Positions 1 through 64,000 of a DNA stretch of 64,000 nucleotides are shown here, piece after piece. The notes below the pieces were generated by a model, which saw nothing but the letters and a program-made list of their open reading frames with translations, did not search any database and was not told where the DNA came from. The stretch is from Pleionea litopenaei (GTDB taxonomy: Bacteria; Pseudomonadota; Gammaproteobacteria; Enterobacterales; Kangiellaceae): the NCBI RefSeq assembly GCF_031198435.1, contig NZ_CP133548.1:806001-870000 (forward strand), given 5' to 3'. The position numbers were made by a program, and so were the translations under genes. How positions within the stretch are numbered: the stretch's first letter is position 1; every line of letters begins with the position of its first letter.

Positions 1-43
1 GATGAATATTAATCGTTTTGGTGCATTTAAACACAAAGTGGCA

Positions 44-71
44 TTGACAAAAATATTCTGCAACCTATAGT
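44..71 (+). promoter_or_regulatory. sigma-70 promoter of gltA
   Basis: A perfect -35 box TTGACA (44-49) and a -10 box TATAGT (66-71) are separated by 16 bases. They lie about 55 bases upstream of the citrate synthase start codon. A Shine-Dalgarno AAGGAG follows at 114-119, seven bases before the ATG. Seen in sequence; promoter activity is inferred. Confidence 0.65.
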
Positions 72-126
72 TACACCCAATTTTTTTGCACCACGACATG
101 AATTTGACTGACTAAGGAGTCATCGA

Positions 127-1416
127 ATGGCAAATGAAAAGGCCAAACTCACATTACACACTGGCGAAGAAATCGAACTACCGGTTTATAAACCGGCTTT
201 GGGCAATGATGTTTTAGACGTCACATCCTTGGTCAAGCACGGCGTATTTACCTACGATCCCGGCTTCATGTCGACCGCTTCTTGTGAGTCTAAAATTACT
301 TTCATTGACGGTGACAAAGGCGTCTTATTGTATCGTGGCTACGCGATCGAAGACCTCGCAGTGAACTCAGACTTCATGGAAGTTGCTTATTTATTGCTCA
401 ATGGTGAGTTACCAAACAAAGAAGAGAAGCAAGAGTTTCTCGACGAGCTAAACAACCACACCATGCTTCACGAGCAATTAACCCACTTTTTTAACGGATT
501 CCGTCGTGATGCTCACCCAATGGCTGTTATGGTTGGTGTGGTCGGTGCGCTATCGGCTTTCTACCACGACTCTCTCGATATAAACGATCCTGAACACCGC
601 CGTCGCAGTGCCTTCCGTTTAATTGCAAAAGTGCCAACGATTGCAGCGATGTGCTACCGATATTCCATGGGCTTCCCTTTCGTTTACCCAAGAAATGAGA
701 TGTCTTATGCCGAAAACTTCTTGAATCAAATGTTCTCAATGCCTTCAACGGATGAGAAGCCAGATCCCGTACTCGTACGTGCAATGGACCGAATTTTCAC
801 TCTGCATGCAGATCATGAGCAAAACTGCTCGACTTCGACGGTTCGTCTTGCTGGCTCATCAGGCGCAAATCCATTTGCCTGTATCGCTTCCGGCATTGCG
901 AGTCTATGGGGACCAGCGCACGGTGGTGCCAACGAAGCATGCTTGAAGATGCTACATGAAATTGGCGATGTTAAACGTATTCCTGAATTCATCAAGCGCG
1001 CAAAAGACAAAGATGATCCTTTCCGTCTAATGGGCTTCGGACACCGAGTGTACAAAAACTTCGATCCACGCGCGAAAGTCATGCGAGAAAGTGCACATGA
1101 AGTACTAGAAGCGTTGGGAGCTAAAGATGATCCGATTTTGAAAGTGGCAATGGAGCTTGAGAAAATTGCTCTTGAAGATCCTTACTTTGTAGAACGTAAG
1201 TTGTACCCTAATGTTGATTTTTATTCAGGCATCATTCTTTCTGCAATTGGTATTCCAACCAATATGTTTACAGTTATTTTCGCACTGGCTCGAACCGTCG
1301 GTTGGGTTGCACAATGGAGTGAGATGATCAGTGAACCAAACCAGAAAATTGGTCGTCCTCGTCAAATGTATAACGGCGAGAAAAAACGCGATTTCGTTGA
1401 CTTAGACAAACGCTAA
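127..1416 (+). CDS. gltA: citrate synthase
   Basis: Citrate synthase condenses acetyl-CoA with oxaloacetate in the first step of the TCA cycle, in the cytosol. The 429-residue protein matches the hexameric, NADH-sensitive type I enzyme of Gram-negative bacteria (about 427 residues). The catalytic residues are visible: His265 in [10 protein letters not shown], His306 in [15 protein letters not shown] and Asp364 in YPNVDFYSG. The start is fixed by AAGGAG seven bases upstream. It is monocistronic, with its own promoter before it and a strong hairpin terminator after it. Very secure. Confidence 0.97.
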
Positions 1417-1440
1417 TCATCGAAAAAGTGCAAGAAAACA

Positions 1441-1468
1441 AAAAAGGGAGTCAATTGACTCCCTTTTT
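1441..1468 (+). terminator. intrinsic terminator after gltA, probably bidirectional
   Basis: The palindrome GGGAGTCAATTGACTCCC (1446-1463) is flanked by an A-run on the left and a T-run on the right. It can therefore end transcription of gltA on the plus strand and of the convergent ATPase gene on the minus strand. Confidence 0.85.
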
Positions 1469-1530
1469 TATTTAGCTTTCAAACTCAATCTCCACTTTAC
1501 TGTTGAGTGAGTTTTACACGACGATTCCAT

Positions 1531-2544
1531 TCAATCTTCTTCGAAATTCAGGCTTATTTGAACGATTTTTCGCATATATTCTCGTTCTTTTTTGAAGCGC
1601 TTTTTCATAATATCGAGTTCCGCTTCAAGCATCATTACTCGCTTTTCAAGCTCAGAGGCATTAGCAATAGGCTTCTTAGCGCCATCTCCACCACTGACTT
1701 TCTCATCTTGAGAAGAGCGAGCAAAAGCCGGTTGCTCTACGGCTATTTCGTCTGCGACTGTTTTAACAATCTCACCATCGATTCGATGCTTCTCTTCAAG
1801 AAATCCATAGAGTAACAAACGATCACAAACCGTATTGATACGTCTTGGAATTCCTTCTGAGAACTCGAAAATTTGCTGGTAGGCTTCCGCCGTAAATACC
1901 GGATCATCAGACCAACCTACTTTTCTCAAGCGATGCTCAATGTAGGCTTGTGTCTCTTCTGCACTTAAATGCGCGAGGTGATAAGAAGCCGTGATGCGCT
2001 GTCGCACTTGTTCTAAGTGAGGAACCGCTAAATTTTCTCGAAACTCCGACTGGCCGAGTAGAAATATTTGAATCAGCGTCTTGCCCTCGTGATGAAGATT
2101 CGACAACATTCGTAATTCTTCTAAACTTTCGAGAGGTAAGTTCTGCGCCTCGTCCACTACCAGCATACAGCGCTTCCCTTCTCGCTTTCTGCTAACAAAA
2201 AAGTTTTCAAGGTTTTTGATCAGTGAGGTTTTCTCACTAGACTGATGCGCTAGCCCAAAGGTGGCTGCAACCATTCTTAAAATATCCGATGAATCAAGCT
2301 GGGTATTGACTAGCTCACCGGCAACGATATCTTTCTTATTTTCTAACGAGCCAAATAGTGTTCTAACTAAGGTGCTTTTACCGGTACCGACATCACCGGT
2401 AACGATAATAAAGCCCTCTCCCTGAGATAGCCCATAACGCAGATAAGCCAAAGCGCGTTTGTGTGTACTGCTACCAAAGAAAAAGAATGGATCTGGGGCT
2501 AACTGGAAAGGTTTCCCTTTTAACTTATAGTATGAATCGTACAT
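1531..2544 (-). CDS. ExeA/PEP-CTERM-locus type AAA ATPase
   Basis: A 337-residue AAA ATPase of the ExeA-like family, resembling the putative secretion ATPase found in PEP-CTERM/exosortase exopolysaccharide loci. Walker A GDVGTGKST is at residues 50-58 and Walker B MLVVDEAQN at about 127-135, with an arginine-rich AAA lid after it. The C-terminal 35 residues are charged and heptad-like (coiled coil). A start 14 codons further upstream is open, but the ATG at 2544 is preceded by AAGGGGAAATGGA, so I chose it. It follows the sugar transferase gene with a 16-base gap and is probably co-transcribed with it. Family call firm; a role in polysaccharide export or secretion is inferred. Confidence 0.85.
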   Translation of the reverse strand: MYDSYYKLKGKPFQLAPDPFFFFGSSTHKRALAYLRYGLSQGEGFIIVTGDVGTGKSTLVRTLFGSLENKKDIVAGELVNTQLDSSDILRMVAATFGLAHQSSEKTSLIKNLENFFVSRKREGKRCMLVVDEAQNLPLESLEELRMLSNLHHEGKTLIQIFLLGQSEFRENLAVPHLEQVRQRITASYHLAHLSAEETQAYIEHRLRKVGWSDDPVFTAEAYQQIFEFSEGIPRRINTVCDRLLLYGFLEEKHRIDGEIVKTVADEIAVEQPAFARSSQDEKVSGGDGAKKPIANASELEKRVMMLEAELDIMKKRFKKEREYMRKIVQISLNFEED

Positions 2545-2560
2545 TCCATTTCCCCTTAAA

Positions 2561-3955
2561 TTATCGTGAACCTTTCTGCCAAACAATGACTTGCAAGGTT
2601 TGCAAGAGAATTGTCAAATCCAGAAATAAACTAAAGTTCTTTATGTAATATAGGTCAAATTGCAATTTTTGCTTGCTGTCTTCATCGTTGTCGCCATAGG
2701 GATAACAAATTTGCGCCCAGCCAGTAATTCCAGGTTTAACACGATGTCGCATATTGTAGTAGGCTACTTTTTCGTTTAAATCGGCAACAAACTCAGGTCG
2801 CTCAGGACGAGGGCCCACAAAACTCATGTCACCTTTCAGAACATTCCACATTTGAGGAATTTCATCGAGCCGAGTTTTGCGCATGATTTCACCGACGCGA
2901 GTAACCCGAGCATCTTGTTTTGCAGCGTATTGCGGTCCATCTTTCTCGGCATCAACAACCATGCTGCGAAATTTGTAAATCACAAAAGGTTCACCATTTT
3001 GACCGGTTCTAATTTGAGAATAGATAACCGGCTCACGCCACTTCGACTCTCTCTTAATTAAAACGTACAAAACTGCCGCAATAGGAATTGAAACGATCAA
3101 AAAAGTTAAACTCACGACAATATCAAAAATTCGCTTAACGGCCTCGCGAAAATAATCCGTGTGAAAACCTTCGAAAAAAATAACTTGGTTTGGTGATAAC
3201 GTATCGATTTCCATGCGACCTGTTTGGCGCTCAAAAAACAAGGTTATATCGGTAATACGCAGACCAGACAGTTTCAATTGAATAATTTCATTCACCGGGT
3301 AGTTCTTGCGGGTGTCGTCAACCGCGATAATTAATTCATCAATACCGTAGCGCTCAATCATTTTACTTAAAGGTTCTTCACTGCGAATGATTAAACTTTC
3401 ATCTTCAATGTGATCTTGATCGCCTTTTAAGTGAACAAATCCGACAAGTTTTAGCCCTCTCCAATCGCTTTTTCGCTTCAAGCGAAGTAATTGTTTCGCT
3501 CTCCGTCCAGTTCCTAACACCAACACTCGAGATTGAAACAATTCTTTATCGGCAATGACCGAAAACCCATAACGAACGATCAGCAAAAAGCCAAATCCAA
3601 TCCCCAAGCTCAATACAAATACACCACGACCAATCACTAACTCAGGTATCAAATAGAACAGAATAGACAGCATAATAAATGCAATAACGACCGACCAAAA
3701 CAGCCGTGATACGACCGATGAGAACGAGTCTCTTGTGGAGCGCTGGTATAAGCCAACTCCGATCATGACAACGATGTGTATGATCGCAAAAATCGAGCAT
3801 TTCCAATTAAAGTTATTAAACAGCTCTGGGCTTGAGCTAGGATTTGGAAATCGTATATCTGCTGCGATATAGACGCTTGCAAACAGAACGATAAATTCTA
3901 GGCCGAGTAATAAAAATAGAGCTCGAGGTATATAGTGACCAAATAGTCTAACCAT
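2561..3955 (-). CDS. undecaprenyl-phosphate sugar transferase (EpsB_2/PEP-CTERM type)
   Basis: A 464-residue polyisoprenyl-phosphate sugar-1-phosphate transferase, which would start a polysaccharide repeat unit at the inner membrane. The N-terminal third holds four to five membrane segments, then a nucleotide-binding-like domain (VLVLGTGRRAKQLLRL), one more membrane helix at about 275-300, and the catalytic bacterial sugar transferase domain. Signature motifs are YKFRSMVVDAE, RKTRLDEIPQ and FVGPRPERPEF. Its layout resembles the sugar transferase of exosortase/PEP-CTERM loci, and so does the ATPase downstream. No glycosyltransferase, polymerase, flippase or exosortase gene lies beside it here, so the two genes look like a detached initiator module. 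The sugar specificity cannot be read from sequence. Confidence 0.88.
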   Translation of the reverse strand: MVRLFGHYIPRALFLLLGLEFIVLFASVYIAADIRFPNPSSSPELFNNFNWKCSIFAIIHIVVMIGVGLYQRSTRDSFSSVVSRLFWSVVIAFIMLSILFYLIPELVIGRGVFVLSLGIGFGFLLIVRYGFSVIADKELFQSRVLVLGTGRRAKQLLRLKRKSDWRGLKLVGFVHLKGDQDHIEDESLIIRSEEPLSKMIERYGIDELIIAVDDTRKNYPVNEIIQLKLSGLRITDITLFFERQTGRMEIDTLSPNQVIFFEGFHTDYFREAVKRIFDIVVSLTFLIVSIPIAAVLYVLIKRESKWREPVIYSQIRTGQNGEPFVIYKFRSMVVDAEKDGPQYAAKQDARVTRVGEIMRKTRLDEIPQMWNVLKGDMSFVGPRPERPEFVADLNEKVAYYNMRHRVKPGITGWAQICYPYGDNDEDSKQKLQFDLYYIKNFSLFLDLTILLQTLQVIVWQKGSR

Positions 3956-4104
3956 AAAACGCTTCCCTTCGCATTAAGTTAGTCGAAAATAATAGGCAGA
4001 GCGATTATATCGTTTTTGCAATAAATTGCCACCGATCAATGCATTCATAACCCAAAGTGTTAAACTAGTCTCTTTTTTACGGAAACTCAATAAGAGATAT
4101 AACT

Positions 4105-5211
4105 ATGTGTGCCATGCAACGTAATACCACGCCTTGTTATTACACGGATTATCTACAACTCGATAAGTTACTAGACAGCCAGCATCCTGAGAGTAAAAAG
4201 TACGGACCAGAAGCGCATGAGGAAATGCTGTTTATTATAGTTCATCAAGCCTATGAACTTTGGTTTAAACAAATTTTGCACGAAATGCGTGCTATTTACC
4301 AAGAGTTTAATCAAACAGCCATACCCGACGAAGCGTTAGGCCGAATAGCAAGCCGCTTAGAGCGCATCAAAGCGATTCAAAAACTGCTCATTGATCAAAT
4401 ACAAGTTATGGAAACCATGACACCACTCGATTTTCTTGATTTTCGAGATTATCTTGTGCCCGCTTCAGGTTTTCAAAGCATTCAATTTAAAGAAATTGAG
4501 ATCATGCTTGGGCTTAAGTCCAAATTCCGAATTAACTTCGATCAAGCATCCTTCTATCAGCGACTCAATGAGAAAGATAGAGAACATCTACAAGGCTTGG
4601 AGAATGAGCCGAGTCTTTTTGACTGTGTTGAAAAGTGGTTAGAAAGAATTCCATTTTTTGAGTATGGCGACTTTAAATTTTGGGACGCCTACCATGACGC
4701 GGTCAATAAAATGCTTGATAGCGACCAAGCCATCATTGAAAACAACGATTATTTATCTGATAACGATAGAGCTTTTCAGTTAAAAGACCTTGAAACTACC
4801 CGCGCAAGTTTTAGCGCGTTACTGGATAAAGCCTCTTACGAACAGCTAGCGAGTGAGGGTCGCTTTCGATTGTCTCAACAAGCCATGCTCGGCGCTGTTT
4901 TCATTAACTTATACCGCGATGAACCTATGTTTCAACAACCCTTTAGGGTATTAACCGCGTTAACCGATATCGATGAACACTTCACCACTTGGCGTTATCG
5001 CCATGTCATCATGGTACAAAGAATGCTCGGAAGCAAAATAGGCACTGGTGGCTCGAGTGGTTCAGACTATCTACGCCAAACCACTGAAAACAATAGGTTT
5101 TTCAAAGACTTTTTCAGCTTGTCGACGTTTTTATTGCCGCGTTCAGCGCTGCCTGAATTGCCAGAAGCCCTAAAAAAAGCGCTGAATTTTTACTTTCATC
5201 CTGCTGATTAA
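4105..5211 (+). CDS. kynA: tryptophan 2,3-dioxygenase
   Basis: This heme enzyme opens the indole ring of L-tryptophan to N-formylkynurenine, the first step of the kynurenine pathway. Visible signatures are the N-terminal EAHEEMLFIIVHQAYELWFK with the distal histidine, and RHVIMVQRMLGSKIGTGGSSG carrying the axial heme histidine and the glycine-rich substrate loop. At 368 residues it is longer than many proteobacterial homologues (about 270-290). AAGAGA seven bases before the ATG at 4105 supports this start; another ATG lies three codons in. No other kynurenine gene is adjacent. It ends in a 4-base overlap with the convergent msrC. Confidence 0.95.
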   Translation: MCAMQRNTTPCYYTDYLQLDKLLDSQHPESKKYGPEAHEEMLFIIVHQAYELWFKQILHEMRAIYQEFNQTAIPDEALGRIASRLERIKAIQKLLIDQIQVMETMTPLDFLDFRDYLVPASGFQSIQFKEIEIMLGLKSKFRINFDQASFYQRLNEKDREHLQGLENEPSLFDCVEKWLERIPFFEYGDFKFWDAYHDAVNKMLDSDQAIIENNDYLSDNDRAFQLKDLETTRASFSALLDKASYEQLASEGRFRLSQQAMLGAVFINLYRDEPMFQQPFRVLTALTDIDEHFTTWRYRHVIMVQRMLGSKIGTGGSSGSDYLRQTTENNRFFKDFFSLSTFLLPRSALPELPEALKKALNFYFHPAD

Positions 5212-5708
5212 ATATCAGAGGCCTGCAGAAAAATCTCGGCCAGCAATTTGAAGCCCTCAAGATCGTCCGGTGTAAACCGATCTTTCACCGGACTATCAAT
5301 ATCAAGCACTCCAATCAATTGGCCATGCTTAACCAAAGGCACCACGATTTCAGAGTTAGAGGCACTATCGCAGGCAATATGCCCTTCGAAAGAATGAACG
5401 TCATTAACACAAATGGCTTCACGATTAGCCGCTACTGTACCGCACACGCCAGTGCCGAACGGAATATGAACACAAGCAACTCTTCCTTGATAAGGACCAA
5501 GTGTTAACTTATCTTCTTGTCGAACCAAATAAAAGCCGGCCCAATTCAACTCAGGTATCATCGAATAGATGAATGCGGCGGTTTGCGCCATGTTAGTTAC
5601 CGCGTCACGCTCAACTTCTAGCAGTGATTTCAATTGGGCAGATAAGGTGCGGTAATAACCGGCTTTATCCGATTCATAAGCTTTAACATCAGCGCTCAAT
5701 GCATACAT
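5208..5708 (-). CDS. msrC: free methionine-(R)-sulfoxide reductase (GAF domain)
   Basis: A single GAF-domain enzyme that reduces free L-methionine-(R)-sulfoxide with thioredoxin, part of oxidative damage repair in the cytosol. At 166 residues it is the usual size. The three redox cysteines known from the E. coli enzyme (84, 94, 118) correspond to Cys79, Cys89 and Cys113, in RVACVHIPFGTGVCGTV and HIACDSASNSEIVVP. The substrate-pocket pattern NWAGFYL is also present. It converges on kynA with a 4-base overlap of the stop codons. The gene behind it (GGDEF-EAL) is in the same direction 36 bases upstream, so co-transcription is possible. Confidence 0.92.
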   Translation of the reverse strand: MYALSADVKAYESDKAGYYRTLSAQLKSLLEVERDAVTNMAQTAAFIYSMIPELNWAGFYLVRQEDKLTLGPYQGRVACVHIPFGTGVCGTVAANREAICVNDVHSFEGHIACDSASNSEIVVPLVKHGQLIGVLDIDSPVKDRFTPDDLEGFKLLAEIFLQASDI

Positions 5709-5744
5709 AGTCTTTTACTTCTTAAGAATTTCAATGCGCGTAGG

Positions 5745-7487
5745 TTAGGTTGACTGCTCGACAAATTCAAGCGATTTTGTAAGCGTGGTGAGTCCCGAGA
5801 GAGGTGCAGGTCTAGCAATTGAATAGCCTTGAGCATAATCGACGCCAATTTTCTGTAACACCAAACGAATCTCTTCGTTTTCAACATACTCAGCGATGGT
5901 CTCTAAGCTCATTTGATGAGCAACTTCATTAATGGCAGTCACCATCGCGTGTGACACTTTACTGGTGGAAATTTCTCGAATAAATTCTCCGTCTATCTTT
6001 AAATAGTCAACTGGCAAATTTTTTAAATAAGAAAACGAAGACATTCCGGTGCCAAAATCATCCAACGCAATTTTACAGCCCAGCGCTTTGACCCCCTGAA
6101 TAAAGCGAATAGCTTGCGACATATTTTCAACAGCACAGGTCTCGGTAATCTCGAAGCATACCTTCTCGGTAGGGACTAAATAACTTCTTGTCAGCTCATT
6201 GATATAATGCAGAAACTCTGGACGAGTGATACTCATCGCCGATAGATTGATATTTAAATGATCGATAAGAATGTCGCGGTTTTCCGCTAAATAGCGGAAA
6301 CTATTGTGAACCACCCAGCGATCAATCATGTCGATCATATTGTATTTCTCTGCGGCGATCAGAAAAGCACCTGGCGCTATAATTGTGCCATCCGGCTCTC
6401 GCATTCTCAGTAGCACCTCACAGTGGCTTAGCGCCCCGCCGCGTTTTAAATCGATGATGGGTTGATAATAGAGCTCAAAATAATTGTTTCTTACCGCACT
6501 AACAATTTTGCCAACCCATTCAACTTCTGACTGATAGCTACGCGCTTTATCAGCAATGTCACGATAAAAGGTAATTTGGTTTTCACCACTACGATGTGAC
6601 TCCTGACTGGCAAGATCGGCACGAGAAAAGACCTGAACCCAGCTGTCACTGTCTCTATCAATATCAACTAAGCCGATACTGCAACTCACTCGAAACTCAC
6701 GTTTCTCCCAAGTAAAGTTAAATCCTTCCACTGCGTCTCTTAGCTTGTTGGCAAATGCTTCTCCGTTGTTTGCATCAAGTTGCCAAAGAATAATGGCGAA
6801 CTCATGATTACCGACACGAGCCAAAATATCATTACTACGAATACTGGCTTTTAAATGACTTGCATACGATTTAATCAACTCATTGCCGGCATGATGACCG
6901 ACTACATCATTGACTAACTTAACCCGCTCCACTTTTAGTAAGCACAAGCCATGCTTGGTGTGATTCACTCGCGCATCATGAATAGCCTCAATCAACTGCC
7001 TTTCAAGTTCGTTACGATTGGCAAGCCCGGTTAGTTGGTCATGCTTACGGTGAAAATTTAACGAGTTTTTAAGAGAAACGGTTTGAGATTCGTCCTTGAT
7101 AACCAAGGTGTGTAAACGAGGCGAAAGTTGCTCCTCATTCGCAAAAAAAGCTTGTAATTTCGCCTTGAAAGGTATGAGTAAATTGCCAGGGCCACACAGA
7201 TAGTAATCTAGCGCTAATTGATCCAGACGATTGTCATCACACAGCTCAAGTAATGACATTGAAATTTGCTCTTGGCGTTGCTGATGTTGCAAGATTATAG
7301 AAGGTTGAGATGAGCCAGAGTGATGCCACAAGGCAATTTCTTTCGCTTTGGTATTCACAAAAACAAGGTGACCAAGGGTGTCGAACATCATTACGGCATC
7401 TTGCACACCATCGAGCGCTAACCTCAATGCTTCAATGGTTTGCTGTTGTTCTGAGACTTTTAAATCAAAGTTAGCCATAACACCCAT
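5745..7487 (-). CDS. PAS-GGDEF-EAL protein, probable cyclic-di-GMP phosphodiesterase
   Basis: A 580-residue cytosolic protein: a PAS-like sensor region (about 1-140), a GGDEF domain (about 150-305) and an EAL domain (about 325-575). The GGDEF active-site motif is degenerate (RVGNHEFAI), so diguanylate cyclase activity is unlikely. The EAL domain keeps its catalytic set: E in CEVLLRM, N in INLSAMS, E in FEITET, DD in LDDFGTG, K in YLKIDGEFI and AQGYSIARP. It should therefore hydrolyse c-di-GMP, with the GGDEF domain perhaps sensing GTP. The start may instead be the ATG at 7478, which has GGATGGG before it. A c-di-GMP riboswitch lies 13 kb away in this window. Confidence 0.88.
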   Translation of the reverse strand: MGVMANFDLKVSEQQQTIEALRLALDGVQDAVMMFDTLGHLVFVNTKAKEIALWHHSGSSQPSIILQHQQRQEQISMSLLELCDDNRLDQLALDYYLCGPGNLLIPFKAKLQAFFANEEQLSPRLHTLVIKDESQTVSLKNSLNFHRKHDQLTGLANRNELERQLIEAIHDARVNHTKHGLCLLKVERVKLVNDVVGHHAGNELIKSYASHLKASIRSNDILARVGNHEFAIILWQLDANNGEAFANKLRDAVEGFNFTWEKREFRVSCSIGLVDIDRDSDSWVQVFSRADLASQESHRSGENQITFYRDIADKARSYQSEVEWVGKIVSAVRNNYFELYYQPIIDLKRGGALSHCEVLLRMREPDGTIIAPGAFLIAAEKYNMIDMIDRWVVHNSFRYLAENRDILIDHLNINLSAMSITRPEFLHYINELTRSYLVPTEKVCFEITETCAVENMSQAIRFIQGVKALGCKIALDDFGTGMSSFSYLKNLPVDYLKIDGEFIREISTSKVSHAMVTAINEVAHQMSLETIAEYVENEEIRLVLQKIGVDYAQGYSIARPAPLSGLTTLTKSLEFVEQST

Positions 7488-7662
7488 CCGTTAAACGGTC
7501 TGGCGAGTATGCCGAAAACTACCGTGATATAGCTTAAGATTAGTTCATTTTTTAACGCTTTACCGTTAATTTTCACTGCAAAAACAATATTGTGCTTGCG
7601 AAGGTGGCGCATTATCCAGAGTCAAGGTAACATAACGCGCTTTATTCAACTTGAGTTCACAT

Positions 7663-7851
7663 ATGACGCTCCCTTTGGTCAAATCACCGTGTATCGGAAT
7701 CTGCAAGTTAGTGGCAAAAGATCAAGCAGAGATTTGCTCTGGCTGCCAACGTACGGTCGATGAGATTATTGCATGGCCAACGATGACCAACGCGCAGCGC
7801 CAACAAGTGCTCGACCGAATAAAGCATAATTCCGTAAACCCCCTTAAATAA
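7663..7851 (+). CDS. DUF1289 small Cys-rich protein
   Basis: A 62-residue protein of the DUF1289 family, whose function is unknown. The hallmark is the cysteine array SPCIGICK followed by [13 protein letters not shown], which probably binds a metal or Fe-S cluster, and an IAWP motif before the C-terminal helix. A TTG start four codons upstream (7651) is open, but the ATG at 7663 has GAG about seven bases before it and gives the normal family start. It lies 17 bases before asnS in the same direction and is probably co-transcribed with it. Confidence 0.85.
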
Positions 7852-7868
7852 TTGGAGATCGTCAAATC

Positions 7869-9269
7869 ATGCCTGTACTGAGCATTGCCGATATTTTGGC
7901 AGGAAAAGCCGCTGCTGGCTCAGAAGTAACCGTCCGCGGATGGGTACGAACTAAAAAAGATTCAAAAGGTGGATTTTCATTCTTGAATATTCACGATGGA
8001 TCTTGCTTCGCAACTTTGCAGGTGATTGCCGATAATAATTTGTCCAATTACGATGACGATGTTTTAAAGCTTACCACTGGATGCTCAGTCGAAGTTGACG
8101 GCGAGCTGGTCGAGTCTAAAGGTCAAGGCCAGTCTTTCGAGCTCCAAGCGAAAAGCCTCAAGGTGTATGGATGGGTTGATGACCCCGCCACTTACCCGAT
8201 GCAGCCCAAACGGCATAGCATGGAGTTTCTTCGAGAAAATGCGCATTTGCGTCCTCGAACGAACCTGATCGGCGCTATGACCCGGGTGAGAAACTGTCTT
8301 GCTCAAGCAGTCCATCGCCACTTGTACAGCGAGGGATTCAACTGGATTCATACTCCCGTGATCACGGCATCCGACTGCGAAGGTGCCGGTGAAATGTTTC
8401 GAGTGTCGACCTTAGATATGGAAAACTTGCCCAGAAATGAGCAAGGCCAAATCGATTACTCTCAGGACTTTTTCGGTAAAGAAGCATTCTTAACCGTCTC
8501 AGGGCAATTGAATGTCGAAACTTATTGTTCAGCTCTCTCAAAAGTTTACACCTTTGGGCCAACCTTTCGAGCAGAAAATTCAAACACGAGTCGTCATTTA
8601 GCCGAGTTTTGGATGGTAGAACCTGAGATTGCTTTCGCAGACCTAGCTCAAAACGCAGACGTTGCTGAAGGCTTGTTAAAATCCATATTTAAAGCAGTAC
8701 TCGACGAGAGAGCCGACGACATGGCTTTCTTCGCTCAGCATGTCGACAAAACCTGTATCAGCCGTCTAGAACAGATGGTTGAGCAGAATTTTGAACGAAT
8801 GGATTACACCGATGCTATCAAGATTCTGCAAAATTCAGGTCAGTCGTTTGAGTTCCCTGTTGAGTGGGGAGTCGACTTGCAATCAGAACATGAGCGTTAT
8901 TTGGCAGAAAAACACGTCGGTCGACCGATTGTACTGATGAATTATCCAAAAGATATCAAAGCATTCTACATGCGTATGAATGATGACAACAAAACCGTTG
9001 CAGCGATGGATGTATTGGCGCCTGGTATCGGAGAGATTATTGGTGGCAGCCAGCGTGAAGAGCGTCTCGATGTATTGGATGCACGAATCGATGAAATGGG
9101 TTTACCGAAAGAAAATTATTGGTGGTATCGAGATCTACGCCGCTACGGCACCGTGCCTCACAGTGGATTTGGCCTTGGTTTTGAACGGACGGTTGCTTAC
9201 GCGACAGGCATCGCAAATATCCGCGATGTTATTCCTTTCCCACGTACACCGAATTCAGCAGAGTTTTAG
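7869..9269 (+). CDS. asnS: asparaginyl-tRNA synthetase
   Basis: A class IIb aminoacyl-tRNA synthetase that charges tRNA-Asn. The 466 residues match the E. coli enzyme. An N-terminal OB-fold anticodon-binding domain ([20 protein letters not shown]) is followed by the class II catalytic core, with motif 2 [20 protein letters not shown] and motif 3 [16 protein letters not shown] Shine-Dalgarno-like GGAG lies upstream in TTGGAGATCGTC. It sits between the DUF1289 gene and an FMN reductase, all in one direction with short gaps. Confidence 0.97.
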
Positions 9270-9280
9270 TAGGAGTTGTT

Positions 9281-9859
9281 ATGTCAGTAAAGATTCTTGT
9301 TTTCGCCGGCAGTTTGCGCAAACAATCTTACAATAAGCAGTTAGCCAAGGTTCTTGCCAATTGTGCAGAGAAAGCGGGTGCCGAAGTCACTTACGTTGAT
9401 TTAGCCGACTTCCCGATGCCAATCTTCAACGAAGATGATGAGGCTGAGAATGGCATTCATGAAAATGCACTTAAATTGAAGCAAATGATGAATGACAGCG
9501 ATGGCTTTTTGATTACATCACCAGAATACAATGGTTCATACTCGGGTTTACTCAAAAACACCATCGACTGGGCCTCTCGACAAGCTGATGGTGAAAGTGT
9601 TTTACAAAGTTTCAAAAACAAATATGCGGCCATTTTCGCGACGTCTCCGGGTGCTTTTGGTGGCCTACGCGGGTTAGGACAACTTCGCTTATTGCTCTCA
9701 GGTATCGGAACCACTGTGCTGGCAGACCAAGTCGCTATTCCTAAGGCCGCTGAAGCGTTCGATGAACAAGGCCTACTCGTCAGCGAAAAGCGCTTGCAAA
9801 CGCTTCAACGCATTACCACTGAACTCGTCAAAACGTGTAATCGCATGAAGCTCGATTAA
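9281..9859 (+). CDS. NAD(P)H-dependent FMN reductase (flavodoxin-like fold)
   Basis: A 192-residue flavoprotein of the NADPH-dependent FMN reductase family, which includes chromate and quinone reductases. The phosphate-binding loop GSLRKQSYNKQLA is at residues 10-22, and the second flavin loop TSPEYNGSYSGLLKNTIDW at about 80-98. It starts 11 bases after asnS with a good Shine-Dalgarno (TAGGAGTTGTT), so it is likely the last gene of that operon, closed by the terminator at 9904. The physiological electron acceptor cannot be told from sequence. Confidence 0.9.
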   Translation: MSVKILVFAGSLRKQSYNKQLAKVLANCAEKAGAEVTYVDLADFPMPIFNEDDEAENGIHENALKLKQMMNDSDGFLITSPEYNGSYSGLLKNTIDWASRQADGESVLQSFKNKYAAIFATSPGAFGGLRGLGQLRLLLSGIGTTVLADQVAIPKAAEAFDEQGLLVSEKRLQTLQRITTELVKTCNRMKLD

Positions 9860-9903
9860 AGCAACCTTGATCATTCAAAGTTAACTATTGAAGCGCATCT
9901 CGT

Positions 9904-9931
9904 AAGCCACTGACCTCAGTGGCTTTTTTTT
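9904..9931 (+). terminator. intrinsic terminator
   Basis: AAGCCACTGA and TCAGTGGCTT form a perfect 10-bp stem with a two-base gap, followed by eight T. It ends the asnS/FMN reductase unit. Confidence 0.9.
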
Positions 9932-10068
9932 CATTTAATTTTGCACTAAACTGCAGATTAACGATGTAAAAACCTCAATGTAAAACCTCTTGCGCTCAGG
10001 CGAGTAAAATAAGCTTTACGAGAATCAATTGGTTTTTGCGACTTTGAAGTGACTTTTAAGGTACCGAG

Positions 10069-10248
10069 ATGAGTATTGATCGTAACTACGTTAGTGAAAT
10101 GGATAAGTTTCTAGCAGAGCTGGATAAGCAACCCAATACAGACTCGGAGTCACGTCAAAAAGAAGTTATTAAGTACAATAATATCAATAAATTAAGGGAT
10201 GAAGCTCAAGAAGATTCAGAACAAGAAAAATTGTGGAGCTCGTTTTGA
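10069..10248 (+). CDS. small CBU_0585-like protein
   Basis: A 59-residue reading frame in an otherwise empty stretch, with an ATG at 10069 and AAGG about nine bases before it. The protein is highly charged and starts MSIDRNYVSEMDKFLAELDK. It continues with IKYNNINKLRDEAQ and ends in LWSSF. The pattern YVSxxDKFLxxxDK, then KYxxIxxLRD, then an acidic tail with LWxxF, matches from memory the small conserved proteins annotated as CBU_0585 family in gammaproteobacteria. Function unknown. No membrane segment or signal peptide. The gene stands alone. Confidence 0.7.
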   Translation: MSIDRNYVSEMDKFLAELDKQPNTDSESRQKEVIKYNNINKLRDEAQEDSEQEKLWSSF

Positions 10249-10362
10249 AAACACCACAATTCTAACGCTCCCAACTTCGAGCAGTCCTTCAAAATACATT
10301 CAGCCACACTACAAGACTCAATCAAATTCGCCTCAAGCTATCAGGCATTGCTGCGAGTGCAC

Positions 10363-10923
10363 TCAATCAATCACCGTAAAAAAGTCAGAAACCTCGACTT
10401 GATCAGGTTTGTTTACCGATATTTTTGGGCTGCCTAAATATAAAAAGCCGACAATCTCATCATCAGGTTTAACACCCAATTGAGTTTTTAGGTTGGCATT
10501 AAAGGCCAGGGGTCCGGTTCGCCAGTATCCAGCAAAACCAAGGCTTTGTGCAGCGAGAAGCATTCCATGAACAGCGCATCCACAACTGATGGCTTGCTCA
10601 ATCTTTGGCACTTTATCGTGAGACTGATACTCAGCGATGGCTACGATCACCATTGGAGCACGGTTGGGCATCGCTAGGAGTTTATCTTTCTTTGCACTAT
10701 CCAATGGGCCCTCTTCGGCTTCAATCGCAGCGACAAATTGCTCCCCTAATTTTTTGAGCGCTTCCGGAGACTGATAAACTAAAAACTTCCAAGGTCGCAA
10801 CCCTGCATGATCAGGAGCTCGTAATGCAGAGCGATAAATAATGTCTAACTGTTCTGAGTTAGGCAGTGGAAGTTCGAGTTTTGAACACGAACTGCGAGAC
10901 GTCAGTAATTCAATTGCATTCAT
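10363..10923 (-). CDS. nitroreductase family protein (YdjA-like)
   Basis: A 186-residue FMN-dependent nitroreductase of the compact YdjA type. Typical elements are the N-terminal SRSSCSKL (the flavin phosphate-binding RSxR-like region), SALRAPDHAGLRPWKFLVY and the C-terminal GFAGYWRTGPLA followed by GFLYLGSP. It reduces nitroaromatics or quinones with NAD(P)H; the true substrate is unknown. It lies 33 bases downstream of a cytochrome c gene in the same direction, which might form a small redox unit. Confidence 0.9.
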   Translation of the reverse strand: MNAIELLTSRSSCSKLELPLPNSEQLDIIYRSALRAPDHAGLRPWKFLVYQSPEALKKLGEQFVAAIEAEEGPLDSAKKDKLLAMPNRAPMVIVAIAEYQSHDKVPKIEQAISCGCAVHGMLLAAQSLGFAGYWRTGPLAFNANLKTQLGVKPDDEIVGFLYLGSPKISVNKPDQVEVSDFFTVID

Positions 10924-10956
10924 ATAGTAGGATCTCTATTTCTTCGCAGGTACTCT

Positions 10957-11289
10957 TTATTTCTTAGCCGGTAGTGAAGCGTAGAAAGCGGCGATGTTTT
11001 GTATGTCTTCGTCAGTGAGACCTTTCGCCATCGGAGTCATTTGCATGTTCTTTCGAAAGCCATCACGAAACGCAAGTAGCTGAAGAGCGAGATACGTCTC
11101 TTTTTGACCCGCGAGGTTAGGAATATTTTCAGCGATTCCAACACCATCTTTACCGTGACAACTGCCACAAATTAAAGCTTTTTGTTTGCCTTTTTCAATG
11201 TCGGCTGCACTGGCGAAATTAACCGTGGTTCCTAGCAAACCGATGGCAACCATCACGAGCCCTTTCAAACCGTTCATAAATGATCTCAT
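10957..11289 (-). CDS. periplasmic class I cytochrome c
   Basis: A 110-residue single-heme cytochrome c. The signal peptide (MRSFMNGLKGLVMVAIGLL and on to FASA) is followed by the heme site CGSCHGKDGVG and, near the C-terminus, the axial methionine in MTPMAKGLTDEDIQNIAAFYASL. It resembles one half of cytochrome c4 or a c553 and should carry electrons in the periplasm. The frame is open to a TTG at 11322, but an ATG at 11289 or 11277 gives a normal signal peptide, so I used 11289. It is upstream of, and codirectional with, the nitroreductase gene. Confidence 0.88.
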   Translation of the reverse strand: MRSFMNGLKGLVMVAIGLLGTTVNFASAADIEKGKQKALICGSCHGKDGVGIAENIPNLAGQKETYLALQLLAFRDGFRKNMQMTPMAKGLTDEDIQNIAAFYASLPAKK

Positions 11290-11407
11290 AGTCGTTGATG
11301 CAGAGCTGTTTAGTATACGCAAGCCATTGAAAATAAAAAGCTATAGTTCGCTTAGATGCAAGGCTTTGTTCACACAAATAAGTATCGGAGCACTTTGTGA
11401 TAGGCAA

Positions 11408-11436
11408 AAAAAAGCCCGGATAATCCGGGCTTTTTA
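11408..11436 (-). terminator. terminator of tRNA-Glu
   Basis: AAAGCCCGGA and TCCGGGCTTT form a stem with a TAA loop. On the minus strand this ends in a T-run just after the tRNA-Glu 3' end. Confidence 0.85.
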
Positions 11437-11439
11437 ATA

Positions 11440-11515
11440 TGGCGTCCCCTAGGGGATTCGAACCCCTGTTACCGCCGTGAAAGGGCGGTGTCCTAGGCCT
11501 CTAGACGAAGGGGAC
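11440..11515 (-). tRNA. tRNA-Glu (anticodon UUC)
   Basis: The minus strand reads GTCCCCTTCGTCTAGAGG at the 5' end, an anticodon loop CTTTCAC giving UUC, a T-loop GTTCGAATC and an acceptor end GGGGACGCCA with CCA encoded. It is 76 bases long and identical over its full length to the tRNA-Glu at 18258-18333. Confidence 0.97.
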
Positions 11516-11546
11516 TGAAATCGTTCAATCTCGTTTAGAGGCGCGC

Positions 11547-11575
11547 ATTCTATATAGGGGTCTCAGCTTTGTCAA
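11547..11575 (-). promoter_or_regulatory. promoter of tRNA-Glu
   Basis: On the minus strand, TTGACA and TAGAAT are separated by 17 bases and followed by a GC-rich discriminator GCGCGCC, typical of stringently controlled stable RNA promoters. Confidence 0.8.
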
Positions 11576-11667
11576 AGCCTTTTTTTAAAAAAAATTTCTA
11601 ATTTGTTTGTTAGCGGTATATTGTTTAAACAACCATGAACTGATCGTCTAACAAATAGGCAGTATTT

Positions 11668-13041
11668 ATGTACAAGTCCTTGATTTTACTACTGCTCAAT
11701 ACAATTTTTATCAACGTTCTATGGTCTAACGACTACATCCTTAATATCAATGATGACATGACCGCAATTAAGGTGACAATTTGTTCCAAACGCCCTCTTC
11801 AGCTAACGTCCAGCCTAGATAATGCGACACATTATCTATCGAAAACATCCAGCCATGTCGAAATACTAAACGGTCATCAGCTCCGTCTCACCAAGCCTGA
11901 TTCATGCCATTGGCTAATCATTCCCACAAACACTGAAAGCACAGCGATGACAGGACAACTGCTCAAAGTTCCAACAGGGCTGTTACTGTGGCGCAACGAG
12001 CAGATAGAAAATGATGTCATTAACGTGCAGTCACCTAAGGCCGCAAACGCTAAGTTAGTTAATCATTCTCTCCCTCTACCCAAAATTAACCACGATCAAT
12101 ACAAATGGCCGAAAGAACCTTCGTTTATGTCACTGTTTGCCTACTTTGGTGACTTCTCTCAAAAAACCTTGCGAATAAGCGAGCAATCAGGCTCGAACCT
12201 ATCACTTCAAATTAATTGGCTCTCAAAGACCTTAGATAGCCAATATGACTCGTTAATCTCCTGGATCAATCAAGTTGCCAGAAGCTTTGTGGCAACGTCG
12301 GTACTCAGTGGCGAGCAAACCGTGCAATTGAATTTATTCGCGAGCCACTCATCGGAGTCAGTTCCTTTCGCAATGGTATATCGCGGCGAGGGAACGAGCA
12401 TCGATGCCCAGATCAACCCACAAGCCTCACTATCTCAGCTAAAAACTGACTGGACTCTGTATCATGAGTTTGCGCACCTGGCACTACCGTTTATTGATCG
12501 AAACGACGCTTGGTTATCAGAGGGATTAGCCAGTTACCTTCAATACCCCTTAATGCAAAAAGCTTCTGTACTTGATGAAAGAGAAGCCATCGAAGAACTT
12601 TGGCATGGAATTCGAAGAGGCCAAACTAACTATCAAGAGTTGAGTAAACCGAATTTAACCTTGGCTCAGCTTTCTTCGAATATGATGGAATTCCGCAGCT
12701 TTAAACAGGTTTATTGGCGAGGCGCTATTTTTTGGTTCCAGGTTGACTTAAAGCTAAGAGCTAACGGAGACTCATTGGTTAGATTACTCAACCGATTCAA
12801 TCGTTGTTGCCGTGATCTGAACTCGATTTGGCAAGGAGAATCTCTCTCTGCAGTACTCGATCAGCAGATTGATTACCCTTTCATTCAACAGTTGGTCACT
12901 CAATACAACAACAGTACCCAATTTCCACAAACCGACCGGCTTTTTAATTCGATTGGAATATCTATTGCTAACGACAATCAAATCAAGGTGTTAGACCGCC
13001 CTAAACTCAACCGATTCTTTGCCAATTTTAAAGCACACTGA
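11668..13041 (+). CDS. exported gluzincin-like metallopeptidase, hypothetical
   Basis: A 457-residue protein I cannot place in a named family. It has a signal peptide (MYKSLILLLLNTIFINVLW). In the middle it carries a zinc-metallopeptidase motif HEFAH (residues 266-270), followed 14 residues later by Glu285 in AWLSEGLASYL, the layout of the peptidase MA clan (M1/M61-like). The N-terminal 200 residues look like an all-beta recognition domain. No membrane anchor is seen, so it is probably periplasmic or secreted. The ATG is preceded by AGGCAG. It lies between a tRNA-Glu gene and purB as a single gene. Peptidase activity is inferred from the motif only. Confidence 0.7.
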   Translation: MYKSLILLLLNTIFINVLWSNDYILNINDDMTAIKVTICSKRPLQLTSSLDNATHYLSKTSSHVEILNGHQLRLTKPDSCHWLIIPTNTESTAMTGQLLKVPTGLLLWRNEQIENDVINVQSPKAANAKLVNHSLPLPKINHDQYKWPKEPSFMSLFAYFGDFSQKTLRISEQSGSNLSLQINWLSKTLDSQYDSLISWINQVARSFVATSVLSGEQTVQLNLFASHSSESVPFAMVYRGEGTSIDAQINPQASLSQLKTDWTLYHEFAHLALPFIDRNDAWLSEGLASYLQYPLMQKASVLDEREAIEELWHGIRRGQTNYQELSKPNLTLAQLSSNMMEFRSFKQVYWRGAIFWFQVDLKLRANGDSLVRLLNRFNRCCRDLNSIWQGESLSAVLDQQIDYPFIQQLVTQYNNSTQFPQTDRLFNSIGISIANDNQIKVLDRPKLNRFFANFKAH

Positions 13042-13091
13042 GGCGACCTTATGCTAAAATCGCGGTTTTTATCGTTAGGCAAGTCTGTTAA

Positions 13092-14465
<1,374 letters not shown>

Positions 14466-14472
14466 TTTGACT

Positions 14473-14494
14473 AGGGGACTTAAGTCCCCTTTTT
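14473..14494 (+). terminator. intrinsic terminator after purB
   Basis: A perfect palindrome AGGGGACTTAAGTCCCCT followed by a T-run. It lies only 16 bases before the roxA start codon. Confidence 0.85.
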
Positions 14495-14509
14495 CCTTTT
14501 GGTGACCTT

Positions 14510-15637
14510 GTGTTTAATGACATCTCCCGCCAAGAATTCCTGAGCCATTATTGGCAGAGGCAACCTTACGTTTTTCGATCGGCTTTTGGCGATTTTGTCG
14601 ACCCAATTAGCCCAGAAGAATTAGCAGGATTAAGTCTAGAAAGTGACGTCGAATCTCGTTTAATTCAACAACGCGGCTCTGCTTGGAGTGTCGAAAACGG
14701 CCCATTAACCTCTGAGTTTTTTGAAAGTTTGCCCGCTTCACATTGGACATTATTAGTTCAATCCGTTGATTATTGGGCCCCAGAAACCGCAGCTCTAATG
14801 CAGCCTTTTAATTTTATTCCGAATTGGCGGCGAGACGATTTAATGATCAGCTTTGCCACGGCCAACGGCGGAGTTGGACCTCATATAGACCAGTACGATG
14901 TGTTTTTAATTCAAGGGCTAGGTCGCAGACACTGGAAAGTGGGTCAACCGAATGCCGAAACCGAAAGTTTTACTCCTCACCCTTGCTTAAAACAAATAAA
15001 ACCTTTTGATTCAATACTCGATGTCTGCTTGAACCCAGGCGATGTACTTTATATTCCGCCAAATACTCCGCATGACGGCGTCGCTCTTGAAGACTGCCTA
15101 ACCTACAGTGTGGGCTTCAGGGCGCCATCTCGACAGATGCTGCTCGAACAGCTGTTACTCGACCAACTTGCAGAAGATGAATCATCCAGTCATCGCTACA
15201 AAGATCACGACCAAAGCACAGTCAAGGGTCAACAGCTTCCGAGCAGTGCAATCGAATGGTCAAAGCAAGCGTTAACAGGAATTACAGAACAACAAATCAT
15301 GAATGCTTTTGGAAAATTGGTGACACGTCCCAAGTTTCCACCAGAAGAAGCGTTAGATGATATTGAGCAAATTAAAAACAGTTTGCTAAGCGAGGCAACA
15401 CAGCTTCACGTTTGCACTGATTGCCGCTGGACCTTCCACCAAACCGAACACTCCTTTTCGCTTTATGCCAACGGTGAAACCTATGAATTCAAGCCCGAAT
15501 ACGCCACTTTTCTGATCAACTTGTTTGAAAACGGGTACTGGAACACAAAAAACGTGAATATTTCTCTACAAGATGTTGAATTTACTAATAGAATTGCTAA
15601 TCTTGTTTTTAATGGCTGCTTGTTTTTTAAACACTAA
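14510..15637 (+). CDS. roxA: ribosomal protein uL16 3-arginine hydroxylase (YcfD/RoxA)
   Basis: A JmjC-type Fe(II)/2-oxoglutarate oxygenase that hydroxylates an arginine of ribosomal protein L16. At 375 residues it equals E. coli YcfD (373). The iron facial triad is visible: HID in VGPHIDQYDVFLIQG and the distal histidine in IPPNTPHDGVALED. The start is a GTG, supported by GGTGA six bases before it; no ATG fits the conserved start. The purB terminator lies immediately upstream, so roxA either depends on read-through or has a promoter overlapping that hairpin. Confidence 0.93.
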   Translation: MFNDISRQEFLSHYWQRQPYVFRSAFGDFVDPISPEELAGLSLESDVESRLIQQRGSAWSVENGPLTSEFFESLPASHWTLLVQSVDYWAPETAALMQPFNFIPNWRRDDLMISFATANGGVGPHIDQYDVFLIQGLGRRHWKVGQPNAETESFTPHPCLKQIKPFDSILDVCLNPGDVLYIPPNTPHDGVALEDCLTYSVGFRAPSRQMLLEQLLLDQLAEDESSSHRYKDHDQSTVKGQQLPSSAIEWSKQALTGITEQQIMNAFGKLVTRPKFPPEEALDDIEQIKNSLLSEATQLHVCTDCRWTFHQTEHSFSLYANGETYEFKPEYATFLINLFENGYWNTKNVNISLQDVEFTNRIANLVFNGCLFFKH

Positions 15638-15710
15638 GACGCAAGATTCGTTTCCGTCGGCGATTGCTTATGTGAACAAGTAACCCAACTTAATACAGAT
15701 TCGGAGTTAT

Positions 15711-16142
15711 ATGTTAGGCGATATCGAAATCAAGGAAGTTCCTTGGTCAGAATTTCAAGGTCCACTGTCAGAAGTACGCGAAAAGGTCTTTGTGTACGAG
15801 CAACGCGTGGCTCCAGAAATTGAAATCGATGGTCGAGATCCTGAATGCTTTCACGTTCTCGTAACAAATCCCGAAGGTATTCCTGTCGGGGCTGGTCGTC
15901 TTACTCCTGAAGGTAAAATAGGCCGTGTTTCCGTGCTACTGCCCTACCGTGGTCTCGGTTTGGGCTCGAAAATATTGCAAGCACTTATAGAAATTGCCCA
16001 TCGAGAAGGGTTGAGCCCAATCAAACTACACGCTCAAATACAAGCCGTCTCATTTTACGAGCGACATTTGTTTGTGCCCAATGGGCCAGTTTTTATGGAA
16101 GCTGGAATTCCCCATCAATCGATGAAGCGTAATTTGGCTTAA
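15711..16142 (+). CDS. GNAT family N-acetyltransferase
   Basis: A 143-residue acetyltransferase of the GNAT fold. The acetyl-CoA pyrophosphate loop is VLLPYRGLGLGSKIL (the Q/RxxGxG/A pattern) at about 83-97, preceded by the beta-4 strand GRVSVL. The N-terminal REKVFVYEQRVAPEIEIDGRD resembles the ElaA/YjcF subgroup. The substrate is unknown. A Shine-Dalgarno-like CGGAG precedes the ATG. The next gene starts six bases after its stop, so the two are almost certainly one operon. Confidence 0.9.
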   Translation: MLGDIEIKEVPWSEFQGPLSEVREKVFVYEQRVAPEIEIDGRDPECFHVLVTNPEGIPVGAGRLTPEGKIGRVSVLLPYRGLGLGSKILQALIEIAHREGLSPIKLHAQIQAVSFYERHLFVPNGPVFMEAGIPHQSMKRNLA

Positions 16143-16148
16143 TTTTAA

Positions 16149-16670
16149 ATGTCTTCCGAAAACGATCTTATCAATGCCGAACTAGGTGTAACCAGTGAGC
16201 CCTTTAGAGCTTCACGCGTTGCCGAGTTAAAACTGGCTAGCTATCGGATGTTTGCGCAAGCGAAAAAACAAATCGACCTGTTCAGCTACGATCTAGACCC
16301 TAGAGTCCTCTCAGATCGTGATATCGAAGCGGCTATTTCTAGGTTAGTCCGGCGTAGCCGTCAGTCTCAGGTCAGAATGATGGTTTTTGAAACTCAACTG
16401 CTACAAAGCGCCGACCATCGACTGATTGCTCTTATGCAAAACTTATCGAGCTATATCCATCTGAAAGTCGTTTCGAAAGAGTATCAACAACTGCCTTTCT
16501 CATTTTATCTTGTCGATGACAGCGGTTTGATCTATCGACCCAATCATCAACAACTTGAATCTCAAATATATTTCAACGAAAAACTTAAGGTTCGCGACTA
16601 CCGCAAACAATTTGACGAAATTTGGGAGCAAGGAAGAATTGCTAGTGAATTTCGAACGCTGGGAATATAA
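16149..16670 (+). CDS. phospholipase-D-like domain protein (DUF7931-like)
   Basis: A 173-residue cytosolic protein. ARVAELKLASYRMFAQAKKQIDLFSYDLDP resembles, from residues 20 to 50, the first strand-helix unit of phospholipase-D folds, but no HKD catalytic motif is present, so it is probably not a nuclease or lipase. It appears to correspond to the DUF7931 family recalled from similar GNAT-gene neighbourhoods. The tight spacing (six bases) to the GNAT gene suggests a shared function that is not known. Confidence 0.6.
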   Translation: MSSENDLINAELGVTSEPFRASRVAELKLASYRMFAQAKKQIDLFSYDLDPRVLSDRDIEAAISRLVRRSRQSQVRMMVFETQLLQSADHRLIALMQNLSSYIHLKVVSKEYQQLPFSFYLVDDSGLIYRPNHQQLESQIYFNEKLKVRDYRKQFDEIWEQGRIASEFRTLGI

Positions 16671-16826
16671 ATTCTAAATCCCCTTTTACATCTCGGTGTT
16701 TTCAAAGACCCAGTCACTAAAAAGTGGTATAAGGTATTTCTAATTAATCAATGTGCTTAAGTAACAAACTAAAATGGTATTTTCAGTAGCGACATTGATC
16801 TTAAAACCAAACTTAACATAAGCACA

Positions 16827-18188
16827 ATGACAACAAATCGAACTGAACTTTCTGAGCTAACCAAGCTCGGAATTCCTGCCATTCTTGCCCAATTGTCGCA
16901 AATGTCTCTTGGCGTCATTGACACCATGATGGCAGGCAGCATTAATCCAGAAGCACTTGCAGCAATTGCAGTAGGCACTAATATTCTTAATCCAGTTATG
17001 GTTTTTATACTGGGTGTTTTTCTGGCTCTAAACCCAATTGTTGCTCACTTAAACGGTCGAGGAAGCTTCCAACAGATTGGCGTGGTTTTTCAACAATCGA
17101 CTCTGGTTGCTTTTTTATTGGCTATACCTGCCATTTATTTTCTAGCTCAAGCCAAAAGCATTATGGCGTTCATTGGCATACAAGCTGAACTCCATCAAAT
17201 TGTCGCAGACTATCTTGCGGCTTGTTGCTATGGCATCGTGCCTTTATTCGGCTTTTTAGCTTTGCGTTTTTGCAATGAAGGTTTATTTTCGAACCGTGCA
17301 ATCATGCTGGTCTCAATTTTAGCGATTCCCTTTAATCTCGTGTTTAACTATTGGTTTATTTGGGGAGGCTTGGGCGTTCCTGCCATGGGAGCCATTGGGA
17401 TTGGTTATGCAACCGCGCTAGTTTGGACCGTCATGTTCATCAGTATGCTTACCTATTCATTGACCAGCCCTCGCTATCGCCATTTAGCGATCAAAAGCAA
17501 GTTACATCCGATTGATTGGCAGCAACTAAAAGAGCTTTTTAAAGTCGGTCTTCCGATGGGGATTGGCGTTGGGATGGAAATCGCGATGTTTGCAATCATT
17601 GGACTCATGATTGGCCGTTACGCGATTGAAATCGTCGCTGCACACCAAATAGCGATCAATATCGCTTCAATGGCCTATATGATACCTCTGGGTCTTTCGA
17701 TAGCGATATCCGCAAGAGTTGGTTTTTTTGCTGGCCGAAATGATCCTATTGCGCTTGAGCATGCAGCTAAAACTGGAATTTCATTGGCCATTACTATCGC
17801 CTGTTTTTCTTCAATATCCATGTATCTATTTGCTGAGCCGCTGGTGGCCTTGTACAGTGACGATGCCACCGTGGTTTCTTTAGCCGTCAGTTTGCTCCTC
17901 TTAGCGGCGATATTTCAATTGTCTGATGCCACGCAAGTCGCACTTAGCGGCGCTCTTAGAGGCGTTAAAGACACTCGTATACCTATGTTTATATCGGCGA
18001 TTAGTTATTGGTTGGTCGGTTTTCCGATTGGCTACATTAGTGCTGAAATTCTTGGATGGTCTGCACGCGGTTACTGGATGGGAATCGTAGCCGGTTTAAC
18101 CACCGCTGCGGCATTGCTCTACATTCGTTATCGTAAGTTTATTGTAAAAGCGGATTCCAAAAACAGGAATAACGAAACGAGTGCCTAA
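16827..18188 (+). CDS. norM: MATE family multidrug efflux transporter
   Basis: A 453-residue inner-membrane protein with twelve predicted helices in two homologous halves, typical of the NorM branch of the MATE family (about 457 residues). It exports cationic drugs and dyes in exchange for Na+ or H+. Matching segments are GIPAILAQLSQMSLGVIDTM near the N-terminus and the internal repeat starting GLPMGIGVGMEIAMF. The tail after the last helix is short and basic. It is transcribed alone and closed by the terminator at 18207. The symbol is by family resemblance. Confidence 0.88.
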   Translation: MTTNRTELSELTKLGIPAILAQLSQMSLGVIDTMMAGSINPEALAAIAVGTNILNPVMVFILGVFLALNPIVAHLNGRGSFQQIGVVFQQSTLVAFLLAIPAIYFLAQAKSIMAFIGIQAELHQIVADYLAACCYGIVPLFGFLALRFCNEGLFSNRAIMLVSILAIPFNLVFNYWFIWGGLGVPAMGAIGIGYATALVWTVMFISMLTYSLTSPRYRHLAIKSKLHPIDWQQLKELFKVGLPMGIGVGMEIAMFAIIGLMIGRYAIEIVAAHQIAINIASMAYMIPLGLSIAISARVGFFAGRNDPIALEHAAKTGISLAITIACFSSISMYLFAEPLVALYSDDATVVSLAVSLLLLAAIFQLSDATQVALSGALRGVKDTRIPMFISAISYWLVGFPIGYISAEILGWSARGYWMGIVAGLTTAAALLYIRYRKFIVKADSKNRNNETSA

Positions 18189-18206
18189 CAGAACATTCAA
18201 GCATAA

Positions 18207-18236
18207 AAAAACCCAATCGTAAGATTGGGTTTTTTC
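18207..18236. terminator. bidirectional terminator between the MATE gene and tRNA-Glu
   Basis: ACCCAATC-GTAA-GATTGGGT (18211-18230) with an A-run on the left and a T-run on the right. It serves the MATE gene on the plus strand and the tRNA operon on the minus strand. Confidence 0.85.
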
Positions 18237-18257
18237 GTTCCTCTACTGAGGAATATT

Positions 18258-18333
18258 TGGCGTCCCCTAGGGGATTCGAACCCCTGTTACCGCCGTGAAA
18301 GGGCGGTGTCCTAGGCCTCTAGACGAAGGGGAC
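18258..18333 (-). tRNA. tRNA-Glu (anticodon UUC), second copy
   Basis: Same 76-base sequence as the tRNA at 11440-11515, with CCA encoded. It is the second gene of a tRNA-Ala/tRNA-Glu operon read from the promoter at 18487-18515. Confidence 0.97.
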
Positions 18334-18397
18334 AAAACCTTCGTAACGGCTTATCGAGATGTTAAAAATAGACAAACATATCGGTAGTCGTCAAATT

Positions 18398-18473
18398 TGG
18401 TGGAGCTAAGCGGGATCGAACCGCTGACCTCAACACTGCCAGTGTTGCGCTCTCCCAGCTGAGCTATAGCCCC
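18398..18473 (-). tRNA. tRNA-Ala (anticodon GGC)
   Basis: The minus strand reads GGGGCTATAGCTCAGCTGGG at the 5' end, an anticodon loop CTGGCAG giving GGC, a T-loop GTTCGATCC and a CCACCA end. 76 bases; first gene of the tRNA operon. Confidence 0.96.
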
Positions 18474-18486
18474 AAAGTGGAGGCGA

Positions 18487-18515
18487 ATTTTAATAACCGC
18501 TCCCTGCCCTGTCAA
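18487..18515 (-). promoter_or_regulatory. promoter of the tRNA-Ala/tRNA-Glu operon
   Basis: On the minus strand a perfect TTGACA (18510-18515) and TAAAAT (18487-18492) are separated by exactly 17 bases. The -10 box starts 14 bases before the tRNA-Ala 5' end. Confidence 0.82.
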
Positions 18516-18773
18516 CTACAAATACTTAAATTTATGGTTAAACAGTTGAATTTATTCTGAATACTCCATTACTTGACGATATTTCATACGAATTATTCGT
18601 AAACTCTGCTTAGCTCAGACAGATCATTAACAATACTGATAATTAGTGTTAGTCTTGCGCAATAATCACAAGCACCTACCCAAGCACACGTACAAACCAA
18701 CAACCATTAACCCGTTGTGTCTCAAGAAGAGGTTATTCCAAGATGCAACAGCTAACAAAGGAATAGTTTAAGC
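18516..18773. other. leader region of pyk without a gene
   Basis: A run of about 260 bases between the tRNA promoter and pyruvate kinase. It is AT-rich and holds no reading frame I can support. The plus strand presumably contains the pyk promoter, but I see no convincing -35/-10 pair. GAAGAGG and AAAGGAAT occur in the last 50 bases. Confidence 0.5.
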
Positions 18774-20219
18774 GTGTTTAAACGAACAAAAATTGTTACC
18801 ACTCTTGGTCCTGCAACCGACAATGAAGCAGCTCTTGAACAACTGTTCAAAGCTGGCGCCAATGTCGTACGAATGAATTTTTCACATGGCTCACCGGAAG
18901 ACCATCTCCATCGAACTGAATTGGTTCGAAAAGTTTCACAAAAAATGGGCATCGAAGTCGCTATCTTAGGCGATCTTCAAGGACCAAAGATTCGTATCGC
19001 AAAATTCAAAGATGGGAAAATTAAACTAGAAAAAAATGCCCAATTTATCCTCGATGCAGAATGGCCAACCGATCAAGGAAATAATGACTGCGTCGGGATC
19101 GACTACAAAGAACTTCCCAAGGATTGTAAAGTTGGCGACCGCCTACTGTTGGATGATGGACGAGTCGTGTTGGAAATAACCGACATAGATAATCAAAAAG
19201 TGGTGACCACTGTCATTATCGGCGGCGCTCTCAGCAATAATAAAGGCATCAACTTGCAAGGCGGTGGCCTATCGGCCCCGGCGTTGACTGATAAAGACAA
19301 GAAAGATATTGAGTTAGCAGCACAAATGGAAGTCGACTATTTAGCCGTATCCTTCCCACGCAGTGCTGATGACATGAAAGAGGCAGAAACCTTATTACGT
19401 AAAACTGGCAGCAAAGCTGGGCTGGTCGCCAAAATAGAGCGAGCTGAAGTGGTCAATTCAGATGAGATTCTTGATCAAATCATCTTAGCATCGGACGCGG
19501 TGATGGTTGCTCGAGGTGATTTAGGGGTTGAGATTGGTGATGCTGAGTTGATCGGTGTGCAAAAGAAAATAATTGCTCGAGCGCGTACGCTCGATCGCAT
19601 CGTCATCACTGCGACGCAAATGATGGAATCAATGATCAGTAACGCCATTCCGACTCGTGCAGAAGTTTTCGATGTTGCCAATGCCGTTCTCGACGGTACC
19701 GATGCCGTTATGCTATCTGCCGAAACAGCTACCGGTGAGCACCCTATTTTGGTGGTCGAAGCCATGGCTCGCGTCTGCCAAGGCGCCGAAAAACAAAAAG
19801 TATCGCAAATTTCTAAGCACCGAATGGAAGACCAATTTCAGCGAATCGATGAGGCCATCGCTATGGCCACTATGTACGCTGCAAATCACCTGCGCGGTGT
19901 TAAAGCCATCTGTTGTTTAACTGAGTCTGGATCGACGGCTTTATGGATGTCTCGGATCCGTTCAGGTATGCCTATTTACGCTTTGAGCCCTAGAATTGAC
20001 ACTCGCCGAAGAATCGCTCTTTATCGCGGAGTAGAAGGCATACACTTCGATCCCAAGGCGTTGGCACGTCATGATATCAATCGATTGGCAGTTGAAGAGC
20101 TCAAGAAACGCGGAATTGTCGAAGATGGCGACTTAGTCTTGTTAACCAAAGGTGACAGTATGGGAATTTTGGGCAGTACCAATGCCATGAAAATATTACA
20201 GGTCGGTTCGATAGCCTAA
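18774..20219 (+). CDS. pyk: pyruvate kinase (PykA-like)
   Basis: Pyruvate kinase converts phosphoenolpyruvate and ADP to pyruvate and ATP. At 481 residues it matches E. coli PykA (480), and the start [16 protein letters not shown] is of the PykA kind. Substrate and metal motifs are [28 protein letters not shown] and the signature [16 protein letters not shown], with [12 protein letters not shown] and TATQMMESM after it. The start codon is GTG; AAAGGA lies about 14 bases upstream, which is a long spacing. No upstream ATG is compatible. Confidence 0.95.
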
Positions 20220-20254
20220 ATTGCGAAGTGATATAAGGTTGAAAACAATCATAA

Positions 20255-20282
20255 AAAAAGGGCTCTCAATGAGCCCTTTTTA
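20255..20282. terminator. terminator between pyk and the convergent DUF3718-like gene
   Basis: AAAAGGGCTC and GAGCCCTTTT form a 10-bp stem with a short loop. A- and T-runs on both sides make it usable in both directions. Confidence 0.85.
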
Positions 20283-20323
20283 AACACGGTGCCTTTTCTG
20301 AAGCACTTTGCCTGCTTAGAAGA

Positions 20324-20740
20324 TTACTCCCCTAAACGCTCTTCAACTTCAGCAGCAATAGACTTAGTTTTGTTAACGTCTTTCACGTTACCAGAATTAC
20401 TCGCTTCTTTGATCCAATCAGACGTTGTCACACCATCGTGCTCAGTGTATGCCAAGTCTTCTTTCGAAATTTTACGAATAATGAACGATGACACTTCAGC
20501 TGAGCCATAGTAAGCGGCTGTTTTTAATAAAGAACCACCATTGAAGTTGCCTTCTGGCTGACATACAAAGCCAGTATAGGTGTTACGTAGCTCAAGGTTA
20601 ACGGTTTTTAGCTTCTTACGAATGCTGGTGCGATCATCGTTTTTCACGTACTCACAAAGAGATTCACTTAAACGAGCGAAATCATCAGCTTGGACAGAAA
20701 AAGCAGCTGCGAACAATGCAATTGCGATTAGTTGTTTCAT
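20324..20740 (-). CDS. exported DUF3718-like protein under c-di-GMP riboswitch control
   Basis: A 138-residue protein of unknown function. A clear signal peptide (MKQLIAIALFAAAFSVQA) is followed by a mature domain with two cysteines, probably disulfide-bonded in the periplasm, in SLCEYVKNDDRTSIRKKL and YTGFVCQPEGNFNGGSLLKTA. The pattern C-x3-(K)DDR, then R-N-x-Y, C and GGSLLKTA resembles DUF3718 proteins of marine gammaproteobacteria. A paralogue lies at 38892-39266. The Shine-Dalgarno AGGAGA is strong and eight bases from the ATG, but it is the right arm of a hairpin. A c-di-GMP-I aptamer and a promoter lie in front. A role in biofilm or motility switching is inferred from the riboswitch only. 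Confidence 0.75.
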   Translation of the reverse strand: MKQLIAIALFAAAFSVQADDFARLSESLCEYVKNDDRTSIRKKLKTVNLELRNTYTGFVCQPEGNFNGGSLLKTAAYYGSAEVSSFIIRKISKEDLAYTEHDGVTTSDWIKEASNSGNVKDVNKTKSIAAEVEERLGE

Positions 20741-20747
20741 CTTTAGT

Positions 20748-20776
20748 TCTCCTAAATAGTAACTGTGTTCAGGAGA
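20748..20776 (-). promoter_or_regulatory. Shine-Dalgarno-sequestering hairpin (expression platform)
   Basis: On the minus strand TCTCCTGAA and TTTAGGAGA form a 9-bp stem (one G-U pair) with an 11-base loop. The right arm contains the AGGAGA ribosome-binding site of the DUF3718-like gene. It lies about 30 bases after the c-di-GMP aptamer, so ligand binding probably controls translation start. Pairing seen; switching inferred. Confidence 0.6.
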
Positions 20777-20807
20777 TAAAGGCTAAACCGATAGGCTTTT
20801 TTTGAAT

Positions 20808-20898
20808 GGCTTCCCGGTAACCCCGCTGTCGTAGGTGAAACACCCTTAGACCGGTGGCTTTGCGTACTGAAGCTTTCGCAGCAGCTTGCCCTTATCTA
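20808..20898 (-). ncRNA. cyclic-di-GMP-I (GEMM-I) riboswitch aptamer
   Basis: On the minus strand the conserved core of the GEMM-I class can be read in order. AGGGCAAGC is followed by a hairpin with a GCGAAAGC tetraloop. Next come ACGCAAAGCC (20856-20865), CACCGGTCTAAGG, CACCTACGACAGC and GGGGTTACCG. These match the consensus segments GGGCAAA, GAAA loop, ACGCAAAGCC, CCGGCCUAA and GGUAGGUAGCGGGGUUACCG. The aptamer sits between its own promoter and the exported DUF3718-like gene. The class assignment comes from motif recognition, not from a covariance model run. Confidence 0.93.
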
Positions 20899-20910
20899 GA
20901 ATTTGGGCGA

Positions 20911-20938
20911 ATTATATACAATTTTTCGCCCTAGGCAA
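20911..20938 (-). promoter_or_regulatory. promoter of the riboswitch transcript
   Basis: On the minus strand TTGCCT (20933-20938) and a perfect TATAAT (20911-20916) are 16 bases apart. The predicted start is a few bases before the aptamer, as expected for a riboswitch leader. Confidence 0.7.
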
Positions 20939-21010
20939 GCTTTTTTTTCAGGGCCCGGTCATTCGTCTCTAAGCCCTGTATGAAACAACAAGCACAGCCT
21001 AATGATCAGA

Positions 21011-21334
21011 TTAGCGGCGCTTATCAAAAATAGCAAAAATTCTTCCTGCTAAATAACCGACTCCACCCAACGCCAACCCGATATAGCCCATTATCAAGAG
21101 CTCTGGCGTTGGTCGTTGACGCCCAAAGTACACACCCAAAACACCAGCCACAAACACTAGCATTGCCGTATACACCAACATACTCATTCGCTGCTGACGC
21201 TTCAGTCGAACAATTCGAGCGGCTCGCTGAATGTCTTCATCGGTCGCATCTTTGGTTGCAAACCCACAGTGAACACAAATCGCAGATTTGTCTGATATCG
21301 GATTACGACACTCAGGGCACTTAATAATGGTCAT
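21011..21334 (-). CDS. zinc-ribbon membrane protein, hypothetical
   Basis: A 107-residue protein. Its N-terminus is a zinc ribbon (CPECRNPISDKSAICVHCGFA, two CxxC pairs), followed by a basic linker and two membrane helices (about 48-66 and 75-95). Such zinc_ribbon-TM proteins are common and uncharacterised. A TTG start seven codons upstream is open, but it would overlap the pepN stop. The ATG at 21334 has AGCAGG before it, so I used it. It lies 13 bases after pepN in the same direction, so it is likely the second gene of that unit. Confidence 0.8.
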   Translation of the reverse strand: MTIIKCPECRNPISDKSAICVHCGFATKDATDEDIQRAARIVRLKRQQRMSMLVYTAMLVFVAGVLGVYFGRQRPTPELLIMGYIGLALGGVGYLAGRIFAIFDKRR

Positions 21335-21347
21335 AATTACCTGCTCT

Positions 21348-23969
21348 CTACTCAATACTTTCTAAAGTTTTACTAACTACTTCAAAGACGTCTTTTGAAA
21401 GATTCTCTTTATCGATAACCTTTTTCAGCTGCTGCTGTACATGCATTTTTCTTGCATCATCTAATTTCGCTGCCGAAGAAAATTGTTTGGCTAGATTGGC
21501 TGCTACTTGATTATTAAATTCATCGATTTCAATAATCGCTTCGGCTATTAAACGGTAACCAGCACCATCAATACGATGAAACTGCGAAAAATTTAGCGCC
21601 GCAAAGGTCGAGAACAACGCTCTAACCTTGTTTGGATTTTTGATATTGAAAACTCGATCATGCCTAAGCGTTTGAATTCGATTTAAAGTATCCAGAGAAT
21701 CAACACTGGCTTGAATCGCTAACCACTTATCCATAACTAAAGGTTCAGAATGCCACTTATCATAAAATGCTTGAGTGATCTTGGAAGCGACTTCGAGCTC
21801 ATGATGATTGGCTATTGAAAACGCGCTTAACTCTTCGGTCATTAATTTGGCATCTTCAAATTGCTTAATAACAATTGCTTCATGTTGTTCGCTACTAAAA
21901 GCCATATAATCGAGAGACGCGTTCTTTAACGCTCGATTAGCAACTGACACGCCGTCTAAGTCTAAGTCGGAAGCTCGGTGAAGTTGGTTATACAATCGTG
22001 ACCAAGTATCTTCTAAAGCAATACCTAAAAACTTTTTCAGAGTTTTCCTACGTTCGATCAACGAATCAATTCTTCCGTTTGGATCATTTTCGAACAGTGT
22101 TTTTAAATCAGGAATTTGTACACATCTCGCCTTAAATGCATTGTCGATACTCTGATCGTTTAATAATGCTCTGAAGGCCTCAGCAATACTTTCTTTAATC
22201 GAGTCTTCTTCATCAATAAGAAAACGTTGCATCAGTCTCTGGCCTGCATCCCAGCGATTGAACGTATTACCATCGTTAGCAAATAAATAGGCGAGTTGCT
22301 GATCTGAATAATTGATATCTAACTTAACAGGCGCGGTAAAATCTCTAAGCAAACTCGGAATTACCTCCTCTGAAACACCCTCTAAATTAACCGTTTGATT
22401 GGGTTGCGTTACGATAATCAGCCCTTCTTCGACATTCGTTAAACCAAATTCAGCAGAAGAAAAAGAGACTTGATTTCCTTTCGTACCCACAAGCCCAAGT
22501 TTAACTGGAATAAAATAAGGTTCACTGGCTGATTCGTGAGCGTTGTTTTGAGAAAAGTGTAACTTCAAACATTGATTTGATTCATCGTAGTCATAGTCAA
22601 CTCTCAAGGTCGGCGTTCCAGCTTGTGAATACCAGTACTTAAACTGATCTAAATTGAATTGATTGGCATCACTCATGGCTGCAACAAAATCATCACAGGT
22701 CGCAGCGGATCCATCATGACGTTTAAAGTATAAGGACATTCCTTTTTGAAACCCCTCTTCACCCAAAAGCGTATGCAACATGCGAATAACTTCAGCGCCT
22801 TTGTTATAAACCGTTACCGTATAAAAGTTGTTCATTTCAATATACGCATCAGGACGAATTGGGTGCGCCATAGGGCCAGCATCTTCTGCGAACTGATAAC
22901 TTCTGATGACTTTCACATCATCAATTCGCTTAACTGCTTTAGAGCGCATATCTTCAGTAAACTGTTGATCACGAAATACCGTCAGACCTTCTTTTAAACT
23001 TAATTGAAACCAATCTCGGCAGGTGACTCGATTACCCGTCCAGTTATGAAAATACTCATGACCAATAACACTTTCGATATTTTCGAAGTCTTGATCCGTT
23101 CCGGTCGCAGGATTTGCTAAAACATATTTTGTATTAAATATGTTGAGTCCTTTATTCTCCATCGCGCCCATATTGAAATCGCCAACGGCAACGATCATAT
23201 AAAGGTCAAGGTCGTATTCAAGGTTATATCGTTTCTCATCCCAAGCCATCGCATTCTTTAACGATTCCATGGCAAATTGACTCTGATCGAGCTTACCTTT
23301 ATCAACGTAAAGTTCTAACGCAATTTTACGACCACTGTGAGTCACAAACTCGTCAGCAAGCAAGTCTAGATCTCCGGCCACCAGTGCAAATAAATAGCAA
23401 GGTTTTAAAAAGGGATCGTGCCACTCGGTATAGTGTTTATTCTCGCTCAAGTCTCCAGAGTCAAGTTTATTTCCATTAGATAGTAACAATGGATATTGCG
23501 TTTTATCGGCTTCAATCCGAACAAAAAATTCAGCCAATACGTCGGGGCGATCCATATAAAACGTGATTTTACGAAAACCCTCGGCTTCACACTGAGTACA
23601 AAATTTATCGCCTGAAACGTACAGACCTTCTAAGGCAGCATTATTTGCAGGGTCTATTTCTACACAAGTTTTCAAGACAAATCGGTCAGATACGCGATTC
23701 AAGGTTAACCCTGATTCATCAATGTCATAATCCTTTTCAGTCAACTCTTCATCATCGATGAATATGGCTTTTAAGGTTAATCCTTCACCATTTAAAAACA
23801 ATTTTTGAGCTAGACCGTCACTTTGCGGGTTGCGCCGCAACATAAGTTCACTTGAGACCAGGGTAGCATTAGGGTCTAGCTCAAACTTAAGCTTGACAGT
23901 TTCAATCAAAAAGTCAGGTGGCAAATAGTCTTTCCGATAATGAGTTACTGGGGCAGATGCGTTTTTCAT
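21348..23969 (-). CDS. pepN: aminopeptidase N
   Basis: The main cytosolic broad-specificity aminopeptidase (M1 family), which degrades peptides to free amino acids. The 873 residues match E. coli PepN (870). Key motifs are the exopeptidase motif GAMENKGLNIFN, the zinc site HEYFHNWTGNRVTCRDW, and the third ligand glutamate in LSLKEGLTVFRDQQF. The start is preceded by AAAAGG. It is divergent from the 2-oxoacid dehydrogenase operon, and the 285-base region between them holds a palindrome at 24092. Confidence 0.97.
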   Translation of the reverse strand: MKNASAPVTHYRKDYLPPDFLIETVKLKFELDPNATLVSSELMLRRNPQSDGLAQKLFLNGEGLTLKAIFIDDEELTEKDYDIDESGLTLNRVSDRFVLKTCVEIDPANNAALEGLYVSGDKFCTQCEAEGFRKITFYMDRPDVLAEFFVRIEADKTQYPLLLSNGNKLDSGDLSENKHYTEWHDPFLKPCYLFALVAGDLDLLADEFVTHSGRKIALELYVDKGKLDQSQFAMESLKNAMAWDEKRYNLEYDLDLYMIVAVGDFNMGAMENKGLNIFNTKYVLANPATGTDQDFENIESVIGHEYFHNWTGNRVTCRDWFQLSLKEGLTVFRDQQFTEDMRSKAVKRIDDVKVIRSYQFAEDAGPMAHPIRPDAYIEMNNFYTVTVYNKGAEVIRMLHTLLGEEGFQKGMSLYFKRHDGSAATCDDFVAAMSDANQFNLDQFKYWYSQAGTPTLRVDYDYDESNQCLKLHFSQNNAHESASEPYFIPVKLGLVGTKGNQVSFSSAEFGLTNVEEGLIIVTQPNQTVNLEGVSEEVIPSLLRDFTAPVKLDINYSDQQLAYLFANDGNTFNRWDAGQRLMQRFLIDEEDSIKESIAEAFRALLNDQSIDNAFKARCVQIPDLKTLFENDPNGRIDSLIERRKTLKKFLGIALEDTWSRLYNQLHRASDLDLDGVSVANRALKNASLDYMAFSSEQHEAIVIKQFEDAKLMTEELSAFSIANHHELEVASKITQAFYDKWHSEPLVMDKWLAIQASVDSLDTLNRIQTLRHDRVFNIKNPNKVRALFSTFAALNFSQFHRIDGAGYRLIAEAIIEIDEFNNQVAANLAKQFSSAAKLDDARKMHVQQQLKKVIDKENLSKDVFEVVSKTLESIE

Positions 23970-24091
23970 AAAAACCTTTTCAAAAATATAAATTTACACT
24001 TACGGCGCATGATTCGACTGCAGACTGCATCCTAACGGAAACCGCATCCAGACTAAATCCTTTTTACCCTTTACTGGTCTGATTTGTTGCG

Positions 24092-24117
24092 ATTTTGACG
24101 GTATATACCGCCAAAAT
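24092..24117. promoter_or_regulatory. 26-bp palindrome, candidate operator
   Basis: The arms ATTTTGACGGTAT and ATACCGCCAAAAT are perfect complements except for one base pair (24098 versus 24111). It sits nine bases upstream of a -35 box for the E1alpha gene and between divergent pepN and the dehydrogenase operon, a typical operator position. I do not recognise the regulator. Confidence 0.55.
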
Positions 24118-24125
24118 TGAACAAA

Positions 24126-24153
24126 TTACAGTCAAACATAACCAGTTTATAAT
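24126..24153 (+). promoter_or_regulatory. candidate promoter of the 2-oxoacid dehydrogenase operon
   Basis: TTACAG (24126-24131) and a perfect TATAAT (24148-24153) are 16 bases apart, directly downstream of the palindrome and about 100 bases before the E1alpha start. Confidence 0.55.
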
Positions 24154-24254
24154 CTTTTACGCTATACAAATGCGTTCAAGATCCTTATGATCGGCGCCGC
24201 GTAATAATTGACTATACAGCTGGATCATCCAGCTTCCTCGAAAGGAGGTTTGTT

Positions 24255-25337
24255 GTGACCACGGTTGCAAAGTTTGACATAAAGTACATTCAATATATCG
24301 ATAAAGATGGCAAACCAACAACGAAAAAGTTGCCAAAGTTAGCCAAAGATATCGACACACTAAAAACACTCTATCGGTCAATGAACCGTATTCGAACCCT
24401 AGATACCAAAGCCTACGCGCTACAGCGTACCGGAAAAATGGGTACCTACCCTGCGGCGTTGGGTCAAGAAGCTATCGGTGTCGGATTTGGCTCAGCCTTG
24501 AATAAAGAAGACGTTCTCGTGCCTTATTATCGTGGACAAGCCGCGATGATCGAACACGGCGTGCGTATGGAGGAAGTACTGCTTTATTGGGGCGGTGATG
24601 AGCGTGGCTCGGATTATCAAAACGCTCGAGAAGACTTCCCCATTGCAGTACCGATTGCGACCCAGCTGTTGCATGCAGCTGGTGTTGCTAAAGCGATGCA
24701 ACTTAAAGGTGAAAAGCGCTGCGTTGCAACTGAGATAGGTGAAGGCGGTACGTCAGAGGGTGACTTCTACGAAGCCATCAACGTCGCTGGCATTTGGAAC
24801 CTAGGTGTTGTTTTCTTCATCAATAATAACCAATGGGCCATTTCCGTTCCTTCAGAAATCCAAACGGCTTGCGAAACCTATGCGCAAAAAGCCATCGCTG
24901 CCGGTGTTGAATGCGTTCAGGTCGACGGTAACGACATCATTGCCGTTCGCGACGCGGCTGAACAAGCGTACAAAAAAGCCCGTGAAGGTAAAGGCCCAAC
25001 ACTGATCGAATGTATATCACTTCGACTCTGTGACCACACCACCGCTGACGATGCGCGACGCTACCGACCAGAGGGCGAACTCGACGAAGGTTGGAAAGCT
25101 GAGCCTATTTTGCGCTTACGCAAATACTTAGAATCTTTGGATGCTTGGTCTGAAGACGAAGAAAAAGCCATGCAAGAAGAGTTAGCAAAGGAAGTTCAAG
25201 AAGCGGTCGACAACTATGTCAACACGCCTGTCGACAAGCCTGAAGCTATGTTTGATTACTTGTACGAAGAATTACCGGCTCGAACACTCGAGCAACGCGA
25301 GTACGCGATTCAAGCGGCCGCGAAGAAAGGAGCCTAA
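24255..25337 (+). CDS. 2-oxoacid dehydrogenase E1 alpha subunit (branched-chain or pyruvate)
   Basis: The 360-residue thiamine-diphosphate-binding alpha subunit of a heterotetrameric E1, which decarboxylates a 2-oxoacid. The TPP motif reads GEGGTSEGDFYEAIN with a closing INNNQWA; the usual first Asp of GDG is Glu here. MGTYPAALGQEAIGVGFG and the phosphorylation-loop region RLCDHTTADDARRYR are family features. The start is GTG with a near-perfect AAAGGAGGT six bases before it. It overlaps E1beta by one base (TAATG). Leucine dehydrogenase elsewhere in the window favours branched-chain 2-oxoacids, but a pyruvate dehydrogenase role cannot be ruled out. Confidence 0.88.
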   Translation: MTTVAKFDIKYIQYIDKDGKPTTKKLPKLAKDIDTLKTLYRSMNRIRTLDTKAYALQRTGKMGTYPAALGQEAIGVGFGSALNKEDVLVPYYRGQAAMIEHGVRMEEVLLYWGGDERGSDYQNAREDFPIAVPIATQLLHAAGVAKAMQLKGEKRCVATEIGEGGTSEGDFYEAINVAGIWNLGVVFFINNNQWAISVPSEIQTACETYAQKAIAAGVECVQVDGNDIIAVRDAAEQAYKKAREGKGPTLIECISLRLCDHTTADDARRYRPEGELDEGWKAEPILRLRKYLESLDAWSEDEEKAMQEELAKEVQEAVDNYVNTPVDKPEAMFDYLYEELPARTLEQREYAIQAAAKKGA

Positions 25338-26320
25338 TGATGCCTGCAATTACTCTAATTGAAGCCGTTAATATGGCAATGGCCCATGAAATGGGTGTCG
25401 ACAATAGCGTTGTCGCTTTAGGTGAAGATGTTGGAACCAATGGTGGTGTTTTTAGAGCAACCGATGGTCTGCAGAAAAAATTTGGTAAAGACCGAGTTAT
25501 CGATACGCCTCTTGCAGAATCTATGATTGCAGGTGTTTCAGTCGGAATGGCGGCACAAGGCATCAAGCCAATTGCAGAAATTCAATTTATGGGATTTATT
25601 TTTCCTGCTGTCGACCAAATTATCTGTCACATGGCGAGAATGCGTCATCGCACACGCGGTCGAATAACTTTACCACTGGTACTTCGCGCACCTTTCGGCG
25701 GAGGCATTCATGCCCCAGAGCATCATTCAGAAAGCACTGAAGCAATCTTTGCTCATATTCCTGGCCTCAAAGTCGTGATTCCATCGAACCCTTCACGCGC
25801 GTACGGCTTAATGTTAGCGGCCATTCGCGACCCAGACCCGGTCATTTTCTTGGAGCCAAAACGTGTTTACCGGATTGTGAAACATGAAGTCGAAGACAAT
25901 GGTGAAGACTACCCACTCGGCTGCTGTTTTGTGGATCGGGAAGGAACTGACATTACTTTAATCAGCTGGGGTGCCATGCTGCACGAAACGAATATGGCAG
26001 CAGATAAGTTAGCGGCTGAAGGTATCAGTTGCGAAGTTATCGATGTAGCGACTGTGAGCCCTCTCGATATTGAAACCATTTTAGAGTCAGTAGCGAAAAC
26101 TGGCCGTGCCGTGATTGTTCAAGAAGCCCCAAAAGCTGGCAGTCTTGGTTCGGAAATCGCTGCAGAAATTGCCGAAAAAGGGATATTTAATCTACTTGCC
26201 CCTATCGGTCGAGTATCGGGTTATGACACCATCATGCCCTACTATCGCTTAGAAAAGCAGTACATGCCTACAGTTGATCGTATTCTGGAAGAAGTAAGAA
26301 AAACGGTGGAGTACTCATGA
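25337..26320 (+). CDS. 2-oxoacid dehydrogenase E1 beta subunit
   Basis: A 327-residue transketolase-like beta subunit that pairs with the gene before it. Family segments are VALGEDVGTNGGVFRATDGL, RVIDTPLAESMIAGVSVGMA and APFGGGIHAPEHHSESTEAIF, the last carrying the active-site histidine region, with GRAVIVQEAPKAGSLGSEIA near the C-terminus. It begins with ATGATG; either ATG may be used. Its stop overlaps the E2 start by four bases (ATGA), so the three genes are translationally coupled. Confidence 0.9.
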   Translation: MMPAITLIEAVNMAMAHEMGVDNSVVALGEDVGTNGGVFRATDGLQKKFGKDRVIDTPLAESMIAGVSVGMAAQGIKPIAEIQFMGFIFPAVDQIICHMARMRHRTRGRITLPLVLRAPFGGGIHAPEHHSESTEAIFAHIPGLKVVIPSNPSRAYGLMLAAIRDPDPVIFLEPKRVYRIVKHEVEDNGEDYPLGCCFVDREGTDITLISWGAMLHETNMAADKLAAEGISCEVIDVATVSPLDIETILESVAKTGRAVIVQEAPKAGSLGSEIAAEIAEKGIFNLLAPIGRVSGYDTIMPYYRLEKQYMPTVDRILEEVRKTVEYS

Positions 26321-28065
26321 AGACTTTTAATTTGCCCGATTTAGGTGAGGGCTTGCCCGATGCCGAGATCGTACGATGGTTAGTCAAAGAAGGCGATACA
26401 GTTGCCGTCGATCAACCAATGGTCGAAATGGAAACTGCAAAAGCCGTGGTAGAGGTTCCCTCGCCTTATGCTGGCACCATAACCAAACTTAACGGACAAG
26501 CTGGCGACGTCATTCAAGTCGGAGCATCATTAGTTGAGTTTGACGGAGATTCGAGTTCAAGCGCGAGCCAACAAGAAGCGCAAGCTACTCCGCCTGCAAC
26601 CGAGAATGCAACCACTTCGGCCGCCCCTGCTAGCACTTCTCAAGGTGCTTCAGAAGTCTTTAAACTGCCTGACCTCGGCGAAGGCTTACCCGACGCAGAA
26701 GTTGTCAGATGGTTAGTATCTGAAGGCGATTCTGTCACCGTAGATCAGCCTATGGTCGAGATGGAAACAGCGAAAGCGGTTGTTGAAGTCCCCTCTCCTG
26801 TCGCCGGAACCATTAGCAAACTGCACGGGCAAGCAGGAGATGTGATTCAAGTAGGTGCGCCGTTAGTAACCTTTGGCGGCGGCTCAGCTTCAACCACTCA
26901 AGCGGCCCCATCAGAAGCACCTGCAGAGGAAGCTTCTAGCGATGCGGGAACCGTCGTTGGCGCTGTTGAAGTTGGCAACACCATTGTTGCAGAGTCAGCA
27001 AACTCAGTCGTTAAAGCCTTAGCTCGCAAACTCAAGGTTGATTTAACCCAAGTTAAAGGTACTGGCACCGATGGCGCCATTACACAAGCGGATGTTAAGG
27101 CCGCGGCTAAATCTGGCAACGCGGTCGCATCAAGTGCTTCTGCAGCGGCTGTAGTAGCCGGTACCGATACCGCTAACCCACTATCCTACAAAGCGTCTCC
27201 TGCGGTAAGAGCGTTAGCGCGACGTCTGGGTGTCGATCTGGGTCAATGTCAAGCATCAGGACGCAAAGGCAGCATCACTCGGAGCGACGTAGAAAATGCG
27301 GCCCAAGGCAGGTCAACGGCCTCAGCGAATGTTGCATCGTCGCAAGCCAGACCGTCGACCTCATCATCGTCTACCTCATCACCGTCGACCTCATCTGGCG
27401 GCAACCGACTGCCAAGCGTGTCGATCACTCGTGAACCACAAACCGTTCGTGGTGTACGAAGAGCAATGGCACAAGGTATGGCTCACTCGCATGCGACGGT
27501 AGTGCCAACGACATTAGTTGAAGATGTGAATATCAGCGCATGGCCAAAAGGCACTGACTCATTGGCTCGCTACATTCGAGCTTTGTGTTACGCATCGAGA
27601 ATCGAGCCGGCACTAAATGCTTGGTTCGATGGCGAAAACATGGAGCGACTGTTGCATCCAAATGTGAACGTAGGTATTGCGGTTGATACCGCAGACGGTT
27701 TATATGTGCCTGTTGTACATAATGCCGATCAAATGTCGATGACCGAATCACGCGCTCAAGTTCAAGTACTCAGAGACAAGATTGCGAATAAGGGAATAAA
27801 GCCGGCGGATCTCGCTGATGCCACCATTACTTTATCTAACTTTGGCTCTATTGCTGGTCGATATGGCACACCGGTGGTTTCACCACCACAAGTCGCCATT
27901 CTCGGAACTGGACGCTTCCGTAACGAACTACAACTAACCGATAAAGGCATTGTTAATCAGAAGATGTTGCCACTGTCACTCACCTTCGATCACAGAGCGT
28001 GTACTGGTGGTGAAGCAGCTAGATTCCTTGCCGCAATAATGGAAGATCTAAGCAAAGCGCAATAA
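26317..28065 (+). CDS. dihydrolipoamide acyltransferase E2 with two lipoyl and two subunit-binding domains
   Basis: The 582-residue E2 core of the complex; it moves acyl groups from E1 to CoA. Domains in order: lipoyl 1 (1-80, lipoyl-lysine K42 in VEMETAKAVVEV), a Ser/Thr/Ala linker, lipoyl 2 (115-190, K153), and two peripheral-subunit-binding domains (about 229-265, VVKALARKLKVDLTQVKGTG; and 293-328, SPAVRALARRLGVDLGQC). A Ser-rich linker and the catalytic domain (about 371-582) follow. The catalytic motif DHRxxDG reads DHRACTG (558-564): His559 is kept but the Asp is Thr563. Most E2s have one binding domain. No E3 gene follows. Substrate uncertain, as for E1. Confidence 0.9.
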   Translation: MKTFNLPDLGEGLPDAEIVRWLVKEGDTVAVDQPMVEMETAKAVVEVPSPYAGTITKLNGQAGDVIQVGASLVEFDGDSSSSASQQEAQATPPATENATTSAAPASTSQGASEVFKLPDLGEGLPDAEVVRWLVSEGDSVTVDQPMVEMETAKAVVEVPSPVAGTISKLHGQAGDVIQVGAPLVTFGGGSASTTQAAPSEAPAEEASSDAGTVVGAVEVGNTIVAESANSVVKALARKLKVDLTQVKGTGTDGAITQADVKAAAKSGNAVASSASAAAVVAGTDTANPLSYKASPAVRALARRLGVDLGQCQASGRKGSITRSDVENAAQGRSTASANVASSQARPSTSSSSTSSPSTSSGGNRLPSVSITREPQTVRGVRRAMAQGMAHSHATVVPTTLVEDVNISAWPKGTDSLARYIRALCYASRIEPALNAWFDGENMERLLHPNVNVGIAVDTADGLYVPVVHNADQMSMTESRAQVQVLRDKIANKGIKPADLADATITLSNFGSIAGRYGTPVVSPPQVAILGTGRFRNELQLTDKGIVNQKMLPLSLTFDHRACTGGEAARFLAAIMEDLSKAQ

Positions 28066-28101
28066 GTGACTTTGTTAAAAAAACATCAGAAATGCAACTT
28101 C

Positions 28102-28130
28102 AAGGCTCTTACTGTGTAAGGGCCTTTTTT
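28102..28130 (+). terminator. terminator of the 2-oxoacid dehydrogenase operon
   Basis: AAGGCTCTTAC and GTAAGGGCCTT form an 11-bp stem with one T-G pair and a TGT loop, followed by a T-run. Confidence 0.85.
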
Positions 28131-28174
28131 ATTGGTAGACTACTCTCTTAATATTCGATCAATTGGGCCATTAC

Positions 28175-28897
28175 ATGGATAGCAAAGAGACATCGCAAAA
28201 ACAAAATGAACCACGGAATGATGCTCATTTAACCGAACGAATTTTTGGCGACGGACCTCGCCAACTACTAACCCACCCAGGCTTAATTTTGAGTTCAACC
28301 TATTTCATTTGGGCCTTGATTGGTTTGACCTATTTGGTGATGTATTACAGCCACTTTAATATCTCTATCTTAAAGTATTTAGAGGTGACCGATATATTAA
28401 TTGCAGGGTTACAAGAACCCAAAGTGTCTATCGCCGTGTTTGGCGCATTAGCCGTCATTATAGCCATCGTAAAGGCCGCAATGTGGTCTACCCGTTACCA
28501 ACAGGAAAAAGGTAAAAACTTCTCGCCTTGGATGCGAGTAGTCTTTTTCGTCTTTTTTTATGTTCCTAAAAATCGAACAGCATTGCGGTTAAGTCTTTTA
28601 GTGTCATTGATTTTGTACTTTGCCGTTTTTCTCGAGCTACTGCTCGCCGATGAAGTAAACCAAATTAAAAGCTCTGCGAATAACTTTGTGCAAGTGAAGC
28701 AAGAGCAACAATGGATTCGCGGTCAATGTGAAGCATCACAGATTGCTAGTTGGAAGCTACTCGGCACAACCACTAAATTTGTATTTCTCTACAATGTCGA
28801 TTGTGACTCAACGCAAGTGCTCCCGATAGAAAGTATTCAAAGTATTGCGAACGTTCCAAATACCAATGAGAACTTAACTGAGGAGACGCAGCAGTGA
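28175..28897 (+). CDS. hypothetical membrane protein
   Basis: A 240-residue protein I do not recognise. After a charged 40-residue N-terminus there are three membrane helices (about 43-70, 95-113 and 145-168), then a 70-residue soluble tail with two cysteines (GQCEASQIASW and VDCDSTQV), probably outside the membrane. The frame is open to a TTG at 28163, but the ATG at 28175 is the more likely start. Its stop overlaps the GTG start of the amidase gene by four bases (GTGA), so the two are translationally coupled and may work together. Confidence 0.65.
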   Translation: MDSKETSQKQNEPRNDAHLTERIFGDGPRQLLTHPGLILSSTYFIWALIGLTYLVMYYSHFNISILKYLEVTDILIAGLQEPKVSIAVFGALAVIIAIVKAAMWSTRYQQEKGKNFSPWMRVVFFVFFYVPKNRTALRLSLLVSLILYFAVFLELLLADEVNQIKSSANNFVQVKQEQQWIRGQCEASQIASWKLLGTTTKFVFLYNVDCDSTQVLPIESIQSIANVPNTNENLTEETQQ

Positions 28898-30366
28898 ATT
28901 TACAGGAGTATATGCAACTCGATGGTATTGGTTTAGCTTCGCTGGTACAGGCCAAAGACGTGAGCCCAACAGAACTCCTAACCTGCGCACTGCAGAGACT
29001 GGAGCAAGTTAATCCATCGTTAAATGCAGTCATTCATACCTTTGCAGAAAAAGCGATGTCAGCGGCGAATCAGCTTCCTTCGTCACAACCATTCTCTGGC
29101 GTTCCATTTCTATTGAAAGATCTGCAATGTGCTTTGGCTGGCGAGCCAATGAGTATGGGCAGTCGTGGCATACGGTGGACGCCAGAAACCGACTCCACCC
29201 TCGCCAGCCGCTACCGTTCATCTGGACTAAATATCTTCGGCAAGACCAACACCCCAGAGTATGGGCTTATCATCACAACGGAGCCTAAAGCATTTGGGCC
29301 TACTCATAATCCTCACCGGCAAGGTTACAGCGCTGGAGGCTCTTCTGGTGGCAGTGCTGCCGCCGTTGTTTCTGGAATCGTTCCCATGGCCCACGGCGGA
29401 GATGGTGGAGGTTCTATTCGCTTCCCTGCGGCCTGGTGTGGTGCATTTGGATTGAAGCCGAGCCGTAATCGTACGCCAATGGGGCCAAAGATTGGCGAAG
29501 ATTGGGCTGGCGCGGTCGTCGAGCATGCAATAACGAGAAGCGTTCGTGATAGCGCAGCATTACTTGATGCAACTTTAGGTGAAGATGTAGCCAGTCCGTT
29601 TTCTATACCAAAGCCAGCTAAGCCCTACGTAGAAATGTTAAAAGATTCGACAATAAAACCGATGAAAATCATCGCCTCTGCTCAACCTCATATTCGAACA
29701 CAAGTCGATCCAGAAGTATCGCAAGCAGTTATTGATACGGCGACAAAATTAGAAAACTTAGGGCACACGGTTGAATGGCGAGACCCTGAATTTAATCATG
29801 ATGACCTGTGGAGCAGTTTCTTTATCGTCGTAGCAGCCCACGTTGCCGCGGTACAAAAGGAAATCAAACAAACATTTGGCAGAAAAGCCGCTAGATTGCT
29901 AGAGCCTCAAACTAAAAACTTAGCCATGATTGGTCGCTCATTTTCAGCGGGCGACTTAGTTATGGCTCTTAATCAATGGCAAAACATTCGCGCGCATACA
30001 CATGGTTACATGCTTGGTTACGATGCTTATTTATGCCCAACCGTTCCAACTACAGCGGTAAAACACCGAGCGTTATTAAAATCGCCGGCCGAAGAGTGGC
30101 TGCTTGAAATGAGCAGCCATTTTAATATGGGGAAGTTATCTTTTCGATTAGGGCTTGCTGAACAATTCGCCATGCCGGTATTGGAGAAAATGGCGTTTAC
30201 TATTCTTGGTAACATTACTGGGCTTCCTGCAGCAAGCTTACCATTGGCAAAACACAGCAATGGACTACCAATTGGTGTTCAAATGTATGGTCAGTTCGCC
30301 GAGGAAGAGACGTTGTTTCAATTAGCCAAGCAACTGGAGCCAGATTTTATAGGTTGCAAACTTTAA
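28894..30366 (+). CDS. amidase (amidase signature family)
   Basis: A 490-residue amidase-signature hydrolase with an intact Ser-cisSer-Lys triad: Lys in PFLLKDLQ, the cis-serine in YSAGGSSGGSAAAVVSG, and the nucleophile in GGDGGGSIRFPA. The overall pattern resembles 6-aminohexanoate cyclic-dimer hydrolase and related amidases rather than GatA. No GatB/C partner is near. It hydrolyses an amide of unknown identity in the cytosol. The GTG start overlaps the preceding stop by four bases. Confidence 0.88.
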   Translation: MNLQEYMQLDGIGLASLVQAKDVSPTELLTCALQRLEQVNPSLNAVIHTFAEKAMSAANQLPSSQPFSGVPFLLKDLQCALAGEPMSMGSRGIRWTPETDSTLASRYRSSGLNIFGKTNTPEYGLIITTEPKAFGPTHNPHRQGYSAGGSSGGSAAAVVSGIVPMAHGGDGGGSIRFPAAWCGAFGLKPSRNRTPMGPKIGEDWAGAVVEHAITRSVRDSAALLDATLGEDVASPFSIPKPAKPYVEMLKDSTIKPMKIIASAQPHIRTQVDPEVSQAVIDTATKLENLGHTVEWRDPEFNHDDLWSSFFIVVAAHVAAVQKEIKQTFGRKAARLLEPQTKNLAMIGRSFSAGDLVMALNQWQNIRAHTHGYMLGYDAYLCPTVPTTAVKHRALLKSPAEEWLLEMSSHFNMGKLSFRLGLAEQFAMPVLEKMAFTILGNITGLPAASLPLAKHSNGLPIGVQMYGQFAEEETLFQLAKQLEPDFIGCKL

Positions 30367-30389
30367 GACTTAAAAGATAAGCACATCAA

Positions 30390-30421
30390 CACACCATAAA
30401 AAGCTATAATTTTATGGTGTG
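30390..30421. repeat. perfect 12-bp inverted repeat between convergent genes
   Basis: CACACCATAAAA and TTTTATGGTGTG flank an 8-base loop. It lies between the amidase stop and the convergent STAS-like gene. It has no T-run after the stem in either direction, so it is an atypical terminator or an RNA-processing element. Confidence 0.6.
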
Positions 30422-30474
30422 CGACGCTGATGAATCTTGAATACTAGGGAAAATTTAATGTCTTCCTTCAAGAC

Positions 30475-30858
30475 TCACTTTCCCTCTAGCCAGGTTAACG
30501 CTTGTTCTTTGTCGGTAAAATACTTCGCCTCACCAGAAACAAACCATGCACTGACTTTTGTTCCCAGCTCTAGCCAGCGGCTGTTCCCAAGAATCGCAAT
30601 TTTACTGAACTCTTTATTATGCTTCAGTCCGAGTTTGAGATCATCCCATGCAGCTCTGAGGTCCCAACCATCAAACTCTGACCCATCAAAAAACATCTTT
30701 ACGTTTGGGTGTTCGACGCTACTTAACGTATTCTCAATGAGAGGTGTGATAGTTTCATAATCTTCGTGAGTGAGCTTTCCGGTTGCTTTAATCGTGATAA
30801 ATACTTCTTGATTAAAGCGTTGTATTCCAACCAAAAGACCGTGAGTTAAGATTTCCAT
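30475..30858 (-). CDS. STAS/SpoIIAA-like protein
   Basis: A 127-residue single-domain protein of the SpoIIAA-like (STAS/SEC14-type) family, with the pattern TGKLTHEDYETITPLIE, VKMFFDGSEFDGWDLRAAWDDLKLGLKH and IAILGNSRWLELG. Members are small cytosolic proteins of unknown role, possibly lipid- or nucleotide-binding. GAGGAG lies seven bases before the ATG. It is transcribed alone. Confidence 0.88.
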   Translation of the reverse strand: MEILTHGLLVGIQRFNQEVFITIKATGKLTHEDYETITPLIENTLSSVEHPNVKMFFDGSEFDGWDLRAAWDDLKLGLKHNKEFSKIAILGNSRWLELGTKVSAWFVSGEAKYFTDKEQALTWLEGK

Positions 30859-31007
30859 AGTAGTCTCCTCAATGCACCATCGAGATCATTCCAATGGTCA
30901 TGTCATTTAACAGAATTACATCACTACAACCATAGACTATCGGAATAGCACTCGCCGTTTATTGATAGAGATCATGATAAAGTTTAACTCAAGCCATTCA
31001 AACGACG

Positions 31008-31823
31008 CTAAACCGTTACTTCAACCTCATAAGACGTAAACTTGCGTATGTTGATGACACCGGTATCAAAGATTAAGTACTGCCCTTTTATGCCCTGCAA
31101 AACCCCACTCACTCTTGGTTCTTTATCGAAGTTGTGAGATTTAATTTTCTCAGGAAAGGCAAGCACCGGGTAATTAATTTCAACAACATCAGAATCAACA
31201 AACTCTATTTCTGACTCGCCTTGGCTGGATATTATATTCGCTAGTGACTGTTGTAATTGCGACTTTAAATCGTCAGCAACCAACTTCAAATCCATAGGAT
31301 CAGCATTACCTTTGAGCATCGCTCGCCAGTTGGTTTTATCGGCAATAAGATCTTTAAATGCCACTTCAACAAGACCCGATTGCTGACGCGTTGCCACTTT
31401 TAATATTTTTAACGCTTGAGTCGCGCCTTGATCAACCCAACGCGTTGGAATTTGTGAGTGACGAGTAATACCGACTTTAAGACCACTGGTATTCGATAGA
31501 TAAACATAATGCGGTATGAAACAGTTCGCTTCTCCCCATTCTGGCTCACGACAAGTCCCTTCATGGTAGTGGCAAGTTTCTGGCTTCATAATACACATGT
31601 CGCAACGCGCCAGTTTACGCATGCATGGAAAACAATAACCTTGCGAGAAGCTTTTTTTGGTCAGAGCTCCACAGTGAGCACAATTTATTTTTCCTGTAAA
31701 AGTCAGTGTAAGTTCTTTTCCCAGCAAAGGATTCAAAGGAACCAATTCATCACCCACTGGCAACTGATACTCTACGGTATCAGCTAAATTCGATACCATC
31801 TTTCTTAAATTTCCAACAATCAT
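31008..31823 (-). CDS. DUF2797 zinc-binding protein
   Basis: A 271-residue protein of the DUF2797 family, function unknown. Residues about 47-95 hold a cysteine-rich zinc module (CAHCGALTKK, GYCFPCMRKLARCDMC, CHYHEGTC). Next comes VYLSNTSGLKVGITRHSQIPTRWVDQGA, whose VYL...KVGITR...RW layout looks like the core of GIY-YIG/T5orf172 nuclease-like domains. That resemblance is my inference. Cytosolic, no signal peptide. The start has AAGG seven bases upstream. It follows fadH in the same direction, but a terminator lies between them. Confidence 0.85.
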   Translation of the reverse strand: MIVGNLRKMVSNLADTVEYQLPVGDELVPLNPLLGKELTLTFTGKINCAHCGALTKKSFSQGYCFPCMRKLARCDMCIMKPETCHYHEGTCREPEWGEANCFIPHYVYLSNTSGLKVGITRHSQIPTRWVDQGATQALKILKVATRQQSGLVEVAFKDLIADKTNWRAMLKGNADPMDLKLVADDLKSQLQQSLANIISSQGESEIEFVDSDVVEINYPVLAFPEKIKSHNFDKEPRVSGVLQGIKGQYLIFDTGVINIRKFTSYEVEVTV

Positions 31824-31897
31824 AACGGCCTTGCAGTCAGTTTAAATACAATCGATAGTTTGACAAAGTTTGATGAAATCGAAAAGAGGCCTAACGA

Positions 31898-31921
31898 AAA
31901 ACTCTCCCGTAGGAGAGTTTT
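31898..31921 (-). terminator. terminator of fadH
   Basis: AAAACTCTCC and GGAGAGTTTT form a 10-bp stem with a 4-base loop. On the minus strand it is followed by further T. Confidence 0.85.
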
Positions 31922-31956
31922 CTTTCAGATTATTGGAAGTTCGATACGCACTATTT

Positions 31957-34011
<2,055 letters not shown>

Positions 34012-34060
34012 CTAACCACTTAACCCGAAACTTTAACAGCGACCATACAATAAATCTAGC

Positions 34061-34102
34061 AATTACATTTAATTACATTTTGCGACAGCGTTTAAATGTA
34101 AT
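34061..34102. repeat. ATTACATTT repeats between fadH and sppA
   Basis: AATTACATTT occurs twice head-to-tail (34061-34080), and an inverted copy AAATGTAAT lies at 34094-34102. The site is upstream of both divergent genes fadH and sppA, so it could be a regulator-binding site. The regulator is unknown. Confidence 0.4.
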
Positions 34103-34224
34103 AAAAACGATAATTAACATACTCATTACCCGCTATCTTTTTAACAAAGCACTTTACCAGTTAAAGTTATTTTTTAAGAAGAGGCAATAACCTTTTGTTT
34201 TTAAGTGAATTTTAGGGAGTCACC

Positions 34225-36093
34225 GTGGAAAAACCAGCTGGTACCGCCGCAAAGATTTTTTATTACATCTGGATGGTATTTAAAACCAATGCCATCGTTG
34301 TATTCGGATTAATTGCATTATTTATCACTATTTTTGGGGTTATTGTTCCCATGTTTAGTGGTGGCGAAAGAGTTAAAGTGCCCGAAGGTGCTGCATTGGT
34401 GTTTGCACCGAAAGGCGTTATCACCGAGCAACCTCAATTTGTCGATCCAGTGACAGAAGCGCTGAATGAAATTAGCAATCAGCAGCCTCCAGAAGAAAGC
34501 ATTTATGACCTTCTTGATGTGCTTAAAGAGGCAAAAGACGATGATCGCATCACTACCCTCGCGATTTATCCTGGGCAAATTTCTGGCGTTGGACCAGCAA
34601 TGCTAGAGATGCTTCGTGATGGCATTGCCGACTTCAAAGAAAGTGGCAAAAAGGTCGTAGCCTACGGTGACTTCTTTTCACAATCGCAATATTACATCGC
34701 CGCACAAGCGGATGAAGTTTATATGCATCCCTATGGTGGTGTCATTTTAGAGGGCTATAGCCGTGTTCGTACCTACTACGCTTCATTGCTAGAAAACCTA
34801 AAAGTAACCCCTAACGTTTTCAAGGTAGGTACCTATAAAAGTGCAATTGAGCCTTATCTTCGCGACGATATGTCAGATTACGCAAAAGATGCTAATCGCG
34901 CATTCCTTGGCGATATTTGGGAGTTATTTAAGCAAGATATTGCAGCAGCACGTGGAATCGACGCAGCCGATATTGACCGACAAATTAATAGTTATGCTGA
35001 AGGCATGCGACAAAACAATGGCGACTTCGCCCAATTAGCGATCTCGCAAAAATTAGTTGATAAACTCGTCTCTCGTCCAGAGTTTCGTGAAATGATGATC
35101 GAAAGAGTCGGACAAAATGAAAAAGAGACCAGTTATAAGCAAATTAATCATCGCCAGTACTTGAAGGCCATCAAACCACCCATCGAGTTTAAAAACCCTA
35201 ACAGCGATAAAGTCGCCGTGATTGTCGCCAAAGGCGCGATCATGGACGGCCGCCAAAAAGAAGGGACTATTGGCGGCGATACGCTGGCCTATAAAATCCG
35301 ACGTGCTCGTCTTGATGATAAAGTTAAAGCGATTGTGTTACGCGTCGATAGCCCAGGAGGCAGCGCATTTGCATCGGAAGTGATTCGTCAAGAGTTACTA
35401 AAAGCAAAGGAAAAAGGCTTGCCTTTAGTTGTATCAATGGGCACTTACGCCGCTTCAGGTGGCTACTGGATTTCGGCAAACGCAGATGAAATCTGGGCAC
35501 GCCCTTCCACTTTGACTGGCTCAATTGGTATCTTTGGTTTTATTCCTACCTTTGAACGTTCGCTTAATTGGGCAGGCATTTCTCGAGACGGTGTTGGAAC
35601 GACCAATCTTGCCGGTGCTATGGATGTGGGCCGCGGCTTGTCGCCAGAAGTTAAAGAGATCATTCAAGCCAATATCGAAAATGGCTATCGTCGCTTCTTA
35701 ACCTTAGTTTCAAATGGTCGTAATATGACTACCGAAGAAGTTGATGCGATTGCTCAGGGACGAATTTGGTCTGGTATCAAAGCAAAAGAACTTGGCTTGG
35801 TCGATAATCTTGGTTCACTCAATGACGCGATCAAATCTGCTGCGAAACTGGCTAACTTAGAAGAGTCTAAATACGACATCTGGAAAGTTAAACGTGAGTT
35901 GACTGAAAAAGAACAATTATTGAAAGATTTATTCAATGCGACGGTCGCTGAATCGCCAGAGCTTATTGAATCATTCAAAAGTGATACGCCTGTCGACGCT
36001 TTAATCCTCGACTTAAAAGCTGAAATGGAGAAAGTTAAAGTGTTTAACGATCCTCATCATGCTTACGTTCACTGTAATTGTGAGATCGATTGA
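34225..36093 (+). CDS. sppA: signal peptide peptidase SppA, 67 kDa type
   Basis: A 622-residue inner-membrane serine protease that degrades cleaved signal peptides. One N-terminal membrane anchor (about 22-47) is followed by two tandem S49 domains. The Ser-Lys dyad is spread over both, as in E. coli: Lys205 in KVGTYKSAIEPYLRDDMS and Ser411 in MGTYAASGGYWIS. LRVDSPGGSAFASEVI is also typical. The start is GTG with TAGGGAGTCACC before it. It is monocistronic and closed by a strong terminator. Confidence 0.95.
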   Translation: MEKPAGTAAKIFYYIWMVFKTNAIVVFGLIALFITIFGVIVPMFSGGERVKVPEGAALVFAPKGVITEQPQFVDPVTEALNEISNQQPPEESIYDLLDVLKEAKDDDRITTLAIYPGQISGVGPAMLEMLRDGIADFKESGKKVVAYGDFFSQSQYYIAAQADEVYMHPYGGVILEGYSRVRTYYASLLENLKVTPNVFKVGTYKSAIEPYLRDDMSDYAKDANRAFLGDIWELFKQDIAAARGIDAADIDRQINSYAEGMRQNNGDFAQLAISQKLVDKLVSRPEFREMMIERVGQNEKETSYKQINHRQYLKAIKPPIEFKNPNSDKVAVIVAKGAIMDGRQKEGTIGGDTLAYKIRRARLDDKVKAIVLRVDSPGGSAFASEVIRQELLKAKEKGLPLVVSMGTYAASGGYWISANADEIWARPSTLTGSIGIFGFIPTFERSLNWAGISRDGVGTTNLAGAMDVGRGLSPEVKEIIQANIENGYRRFLTLVSNGRNMTTEEVDAIAQGRIWSGIKAKELGLVDNLGSLNDAIKSAAKLANLEESKYDIWKVKRELTEKEQLLKDLFNATVAESPELIESFKSDTPVDALILDLKAEMEKVKVFNDPHHAYVHCNCEID

Positions 36094-36130
36094 TAACTCT
36101 TTTAACTAACAAAAGTTGTCAAAACTAATG

Positions 36131-36160
36131 AAAAAGGCGAACATTATGTTCGCCTTTTTT
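36131..36160 (+). terminator. terminator of sppA
   Basis: AAAAAGGCGAACA and TGTTCGCCTTTTT form a 13-bp stem with a TTA loop and a six-T tail. It ends only two bases before the first possible ansA ATG. Confidence 0.9.
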
Positions 36161-36173
36161 AATGAGTAATCGA

Positions 36174-37208
36174 ATGACCAAGCGATCTGTTTATATTGCC
36201 TATACAGGCGGTACTATCGGTATGAAAAAAACTGCTCAGGGATTTGCCCCAGAAGCAGGCTACTTAACGCGCGAATTGAAGCAACTTGCCGATCTTAATC
36301 GAGCCGATATGCCGGACTATGTAATTCATGAATACGATCATCTGATCGACTCTTCGAACATTACTCCACAAGACTGGTTCGCCATCGCCGAAGATATTCG
36401 GCAGAATTACCAAAATTTTGATGGGTTTGTCATTCTTCATGGTACCGATACCATGGCTTACACAGCCTCAGCTCTTTCGTTTATGCTCGAAGACTTAGAC
36501 AAACCAGTCATCGTGACGGGGTCGCAAATTCCCTTTGGAGAATTGCGTAGCGATGGAAGAGATAATCTTATTACTTCGGTCATTCTGGCGGCCGAACATG
36601 CTATTCCTGAAGTTTGCTTATATTTTCACGATCGACTATACCGAGGTAATCGAGCACAAAAAATCGACGCCAATAACTTTCACGCTTTTGGTTCACCCAA
36701 TTTCCCCCCGCTTGCAAAAGTGGGCACCACGATTGAGTTGAACAAACACGTTATGATCGAGGCCAACTCTCGGCCGTTTAAAGTTCAAAAAATTACGCCT
36801 CCACCGATTGCTGTGGTTAGCATTTTTCCCGGAATGTCTGCACAAATGCTCAGTAATTTACTGATTGATCCGATTCGCGGACTGATTCTACAAACCTTTG
36901 GAATGGGCAACGCACCGTCTAATGATGGCGAGTTCCTAAAAGTACTGGAAGATGCGAGTCAAAGAGGCGTCATCATTGTCAATATTACCCAGTGCTACCG
37001 AGGCTCGGTTGATATGGAGGGCTACCAAACAGGTAACCGGTTAAAACAATGCGGCGTGATTAGTGGATACGATATGACGACCGAAGCCGCTTTAAGTAAG
37101 TTGTACTATTTGTTTAGTCTCGGTTTGAATACCAGCGACATTAAATCGAAAATGCAACAAAACTTACGGGGCGAATTAACGCTCCCCCTAAAGAACTTAA
37201 TGAATTAA
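36174..37208 (+). CDS. ansA: type I (cytoplasmic) L-asparaginase
   Basis: Hydrolyses L-asparagine to aspartate and ammonia in the cytosol. Both threonine catalytic sites are seen: YIAYTGGTIGMKKTAQGF at the N-terminus and FVILHGTDTMAYTASALSFM at about 80-100. The length of 344 residues matches E. coli AnsA (338). An ATG at 36162 is in frame but sits right against the sppA terminator T-run with no ribosome-binding site, so I chose the ATG at 36174, which aligns with the E. coli start. The promoter must overlap or precede the sppA terminator. Confidence 0.94.
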   Translation: MTKRSVYIAYTGGTIGMKKTAQGFAPEAGYLTRELKQLADLNRADMPDYVIHEYDHLIDSSNITPQDWFAIAEDIRQNYQNFDGFVILHGTDTMAYTASALSFMLEDLDKPVIVTGSQIPFGELRSDGRDNLITSVILAAEHAIPEVCLYFHDRLYRGNRAQKIDANNFHAFGSPNFPPLAKVGTTIELNKHVMIEANSRPFKVQKITPPPIAVVSIFPGMSAQMLSNLLIDPIRGLILQTFGMGNAPSNDGEFLKVLEDASQRGVIIVNITQCYRGSVDMEGYQTGNRLKQCGVISGYDMTTEAALSKLYYLFSLGLNTSDIKSKMQQNLRGELTLPLKNLMN

Positions 37209-37333
37209 CGCACTTGATGATTTAAATCACTATATGATTTAACGCTCTAAACGATTTGGGTGCGCTGAACACTAACGCAGCAGTCAGATTTATAGGACAT
37301 GCTATAACTTAGGGGCGAAACCCAACATAAATG

Positions 37334-37357
37334 AGGCAGTGTAGGGGCTGCCTTTTT
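37334..37357 (+). terminator. terminator-like hairpin after ansA
   Basis: AGGCAG and CTGCCT form a 6-bp stem with an 8-base loop followed by TTTTT. It lies 126 bases after the ansA stop. A second small hairpin, GGGGCGAAACCC, lies just before it. It could end the ansA messenger or a separate small RNA. Confidence 0.6.
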
Positions 37358-37452
37358 AAGCCATCTTTCTGAATAAATTTCAAACACCACTTGCATAAGT
37401 AGTGCTTGTAGTAGTACATTATTCCTTAATTATCATAGTGAGGAATAAGTTT

Positions 37453-38817
37453 ATGGCATCCCTCAGTGTTACAAGCAGTGTTACAAGCAGTCTTACCCGC
37501 AGTGTTACCAGTAGCGCAAATAGGAGCGCAAACAAGAATGCCCCCAAATACGATGGGAATGCGTCTCAGGGGCTTATTTTCACCACTGGCGAGCGAGAAA
37601 CAGACCAAATGTTCATGGAAGAGCCGGAGGCATTCAAATTAACGACCTTGCCTTTCAAGACCAAATCTAGAGCGGTAGCAACGAACTACCGTCATCGCTT
37701 TACCAAGCAGTTTAGCACCTCAGCCCTAGCTGATGACTCTTTAAGTGACATAACTTCTGACGCCAAGCCAAAAAATTATAGACACTTAAACTTGGAGCAA
37801 TTCGCCCTTATCGATGAATTAGAGACCCACCAGTCTTCATCACTCAATGCGGCCAACAAGTCACTTTACAACCCGACAACCGAGTTTATTGAAGAGCATT
37901 GCAAGACGATTATTTCAACCAATCAATCTCCTGATGTCCCGTTCGAGCGCTCTATTAACCCCTATCGCGGTTGTGAACATGGATGCGTCTACTGCTTCGC
38001 CCGACCCTCTCACGCGTACTTAGATTACAGCCCAGGCTTAGACTTCGAAACCAAAATTGTATTTAGAGCCAATGCCGTAGAACAGCTGGCTCGGGAGTTC
38101 GAAAAACAGAATTACACGGTAAAACCCATTGCTCTAGGAATGAACACTGACGCTTATCAGCCTATCGAAAGAGACAAGCAGATTACCCGACAGCTGTTGC
38201 AACTTTGCCTTGACTACAAACACCCTGTCACCCTTTTGACTAAAAGCAATCTTGTCTTAAGGGATCTCGATATACTTCAAGAACTTGCAAAGTTTAACTT
38301 GGTCCATGTCGGCGTAAGCATTACAACATTGGATCATCGCCTTAAAAATTCGCTTGAGCCGAGAGCGTCATCAGGGAGTGTACGCCTAAAAATTCTTGAG
38401 AAGCTGGTCCAAAATCGCATCCCCTGCTTTGCGATGATCGCCCCAATCATTCCAGCGTTAAACGACTGTGAGATTGAAAAGCTCCTACAGGCGATTGCTG
38501 CCACAGGAACTCGTCATGCCAATTACATTATGTTGCGATTGCCTTACGAGCTCAAAGATATTTTTAGTGATTGGTTGACCGACAACTATCCGTACAAAAA
38601 AACAAAAGTACTCGCCTACTTAAAGGACATACGTGACGGGTCGCTGAATCAAAGCAGTTTTGGTGAGCGCATGAGAGGCTCGGGAGCCCTAGCTCAAATA
38701 ATATCAGCTCGATTTAAATTAGCCTGTAAAAGCTTGAACCTTAATGAAGTCCCGCAGCCTTCTTTAAATTGCAATGCTTTTACAACCAAACAACCACAGC
38801 AACTTAGGCTGATTTAA
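37453..38817 (+). CDS. PA0069-type radical SAM protein (SplB-like)
   Basis: A 454-residue radical SAM enzyme of the PA0069/Rv2578c group, related to spore photoproduct lyase. The iron-sulfur site is CEHGCVYC (CX3CX2C) in NPYRGCEHGCVYCFARPSHA. Further family marks are GMNTDAYQPIE, LLTKSNLVLRDLDIL and a C-terminal MRGSGALAQII. The reaction is unknown. An upstream GTG (37402) is in frame, but the ATG at 37453 has AGGAATAAG before it. The N-terminal 25 residues are an unusual Ser/Thr-rich four-residue repeat encoded by a 12-bp minisatellite, probably dispensable. Confidence 0.88.
   Translation: MASLSVTSSVTSSLTRSVTSSANRSANKNAPKYDGNASQGLIFTTGERETDQMFMEEPEAFKLTTLPFKTKSRAVATNYRHRFTKQFSTSALADDSLSDITSDAKPKNYRHLNLEQFALIDELETHQSSSLNAANKSLYNPTTEFIEEHCKTIISTNQSPDVPFERSINPYRGCEHGCVYCFARPSHAYLDYSPGLDFETKIVFRANAVEQLAREFEKQNYTVKPIALGMNTDAYQPIERDKQITRQLLQLCLDYKHPVTLLTKSNLVLRDLDILQELAKFNLVHVGVSITTLDHRLKNSLEPRASSGSVRLKILEKLVQNRIPCFAMIAPIIPALNDCEIEKLLQAIAATGTRHANYIMLRLPYELKDIFSDWLTDNYPYKKTKVLAYLKDIRDGSLNQSSFGERMRGSGALAQIISARFKLACKSLNLNEVPQPSLNCNAFTTKQPQQLRLI
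37465..37536 (+). repeat. 12-bp coding minisatellite, six degenerate units
   Basis: Units start every 12 bases: AGTGTTACAAGC twice exactly, then AGTCTTACCCGC, AGTGTTACCAGT, AGCGCAAATAGG and AGCGCAAACAAG. They encode SVTS, SVTS, SLTR, SVTS, SANR and SANK at the start of the radical SAM protein. Confidence 0.85.
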
Positions 38818-38830
38818 ATCGTTAGAACGA

Positions 38831-38857
38831 GAAAAAGACTCATAATTGAGCCTTTTT
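38831..38857. terminator. terminator-like hairpin after the radical SAM gene
   Basis: AAAAAG-A-CTCA and TGAG-C-CTTTTT pair with one internal mismatch and a TAAT loop. It lies between two convergent genes and may serve both. Confidence 0.6.
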
Positions 38858-38891
38858 CAAAATCAGTGCAGCAAACAGCAGGTTAGAAAGC

Positions 38892-39266
38892 TTACTTTTT
38901 ATAAGCCATAATCTTAGTGTTTCGGATATTGTTATTTACTGGGTGCTCCCAAAAGATATCATCGACTTTAATATTTTGAACTAACTTATCGAAGACTCGC
39001 TGGGCGCCAAAATGATCAGCAGTTTTAAGCAATGAACCACCAGAAAAACCGACTTCAGCTTTGCAATAAATTTCTCGGTAATTATTGTAAAGGCGAATAT
39101 CTGAAGTATTCAAATAGCCGATCATTCGAGTGTCATTATCTTCTTTAACCAGCTGGCATAGACTTTCTTGCACATCTTCATCAACCTTTGACTCTCCAGC
39201 GAAAGCCGATAAGACAAAGCTAAATCCCATTAATACGAAAACTCTCATAGTGATTGAACGGTTCAT
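38892..39266 (-). CDS. exported DUF3718-like protein, second paralogue
   Basis: A 124-residue exported protein of unknown function. A signal peptide (MRVFVLMGFSFVLSAFAG from the second methionine) is followed by a domain clearly related to the product of 20324-20740: ESLCQLVKEDNDTRMIGYL, LYNNYREIYCKAEVGFSGGSLLKTA. Both keep two cysteines and GGSLLKTA. The first ATG (39266) has GAGG eight bases upstream. Unlike its paralogue, no c-di-GMP aptamer is visible in the 258 bases in front; only a small inverted repeat GTTATCG/CGATAAC is seen near 39370-39390. Confidence 0.7.
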   Translation of the reverse strand: MNRSITMRVFVLMGFSFVLSAFAGESKVDEDVQESLCQLVKEDNDTRMIGYLNTSDIRLYNNYREIYCKAEVGFSGGSLLKTADHFGAQRVFDKLVQNIKVDDIFWEHPVNNNIRNTKIMAYKK

Positions 39267-39524
39267 GTTTAATACCTCGTTACGTCATTTGAGAGATAGT
39301 TTATTTTTTAATCATATTTTTCACTATGAGATGGTTATCCAACCTCGTGTAAGCCTTTTCCTACTTGTTATCGCGGTCATCGACGATAACTGACTAATAG
39401 CAAAAGCTCACCTAATGAGATAATTTTTCAAAAGAGCATTGAATTATCATAAATATCAATAGGTTGTTTTTTTGATAACCGACGTTTTAACAAACCAAAG
39501 GTCGCTTGAAGTAAGCGACGCCGG

Positions 39525-40214
39525 TTAACATAAGACCAAAGTCGTCGTCAGATTAAACGTTGCGTGGGCGACAATGCATAGACTTAGGCGCTGGCTTTTC
39601 AGGTACAAAATTCCCAAGAGTAGACTTGAAGTAAAAGCCATTACAGCATTTAAGGAATAACCATGCAGCAGTGCAAACAGGACGCTCGTTAATGTCACAG
39701 CTAACAAAGGTGAGGTAATTTTTGAAATTTTATTTAATAAAACTCCACGAAACAACACTTCTTCGATAAGTGGCGCGAAGACAACAGCCACTAAAATCAA
39801 TGCTAGCCGATTTGTAGTACACATATCCCCGAAGCCATTCACCGGCAATGCGTTAAAAGGAAATTCAGAGGACCATTCTAGAATGCTCTTGATAACGAGC
39901 TGAACGGTCAATGCCCATACAGCGGCAGCTAAGAGGGTGATTATCACGTATAAAACATGTATCGCCCATTTAGCAGCGCCTTTTTCGCGTTGTACTGGTT
40001 GGTCAAAACCAACAAATGCTACAACAATGGCCACCGATGCTGAAAGTAAAAAGACCAGTTGACGTTCAAGTCCGCGAACATAATGGTTGCTGAATATAAA
40101 ATCCAAATAACCGGCTTCGAGAAAAAAGAGCGTTAATTGATGAGACAACAGCAAACTCGCAATCACCAAGAGTGACTGCGAGGATTGATTAGAAGCAATG
40201 CTTTTGATATTCAA
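39525..40214 (-). CDS. CPBP-family intramembrane glutamic protease
   Basis: A 229-residue polytopic membrane protein of the CPBP (CAAX protease/bacteriocin-processing, Abi) family, with about six to seven helices. The motifs are complete: EEVLFRG (EExxxR) at about 150-156, LLHGYSLNAV (FxxxH) and IVAHATFNLT (HxxxN). Such enzymes cleave within or near the membrane; the substrate is unknown. The frame begins with TTG at 40214 and no ATG occurs before the first helix, so the TTG start is probable but its ribosome site is weak. It lies 39 bases after the lysine-ketoglutarate reductase gene in the same direction. Confidence 0.82.
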   Translation of the reverse strand: MNIKSIASNQSSQSLLVIASLLLSHQLTLFFLEAGYLDFIFSNHYVRGLERQLVFLLSASVAIVVAFVGFDQPVQREKGAAKWAIHVLYVIITLLAAAVWALTVQLVIKSILEWSSEFPFNALPVNGFGDMCTTNRLALILVAVVFAPLIEEVLFRGVLLNKISKITSPLLAVTLTSVLFALLHGYSLNAVMAFTSSLLLGILYLKSQRLSLCIVAHATFNLTTTLVLC

Positions 40215-40253
40215 TACACTAAGATTGAGTAAAATGTGGAACGTATTCTTAAG

Positions 40254-41513
40254 TTACTTATTAAGAAACTTCTTTAAGTATTTGTAATTTGGAGTTAATT
40301 TTCCTTGATAGACGATCAAGGATCGATACAACTCTGGATGCAAATCTAAATCTTCAAACGATTTCGATAGATCCAAATCCATCAGATGCGGAATATAATT
40401 TTTTAAGATCGCACTGAAGTGCTCAGAAGCATCCTTCGACAGTTCGCAGGGTAAATTATCGATCGACATGACCGTAGGTCCTTCCCAAGAAACGCCGTCT
40501 TTCACGCTCTGCTCCACGACATTATAAGTAAAAGCAGGCTCATCAATGGTACTGGCCTTTTTAGTGCATTCCAGCGACCCGTCGATATCGCAACTAATGT
40601 CTCCAATTACCCAAGGTAATTTTTGCTGTTGTTCTACTAAACGATCAGAATCCAAATGTTTGGGATACTTTTCAGTCCAGTAAGGCGTTTGAATAAGTAC
40701 GTTAAATTTACCTAATAAATTATCAAATGTACTGACGTACTCTTCTTTTCCATTGGCTACGAAATTGTCGTACTCAAAGTCGCCACCGTCTACTCTCGCA
40801 TTAATGTGCCGAGAGCTGGCGACAGCATACCAACTACCTTCAGGAATATGACCTAGCAGAATGGATTCAATATCGATTTTTGGCAACTTTAACCAACGAC
40901 AAACTTCTTCCGCTCCGCGACCAACGTTACCGGTTCCAACAATTAATGCGCGGATAGGCTCGCCTTTTTGCAAGTCGAGTTGAGCAAATTGCTCTTTGAT
41001 TTCTTGAATATTGGTATAGTCTTTCGTCTGTTTCAGTCGTTGCAAATCAGTTTGTTTGTTAATTTGTGAAAGCTTAATTCCAGCGATCCAAAACGTATCT
41101 ATTGCTCCGGCAATGCCAGCAAAACGCCCAAAGGCTATCGTTCGAGCACCACGCTCGTTCACGATGGTTTCATAATCAAAAAGAGTTGCACCTTGATCAA
41201 TAAAACGTTGTAACAGAGGCATGTTATACGATTGGCCCTTGATCGTATGAGAAAAAGCAATATGTACTTGGCCTGGTTGAATTGAATCAACAGGTGGTTC
41301 TTTGATCCCTATTACAAGTTGGTGATGTTCCGGAGAGTCAACCAGCGTCGCTGCGATGTTGTTAAAACTGCCGTCGTCAAAAACTCGAATATCTGAGTGT
41401 TCAACGTCAACTTTGTAACCATTGGTGATAAGCTTCTCAATCGCCGCTGGCGTTAATGCCGAACGACGTTCCCATTGATTCTTGTGTTCCTTTCTTAATA
41501 CTGCCGATAACAT
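40254..41513 (-). CDS. lysine-2-oxoglutarate reductase (saccharopine-forming)
   Basis: A 419-residue protein of the alanine dehydrogenase/PNT fold that matches the N-terminal half of animal and plant AASS/LKR. Key segments are LRKEHKNQWERRSALTP, IGIKEPPVDSI, IAFSHTIKGQSYNMPLLQ and FGRFAGIAGAIDTFW, with the dinucleotide site IVGTGNVGRGAEEV. It condenses lysine and 2-oxoglutarate with NADPH to saccharopine. In animals it is fused to saccharopine dehydrogenase; here it is a separate gene and the partner lies at 48477. The yeaC-like gene is 32 bases upstream, in the same operon. Lysine degradation, not synthesis, is inferred from the ALDH7 gene at 51252. Confidence 0.88.
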   Translation of the reverse strand: MLSAVLRKEHKNQWERRSALTPAAIEKLITNGYKVDVEHSDIRVFDDGSFNNIAATLVDSPEHHQLVIGIKEPPVDSIQPGQVHIAFSHTIKGQSYNMPLLQRFIDQGATLFDYETIVNERGARTIAFGRFAGIAGAIDTFWIAGIKLSQINKQTDLQRLKQTKDYTNIQEIKEQFAQLDLQKGEPIRALIVGTGNVGRGAEEVCRWLKLPKIDIESILLGHIPEGSWYAVASSRHINARVDGGDFEYDNFVANGKEEYVSTFDNLLGKFNVLIQTPYWTEKYPKHLDSDRLVEQQQKLPWVIGDISCDIDGSLECTKKASTIDEPAFTYNVVEQSVKDGVSWEGPTVMSIDNLPCELSKDASEHFSAILKNYIPHLMDLDLSKSFEDLDLHPELYRSLIVYQGKLTPNYKYLKKFLNK

Positions 41514-41545
41514 GCCATCTACCTATTCATTGCTATCACATCACC

Positions 41546-41851
41546 CTAGTGTTTGGTCGGTTCGTCTTTATTATCCGACACTGGGTTTTGCATGATTATG
41601 TTTTGTGAGTTGACCAGCGTTTCGGTTGCTCCCGACTTACCTAAACGCAAAGTGCCATCGTGTCGAATTCGAAACGGTTCATCTAAGTCACCGTGATGTT
41701 CGGCGTCATAGATCATGATCGCCTGAATCGCTGAATCCATTTGCTGTTCAGTTAGCCGAGTTCCATCGGCCCATTTACCTAATTCGACAGCGGTTTTGAG
41801 GTTTTGATACACCTCTGGAGTCATCGCTTTGAGTAACTGTTCAATGTCCAC
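41546..41851 (-). CDS. yeaC: YeaC-like DUF1315 protein
   Basis: A 101-residue cytosolic protein of the DUF1315/YeaC family, function unknown. The family pattern is MTPEVYQNLKTAVELGKWADGTRLTEQQ, then AIQAIMIYDAEHHG. The start is GTG with GAGG eight bases before it. It is the first gene of a minus-strand unit that continues with lysine-2-oxoglutarate reductase 32 bases later, and perhaps the CPBP protease. The link to lysine catabolism is by position only. Confidence 0.88.
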   Translation of the reverse strand: MDIEQLLKAMTPEVYQNLKTAVELGKWADGTRLTEQQMDSAIQAIMIYDAEHHGDLDEPFRIRHDGTLRLGKSGATETLVNSQNIIMQNPVSDNKDEPTKH

Positions 41852-41937
41852 TTCAATTACCTCGACAGATTGGCTGAGATTATTGTTCGCTGGTGGCTAT
41901 AATAACCGTTAGTTATTGCCACAGGATGGCCGCGGAT

Positions 41938-41966
41938 TATAGGTTAGAGAGTGCAACTAAGCAATG
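41938..41966 (-). promoter_or_regulatory. candidate promoter of the yeaC/lysine reductase unit
   Basis: On the minus strand a perfect TATAAT (41938-41943) lies 17 bases from a poor -35 TTGCTT. An inverted repeat AATAAC/GTTATT lies between it and the gene. Confidence 0.45.
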
Positions 41967-42228
41967 GCAGACATCAGCAGGTTTTACCTGTTAACCAGGC
42001 AAGTTGGTGACTGAGACTCGCTCGCCTGGGCCCAGTCATTGATTAACAAGAATCGACACTCACAAAAAATACAGGTATGTACAAGTCAGTACATGGCTTT
42101 TCATAGCAATGGACGTCGAATACTAAGGACACTGCCTTGAGTATCTAATCACCGAGTATCTAATCAGCTCTTGAATGTCTCATACCAACGACACTTGAGC
42201 GATATCGACTTTGATTCAGAAGCGACGT
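41967..42228. other. gene-free stretch with small repeats
   Basis: The interval between yeaC and the orphan gene (377 bases from 41852) holds no supportable gene. It contains a perfect inverted repeat ATGTAC-AAGTCA-GTACAT (42077-42094) and a direct repeat GAGTATCTAATCA (42139-42151 and 42154-42166). No terminator with a T-run is visible for the minus-strand gene that ends at 42229. Confidence 0.5.
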
Positions 42229-43548
42229 CTAGTATCCGTCACTGAAGAGCACCAATTGTACTCCTCGTGCCGTCCACGGAGCAGTCTGACCACCGGCAAG
42301 CGGCATCGACGCGAACTTGGGTTTGCCATCGCTATCGACCGCTGTGTTCAAATAGTTGACCATGGTTTCAACCAAACGACCCGCGGCGAACATGGCTGGC
42401 CATGACCGATAGGCACTTGGCCAGTCCAGTGTGTACTCTCTTGGTCGAGTCCCTCCCCAACCAGGAACAATACCAATATTGGGGAAACGGTCGTGCAAGG
42501 TTTCAATGCCGGCTTCGACTAACAAAAAGTCTAAACGCGAGATAACTGAGGCCGAACAGCGACTATTCCAGCTAATCAACGTAGGACTGTTTGGCGAAGG
42601 CTGACAATTGGACGCCACCATACTGGCCAAATAAGACCACCCACTGTTCATTTTTGCGGTAGACTCTGAGTCGAGCTCAATAACCGTTCGCATAACGGCT
42701 TGAACATTTTCCCAAGTCACCTGTCGCTGTGGCAATCCAGCAAACATAAACACTTCCCTAGCCGTTTTCACCGCTAAGACTTTATCATCGAAACTCCACT
42801 CTTTACCCTGTTGTAAGAGTTCAACAAGCAGCCCGACACGATAAGCTAGAGGGCTTTCAGTAAAAGAATATTCCAAATATCCAGTACGTGGCTTCGGCCA
42901 AAAATACGCAAGAAGTCGATCATGCCAACCACTGACGGCTTCTCCGACGGCCTTACGTTGGTACATAGGTTGGTGTGGATCTTCATCAATCCAATCTACC
43001 AGAGCTCGAATAAACGCATCATCGTTGCTTTCGGCCGATGGAATGGTTGGTGGATAAATATCTTCGCCGATTATTTCAACACCGGCGTCATCCAAAATAC
43101 AGGGTTGGTCAGAAGGCGTCTCAATATCGGCTTGGATTCTTGCTTCAGCAAAATTCAGGTACAAGTCTTGCTCATTGAAGGTCAGCGAATCCCAATAATC
43201 AAGCGCCTGATCCGTTAATCTAGCCCCCTCGACAAAGCCGTCGCAGACGTCGGTCTTGCACTCAACAAACCGCAAAACAGCCGGGTTCAAGCGAATAAAC
43301 TCAGGATCGACTTGCTGGCGATCTCGAAATGACCAAGGAACCATCAACCGCGATAAAACTTCTACTGAAAATTGGCAACGTTCGTTCAAGAGCTGGTGCA
43401 GAGGCACAGCACTGTTATGCAGTGGCATCTTTCCTTCTCGCCACGCATAATGATCATCACTGAACCGTTTAAACCATACTTTCCAAGCAGCAATAAATAA
43501 TCCGCGAGGGATTTGGTAGTTTTCTGCATTTGAAAAGGTCATTTGCAT
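42229..43548 (-). CDS. unrecognised 439-residue protein
   Basis: A long intact reading frame with a good start (TAGGAG eight bases before the ATG at 43548), so it is very probably a real gene, but I do not recognise any family. The protein is soluble-looking, with no signal peptide and no membrane segment. It is rich in tryptophan (roughly 17 Trp), with acidic central loops. Conspicuous stretches are RGLFIAAWKVWFKRFSDDHYAW near the start, a proline-rich acidic part around 150-200, and GWGGTRPREYTLDWPSAYRSW near residue 375. It is isolated between two gene-free stretches of more than 300 bases. Lineage-restricted or acquired origin is possible. Confidence 0.7.
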   Translation of the reverse strand: MQMTFSNAENYQIPRGLFIAAWKVWFKRFSDDHYAWREGKMPLHNSAVPLHQLLNERCQFSVEVLSRLMVPWSFRDRQQVDPEFIRLNPAVLRFVECKTDVCDGFVEGARLTDQALDYWDSLTFNEQDLYLNFAEARIQADIETPSDQPCILDDAGVEIIGEDIYPPTIPSAESNDDAFIRALVDWIDEDPHQPMYQRKAVGEAVSGWHDRLLAYFWPKPRTGYLEYSFTESPLAYRVGLLVELLQQGKEWSFDDKVLAVKTAREVFMFAGLPQRQVTWENVQAVMRTVIELDSESTAKMNSGWSYLASMVASNCQPSPNSPTLISWNSRCSASVISRLDFLLVEAGIETLHDRFPNIGIVPGWGGTRPREYTLDWPSAYRSWPAMFAAGRLVETMVNYLNTAVDSDGKPKFASMPLAGGQTAPWTARGVQLVLFSDGY

Positions 43549-43857
43549 GCTTCAATCTCCTAATGTTGCAATTTAACTCCACTATCTGCATTCACCAGAT
43601 GACACCTTAGGTTAGCACCTACCTAGTCGATTAGGCTGATTCAGAGTCTAACTATTATTCGCAAAACAACATAATAAGCGATTGATTTTTATAGCCATTA
43701 TACTTTTACACATCAGTAAAATCACAGTGAGCATTGATTCAGCTCTAAACACAACATAGCTTAAACAATAGTTAAGGTCACCTTTAAATTTAGCAGAAAT
43801 GGCTGGGCGTTTTGTCTATAATGCGCGTTTTTTATAACAAACATCAGATAATCACTT
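43549..43857. other. intergenic region upstream of mfd
   Basis: 309 AT-rich bases between the divergent orphan gene and mfd. A perfect TATAAT at 43817-43822 lies about 36 bases before the mfd ATG and is probably its -10 box, but the matching -35 is poor. No gene seen. Confidence 0.45.
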
Positions 43858-46800
43858 ATGCCACTGTCTTTAAACTTCCCCTCGCTGGTTACCAAGCCTG
43901 GATTTACCAATTATTTGGGTAAATTACCCGGCTCCAGCTCCGCGTTGGTTTTGGCTGAGTTGATTAATAGCTATGACGGTGTCATTCTCGTCTTGTGTGA
44001 AGGTTCGGCTCAAGCTCAACAGTTAGAGCGTGCATTAGATGCCTTTTACGGCGAGGCTGACCATTCGCGGCCAGTGGTTACCTTTCCGGACTGGGAAACC
44101 CTACCCTACGATCGATTTTCGGCCCACGAATCTATCGTATCAGAGCGCCTACATGCCCTTCACCAAATTGCCCAAATGCAACATGGCTTAGTCATTGCGG
44201 CTCTACCGGCAACGATATCCCGAATAGCAAAGCCTGACTTTATCCTTGGCAACTTATTTAAATTCCAAGTCGGCGCAAAGATGGATCTGTCTGCCGCACG
44301 GAACATCTTTGAGCAAGCTGGTTATCGCTGTGTAGAAAAGGTTTTGGAACATGGTGAGTTCGCTGTCCGCGGCTCATTACTCGATATATTTCCTATGGGC
44401 AACCATTTACCCATACGCGTCGATTTCTTTGACGATGAAATTGAGACCATTCGATCATTTGACCCTGAAACTCAAATGTCTGTCGACGCCTTAGATAAAT
44501 TCGAATTACTGCCTGCGCACGAGTTTCCCACTGATGATGCTGCTATCACTCATTTTAGGCAACAGTTTAGAAGTACCTTCGATGTTGAGTTAAAAGATTG
44601 TCAGCTTTACCAAGATGTCTCTAATGGTCTGTTACCAGCGGGTATCGAGTACTACCTGCCGCTTTTCAGCGAACAGACCGTATCGCTTTTAGACTACTTG
44701 CCTGAAAGCACTCTGGTGGTCACCGAAAGCAATTTGCAGTCGACTTTAAATAAGCAATGGGAAAGTCTTGAAGAGAGATACGAAGAATACCGCTGGGATC
44801 GTACAAGACCGATATTAGCACCTGAGCAGATATCCTTTTCACCCGAACAGTTTAATCAACAACTGAAACGATTTCCTCACTTAACGTTTAACGGAGATGG
44901 AAAAACCAACACCCCCACACTTCCGTTTCTGCCCGTTGACGACATCACGATTAATCACAAAGCAAAAGATCCGATAAGTGGCCTTCGGACCTTGGTTAAT
45001 GGCTCTCAAAACCGCATCGTAATTTGCGCCGAAGGTCCCGGACGCCGAGAAGCCATCAGTGATTTGCTCAAACGTTTTGAACATACTGTGACCGTGATAG
45101 ATAGTTGGCGTGAAGCTATTGAAAAGCCTTCTGGACTGTATTTAACCATTGCGCCAATCGAAGGCAGTTTTTCGCATCCAGATGTCACGCTCATAGCTGA
45201 GTCTAGCTTGTTTGGTCAACACGTTTTACAAAGACGTCGTCGGCAGCAAAAGGATTACAGTCCAGACACCTTGATTCACAGCTTGGCTGAGCTCAATATT
45301 GGAGCCCCTGTCGTTCATGCGGACCATGGCGTCGGACGTTATCTGGGACTCGAATGTATCACTGCCAATAATCAACCAGCAGAGTACCTTACCCTTGAAT
45401 ATGCGTCAGGCGATAAACTCTATGTTCCGGTACAGTCGCTGCATTTAATACATCGCTACACAGGTGCAAGTGACGAACAAGCACCATTGCACAAATTAGG
45501 CAATGAACAATGGGCTAAAGAACGTAAAAAAGCAGCTGAAAAAGTACGTGACGTTGCGGCAGAGCTACTCGACTTATACGCCAAGCGAGCCGCAAAAACT
45601 GGGTTTCAATACCAAACCGACAACGCTGAATATCTTCAGTTTGCCGATGGCTTTCCATTTGAACTAACCGATGATCAAGAATCCTCAGTTAATGCCATTT
45701 TACAGGATATGCAAGCGACCACGCCGATGGACCGACTGGTCTGTGGTGATGTAGGCTTTGGTAAAACCGAAGTCGCCATGCGAGCCGCGTTCATTGCCGT
45801 GCAGAATACGCGACAGGTTGCCGTACTCGTTCCCACCACGTTACTTGCTCAACAGCATTTTGAAAACTTTAAAGATCGTTTTGCTGACTGGCCATTCAGA
45901 ATTGAAGTCTTATCGCGGTTCAGAACCGCTAAAGAAACAGAAGCCGTTATCGCTGACATTCAAGCAGGCAAAGTCGATATCGTGATCGGAACTCACAAGC
46001 TGTTACAAGGCAACGTTGAGTTTTCAGATCTAGGTCTTGTGATAATCGATGAAGAACATCGCTTTGGTGTGCGGCAAAAAGAAAAACTCAAGGCCATTCG
46101 CGCAGAAGTTGATGTGCTCACCTTAACCGCAACGCCTATTCCAAGAACCTTGAATATGTCGTTATCTGGAATGCGCGACTTATCGATTATTGCAACGCCT
46201 CCGGCTAGACGACTTGCCATAAAAACCTTTGTCAGAGAGTACAACAAGCCGCTTATCAAAGAGGCCATTCAGCGAGAAACTTTGCGCGGTGGTCAAGTTT
46301 ACTTTTTACACAACAGTGTCGATTCCATTGAGCGTCGTGCCGCAGAGTTGCGAGAGCTAATGCCAGAACTGAATATTGCTGTTGCTCATGGACAGATGCG
46401 CGAGCGTGAACTTGAACAAGTTATGCAGCAGTTCTATCACCGAAAGTTTCATATTCTTGTTTGCACAACGATTATTGAAACGGGAATCGATGTTCCCAAT
46501 GCGAACACCATTATTATGGATCGTGCCGATAAACTCGGTTTGGCGCAGCTTCATCAGCTACGAGGACGAGTTGGTCGATCGCATCATCAAGCTTATGCTT
46601 ACTTAATGGTTCCCTCAATAAAAGGTCTTTCTCGCGATGCTAAAAAGCGGCTTGATGCAATATCGTCACTTGAAGATCTGGGTGCCGGTTTTTCACTGGC
46701 CACTCATGATATGGAAATTCGAGGCGCGGGAGAGATTTTGGGAGACGACCAAAGCGGTCAAATGGAAAGTGTCGGCTTTTCTATGTACATGGAAATGCTC

Positions 46801-47304
46801 GAGCAAGCCGTAACCGCGCTGAAAGAAGGTCGAGAACCGAGTTTATCCGAGAGTCTCGCTACCCAAACCGAAGTTGAGATTGGTTTACCGGCGTTAATTC
46901 CTGAAGATTACATCCCTGACGTTCATACTCGGCTAACGTTATACAAACGGTTAGCCAGTTGTAAAACTGAATCGAGTCTACGAGATTTGCAGGTCGAAAT
47001 GATTGATCGTTTTGGCTTGCTTCCAGACCATCTCAAAAATTTAATTAAATTAACGGAGTTAAAGCAGCAGTTAACGCCACTGGGCATTACTAAGCTGATA
47101 GCTACCGATAAAGGCCTCACTGTGGATTTTAATCCAGATACAGTGGTTAACCCTCAAGTCATCATTTCTTTAATACAGCGAAATCCGTCTCGCTATCGTT
47201 TAGAGAAAGGCACTATACTCAAAGTGTTACGAGATTTGACCGAGGCCACAGCTCGATGGAGTGAAATCGAGACATTGATTGCAACCCTAGGCGGACAACG
47301 GTAA
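43858..47304 (+). CDS. mfd: transcription-repair coupling factor
   Basis: The 1148-residue ATP-dependent translocase that removes RNA polymerase stalled at DNA lesions and recruits UvrA. Length equals E. coli Mfd. Domains in order: UvrB-homology region (about 1-330), RNA-polymerase-interaction domain (about 475-545; VVHADHGVGRYLGLE), RecG-like helicase with Walker A GDVGFGKTE near 630 and DEEHRFG, the TRG motif region RGRVGRSHHQAYAYL, and the C-terminal autoinhibitory domain. It is followed 62 bases later by csiV in the same direction, a common arrangement. Confidence 0.97.
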   Translation: MPLSLNFPSLVTKPGFTNYLGKLPGSSSALVLAELINSYDGVILVLCEGSAQAQQLERALDAFYGEADHSRPVVTFPDWETLPYDRFSAHESIVSERLHALHQIAQMQHGLVIAALPATISRIAKPDFILGNLFKFQVGAKMDLSAARNIFEQAGYRCVEKVLEHGEFAVRGSLLDIFPMGNHLPIRVDFFDDEIETIRSFDPETQMSVDALDKFELLPAHEFPTDDAAITHFRQQFRSTFDVELKDCQLYQDVSNGLLPAGIEYYLPLFSEQTVSLLDYLPESTLVVTESNLQSTLNKQWESLEERYEEYRWDRTRPILAPEQISFSPEQFNQQLKRFPHLTFNGDGKTNTPTLPFLPVDDITINHKAKDPISGLRTLVNGSQNRIVICAEGPGRREAISDLLKRFEHTVTVIDSWREAIEKPSGLYLTIAPIEGSFSHPDVTLIAESSLFGQHVLQRRRRQQKDYSPDTLIHSLAELNIGAPVVHADHGVGRYLGLECITANNQPAEYLTLEYASGDKLYVPVQSLHLIHRYTGASDEQAPLHKLGNEQWAKERKKAAEKVRDVAAELLDLYAKRAAKTGFQYQTDNAEYLQFADGFPFELTDDQESSVNAILQDMQATTPMDRLVCGDVGFGKTEVAMRAAFIAVQNTRQVAVLVPTTLLAQQHFENFKDRFADWPFRIEVLSRFRTAKETEAVIADIQAGKVDIVIGTHKLLQGNVEFSDLGLVIIDEEHRFGVRQKEKLKAIRAEVDVLTLTATPIPRTLNMSLSGMRDLSIIATPPARRLAIKTFVREYNKPLIKEAIQRETLRGGQVYFLHNSVDSIERRAAELRELMPELNIAVAHGQMRERELEQVMQQFYHRKFHILVCTTIIETGIDVPNANTIIMDRADKLGLAQLHQLRGRVGRSHHQAYAYLMVPSIKGLSRDAKKRLDAISSLEDLGAGFSLATHDMEIRGAGEILGDDQSGQMESVGFSMYMEMLEQAVTALKEGREPSLSESLATQTEVEIGLPALIPEDYIPDVHTRLTLYKRLASCKTESSLRDLQVEMIDRFGLLPDHLKNLIKLTELKQQLTPLGITKLIATDKGLTVDFNPDTVVNPQVIISLIQRNPSRYRLEKGTILKVLRDLTEATARWSEIETLIATLGGQR

Positions 47305-47366
47305 CCTGTCATTCTGAGGTTATTTTTTGATTGGCCGAATTGATTTAAGTTATTCAGGATAATTTG

Positions 47367-48440
47367 ATGAATTTTTACCCTTTTAAAAGACAGAAACGAT
47401 TTTCGATTGGTCAATTGATTGCGATCTGCACATCATCTCTTTTCGTCTTACCAATAATCGCTGAGACAAGTAACTCGAAATCGACTAAAGATGCTCGATG
47501 GTTTGACATTGAAGTGATTGTTTTCAAAAACGCCCGCGGAAATACTAACGAAGAGTTATGGCCTAAAAGCTCTGAGATAGTTTACCCGGAAAAGTTAATT
47601 GACCAAATGGTCAGCGCGCTTTATCCAGCTCCCGAAGGAGAAGTGCTAACACCTCCAGACGCTTTGAAAAAGAGCGATGAAAATGACGCGTCATCCACTA
47701 CTAAAGAAGTGGCTAGTTTAGCGGCGGATGCACAAGGTCAGAAAGACTTAGTGCCTTTTAGCCCTTTGCTCGAAAACGAATTAGCGTTAACCTCGATCAA
47801 AGAGTCTTTGCAGCGCAGTTCTCAATACCAACCTTTGGTTCACTACGGTTGGCGACAACCTGTTTACGATCGTGATGAATCTGAGTGGGTTCGTGTCGTC
47901 GGAGGACTAAATTACAACGCTCGTTTTGATCATCAAGGTCGCAGCTTGAGTGAAAACTCTTCACTCAAACAGTTGGGCTTAAGCCAACCATCGATCATTC
48001 AATCAGAAGCCGATCAAGGCTTAACTTCTCATTTCGATACGCCGACGCTAAAAAAATTTACCCCTGTACCAGAAATTGATGGAGCCATTCAGGTTTACTT
48101 AAGTCGTTATCTCCATGTTAATACAAAATTATTTATGCGTATTCCAGGAGAAGAAGAACTCGATGTCTCGGCCATTAGCTCATCTCTGTCTTCATCGATG
48201 CTTGACTTAACAAAAGACGGTCAATTGGACGAAGAATATGAAACTAACTTTAATTGGAGCTTTCAATCCGACAATTGGATGAACCAAGAAAAACAAACCA
48301 CGGTTATCGAACGACTGCTCAATTATCCCCTCTCTCAGTCACGACGCGTTCGGAGTGGAGAAACTCATTACTTCGACCATCCGCTATTCGGTGTTATCAT
48401 TCAAATAAGACCCTACTCAACTAATAAAGAAGAGTCTTAA
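47367..48440 (+). CDS. csiV: CsiV family periplasmic protein
   Basis: A 357-residue exported protein with a signal peptide (GQLIAICTSSLFVLPIIAE) after a basic N-terminus. The family pattern is RWFDIEVIVFKNARG followed by ELWP at the start of the mature protein, and YLSRYLHVNTKLFMR, then HYFDHPLFGVIIQIRPY at the end. In Vibrio, CsiV was described as a peptidoglycan-binding partner of the diadenylate/D-amino-acid stress response enzyme LpoA-type system; here only the family and its place after mfd can be supported. The ATG at 47367 has AGGAT before it. Confidence 0.8.
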   Translation: MNFYPFKRQKRFSIGQLIAICTSSLFVLPIIAETSNSKSTKDARWFDIEVIVFKNARGNTNEELWPKSSEIVYPEKLIDQMVSALYPAPEGEVLTPPDALKKSDENDASSTTKEVASLAADAQGQKDLVPFSPLLENELALTSIKESLQRSSQYQPLVHYGWRQPVYDRDESEWVRVVGGLNYNARFDHQGRSLSENSSLKQLGLSQPSIIQSEADQGLTSHFDTPTLKKFTPVPEIDGAIQVYLSRYLHVNTKLFMRIPGEEELDVSAISSSLSSSMLDLTKDGQLDEEYETNFNWSFQSDNWMNQEKQTTVIERLLNYPLSQSRRVRSGETHYFDHPLFGVIIQIRPYSTNKEES

Positions 48441-48476
48441 AGAACTGCCAGCATTAATCTCAGGGAGACCTTATCA

Positions 48477-49628
48477 ATGGCGAATATTTGCGTGTTAGGT
48501 TGCGGAATGGTGGGCTCCGCCATGGCAATTGACTTGGTTAAAAACCACTCCGTCACTGTAGCCGATAAAAACAAAAAAGCATTAGCTGACACCAAAGAAA
48601 AAGCGGACGATCTAAAAACCATCGCCGCGGATCTGAGTGACGCAGACGCCATTTCTGATGTAATTGAAGATGCTGACTTAGTGGTTTGTGCGGTTCCTGG
48701 GTTCATGGGCTTTAACGTTCTTAAAACCGTTCTGAATAATAAAAAATCAGCGGTAGATATCTCATTTTTTCCAGAAAACGCTCTCGACCTCGATTATTTG
48801 GCGAAAAAGCATGAAGTTTATGCGCTGGTCGATTGCGGCGTTGCTCCTGGTATGGACAACATATTGCTTGGTCATCATGACTCAACGATGAAAGTACAAA
48901 AGTTTGAGTGTTTAGTCGGTGGCTTACCGCGTCAGCGCCGGTGGCCGTTTGAGTATAAAGCGCCGTTTTCTCCGATAGACGTTATCGAGGAATACACCCG
49001 CCCCGCTCGATTTGTTGAAAATGGAAAGCTGGTCACGCGCCCGCCACTCACCGATTGTGAATTGGTGCATTTTGACAAGGTGGGAACGCTAGAGTCATTT
49101 AATACCGACGGTTTGCGCACGCTTTTGCAAACCATGGATCACATACCGGATATGAAAGAGAAAACGCTTCGCTATCCGAGACACGCTGAATACATAAAAG
49201 TGCTGGCAGAGACAGGTTTCTTCTCCGAAGAGCCTATCGAAGTGGGAGGAGTGTCTGTCTCCCCTCTCGACTTTACCGCTAAAGTGCTCATCGATAACTG
49301 GAAGCTCAAACGTAATGAAAGTGAGTTTACCGTGATGAGAGTGACCATTGAAGGCGAAGAAAGTGGAAAAACTAAACGGTACGTTTATAACCTATACGAT
49401 GAAACGGATACCGCTTCAGCCACTTCTTCAATGGCAAGAACGACCGGTTTCACGGCCACAGCCGCAGTTAACTACCTCCTCGAGAACAAACCATCCGAAT
49501 CAGGAATCATTGCTCCAGAAGTATTTGGCGCTTATGATGGCGCCTGCGACTATGTATTGAAATACTTAAACGAGAGAAATGTTCAATACAAGAAAGAAGA
49601 AACTACTTTATCTACCGAGAGATCATAA
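48477..49628 (+). CDS. saccharopine dehydrogenase (glutamate-forming) family
   Basis: A 383-residue NAD(P)-dependent dehydrogenase of the saccharopine dehydrogenase/lysine 6-dehydrogenase family. The Rossmann start is NICVLGCGMVGSAMAIDLV, followed by DLVVCAVPGFMGFNVL and YALVDCGVAPGMDNILLGHH; the C-terminus is IAPEVFGAYDGACDYVLKYL. It would split saccharopine into 2-aminoadipate semialdehyde and glutamate. A lysine 6-dehydrogenase is the alternative, but a lysine-2-oxoglutarate reductase at 40254 and an ALDH7 at 51252 favour saccharopine. GGGAGA precedes the ATG. Its stop overlaps the next start (TAATG). Confidence 0.85.
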   Translation: MANICVLGCGMVGSAMAIDLVKNHSVTVADKNKKALADTKEKADDLKTIAADLSDADAISDVIEDADLVVCAVPGFMGFNVLKTVLNNKKSAVDISFFPENALDLDYLAKKHEVYALVDCGVAPGMDNILLGHHDSTMKVQKFECLVGGLPRQRRWPFEYKAPFSPIDVIEEYTRPARFVENGKLVTRPPLTDCELVHFDKVGTLESFNTDGLRTLLQTMDHIPDMKEKTLRYPRHAEYIKVLAETGFFSEEPIEVGGVSVSPLDFTAKVLIDNWKLKRNESEFTVMRVTIEGEESGKTKRYVYNLYDETDTASATSSMARTTGFTATAAVNYLLENKPSESGIIAPEVFGAYDGACDYVLKYLNERNVQYKKEETTLSTERS

Positions 49629-49876
49629 TGACTGAAGTACGAAAACTACCCGATGATAAGATCACTGAAATACGCGCCCATTTCGACTTTTTTGACCGCG
49701 ATAAAAATGGCGAAATCGATTTAGAAGAATTTACCGAGTTACTCCGAGTGCTTTCTCCTAAGTCTAGTAAACAACAGGCTGAGAGTGGCTTTTCATTCAT
49801 CGACGAAAACAGCGATGGTCATATTGATTTCGATGAGTTTCTCATTTGGTGGGAAACTTGCTGGTGGGAATACTAA
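49628..49876 (+). CDS. two-EF-hand calcium-binding protein
   Basis: An 82-residue cytosolic protein consisting of one EF-hand pair. Loop 1 is DRDKNGEIDLEE (residues 23-34) and loop 2 DENSDGHIDFDE (59-70). Both have acidic or Asn residues at positions 1, 3, 5 and 9, Gly at 6 and Glu at 12, so both should bind Ca2+. The C-terminus is aromatic (LIWWETCWWEY). No signal peptide, so it is cytosolic, unusual for bacterial EF-hand proteins, many of which are exported. The ATG overlaps the saccharopine dehydrogenase stop by one base, which makes translational coupling very likely. Confidence 0.9.
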   Translation: MTEVRKLPDDKITEIRAHFDFFDRDKNGEIDLEEFTELLRVLSPKSSKQQAESGFSFIDENSDGHIDFDEFLIWWETCWWEY

Positions 49877-49887
49877 TTCTCTTACTT

Positions 49888-49923
49888 AAGCCACAGGGCG
49901 TGTTTTTTACCCACCTGTGGCTT
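49888..49923. terminator. long-loop hairpin between convergent genes
   Basis: AAGCCACAGG and CCTGTGGCTT form a perfect 10-bp stem with a 16-base T-rich loop, just after the EF-hand gene and reaching the stop codon of the convergent DUF4826-like gene. Confidence 0.6.
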
Positions 49924-50395
49924 ATTCTTCTAACCACAATTCATTTTCATGATACAAAACCAGCAAATCTGCAGCCGCTTTTACATTCTCCTGCATTCTT
50001 AATTTAACCTCGTCACTCGGTTGTTTATTTTCAGCTTGGGCTGCTTGCTTTAGTTGTCTGGCCAAAAACAAATACTGACGACTGAACGCCAGTAGCGCTT
50101 CACGAGCGGTCGCGGCTGCTTTAAAGGGTAATGATAATGTTGGCAAATCACCACTGATCAACCAAATTCGCTTGGTTGTAGAATGTTGATTAACCGTAAA
50201 CTGCCATACCGACAGTGCGGGCTCTAAGGTTCTGGTTTGTTCATCACTGACGGCCAAAACATGCCAAGAATGCCGTTCACAATAAGATAACGCCAATTGC
50301 AGCTGTTCGGCTTCCCATTCACTTAGCAGGGTCCAGTCAATATTTAATTGATTGGATTGGGTAAGTGTAGAGTTGTTCGCTGGTTCAAGCACCAT
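49922..50395 (-). CDS. DUF4826-like protein
   Basis: A 157-residue cytosolic protein of unknown function. WEAEQLQLALSYCERHSW, ALSVWQFTV, RIWLISGDLPT, AAATAREALLAFS and the tail LLVLYHENELW follow the order of conserved patches I know from DUF4826 proteins of marine gammaproteobacteria (W..Q...A..Y, W.ISGDLPTD, AREA...FS, LY....LW). It starts seven bases after the gamma-carbonic anhydrase stop codon and is probably co-transcribed with it. Confidence 0.68.
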   Translation of the reverse strand: MVLEPANNSTLTQSNQLNIDWTLLSEWEAEQLQLALSYCERHSWHVLAVSDEQTRTLEPALSVWQFTVNQHSTTKRIWLISGDLPTLSLPFKAAATAREALLAFSRQYLFLARQLKQAAQAENKQPSDEVKLRMQENVKAAADLLVLYHENELWLEE

Positions 50396-50402
50396 CGGTC
50401 GA

Positions 50403-50927
50403 CTACCGGGTTATCACTTTTAAACTTCGGTAAAGCTCGATTTTATTAACATAGGTATCGGCACTTTTCTCTAATAACATTCGCTCTTGCTCGGTTAGTT
50501 TTCGAACAACCTTGCCCGGATTGCCTAACACTAATACTCCAGAGGGGATTTCTTTTCCTTCTGTGATCAAAGTGTTAGCGCCAATTAGGACATGGTCACC
50601 AATCTTGGCATTGTTTAAGACAACGGCATTGATTCCAACAAGACTGAAATCGCCAATGCTGCAACCGTGTAACATCGCGTGATGACCCACGGTCACACCA
50701 CGACCTACGATTAATTCTAGTCCAGGATCGGTGTGCAGTACTGCGTTATCTTGAATATTACTTTTAGGTCCAACGCGAATCCAATCGGTATCGCCTCTTA
50801 TTACACTATTGAACCAAACACTGCATTCTTCACCCAGCTCGACTTTTCCAATAATATCAGCGCTTTCAGCAATAAAGCTGCTATCAAAATCGAGCTTCGG
50901 TGAAATACCGTTCAATGCATAAATCAT
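50403..50927 (-). CDS. gamma-carbonic anhydrase family protein (YrdA-like)
   Basis: A 174-residue left-handed beta-helix protein of the gamma-carbonic anhydrase/PaaY/YrdA family. Hexapeptide repeats run from about residue 15 to 140. The zinc histidines are in NAVLHTDP and [13 protein letters not shown]. Conserved [12 protein letters not shown] and [12 protein letters not shown] are also present. Members are often called putative carbonic anhydrases; the activity of YrdA-type proteins is often low or unproven. First gene of a pair with the DUF4826-like gene. Confidence 0.92.
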
Positions 50928-51251
50928 CTTTGATCCTAGTTAAATTCGCGGTTCATATATGCGGCGCAACATGCCAATTCCACACCACAACTCATCTGAC
51001 CAGACTAGCATAGCTTGCAGCGAGAAATAATGCCATTTGCCAGAAAAATGACGCTATATGCGGTTAAAAATACGCCAATTTACAAAATTAAGCTAGCGAT
51101 TTGAATGGCACAGTGGTAAGGTTGCGCCACCTCAAAACAGGGGGCCAAATCGAGCGTTTTTTAGCCTATCTCGAATTAGCTTAAACGATCGAATTTAGTC
51201 CTTCTGTCCGACAAGACCAGTCTGAATGACACAACAGAGAGGCAGTACTTT
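50928..51251. other. divergent intergenic region upstream of the aminoadipate-semialdehyde dehydrogenase gene
   Basis: 324 bases between divergent genes. No gene or riboswitch recognised; in particular, no lysine-riboswitch core was found. AGAGAGG lies about eight bases before the ATG at 51252. TCGAATTAG and a near copy TCGAATTTAG occur at about 51171-51200. Confidence 0.4.
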
Positions 51252-52775
51252 ATGGATATTCTAAAAGAACTCGGTATTGAGTCTATTAACTCTGGCGCAA
51301 ACTTCTCCGCCAATGAGTGGAGCACCACCACCGATCAAGGCATTGTTGAATCAATCAACCCAGCCACTGGTGAACTAATTGCGAAAGTATACGCAGCATC
51401 AGAACAAGACTACGAAACAATCATTACTAAAGCGGAAGAAGCCTTTGCCGAATGGCGAATGGTTCCGGCACCGCTTCGCGGCGAAGTGGTTCGTCAAATC
51501 GGTAACGCTTTACGTGATCACAAAGACGCATTAGGTAGCCTCGTTTCAATGGAAATGGGCAAAATTAAAGCGGAAGGTGACGGTGAAGTCCAAGAGATGA
51601 TTGACATGGCCGACTTTGCGGTAGGTCAATCGCGCATGCTTTACGGCAACACCATGCATTCTGAGCGACCTCAACATCGCATGTACGAGCAATGGCACCC
51701 TCTAGGTATCGTTGGTTGTATTTCGGCGTTCAATTTCCCTGTCGCCGTTTGGTCTTGGAATGCTTTCGTCGCAGCGGCATGTGGTAACGTGACTGTGTGG
51801 AAACCTTCTCCAAAAACACCTTTGACGGCTATCGCTGTCCAAAATATCTGTAACAAAGTGATGGCTGAAAATGGCTATAAGCCAATGTTCTACACCTTTG
51901 TTGATAATACTGACAATAAATTAGCGGAAACCTTCATCAACGACAAACGCGTGAAAAAGATTTCTTTCACTGGCTCAAGCGTGGTTGGCAAGATGGTTGG
52001 TGTTAAAGTCGCAGAACGTATGGGCAAATGCCTACTTGAGTTATCGGGTAACAATGCGTTGATTATTGACGAAACCGCTGACTTAGAAAACGCCATTCCT
52101 TCAGCAGCCTTTGGCGCAGTGGGTACCGGCGGTCAACGTTGTACCACAACTCGCCGTTTGATTGTTCACGAAAGCATTGTCGACAAAGTGATCGACTCAA
52201 TGGTCGGTGCGTACAAGCAAGTTAAGATTGGCAACCCACTTGATACCAACACCCTGATGGGTCCGCTAATCGACGAAACAGCGGTACAGAACTTCGAAAA
52301 AGCTGTTGCGGCAGCCGTCGAGCAAGGCGGTGAAGTATTGTACGGTGGAAAGCGTATTGAAGGTGCGGGTCACTTCGTAGAGCCAACCATCATCAAAGCA
52401 GAAAATCATTGGGCAGCGGTTCAAAATGAAACGTTTGCGCCAATTGTTTACATCATGACATTCAAAACCATTGAAGAAGCCATCGAGTTAAACAACTCAG
52501 TTCGTCAAGGTCTATCAGCAGCAATGTTTAGCATGAATATGCGCAACATAGAAAAGTTCTTATCGGCCGCGGGTAGCGATACAGGTATTGCGAACATTAA
52601 TATCGGTACTTCAGGTGCTGAAATTGGTGGCGCATTCGGTGGTGAAAAAGAAACCGGTGGCGGTCGCGAAGCAGGTTCAGATGCTTGGAAAGCTTATATG
52701 CGTCGTCAAACCAATACTATTTTCTGGGGTGAAAAACCTACCTTAGCGCAAGGTATTGAATTTAACTTGGGTTAA
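51252..52775 (+). CDS. amaB: L-aminoadipate-semialdehyde dehydrogenase (ALDH7 family)
   Basis: A 507-residue aldehyde dehydrogenase of the ALDH7A1 (antiquitin) group, which oxidises 2-aminoadipate semialdehyde to 2-aminoadipate with NAD+. The catalytic cysteine is in [13 protein letters not shown] and the general base glutamate in [14 protein letters not shown]-binding motifs are [14 protein letters not shown] and [11 protein letters not shown]. The tail [19 protein letters not shown] is typical of ALDH7. It completes the route lysine to saccharopine to semialdehyde to aminoadipate formed by the genes at 40254 and 48477. A gap of 70 bases separates it from leucine dehydrogenase, possibly co-transcribed. 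Confidence 0.92.
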
Positions 52776-52845
52776 GATTTTCTGTTCCGAAGAGGACGGT
52801 AAAAACCCTCCTCTTCCTCTCAGTTTCCATTACTAGGAGATAATT

Positions 52846-53880
52846 ATGGCAGTATTTAATCTGCGAGCATACGATGAACACGAGCAAGTAGTGTTTTGTA
52901 GTGACAGTGAATCAGGCTTGAAAGCAATTATTGCTATTCATAGTACTGCTCTTGGTCCTGCAACCGGTGGATGTCGTATGTGGGAATACAATTCTGACGA
53001 AGGTGCACTTATCGATGCATTACGTCTATCACGTGGTATGACTTATAAGAATGCCATGGCTGGACTCAACATGGGTGGCGGAAAGTCAGTTATCATTGGT
53101 AACCCACGCACCCAGAAGTCAGAAGAGTTATTCCGTGCATTCGGTCGTTTTGTAGATAACTTAAAAGGCCGATACGTGACCGCTGAAGACGTAGGAATTA
53201 ACCCTGACGATATGGCATTAGTGCACAAAGAAACCAATCACGTACTTGGTTTAGAAGGCAAAAGCGGTGACCCATCTCCAGTAACTGCGTATGGTGTCTA
53301 CATGGGCATGAAAGCAGCGGTAAAACACCGCTTAGGACGCGATAGCTTAGATGGCATTAAAGTCGCTGTTCAAGGACTGGGGCATGTTGGTCAATATCTT
53401 TGCGACCACTTAGCAAAAGAAGGCGCGCAACTGTTTGTAACCGATATCAACAAAGAATCGATCGATAAAATCGTTAGCAGCTGTGGTGCTACCGCTATCG
53501 ATAAAGATGAGATTTATCAACAAGACGTTGATGTTTATGCGCCTTGTGCTCTTGGTGCAACACTAAACGATGTGACGATTCCAAAGTTAAAAGCGTCAGT
53601 CATCGCAGGTGCTGCAAATAACCAACTAGCAGAAGATCGTCATGGCGATGAATTGAAAAAGCGTGGTATCTTGTACACTCCTGATTACATCATCAACGCT
53701 GGCGGAATTATTAACGTTTCGTTTGAAGAAAACTACAACCGAGAAGTTGCTCTTCGTAAAGTTGATGAAATTTATCAAACGTTGGAAGAAGTATTTGCAA
53801 CCGCCGATAAAGAAAATAAAACAACGAATGTTGTCGCAGATGAATTAGCACGTAAGCGTGTGGCAGCTGCAAAGCAATAG
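52846..53880 (+). CDS. ldh: leucine dehydrogenase
   Basis: A 344-residue NAD-dependent dehydrogenase of the Glu/Leu/Phe/Val family, which deaminates leucine, valine and isoleucine to 2-oxoacids. The catalytic lysines are Lys68 (GMTYKNAM) and Lys80 (LNMGGGKSVIIG), as in Bacillus leucine dehydrogenase. The Rossmann motif is VAVQGLGHVGQYLCDHL, and YIINAGGIINVSFE is close to the substrate. It has a strong ribosome site (TAGGAGATAATT). Its 2-oxoacid products could feed the dehydrogenase complex at 24-28 kb. A terminator follows. Confidence 0.92.
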   Translation: MAVFNLRAYDEHEQVVFCSDSESGLKAIIAIHSTALGPATGGCRMWEYNSDEGALIDALRLSRGMTYKNAMAGLNMGGGKSVIIGNPRTQKSEELFRAFGRFVDNLKGRYVTAEDVGINPDDMALVHKETNHVLGLEGKSGDPSPVTAYGVYMGMKAAVKHRLGRDSLDGIKVAVQGLGHVGQYLCDHLAKEGAQLFVTDINKESIDKIVSSCGATAIDKDEIYQQDVDVYAPCALGATLNDVTIPKLKASVIAGAANNQLAEDRHGDELKKRGILYTPDYIINAGGIINVSFEENYNREVALRKVDEIYQTLEEVFATADKENKTTNVVADELARKRVAAAKQ

Positions 53881-53903
53881 CTTTGGTACTCAAATGTATC
53901 ACC

Positions 53904-53932
53904 AAAAAGGAGCTCTATGAGCTCCTTTTTTT
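53904..53932 (+). terminator. terminator of leucine dehydrogenase
   Basis: AAAAAGGAGCTC and GAGCTCCTTTTT form a 12-bp stem with a TAT loop, ending in a seven-T run. Confidence 0.9.
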
Positions 53933-54000
53933 AAGCATTGATAACCTTCGTATATACCAAATAGGCGCTTTTTATTGGTAAAACTGATGAAGTACTCTTG

Positions 54001-54858
54001 CTATTTTCGTTTTACAAACAACGCAGGATCCAATCTCTGATCGTGCCAATTAAGACGCCAATCTAAATGAGGTCCCGTTGCACGACCACTCTGACCAATT
54101 TCACCAATTAACTCGCCTTGCTTAATCGATTGACCTTCTTTGACATGAGTTTTATGTAAATGCAGATAAGTTGAATTAAGACCAAGACCATGATCAATAA
54201 TAATGGTAGCGCCTGAGTAAAACATATCCGGATGCACTAATACGACTTTTCCACTAGCGGGAGCAACGACAGGTGTGCCAACTGGCGCCGCAATATCTTC
54301 GCCAAAGTGCGGTCGTTTAGGTTCGCCATTAAGCACTCTTTGAGAACCATAGTAACCAGAAATCCTACCCTCTGCAGGTGAAATAAAAATTTGTTTAAAA
54401 AACTCGAGCTCCGACGTAACAGATCGAGCTTCTTTTACTTGCTGAGTCTCCCGTACAATACGCGCAAGAACTTCGGGCTTTTTTGGGGACACTTTACTTT
54501 TGGGTAAACCATCAATTCGCTCAATACGATAGTCACGAACGGCAACTTCAAATCGTTGCTTGAGTTGCTCGTTTTTACTGACTACCATTACCTCGGCAGG
54601 CCCTTGAAAATCTCGTCCAAACCCAATGATAAATTGTCCGAACTGGTTAACCTTCACTGGCTTTTCTAAAAATGAAACCTGATGCCCTTTCGACACTTGC
54701 CCAATTAAGTAGCCACCTTGAGTAAGTTCAGCGCGCAAGACTCGAACAGGCTCAGATTTAACGCCTAAACTTTCTGCAGTGACTTCACCAGAACTAGCCA
54801 TAAGAAAGCCAGTCAGAATGACAATAGCAGCGCTCAGTCGAACTACGGTAGCGTACAT
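54001..54858 (-). CDS. exported M23 family metallopeptidase
   Basis: A 285-residue periplasmic LytM/M23 endopeptidase that should cut peptidoglycan cross-links. After the signal peptide (VVRLSAAIVILTGFLMASS) comes a beta-rich N-terminal domain, a short helical linker, and the C-terminal M23 domain. Zinc ligands are His and Asp in HFGEDIAAP, and His in the LNSTYLHLHK and GPHLDWRLN motifs, so the site is complete. The frame is open 16 codons further upstream, but the ATG at 54858 is preceded by a strong GGGGAG, so I used it. Confidence 0.92.
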   Translation of the reverse strand: MYATVVRLSAAIVILTGFLMASSGEVTAESLGVKSEPVRVLRAELTQGGYLIGQVSKGHQVSFLEKPVKVNQFGQFIIGFGRDFQGPAEVMVVSKNEQLKQRFEVAVRDYRIERIDGLPKSKVSPKKPEVLARIVRETQQVKEARSVTSELEFFKQIFISPAEGRISGYYGSQRVLNGEPKRPHFGEDIAAPVGTPVVAPASGKVVLVHPDMFYSGATIIIDHGLGLNSTYLHLHKTHVKEGQSIKQGELIGEIGQSGRATGPHLDWRLNWHDQRLDPALFVKRK

Positions 54859-55014
54859 GATACTCCCCTTCTTTATTTCACTAAACTCATATAAAACGCT
54901 AATCAATGACCATCAATCTAACCAATTGCTTAGCGTCTTACAATTGCAATTACTTAAATCAAGGGTAATAAAAAATTAGAATTTACCTTTTGGTTAATTA
55001 ACGTTCGACTTGTA

Positions 55015-55083
55015 CAGGTCATTTAAGACACCTCCATCAGATCATTTAAGATGAGTCCAACAGGTCATTTAAGATAAGTCCAT
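55015..55083. repeat. three 23-bp tandem repeats upstream of the methyltransferase-like gene
   Basis: Three head-to-tail units of exactly 23 bases start at 55015, 55038 and 55061. Each contains CAG(G/A)TCATTTAAGA at the same place, and a fourth degenerate copy begins at 55084 (CACTTCATGTAA). The repeats end 67 bases before the start codon at 55151. The fixed spacing, close to two helical turns, suggests a multi-site regulator-binding region. Confidence 0.75.
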
Positions 55084-55150
55084 CACTTCATGTAATATTG
55101 TGTTACAAACTGTACTCGATCAACGCTCAGCTTAAACTCATAATTCGTTT

Positions 55151-55963
55151 ATGAAGACATTAATTAGTACAGTTACCTCTCTTGCGCTGTTGGTTGCAAC
55201 AGGCCTCGATGCCGCTCACCCTGTTGGGAGTGAGGAAGATCATATTTTAGCCATGATAGAACATCCACAGCGGTTAGAAATGGATCTCAAACGTGACGAA
55301 AACCGGCGCCCTTATGATGTATTAGACTTTTACAATGTGAGGCCTGGAATGACTGTCTTAGATGTGTTCTCTGGCGGCGGTTACTACAGTGAGTTATTTT
55401 CGCTAGCCGTGGGTCCGCAAGGCAAGGTCATTGCTCACAACAACCTTGCCTACTCCAAATACGTTGAAAAAACTTTGGCCAAACGTTATTCAAACAATCG
55501 ATTAAAAAACGTTGAAAACATTATACAAGAAGCTAATGAATTAAATGTTCCAGCGAATTCTGCCGATATGGCTTTTTTAATATTGGCTTATCATGATATT
55601 TACTACGCGCCGAAAAAAGGTAGCTGGCCAAAAATCGACCGTAAACTTTTTTTAAGTCATATTTACGATGCACTTAAGCCCGGAGGAATTTTAGGCATTA
55701 TTGATCATCAAGCCGCACCCGGAAGCCCTGCTTCCACCGGGCATTCACTCCATAGAATTAATGTAGACTTAGTCATTCAACAAGTGAAAGAGGCCGGCTT
55801 TATTTTAAAAGAGCGGGCTTATTTTCTAGAAAATGAAACGGACGATCTTTCCAAGCATATGTACGCTCCGGAAAACCGAGGTAAAACCAGCCGTTTTATC
55901 TTAAAGTTCATTAAGCCGCTTGACCTAGAGCAACAGATTGTAGATGAGCGAACTATTCCTTGA
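55151..55963 (+). CDS. exported class I methyltransferase-like protein
   Basis: A 270-residue protein with a signal peptide (TLISTVTSLALLVATGLDA) followed by a class I SAM-methyltransferase fold. Motif I is TVLDVFSGGGYYSELFS, and post-I to motif III are VIAHNNLAYSKYV, MAFLILAYHDIYY and LKPGGILGIIDHQ. It resembles the predicted methyltransferases of COG4798, several of which also carry signal peptides. How an exported enzyme would obtain SAM is unclear, so it may be a non-methylating relative. It is preceded by three 23-bp repeats and seems monocistronic. Confidence 0.82.
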   Translation: MKTLISTVTSLALLVATGLDAAHPVGSEEDHILAMIEHPQRLEMDLKRDENRRPYDVLDFYNVRPGMTVLDVFSGGGYYSELFSLAVGPQGKVIAHNNLAYSKYVEKTLAKRYSNNRLKNVENIIQEANELNVPANSADMAFLILAYHDIYYAPKKGSWPKIDRKLFLSHIYDALKPGGILGIIDHQAAPGSPASTGHSLHRINVDLVIQQVKEAGFILKERAYFLENETDDLSKHMYAPENRGKTSRFILKFIKPLDLEQQIVDERTIP

Positions 55964-55998
55964 ATATATTCGCTCATTTTGAACTTGCGGTTTAACGC

Positions 55999-57414
55999 TT
56001 AACCTTCAGCTCTCGCCGCAATAAAAGCTAAGGCTTTACGAATTCTTTCTAAGCACCTTGCTTGACCGATATGAAGAAGTGTCACGTCTAAATTAGGTGA
56101 TTGACCGGCTCCAGTAACGGCAACTCTCAATGGCATACCGACCTTCCCCATTCCAACAGACAGTTGCTCTGCCGTTGCATCAATCGCCGATTGAATGCTT
56201 GCTGCAGTCCACTCATTGAGTTCAGAAAGTTTACTAGCAACCAACTCTAAAGGTTCTTTGGCAACCGGACGTAAATGCTTTTTTGCTGCTCCAGCATCAA
56301 ACTCTTGGTAATCTTGATAAAAGTAAACAATTGACTCCGCCAATTCTTTCAGTGTGTGAACACGCTCCGAAAACAATGGGATAAGCAATTCTAGTGCGGG
56401 ACCTTCGCTAAGATTAAGCCCGAGATTATCAATATGCCATTGTAATGCTGCCGCAACCTCTTTAACCGGTAACGTTTTAATATAATGTTGATTTAACCAA
56501 CGTAATTTATCGGTGTTGAATGCTGATGCCGCTTTATTAATATCGTGAATGTCGAATAAAGACTTCATTTCCTCTAAAGAGAAAATTTCTTGATCGCCAT
56601 GTGACCAGCCCAATCGTATTAAATAGTTTAATACCGCTTGTGGTAGATAACCATCATCTCGATACTGCATAACGCTTACCGCACCATGCCGTTTAGAAAG
56701 CTTTTTACCATCATCGCCTAAAATCATGGGTACGTGAGCGTATTCTGGTGCCGTTGCGTTGAGTGCTTTAAAAATATTAATCTGTCTCGGCGTATTATTA
56801 ACGTGATCATCACCCCGTATGACTTGCGTAATTTTCATATCCCAATCATCGACTACAACCGTAAAATTGTAGGTTGGGGTACCGTCAGTGCGAGCAATAA
56901 TTAAGTCATCTAACTCAGAGTTGGCAAAAGTAATTTCGCCTTTAACCGCATCATTCCACGTAACTTTACCTTCTTGAGGATTTTTGAAACGAATAACGTG
57001 CGCTTGTGTTATGTCTTGCTGCTCTTTAGTTAGGTGTCGGCATTTGCCATCGTAACGAGGCTTTTCCTTCGCCGTCATTTGCTGCTCTCGTAGTTCGTCT
57101 AACCGTTCTTTCGAACAGTAACAACGATAGGCTTTGCCCTCTTCTAGCAGTTGGGCGACCACTTCTTTATAGCGGTCAAAACGTTGTGTCTGATAGTAAG
57201 GACCTTGAGTGTGCTCAAGACCTAGCCACTCCATTCCATCTAAAATCGCTTGGACCGCTTCGTCAGTTGACCGCTCTCGATCGGTATCTTCTATTCTTAG
57301 AACAAACTCACCATGATGACGTTGAGCATGTAACCAGCTATACAAAGCAGTTCGAGCCCCTCCAACATGAAGGTACCCAGTTGGGCTTGGAGCAAAACGT
57401 GTAACGACAGACAT
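55999..57414 (-). CDS. gltX: glutamyl-tRNA synthetase
   Basis: A class Ib synthetase that charges tRNA-Glu. The 471 residues match E. coli GltX. HIGH-type motif [16 protein letters not shown]-type motif KLSKRHGA, and the zinc knuckle C-x-C-x(24)-C-x-H, spanning from RCYCSKERL to KCRHL, are present. The frame is open three codons further upstream, but AGGA lies nine bases before the ATG at 57414, so I used this start. It is divergent from the tRNA-Val gene. Confidence 0.96.
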
Positions 57415-57513
57415 ATTAACCATCCTATTCTTTGGGAGGCGTATTTTAGCAATCCTCAGTCGGTAGGTGAACGGGCGATAACGAATAAAAATTAATTTTT
57501 TTTAAAATATACG

Positions 57514-57542
57514 TTGACCCAAGTGAAATACTCCCATAGAAT
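57514..57542 (+). promoter_or_regulatory. promoter of tRNA-Val
   Basis: TTGACC (57514-57519) and TAGAAT (57537-57542) are separated by 17 bases and followed by the GC-rich discriminator GCGCCCC. Confidence 0.8.
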
Positions 57543-57562
57543 GCGCCCCGTTCTTACGGAGT

Positions 57563-57638
57563 GGGCGCTTAGCTCAGTTGGGAGAGCATCGCCCTTACAA
57601 GGCGAGGGTCACTGGTTCGAGCCCAGTAGCGCCCACCA
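57563..57638 (+). tRNA. tRNA-Val (anticodon UAC)
   Basis: GGGCGCTTAGCTCAGTTGGG at the 5' end, an anticodon loop CTTACAA giving UAC, a T-loop GTTCGAGCC and an encoded CCA end. 76 bases. No clear terminator follows. Confidence 0.96.
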
Positions 57639-57996
57639 CTCCGCTCTTTTCTCCTTCATTGAAAATACTACTCTTTCAGCGATTGCTTATCCAAAAGCGT
57701 CTTATTTGAAGCGTAACAATTTAGAGAATCTGCTTTAGGCGATCACTCGTCAGAAAAAATAATCGCTTATAAAGCGTATTTCCGAAACCATAATCGCTGT
57801 GCTTTGTTGACCAATTCTATTTAATCTTACAATTCAGTCTCATCCAATTAACAATATTGAAAGACTTCCTTCGTTAGGATAAAAAAGTGTATGAGCGTCA
57901 GACGTTGCTCGCCAAATGGATAGCCTTGATTCTTCAATCGCTATTGTCTAATTTTTGAAATCCGATAGACTAGATTTTTTAGTCACTTAAGTATCA
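57639..57996. other. gene-free stretch between tRNA-Val and the penicillin acylase gene
   Basis: 358 AT-rich bases with no supportable gene. TTGACC and TACAAT near 57800-57832 are only 15 bases apart and make a weak promoter candidate. No structured RNA was recognised. Confidence 0.4.
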
Positions 57997-60565
57997 ATGT
58001 CGATGAAAAACAACAATAAAAGACAACTTTTCGGTCGCCCTAAACCCTCTATCGCACGTCGTATTTTGCGTAAGATAACACTCCTTCTACTCACACTGCT
58101 CAGTTTAGGCTTGTTGCTCGGATTGGTGGTCTACTTTATCTTACTAGGATCCAAACCCACCTACGAGGGACAGTTGCATCTTGACGGGTTATCGCAATCG
58201 GTAACAATCAATCGAGATAAACTCGGCACCACAGAAATCATCGCTGAAAATCGAAGTGATTTGGGATTTGCGCTAGGATTTCCACGCGCAAGAGAGATAT
58301 TTTCAAATGGATCTTTTGCGCCGTAGTGCCGCAGGTGAACTGTCTGCTATCTTCGGTGATGTTGCTTTAAGCATGGATAAACAACGACGTTTGCACCGAT
58401 TTCGCGCTAGAGCACAACAAATTGTCAACCGTTTACCCGCCGAGCACTTAAACTTATTAGAAGTTTACACCGCTGGTGTTAACCAAGGTCTAGAGCAACT
58501 TTCCACCAGCCCATTTGAATATTGGCTACTCAATACCGAACCGAAACCTTGGACTATTGAAGATTCTATTCTAGTCGTCTTCGCCATGTACCTAGATTTA
58601 CAGGCAGGCTCACCAGAACGTGAACGAGTGTTAAAGCAAGCCTATTCGTCCTTGCCTAAGCCGCTTTATGAGTTGCTGGTTCCAAAACGAACAGAGTTCG
58701 ATGCACCGCTTATTGCTCCAAATACGCTCTCTCCAAACAGCGTCGAGCCAGAGTCTATTGATCCAAAGACAGTTGATCCAGAGACTGTCGAACAAGAAAC
58801 AAACCGACCCAATCTCACGGCTCAAGATTTGTATAAGACTCAAACGGTCAATAGGTTACTTAATGACAAGGTCTTTACGTCTTCTCATCTGCAGCACATT
58901 AGTGAAACCTCATCAATTTGGTCTCCTTTTTCAGCGCAAGAAGCTAAAAGTCACCCAGATTTAACGCCTGGGAGTAATAATTTTGCCATTGCAGGAAGTC
59001 GATCCGAAAATCACTCAGCCATTGTTGCTGGCGATATGCACCTAGGTTTGTCCGTACCAAATATCTGGTACAAAGCCAATTTAATGATTCAAAACTCAAA
59101 TTCATCAATGAATTTGTACGGAGTGACGCTACCGGGAACACCGTTAATGATCGCGGGAAGTAACGACTATGTCGCCTGGACTTTCACTAACAGTTATGGC
59201 GACTACGCTGATGTAATTGAACTGACCTTAAATGATGACAAGCCGCATCAATATCGAGTTGATACACAAACACACAACTTCACCTACGTTAAAGAAACCA
59301 TTGAAGTGAAAAATGGTACGGCCGTCGAGCTCACACTGAGAGAAAGTATTTTCGGCCCAACCTATCAAGATGAGCAAGGCAAGGTTTATAGCTTGCTTTG
59401 GGTCGCTCACCAGCCAGAGGCCGTAAATTTAAACTTATTAGCGATGGAATCCGCTGAAAACCTTGAACAAGCTCTTGCGGTTGCTAATCGCTCAGCCATT
59501 CCTGCGCAAAATATTCTTATCGGTGATCGTAATGGTGACATAGGCTGGACAATTATTGGTCCTCTTCCTCAACGACGAGAAGGTAAAACCCCGTTTGATA
59601 CCATTGCTCATCAAAATGGCAATATTACTTGGCTTGATGAACAAGACTACCCACGAGTGATTAACCATCCTCAAGGAGCACTATGGACAGCCAATAATCG
59701 CGTCAGTGACAATGCCGCTTTACAAAAGATTGGAGACGGAGGTTATGCGCTTGGAGTTCGAGCTCAAACGATAAAAAGCCAACTGTTAGAAATTAATAAC
59801 GGTAATGAGCAAGACTTATTGAACATTCAGTTGTCCACAGACACACCCATATACCGCTATTGGCAAAGAAAATTATTGGCCAACAAACGTCTCTATAGCA
59901 ATCTAACTTCTGAACAACAGAGTTTCTTTGAATTGATTGAGGCATGGAATGGACATTCTGATGCCGATCAAGCAGGTTTCACTTTCGTTTATCTATTTCG
60001 GCAAGGCGTTCGTGAAATATTACTCGACCAACAAGCCGACCAATGGTTTGCTTACCCGACGCGATCGTTTGGATACTATTCTAGGCAATATGAGCAAACG
60101 TTAAGGAAGATTATCGATGAGCGGAACAAATCTCTTCTGCCACCACAATATAGTGATTATGACGCTCTATATCGGCAAGTAATTGATGATATAATCACGC
60201 GATTAACAGAAAACAACGCTGTGTTAGAAGACCAAACATGGGGCAACTTTAATCGACTAAAAATACAACATCCGATTAGTCGAGCAGTACCATTTTTGGG
60301 CCGTTTTCTCGATCGACCTCAACTCAATATGCCCGGGGATGCCTTATCACCTCGAGTGCAGAGACCCAGTTTTGGGGCCTCACAGAGAATGGTCGTTTCG
60401 CCAGGTAACATTAGCAGCGCGATTTTTCATATGCCGGGCGGACAATCAGGGCATCCACTGTCTCCGTTCTACTCGGCTGGTTTTGAAGACTGGGCTTCGG
60501 GCAATTCGACGCCGCTCAAAAAAGCCGAAACTGAATTAACGTTAACTTTGACTCCACAACCTTAG
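57997..60565 (+). pseudogene. penicillin acylase family protein, frameshifted
   Basis: One penicillin acylase-type Ntn-hydrolase gene split into two frames. Frame one (57997-58326) codes for a membrane anchor or signal (RKITLLLLTLLSLGLLLGLV) and the start of the alpha chain up to ENRSDLGFALGF. Frame two carries the rest, and its upstream bases still encode the conserved HAQERYFQMDLLRR, before its first ATG at 58307. The break is therefore at about 58281-58284 (one base too many or two too few). The nucleophile Ser, after the spacer peptide in TPGSNNFAIAG (codon at 58973), and the long beta chain (end 60565) are intact. A sequencing error, a recent mutation or a shifted reading are all possible. 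Amide or N-acyl-homoserine-lactone hydrolysis would be the family role. Confidence 0.85.
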
Positions 60566-60582
60566 AAATTGGCATTAGATTC

Positions 60583-61974
60583 ATGAACAATCATATTATT
60601 GAACAGTTAATTGAGCTCGTTGGGAAAGACTATGTTTCAAGTGATCCATCCGATCTCAAGGAATACGGACAAGATTGGAGCAAAATTTTTGAACCTAATG
60701 CCAGTGTTATTGTTCGTCCTAAAACGACCGAACAAGTACAAGAAATAGTTAAATTAGCGAATAAAGAAGCGTTTGCCGTGGTACCCTCTGGCGGACGTAC
60801 AGGTCTAAGCGGTGGAGCTTGCGCGACCAATGGTGAAGTCGTTCTAAGCCTCGACCGCATGAATGAAATTCTGTCGATTAACTCGATCGATCGCACACTC
60901 CAATGTCAAGCAGGCACTATTACCAAGCAAATACAAGAATTTGCCTCCGAACATCACCTGTACTACCCGGTGGATTTTGCATCAACTGGGTCGAGTCAAA
61001 TCGGTGGCAATATCGCGACCAATGCCGGTGGTATTAAAGTGATTCGTTGGGGTATGACCCGTGACTGGATTGTCGGTCTAAAAGTCGTCACAGGCACCGG
61101 AGAGTTACTCGACCTAAATAGCGGTTTAGTAAAAAATGCGACGGGTTATGACTTACGCCATTTAATCATTGGCAGTGAAGGTACGCTGGGTATTGTGGTA
61201 GAAGCGACGATAAAGCTAACGACACCGCCGAAAGATTTAACGGTCATGGTGTTAGGCTTGGATCAATTGTCAGACGTCTATCCGGTCATGGAAACCTTTC
61301 AACAGAAGCTCAACCTGACAGCTTTTGAGTTCTTTTCAGAACAAGCACTTAGTAAAGTTTTAGAGCACCACGAATTACAACGACCGTTTGAGAGCACCAG
61401 TAACTTTTATATTCTTGTTGAGTTTGAAAACGACAGCGAATCAACCATGGACATCGCATTTGAATGCTTCGAACAAGCGATGGAACAAGGCTGGGTGGTT
61501 GATGGTGTGATCAGCCAAAGTGAGAGTCAAGCCGAAACACTTTGGGCCCTGCGCGAACGTATTTCTGAGTCTATCAGCGTTCATACGCCTTATAAAAATG
61601 ATATATCTGTTATACCAAGCAAAGTCGCAGAGTTTCTATCGAGCGTCGATGAAATTGTTGCCAAAGAATACCCGGACTTTGAGATCATTTGGTTTGGTCA
61701 CATTGGTGACGGTAATTTACATTTAAATATTTTACGGCCCGATGATTTGACTATCGATCAATTTGTTGAGCAGTGTCGACGCGTTAATCCACTGATATTC
61801 GATAAAATTAAGCAATTAGATGGCAGTATATCTGCAGAGCACGGCGTAGGATTAGTCAAAAAAGATTATTTACCCTATTCTCGCTCAGAAGTCGAAATTG
61901 CATTAATGAAAAGTATTAAAGCGGCCTTTGATCCAAAAGGTATACTCAATCCTGGAAAATTGTTCGACCAATAA
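60583..61974 (+). CDS. FAD-linked oxidase, D-2-hydroxyglutarate/D-lactate dehydrogenase type
   Basis: A 463-residue flavoprotein of the GlcD/Dld/D2HGDH family. The FAD-binding PP-loop is VPSGGRTGLSGGA (about 66-78), followed by GSSQIGGNIATNAGG and GSEGTLGIVVEA. The C-terminal cap has the metal and substrate motifs FGHIGDGNLHLNI and SAEHGVGLVKKDYL. Length and motifs fit D-2-hydroxyglutarate dehydrogenase best, with D-lactate as the alternative; sequence alone does not decide. It starts 17 bases after the penicillin acylase gene in the same direction. Confidence 0.85.
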   Translation: MNNHIIEQLIELVGKDYVSSDPSDLKEYGQDWSKIFEPNASVIVRPKTTEQVQEIVKLANKEAFAVVPSGGRTGLSGGACATNGEVVLSLDRMNEILSINSIDRTLQCQAGTITKQIQEFASEHHLYYPVDFASTGSSQIGGNIATNAGGIKVIRWGMTRDWIVGLKVVTGTGELLDLNSGLVKNATGYDLRHLIIGSEGTLGIVVEATIKLTTPPKDLTVMVLGLDQLSDVYPVMETFQQKLNLTAFEFFSEQALSKVLEHHELQRPFESTSNFYILVEFENDSESTMDIAFECFEQAMEQGWVVDGVISQSESQAETLWALRERISESISVHTPYKNDISVIPSKVAEFLSSVDEIVAKEYPDFEIIWFGHIGDGNLHLNILRPDDLTIDQFVEQCRRVNPLIFDKIKQLDGSISAEHGVGLVKKDYLPYSRSEVEIALMKSIKAAFDPKGILNPGKLFDQ

Positions 61975-62003
61975 AATACTTATTACTTTAGGGTAACCAC
62001 AGA

Positions 62004-62855
62004 TTGATCTACTTAATCATTAGCATTGCGGTTCTAGCCATTGCGCCTTTACTCGCAAAGTTGTTTCAAGCGACACCGCGATTTGAAAGCTTTCTGTCGG
62101 GCTTTTTATTAATTGTGCTCGGTGGAATCATCGTTGCGGAGCTGTTGCCTTTGTCGATCAAAAACGGCGGATGGCTGGCTATTCCACTTGCATTACTTGG
62201 ACTCACCGGCCCCTCTTTAATTGAAAAGCTATTTCATCGAGCAGCAGACAGCACTCATCAACTTACATTATTGGTAGGGTTCAGTGGACTGCTGTTGCAT
62301 ACCATGGCGGATGGGGCTTCTTTAAATGACTTTTCGGCCATCGACTCGGCTTCTAAATGGTTACCCTTGGCAATCGTTTTACATCGAATACCTGTCGCAC
62401 TTTCAGTACTATGGATCATTAGACCGGTCTTTGGGTTTAAAGCCGTTTGGTTAGCCTTATTCTCTCTCGCTTTGTTTACTATTTTTGGGTACGTGCTAGG
62501 GTTACAACTCGAACCGGCTATGAACTCGATGAGTTTTGCTTGGCTGCAAGCGTTTGTTTCGGGCACATTGATGCACGTATTATTACACCGTCCTCATCGC
62601 CATGAGCATTCACACTCAGCTCTCCCAGATAATCATAGTCACGAACACAAACACGAAACAGTAGAGCACGATCACCAGCACTCACATTCGGATCCTACTC
62701 ACTCGCACTCTCACACGAAAGAAGAGTCTAAAGACTCGATGAATCCACATCACGAACATGGTCTAACGGAACAACTCAAACAATGGGATAGGTACAAATT
62801 ATTGGGCAGTCTGCTCGGGGCGGCCACCCTCGCCATTCTCTCTGAGTTACACTAA
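62004..62855 (+). CDS. ZIP-like membrane protein with His-rich loop
   Basis: A 283-residue membrane protein with about seven to eight helices that looks like a divergent ZIP metal transporter. LLHTMADGASL replaces the usual HNxxDG of helix 4, and LHRIPVALSV replaces HEIPEG of helix 5. Between the last helices is a His-rich loop (about 195-250) with repeated HEHSHS, HSHEHKHE and HQHSHSD, likely a metal-binding buffer. The loss of the helix 5 glutamates makes transport uncertain. The start is TTG, ten bases after AGGG. It follows the FAD oxidase gene by 29 bases and may share its transcript. Confidence 0.7.
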   Translation: MIYLIISIAVLAIAPLLAKLFQATPRFESFLSGFLLIVLGGIIVAELLPLSIKNGGWLAIPLALLGLTGPSLIEKLFHRAADSTHQLTLLVGFSGLLLHTMADGASLNDFSAIDSASKWLPLAIVLHRIPVALSVLWIIRPVFGFKAVWLALFSLALFTIFGYVLGLQLEPAMNSMSFAWLQAFVSGTLMHVLLHRPHRHEHSHSALPDNHSHEHKHETVEHDHQHSHSDPTHSHSHTKEESKDSMNPHHEHGLTEQLKQWDRYKLLGSLLGAATLAILSELH

Positions 62856-63188
62856 CCCTCAAAGATGCGTGCCAAATACCCTATTTCAATTAGCCAATTG
62901 CGAATATCCCTAAAGAATTGGCCAGGTCTCATTTGCTTGATCTAGTTGGCTTGATCTCATTGACTTAAACTAATCTCACTATCGCTTATCTGAAAGAGAA
63001 TAGCTTTATTGATGTCTCGTATGATCCGCTCACATCTTTACCCTCTTCTTTAACTCTCCAGGCGCTATCCAGTCTCTAGTCAGTCAGTTCAATTAAACGT
63101 CTTGTAACTGGTATAGCAATTGCTTTTATCCCTTAAATTCGTCAATATTCAACTAATATTCCTGATATAAGGATATAAAAATCCCGAT
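62856..63188. other. gene-free stretch before the histidine kinase gene
   Basis: 333 bases without a supportable gene. It holds a short direct repeat GCTTGATCT(A/C) near 62936 and 62951 and, near the end, AAGGAT about 15 bases before the kinase ATG, a long spacing for a ribosome site. No terminator with a clear stem after the ZIP-like gene was found. Confidence 0.4.
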
Positions 63189-64000
63189 ATGAGACTAAAA
63201 AATCAATTTATGGTGGCCATCTTAGTGCTACTCATCGTCATTATTCTAGGTAACGGATGGCATTTAGCACGGTTAACTTCTTCACTGAACGAAAAATTAG
63301 GAGAAGCTGCGTTTTCGGTTAGTCGCAATACTGTTGAATCGGTGCTTTCTCAACGCATCGCTCCATCCAAAGTTGCGCAACAAATTATCATTGAGCGGTT
63401 GAATAATCTTGGTGAAACAAAGGTCATTGATGCAAGCTCGATTAATTTTAAAGACCTGCAAATTGCTCAAGAAGTTGAATTAACGTTAAACAACCGCTCA
63501 GAAAGTCGATCCATCACTCTTCTATCTGGCAACCAAACGTTTAATATTCCAATTCCTCGTACCGAATTAGAAGAGTCACTTGACTCAGCTACCGACGCGA
63601 TCATTTTTACCAGTCTTGCAACACTTTTTCTCGCTGCCCTATTTTTCTATTTTTTAAGTGATCGCCTTACTCGTCCACTTAAAGAAATCTGTTTAGTGAG
63701 CGCTAAAATCGGTTCAGGAGAGTTTCATCATAAAATTCCAGAGCTATCCAGTCTAACCTCAAAAGAATTGAAAGAACTTGTTCAATCTATCAATCAAATG
63801 TCACAGCATTTAACGTCTTTAGAGCAAGAAAAAATACAATTACAAGAACAGAAAACAACCAATGAAATATCTGAAATTGTACGAGGCATTGCACACAGTA
63901 TTAGAAATCCTCTTCACACAATGCTGTTAAGCTTAGACACTATTCCGGTCGTTAGCGATAACGCAACGGGAAGCGCAAACAATTTCATCGATTTATTCAA
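63189..64000 (+). CDS. sensor histidine kinase, 3' end outside the window
   Basis: The first 270 or so codons of a two-component sensor kinase; the frame is still open at the window edge. A first membrane helix (about 7-24), a periplasmic sensor region of about 110 residues, and a second helix (about 138-158; FTSLATLFLAALFFYFL) are followed by a HAMP domain (SDRLTRPLKEI) and a coiled region. The dimerisation/phosphoacceptor helix EIVRGIAHSIRNPLHTM has the phosphorylatable histidine in the AHxxRNPL H-box. The ATP-binding domain and any response regulator gene lie beyond the edge. The ATG at 63210 is an alternative start. Confidence 0.85.
   Translation, partial: MRLKNQFMVAILVLLIVIILGNGWHLARLTSSLNEKLGEAAFSVSRNTVESVLSQRIAPSKVAQQIIIERLNNLGETKVIDASSINFKDLQIAQEVELTLNNRSESRSITLLSGNQTFNIPIPRTELEESLDSATDAIIFTSLATLFLAALFFYFLSDRLTRPLKEICLVSAKIGSGEFHHKIPELSSLTSKELKELVQSINQMSQHLTSLEQEKIQLQEQKTTNEISEIVRGIAHSIRNPLHTMLLSLDTIPVVSDNATGSANNFIDLF

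Follow-up and report, generated by a model that had tools for sequence, protein, structure and literature searches.

The window analysed here, a stretch of 64,000 nucleotides (C1:806001-870000) from the 4.42-Mb genome of Pleionea litopenaei, carries an operon encoding the E1 alpha, E1 beta, and E2 components of a 2-oxoacid dehydrogenase complex, with both E1 genes upstream of the E2 gene and the gene ends overlapping. Directly 3' of the E2 gene lies an open reading frame with a TTG start (28163-28897) that contains hydrophobic stretches and returned no match in Pfam or NCBIfam, followed by an amidase gene (28894-30366). The features of the operon are as follows:

24255..25337, + strand: E1 alpha gene, GTG start (PF00676; TIGR03181 above cut-off)
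25337..26320, + strand: E1 beta gene (PF02779, PF02780)
26317..28065, + strand: E2 acyltransferase gene, 582 aa (open reading frame with Pfam and NCBIfam matches; AlphaFold)
26323..26541, + strand: lipoyl domain 1, aa 3-75, expected lipoyl-Lys42 (Pfam Biotin_lipoyl; beta-sandwich in the model)
26656..26874, + strand: lipoyl domain 2, aa 114-186, expected lipoyl-Lys153, invariant in alignment A1 (Pfam; model)
26941..26973, + strand: linker motif DAGTVVGAVEV, aa 209-219, recognised by subfamily conservation
27001..27111, + strand: PSBD1, aa 229-265 (Pfam and PDB matches; helices 228-238 and 257-265; pLDDT about 74-92)
27190..27300, + strand: PSBD2, aa 292-328 (Pfam and PDB matches; helices 295-304 and 322-339; pLDDT about 91-96)
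27439..28053, + strand: catalytic domain, aa 375-579 (PF00198, alignment, fold matches)
27988..28008, + strand: DHRACTG motif, aa 558-564 (His559 at 27991-27993, Thr563 at 28003-28005)

The sequence-only reading had assigned 27000-28065 to an E2 acyltransferase; this span belongs to the same gene but takes in only its C-terminal 60% or so, the start lying at 26317. Pfam placed two lipoyl domains, two E1/E3-binding domains (PSBDs), and a catalytic domain in that order along the chain: Biotin_lipoyl matched twice, with ETAKA motifs present, E3_binding matched in two stretches (2.8e-23 per protein, cut-off passed), and 2-oxoacid_dh (PF00198) covered aa 375-579 (8.8e-53). Both PSBDs also exceeded the curated PF02817 cut-off in a whole-genome search (53.6 and 39.5 bits), which recovered four PSBDs above it in this genome, one each in AceF and SucB and two in the E2 gene. 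Searched alone, PSBD1 matched PSBDs of solved structure at residues 230-266 and PSBD2 at 292-330. An AlphaFold model built from a 50-row alignment (mean pLDDT 79.4) contains two lipoyl sandwiches, both PSBDs, and a catalytic domain that matches E2 cores in the PDB; its confidence is low in the linkers (79-109, 194-227, 268-289, and 339-364), and PSBD1 is modelled with somewhat less confidence than PSBD2. Two binding domains in one chain had been proposed from the letters alone, with structure prediction as the check, and Pfam, PDB matches, and the model now agree on both, close to the residues first given and each predicted to fold as a binding domain. A spurious match for one of them is ruled out by the same agreement.

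Three E2s are encoded in this genome. The full E1_dh proteins are the operon's E1 alpha and a 946-aa SucA-type protein, in addition to two weak partial matches, and the operon has separate E1 alpha and E1 beta genes, as for a heterotetrameric E1 (E1 beta scored 305.9 bits against NCBIfam PRK09212, slightly below the cut-off of 321). A single lipoamide dehydrogenase exceeds the curated cut-off and adjoins aceF; since the operon has no E3 of its own, the complex presumably shares this Lpd. The operon's E2 has lipoyl domains with the expected lipoyl-Lys, the catalytic His, and a fold that matches E2 cores. It departs from the E2 pattern at the Asp of DHRxxDG, which is Thr563, and in its number of PSBDs, for which one per chain has been stated as the norm (PMC8421416). 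The two PSBDs are a variation in copy number, with no defining part lost.

The second PSBD was detected in all 36 orthologues, full or partial, recovered from 37 Kangiellaceae (f1) genomes, the remaining genome (G023) being 75% complete and yielding only a different E2. Two PSBDs were also present in G048 and G049, which belong to neighbouring families (f13 and f14), and in a named Kangiella record (L118, 71-72% identity), on which the naming of f1 as Kangiellaceae is based. The open frame of that single-cell Kangiella sequence (L118:4917-6467) holds only the second lipoyl domain, with a stop upstream. Exactly one PSBD was found in 29/29 further subfamily loci from a search across the class (L071-L099) and in 79 of the 80 loci from named genomes, the exception being Kangiella. 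A tree of 164 catalytic domains groups the tandem chains (n=37, after removing chains identical over the last 300 residues) in one clade with local support of 0.997. PF02817 gave 103 matches across 60 genomes of the phylum, paired within one open reading frame only here and in an E2 of G096 (L200:3810-5402), a 531-aa protein with one lipoyl domain and DHRVIDG whose operon is of acetoin/pyruvate type (E1 alpha, E1 beta, and a lipoamide-dehydrogenase-like open reading frame). The G096 protein resembles the window's E2 in its two PSBDs per chain but differs in its single lipoyl domain, its motif Asp, and its full-length catalytic domain, and it is an independent case, which rules out a tandem PSBD exclusive to the Kangiellaceae lineage. 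Tandem PSBDs appear from these surveys to be rare and to have arisen at least twice. A search of open-licence PMC papers for tandem or double PSBDs yielded nothing usable.

The two PSBDs of the Kangiellaceae chains are old copies that have diverged. PSBD1 and PSBD2 each form one clade (37/37; local support 0.977 and 0.727) in a tree that, with 37 residues, leaves the order of the two classes relative to single PSBDs unsettled. A recent duplication is ruled out by these separate clades, and also by the window's lipoyl domains, which share a codon at only 23/62 positions where they have the same residue. The pattern points to one old duplication of the PSBD in the ancestor of Kangiellaceae and the two neighbouring families. 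An addition that is genuine, conserved, and rare, the second PSBD gives a known kind of enzyme a new arrangement. Neither this domain nor Thr563 is there by chance, since both are conserved in every family orthologue examined.

For the 34 chains in which both lipoyl domains are present, identity between PSBD1 and PSBD2 of the same chain averages 46%, compared with 74% (PSBD1) and 75% (PSBD2) between chains. Across the 37 tandem chains, which are related, so that residues in common are not independent, 7/37 PSBD positions have no residue common to both classes. These differences include, for PSBD1 and PSBD2 respectively, Ala/Ser/Thr/Val versus Pro at position 4, Lys versus Gly/Asn/Asp at 14, Val/Ile versus Cys at 20, and Gln versus Lys/Arg at 31. 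Pro4 is absent from PSBD1 in 37/37 chains and present in PSBD2 in 37/37, as it is in 125/125 single-PSBD E2s. In these same chains, the two lipoyl domains have 82% identity within a chain and 83-85% between chains, and 0/73 of their positions lack a shared residue. That the lipoyl domains, which serve the same partners, have stayed alike while the docking domains differ is the main hint of a division of labour between the PSBDs.

These figures bear on how the two PSBDs might work. The sequence-only reading had suggested that the second copy could change how many E1 and E3 are held, and binding of more E1 or E3 per chain is plausible in view of the modelled folds. In its simplest form this would make the PSBDs equivalent docking sites whose duplication only doubles the E1 and E3 held per chain, a possibility that we consider with some reserve: both copies keep a basic cluster in helix 1 (K/R at 7, mostly R/K at 11, K or R at 12) and each matches PSBDs of known structure, but their 46% identity and fixed differences alongside lipoyl domains that have stayed alike, and the absence of Pro4 from PSBD1 alone, argue against equivalence. 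We find it quite unlikely that PSBD1 (or PSBD2) no longer docks a partner and acts instead as a spacer or in another contact; PSBD1 lacks the consensus at its N terminus, around Pro4 and Ala5, yet it is as conserved between chains as PSBD2, occurs in every orthologue of the clade, and is predicted to fold. The reading that we prefer, though tentatively, is a division of labour in which one PSBD may bind mainly E1 and the other mainly E3.

Most bacterial complexes have a single PSBD that E1 and E3 use by turns, and what determines their E1:E3 ratio is a question of long standing; in mammals, the PSBD of E2p holds E1. Mammalian E3BP tethers E3 (PMC6270654). When profiles of each class were compared with solved structures, the human E2p PSBD (6ct0) scored 33.5 bits with PSBD1 (rank 4/35) and 13.9 with PSBD2 (rank 31/35), and the human E3BP PSBD (2f5z) was, among the matches listed, absent with PSBD1 and at 14.2 bits with PSBD2. 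A control profile of single-PSBD relatives likewise favoured E2p (30.8 versus 12.1 for E3BP, with E2p at rank 26/51), so the change may be PSBD2 drifting away rather than PSBD1 approaching E1. PSBDs of other complexes score higher with one or the other copy: of the bacterial or archaeal ones, 4qoy and 1ebd do so with PSBD2 and 2eq8 and 1w4i with PSBD1, and 3rnm, a branched-chain E2, does so with PSBD2. The chain may conceivably have reinvented the mitochondrial division between E2 and E3BP within one polypeptide, PSBD1 being E1-specific and PSBD2 E3-specific with a borrowed Lpd, although we would put this forward with caution. If that split is real, the likeness to mitochondrial E2p and E3BP would be that PSBDs specialised for E1 and E3 sit in one core; the mitochondrial PSBDs are on two proteins, of which E3BP lacks acyltransferase activity (PMC6270654), whereas here they are on one active-looking chain. 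Split docks would let each chain hold both enzymes simultaneously and free of competition, and a diverged PSBD pair beside close one-PSBD relatives offers a direct test of whether docking can specialise within one chain.

The substitution at the motif has a wider distribution than the second PSBD. As the sequence-only reading had it, the motif reads DHRACTG, with His559 kept and Thr563 at the Asp position; Asp558 and Arg560 are also retained, and only the second Asp of DHRxxD is replaced. An E2 match was found at 1e-20 in 60/61 genomes of relatives, and Thr occupied the position in 29/29 of the orthologues from other genomes that were assigned loci in that search (28 DHRACTG, one DHRAATG). A search across the class at 1e-40 matched in 60/274 genomes, and its 29 new loci (L071-L099), picked by similarity and with the motif playing no part, had Thr in 29/29. 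The best 80 loci from a scan of named genomes, located by lipoyl-domain patterns and ordered by how similar they are to the query, and thus a sample of the subfamily rather than of all E2s, had 78 Thr and 2 Ser (L171, L175); they include Kangiella, Xanthomonadales, Legionella, Pseudomonas, Vibrio, Cupriavidus, and Marinobacter, among others. A strict DHRxxTG pattern in the DNA occurred in at least 25/398 genomes of the phylum, a lower bound, with 23 of its 25 loci being E2 genes (the other two are L049 and L061); as these loci (L046-L070) were chosen for Thr, they are excluded from the evidence for it. An overall tally of 160 Thr and 2 Ser comes from a set pre-filtered for T, S, or D at this position, so the claim leans on the unfiltered 29/29 and 78/80 counts instead. 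A local mutation or sequencing error at Thr563 is ruled out by those two counts. Thr563 appears from this sampling to be an old residue of the subfamily and the rule among its proteobacterial members, not a local anomaly.

The E2s of proteobacterial bkd-like operons with HRxxTG (Stenotrophomonas, Legionella, Pseudomonas, and Vibrio) share with the window's E2 the order lipoyl-TVVG-PSBD-catalytic, the short catalytic domain, and the motif Thr, with E1 alpha and E1 beta upstream in many loci, and they differ from it in having one PSBD (79/80) and usually one lipoyl domain. The linker motif occurs in most subfamily loci, with T212, V213, and G215 invariant in alignment A1. Aligned with the genome's own AceF and SucB, the window's E2 and four subfamily members have a catalytic domain shorter by 14-15 residues, with the gap after 'AWPKGTD' (aa ~414). 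AceF and SucB resemble the window's E2 in fold, catalytic His, and type of PSBD, but apart from the longer catalytic domain they have the motif Asp and one PSBD. The missing segment may alter how the core assembles, whether as trimer, 24-mer, or 60-mer. The short catalytic domain, the Thr, and the TVVG linker motif are common to the members, which makes this a subfamily with several joint marks. The suggestion of a lineage-specific subfamily thus held, with the amendment that its features mark different clades, HRxxTG being broad among proteobacteria and the tandem PSBD nested narrowly inside it. HRxxTG proved common, which is one half of what the sequence-only reading had named as a refutation (common and fully characterised), and open-licence PMC searches returned no paper characterising it; a search there for a description of DHRxxDG and for the bkd regulon gave nothing usable.

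What the Thr may mean for catalysis, including the changed stabilisation of the acyl-transfer intermediate that the sequence-only reading thought possible, can be gauged from characterised E2s. The Asp374-His375-Arg376-Leu-Ile-Asp379 motif of E. coli E2o, its residues taken from primers in PMC5986005, aligns with Asp558-His559-Arg560-Ala-Cys-Thr563. In E2o, the Asp379Ala variant retained about 9.5% of complex activity, and Asp374Ala and His375Ala retained 2.1% each (PMC5986005). The E2p of A. vinelandii has a non-Asp residue at the same position, Asn instead of Thr, which is expected to hydrogen-bond to the catalytic His upon ligand binding (PMC8421416). Together, the partial activity of Asp379Ala and the natural Asn suggest that this position modulates catalysis and that Asp is not obligatory, and the Thr of 29/29 and 78/80 relatives likewise suggests that the motif Asp is no strict criterion for an E2. 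As Thr is able to hydrogen-bond, we infer that the HRxxTG subfamily is catalytically active. Thr563 could instead mark a catalytically dead scaffold comparable to mitochondrial E3BP, for which the loss of activity in E. coli Asp379Ala (PMC5986005) might be cited; we consider this very improbable, as Asp558, His559, Arg560, and Asn508 are invariant in the alignments and Ser507 invariant or nearly so, the operon has no second E2, and A. vinelandii E2p naturally has Asn (PMC8421416). The retention of these catalytic residues makes an identity as E3BP/protein X unlikely. The HRxxTG subfamily is large and apparently functional, and it indicates that Thr can take the place of a motif Asp whose loss costs E. 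coli E2o about tenfold in activity.

Judging from gene context and family comparisons, this third 2-oxoacid dehydrogenase complex of the genome most likely acts on branched-chain 2-oxoacids. In 13/80 of the named loci the complex lies beside what we take to be a leucine-type (Glu/Leu/Phe/Val-type) dehydrogenase, and in 4/80 beside what we take to be a methylcrotonyl-CoA carboxylase beta-type carboxyltransferase together with HMG-CoA lyase; the dehydrogenase and carboxyltransferase are named from Pfam matches, and only HMG-CoA lyase passes its NCBIfam cut-off. The window contains a presumed counterpart 25 kb away, outside the operon:

52846..53880, + strand: leucine-type dehydrogenase, which may supply branched-chain 2-oxoacids

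This protein shares 50% identity with the dehydrogenase that adjoins the complex of L153. Farther along the contig, an operon at about 1110-1120 kb encodes acyl-CoA dehydrogenases, a carboxylase that shares 70% identity with its L145 counterpart, a biotin-carboxylase protein, and an HMG-CoA-lyase-like open reading frame. Only a minority of relatives have leucine-metabolism genes next to the complex, and in the window's genome these genes lie elsewhere. Iso-C15:0 makes up 57.6% of the lipids of K. koreensis (PMC3035244) and is a major acid in Aliikangiella (PMC11849500).

A second pyruvate dehydrogenase is the main alternative for the substrate. The E1 alpha passes TIGR03181 (pyruvate dehydrogenase; 440.8, above the cut-off of 411.35), but so does that of a Vibrio relative (L169, 442.9), so the model spans the subfamily and leaves the substrate undecided. 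The E2 falls below the NCBIfam equivalog cut-offs for the pyruvate dehydrogenase E2, AceF (PRK11854, 330.9 against 722; TIGR01348, 297.4 against 552.1). We regard this alternative as unlikely because aceF with lpd is already present in the genome, the context is one of leucine metabolism, the iso-fatty acids of the family need branched-chain precursors (PMC3035244), and the Xanthomonas cluster XCC0427-XCC0430, which may include an HRxxTG E2, has been called Bkd (PMC5733099). PMC9765439 describes P. aeruginosa PA3415-PA3417, beside ldh, only as pyruvate or branched-chain; PA3415 is presumably an HRxxTG E2, given the Pseudomonas loci of the named scan. A search of open-licence PMC papers for Kangiella together with a branched-chain complex yielded nothing usable.

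Taken as a whole, a third and likely branched-chain complex with an active Thr563 E2 and a division of labour between its PSBDs is our best explanation, to which we give about even chances on the strength of these comparisons. In this scheme, E1 (alpha2beta2) would decarboxylate the 2-oxoacid and acylate lipoyl-Lys42 or lipoyl-Lys153, and the swinging lipoyl domain would bring the acyl group so bound to the catalytic domain, a trimer. There His559, with Asp558 and with Thr563 at the usual Asp position, would promote acyl transfer onto CoA, the Thr retaining a hydrogen-bonding side chain and the enzyme remaining active. The lipoyl group would then be reoxidised by E3, the shared Lpd encoded next to aceF. 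The duplicated PSBDs, now with different conserved surfaces, would hold mainly E1 on one and mainly E3 on the other, so that a single chain could carry both together.

Several subfamily members show variations of their own. The motifs with Ser (HRAVSG in L171 and HRVVSG in L175) suggest that the hydroxyl is retained, and a subfamily E2 of genome G050 (L113:3985-5088) reads DHQACTGG, with Gln in place of the motif Arg. The E2 open frames of L093, L120, and L192 are 695, 982, and 857 residues long and extend far 5' of the first lipoyl domain, which may reflect an E1 beta-E2 fusion or a mere open frame.

Follow-up and report, generated by a model that had tools for sequence, protein, structure and literature searches.

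To our knowledge, few soluble sensors of bacterial intracellular Ca2+ signalling have known targets. The closest described structural counterparts of the protein considered here are the N-terminal lobes of calmodulin and troponin C, with which it shares two paired canonical EF-hands and four helices. Among bacterial proteins, EfhP of Pseudomonas aeruginosa has two canonical EF-hands and binds Ca2+ (PMC9132961); the likeness is one of description, both being bacterial proteins with two canonical EF-hands, and implies no claim of homology. Two lysine-degrading enzymes are also relevant. The structure 3ABI is that of L-lysine 6-dehydrogenase (PMC10413350) from Pyrococcus horikoshii, an archaeal thermophile, and plant lysine-ketoglutarate reductase (LKR) is activated by Ca2+ (PMC7253579). 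The window, by which we mean the whole stretch of 64,000 nucleotides that was analysed, carries a small EF-hand gene directly behind a gene for an enzyme that is most likely an L-lysine 6-dehydrogenase (Table 1).

Table 1. Positions of the features at and around the EF-hand locus, in window coordinates.
Feature	Position	Strand	Remarks
Lysine-ketoglutarate reductase (LKR)	40254..41513	-	related to the human AASS LOR domain; partner of the true saccharopine dehydrogenase (433 aa) encoded elsewhere in the genome
Mfd (transcription-repair coupling factor)	43858..47304	+	named by eye; conserved upstream neighbour
CsiV-family protein (PF10972)	47364..48440	+	upstream neighbour, same direction
Saccharopine-dehydrogenase-superfamily enzyme, 383 aa	48477..49628	+	most likely L-lysine 6-dehydrogenase
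TAATG, dehydrogenase stop/EF-hand start	49626..49630	+	one-base overlap
EF-hand protein, 82 aa	49628..49876	+	both loops canonical; C-terminal helix rich in Trp; one copy
EF-hand loop 1, DRDKNGEIDLEE	49694..49729	+	residues 23-34
EF-hand loop 2, DENSDGHIDFDE	49802..49837	+	residues 59-70
Conserved C-terminal tail WWETCWWEY	49847..49873	+	residues 74-82, end of helix 68-81
Stem-loop just 3' of the EF-hand gene, between convergent genes	49887..49924	.	-20.6 kcal/mol, z -5.9
L-piperidine-6-carboxylate/aminoadipate-semialdehyde dehydrogenase	51252..52775	+	separate unit; NF050084, 743 bits, cut-off 730

The EF-hand gene and its product

The first-pass annotation had described an 82-residue protein with two canonical EF-hand loops that begins inside the stop codon of the dehydrogenase gene, and the open reading frame, the TAATG junction and the Pfam matches all agree with it. 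The start codon, ATG, takes its A from the final base of the TAA stop that closes the dehydrogenase frame. Pfam returned EF-hand_1 over two stretches (E 1.2e-12) and the EF-hand_7 pair (E 2.9e-12), the latter being the single EF-hand_7 match in the host genome. Both loops are canonical at positions 1, 3, 5, 9 and 12, and the protein shows the features of its class, namely paired helix-loop-helix motifs, 12-residue loops, oxygen ligands at positions 1, 3 and 5, and Glu at position 12. It is acidic (pI 4.3), and neither a signal peptide nor a membrane segment was evident by eye. Protein identity inside the genus is 72-82%, where synonymous sites are saturated for the calculation of dN/dS; in three close pairs of relatives with estimable dS, the ratio is 0.005-0.03. 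Because of this low ratio, the frame is a real, constrained gene and not a chance one.

Across 35 sequences, D23, D25, I30 and E34 of loop 1 and D59, I66 and E70 of loop 2 are invariant. So are W74, W75 and W79 of the C-terminal tail, while C78 and W80 are conserved at 90% or above. The tail pattern WWxxCWW[EQ][YF] is retained in most members of the EF-hand family; its Cys position is changed to Gly, Ala, Thr or Ser in some members from families f7 and f13, and the tail of Marinicella reads WWQTNWTVF. In the predicted structure (pLDDT 81), four helices form an EF-hand pair closest to calmodulin N-lobes, several of which are apo or Mg/Mn-bound; the model was built without Ca2+ and its open or closed state is uninformative. 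Superposition on the calmodulin N-lobe 3uct gave a Z of 12.8 and an rmsd of 1.3 over 72 residues, and troponin C was matched at the sequence level with an E of 1.9e-20. The last helix of the model reaches residue 81, with a mean pLDDT of 77 at residues 71-80 and of 54 at the low-confidence end (residues 81-82). Unlike calmodulin and troponin C, the protein is bacterial, consists of one lobe only and ends in an aromatic helix, WWxxCWWEY.

The stem-loop that follows the gene is likely a terminator shared by the convergent genes and would mark the end of the unit. In the promoter/terminator scan, sites were no commoner than in shuffled sequences, and the loop of this element exceeds the length that the scan allows; the inverted-repeat search returned nothing at its position. 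Farther upstream, an open reading frame for 439 residues (42229-43548, minus strand) had zero Pfam matches at E 1e-5.

Gene pairing within and beyond the host family

The closest named relatives of the host genome (f1) are Pleionea species; it is grouped with smaller genomes (g5), presumably Kangiella. Within the host family, the EF-hand gene lies downstream of the dehydrogenase gene on the same strand in 33 of the 38 genomes that have the dehydrogenase (G000-G037), and the pairing persists family-wide down to about 55% protein identity. The two genes overlap in three of these 33 genomes, each from the window's genus (TAATG junctions in two and a 4-nt overlap in the third). Elsewhere they are separated by a gap of 6-81 nt (25 genomes), or by 620-651 nt with an intervening gene (five genomes). 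From the tight coupling, the first-pass annotation had proposed that the two proteins are made in a fixed ratio. The overlap itself is real in the window, but a fixed ratio is not conserved, since overlap is limited to three close species and most relatives have a gap, often bearing a ribosome-binding-site-like AAGGAG. The gene intervening in the five genomes (loci L084, L085, L086, L074 and L189) belongs to the PRiA4_ORF3 family, as Pfam-tested in one of them.

Four genomes (G014, G019, G020 and G023) have no EF-hand gene at the locus, with the dehydrogenase intact and adjoining a DUF4826 gene; G017 is uninformative because its locus is cut off by the end of a contig. Both genes are absent from two further, incomplete genomes, G038 and G039. 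Although old in the host family, the pairing is not obligatory. Distances between EF-hand proteins correlate with those between dehydrogenases beyond what Mfd accounts for (partial r 0.50), but the value against the aldehyde dehydrogenase is no lower (0.55), and the correlation was set aside as unspecific.

Across the order as a whole, a profile search of 394 sampled genomes placed the EF-hand family in 53, at one copy each and counting a weak partial match in G108 (E 4e-9), and it found the family in few others of the class; a scan of genome contigs with one protein query instead of a profile gave five loci. The protein occurs at 48-58% identity in genomes that have no close relative of the 383-residue dehydrogenase, and this enzyme was absent beside the EF-hand protein wherever tested in other families. 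The gene usually follows a UPF0176 gene (trhO) in f7, several genera of which carry it, and follows pgpA in f13. It precedes look-alikes of rpsU (assigned by eye), yqeY and dnaG in Marinicella, and in f4 it is divergent from genes for an M14 carboxypeptidase and a 433-residue-type saccharopine dehydrogenase. The EF-hand protein and the 383-residue enzyme are encoded on separate contigs in the distant genome G403, and the enzyme lacks an adjoining EF-hand gene in G438 and G697. A search of viral contigs found no relative. The conservation of the pair in relatives, which the first-pass annotation had named as a check, thus holds for most of the host family, with four losses there and unrelated neighbours in other families. 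A dedicated subunit or regulator should keep to its enzyme; here the EF-hand protein occurs without the enzyme and the enzyme is retained without the EF-hand protein. Our literature search, with subscription papers outside its coverage, found no paper dealing with either the EF-hand family or the coupling.

Candidate roles of the EF-hand protein

We favour, at a probability of roughly 0.6, the reading that the EF-hand protein would bind Ca2+ as a small cytosolic sensor, built as one calmodulin/troponin C lobe with a near-invariant aromatic tail helix, whose gene ends an mfd-csiV-lysDH unit. In Pleionea and its relatives, the gene would be the last of this putative transcription unit, which would provide its expression. 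Because the same protein and tail are retained beside other genes in other gammaproteobacterial families, its true target is probably not the lysine dehydrogenase encoded upstream. The family-wide pairing counts against this reading, as such pairing is often a sign of a functional link. A short, single-copy, strongly conserved protein of calmodulin-lobe type is a tractable sensor candidate, and its signature tail offers a handle on the partner.

The protein might instead be a general Ca2+ buffer with no specific target. Its acidity, small size and single copy would suit such a role, as would its unrelated neighbour genes in different families, but buffering would not require the near-invariant aromatic tail, which lies exactly at the C-terminus and suggests a surface for binding; we consider a pure buffer unlikely. 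Slightly less probable again is the reading that, in the host family, binding of the EF-hand protein to the lysine dehydrogenase makes lysine oxidation Ca2+-dependent. The genes share a strand without an intervening gene in 28 of the 33 host-family genomes with both, they overlap in the window, and Ca2+ activation of a lysine-degrading enzyme has its precedent in plant LKR. However, the plant effect concerns another enzyme, the EF-hand gene is absent in relatives that have the dehydrogenase and present in other families that do not, and the distance correlation is unspecific. Since the EF-hand family stands alone and adjoins unrelated genes elsewhere, the gene neighbourhood is weak evidence for calcium control of lysine breakdown. 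A lineage-specific effect of the EF-hand protein on lysine oxidation is possible, though conservation does not point to it. We give a low probability to the broader proposal of a new Ca2+ sensor family, combining a calmodulin-like lobe with the WWxxCWWEY tail helix, that would have a conserved cytosolic target in several gammaproteobacterial families and would in addition modulate L-lysine 6-dehydrogenase in Pleionea and its relatives. As this case shows, an overlapping gene pair together with a superfamily label can hint at regulation that is not borne out once relatives are compared.

Identity of the dehydrogenase and other lysine-breakdown genes

The dehydrogenase had been labelled a saccharopine dehydrogenase, which is right for the superfamily (Pfam Sacchrp_dh_NADP and Sacchrp_dh_C) and does not fit the enzyme itself. 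Its best solved relative is 3ABI, matched over the full length at 221 bits (E 3e-64), against at most 65 bits for saccharopine dehydrogenases. Its predicted structure (pLDDT 89) superposes on 3ABI with a Z of 47.6 and an rmsd of 1.9 over 348 residues; Z is 38-42 against carboxyspermidine dehydrogenases and their relatives and 32-36 against saccharopine dehydrogenases. A characterised lysine dehydrogenase of similar length is its closest relative in both sequence and fold, from end to end, and saccharopine dehydrogenases of the LYS9/AASS type trail behind in both; the archaeal protein comes from a thermophile and the window enzyme is known here from its sequence and predicted fold. These comparisons indicate that the 383-residue enzyme is most likely an L-lysine 6-dehydrogenase. 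It would oxidise lysine in one step and supply the aldehyde dehydrogenase of the separate downstream unit, the next enzyme of lysine oxidation. For lysine 6-aminotransferase, an alternative entry step, there was no match above the cut-off.

A second enzyme of the same genome, of 433 residues (G000:C1:161332-162633), has the opposite profile, scoring 383 bits against saccharopine dehydrogenases and 49 against 3ABI. The LKR gene of the window is distant from it. The host genome appears to carry both the saccharopine route and the one-step lysine dehydrogenase route. Among 37 host-family genomes (G000-G036), 23 have both LKR and the 433-residue enzyme, 13 have neither and one, an 82% complete draft, is a mismatch with LKR only (Fisher 4e-9, relatedness not corrected for). 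Searching with the 433-residue enzyme as the query confirmed the assignment for the 24 host-family genomes covered; for the other 13 it comes from weaker cross-matches. The 383-residue enzyme was found in 37 of 37, including the 13 without LKR, whereas a saccharopine dehydrogenase would be expected to occur with LKR. That the 383-residue enzyme is the pathway's saccharopine dehydrogenase, for which its superfamily domains and the LKR gene about 7 kb off could be cited, is highly improbable and was rejected on sequence, fold and co-occurrence, as 3ABI outscores saccharopine dehydrogenases in bits and Z, another enzyme has the expected profile and 13 genomes keep the 383-residue enzyme with neither LKR nor the 433-residue one. 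A link between calcium and saccharopine dehydrogenase is unsupported, because the enzyme is most likely another and the EF-hand family behaves independently of it.

Two relatives (L087 and L088; L154) carry a second 383-residue-type enzyme, 47% identical, and lack an EF-hand gene close to it. The 433-residue saccharopine dehydrogenase gene is immediately preceded, in both the host and f4, by a gene resembling M14 cytosolic carboxypeptidases (L152:2072-4634, L067:3458-5925 and L068:3666-6182), an assignment that Pfam testing covered in L067 alone.
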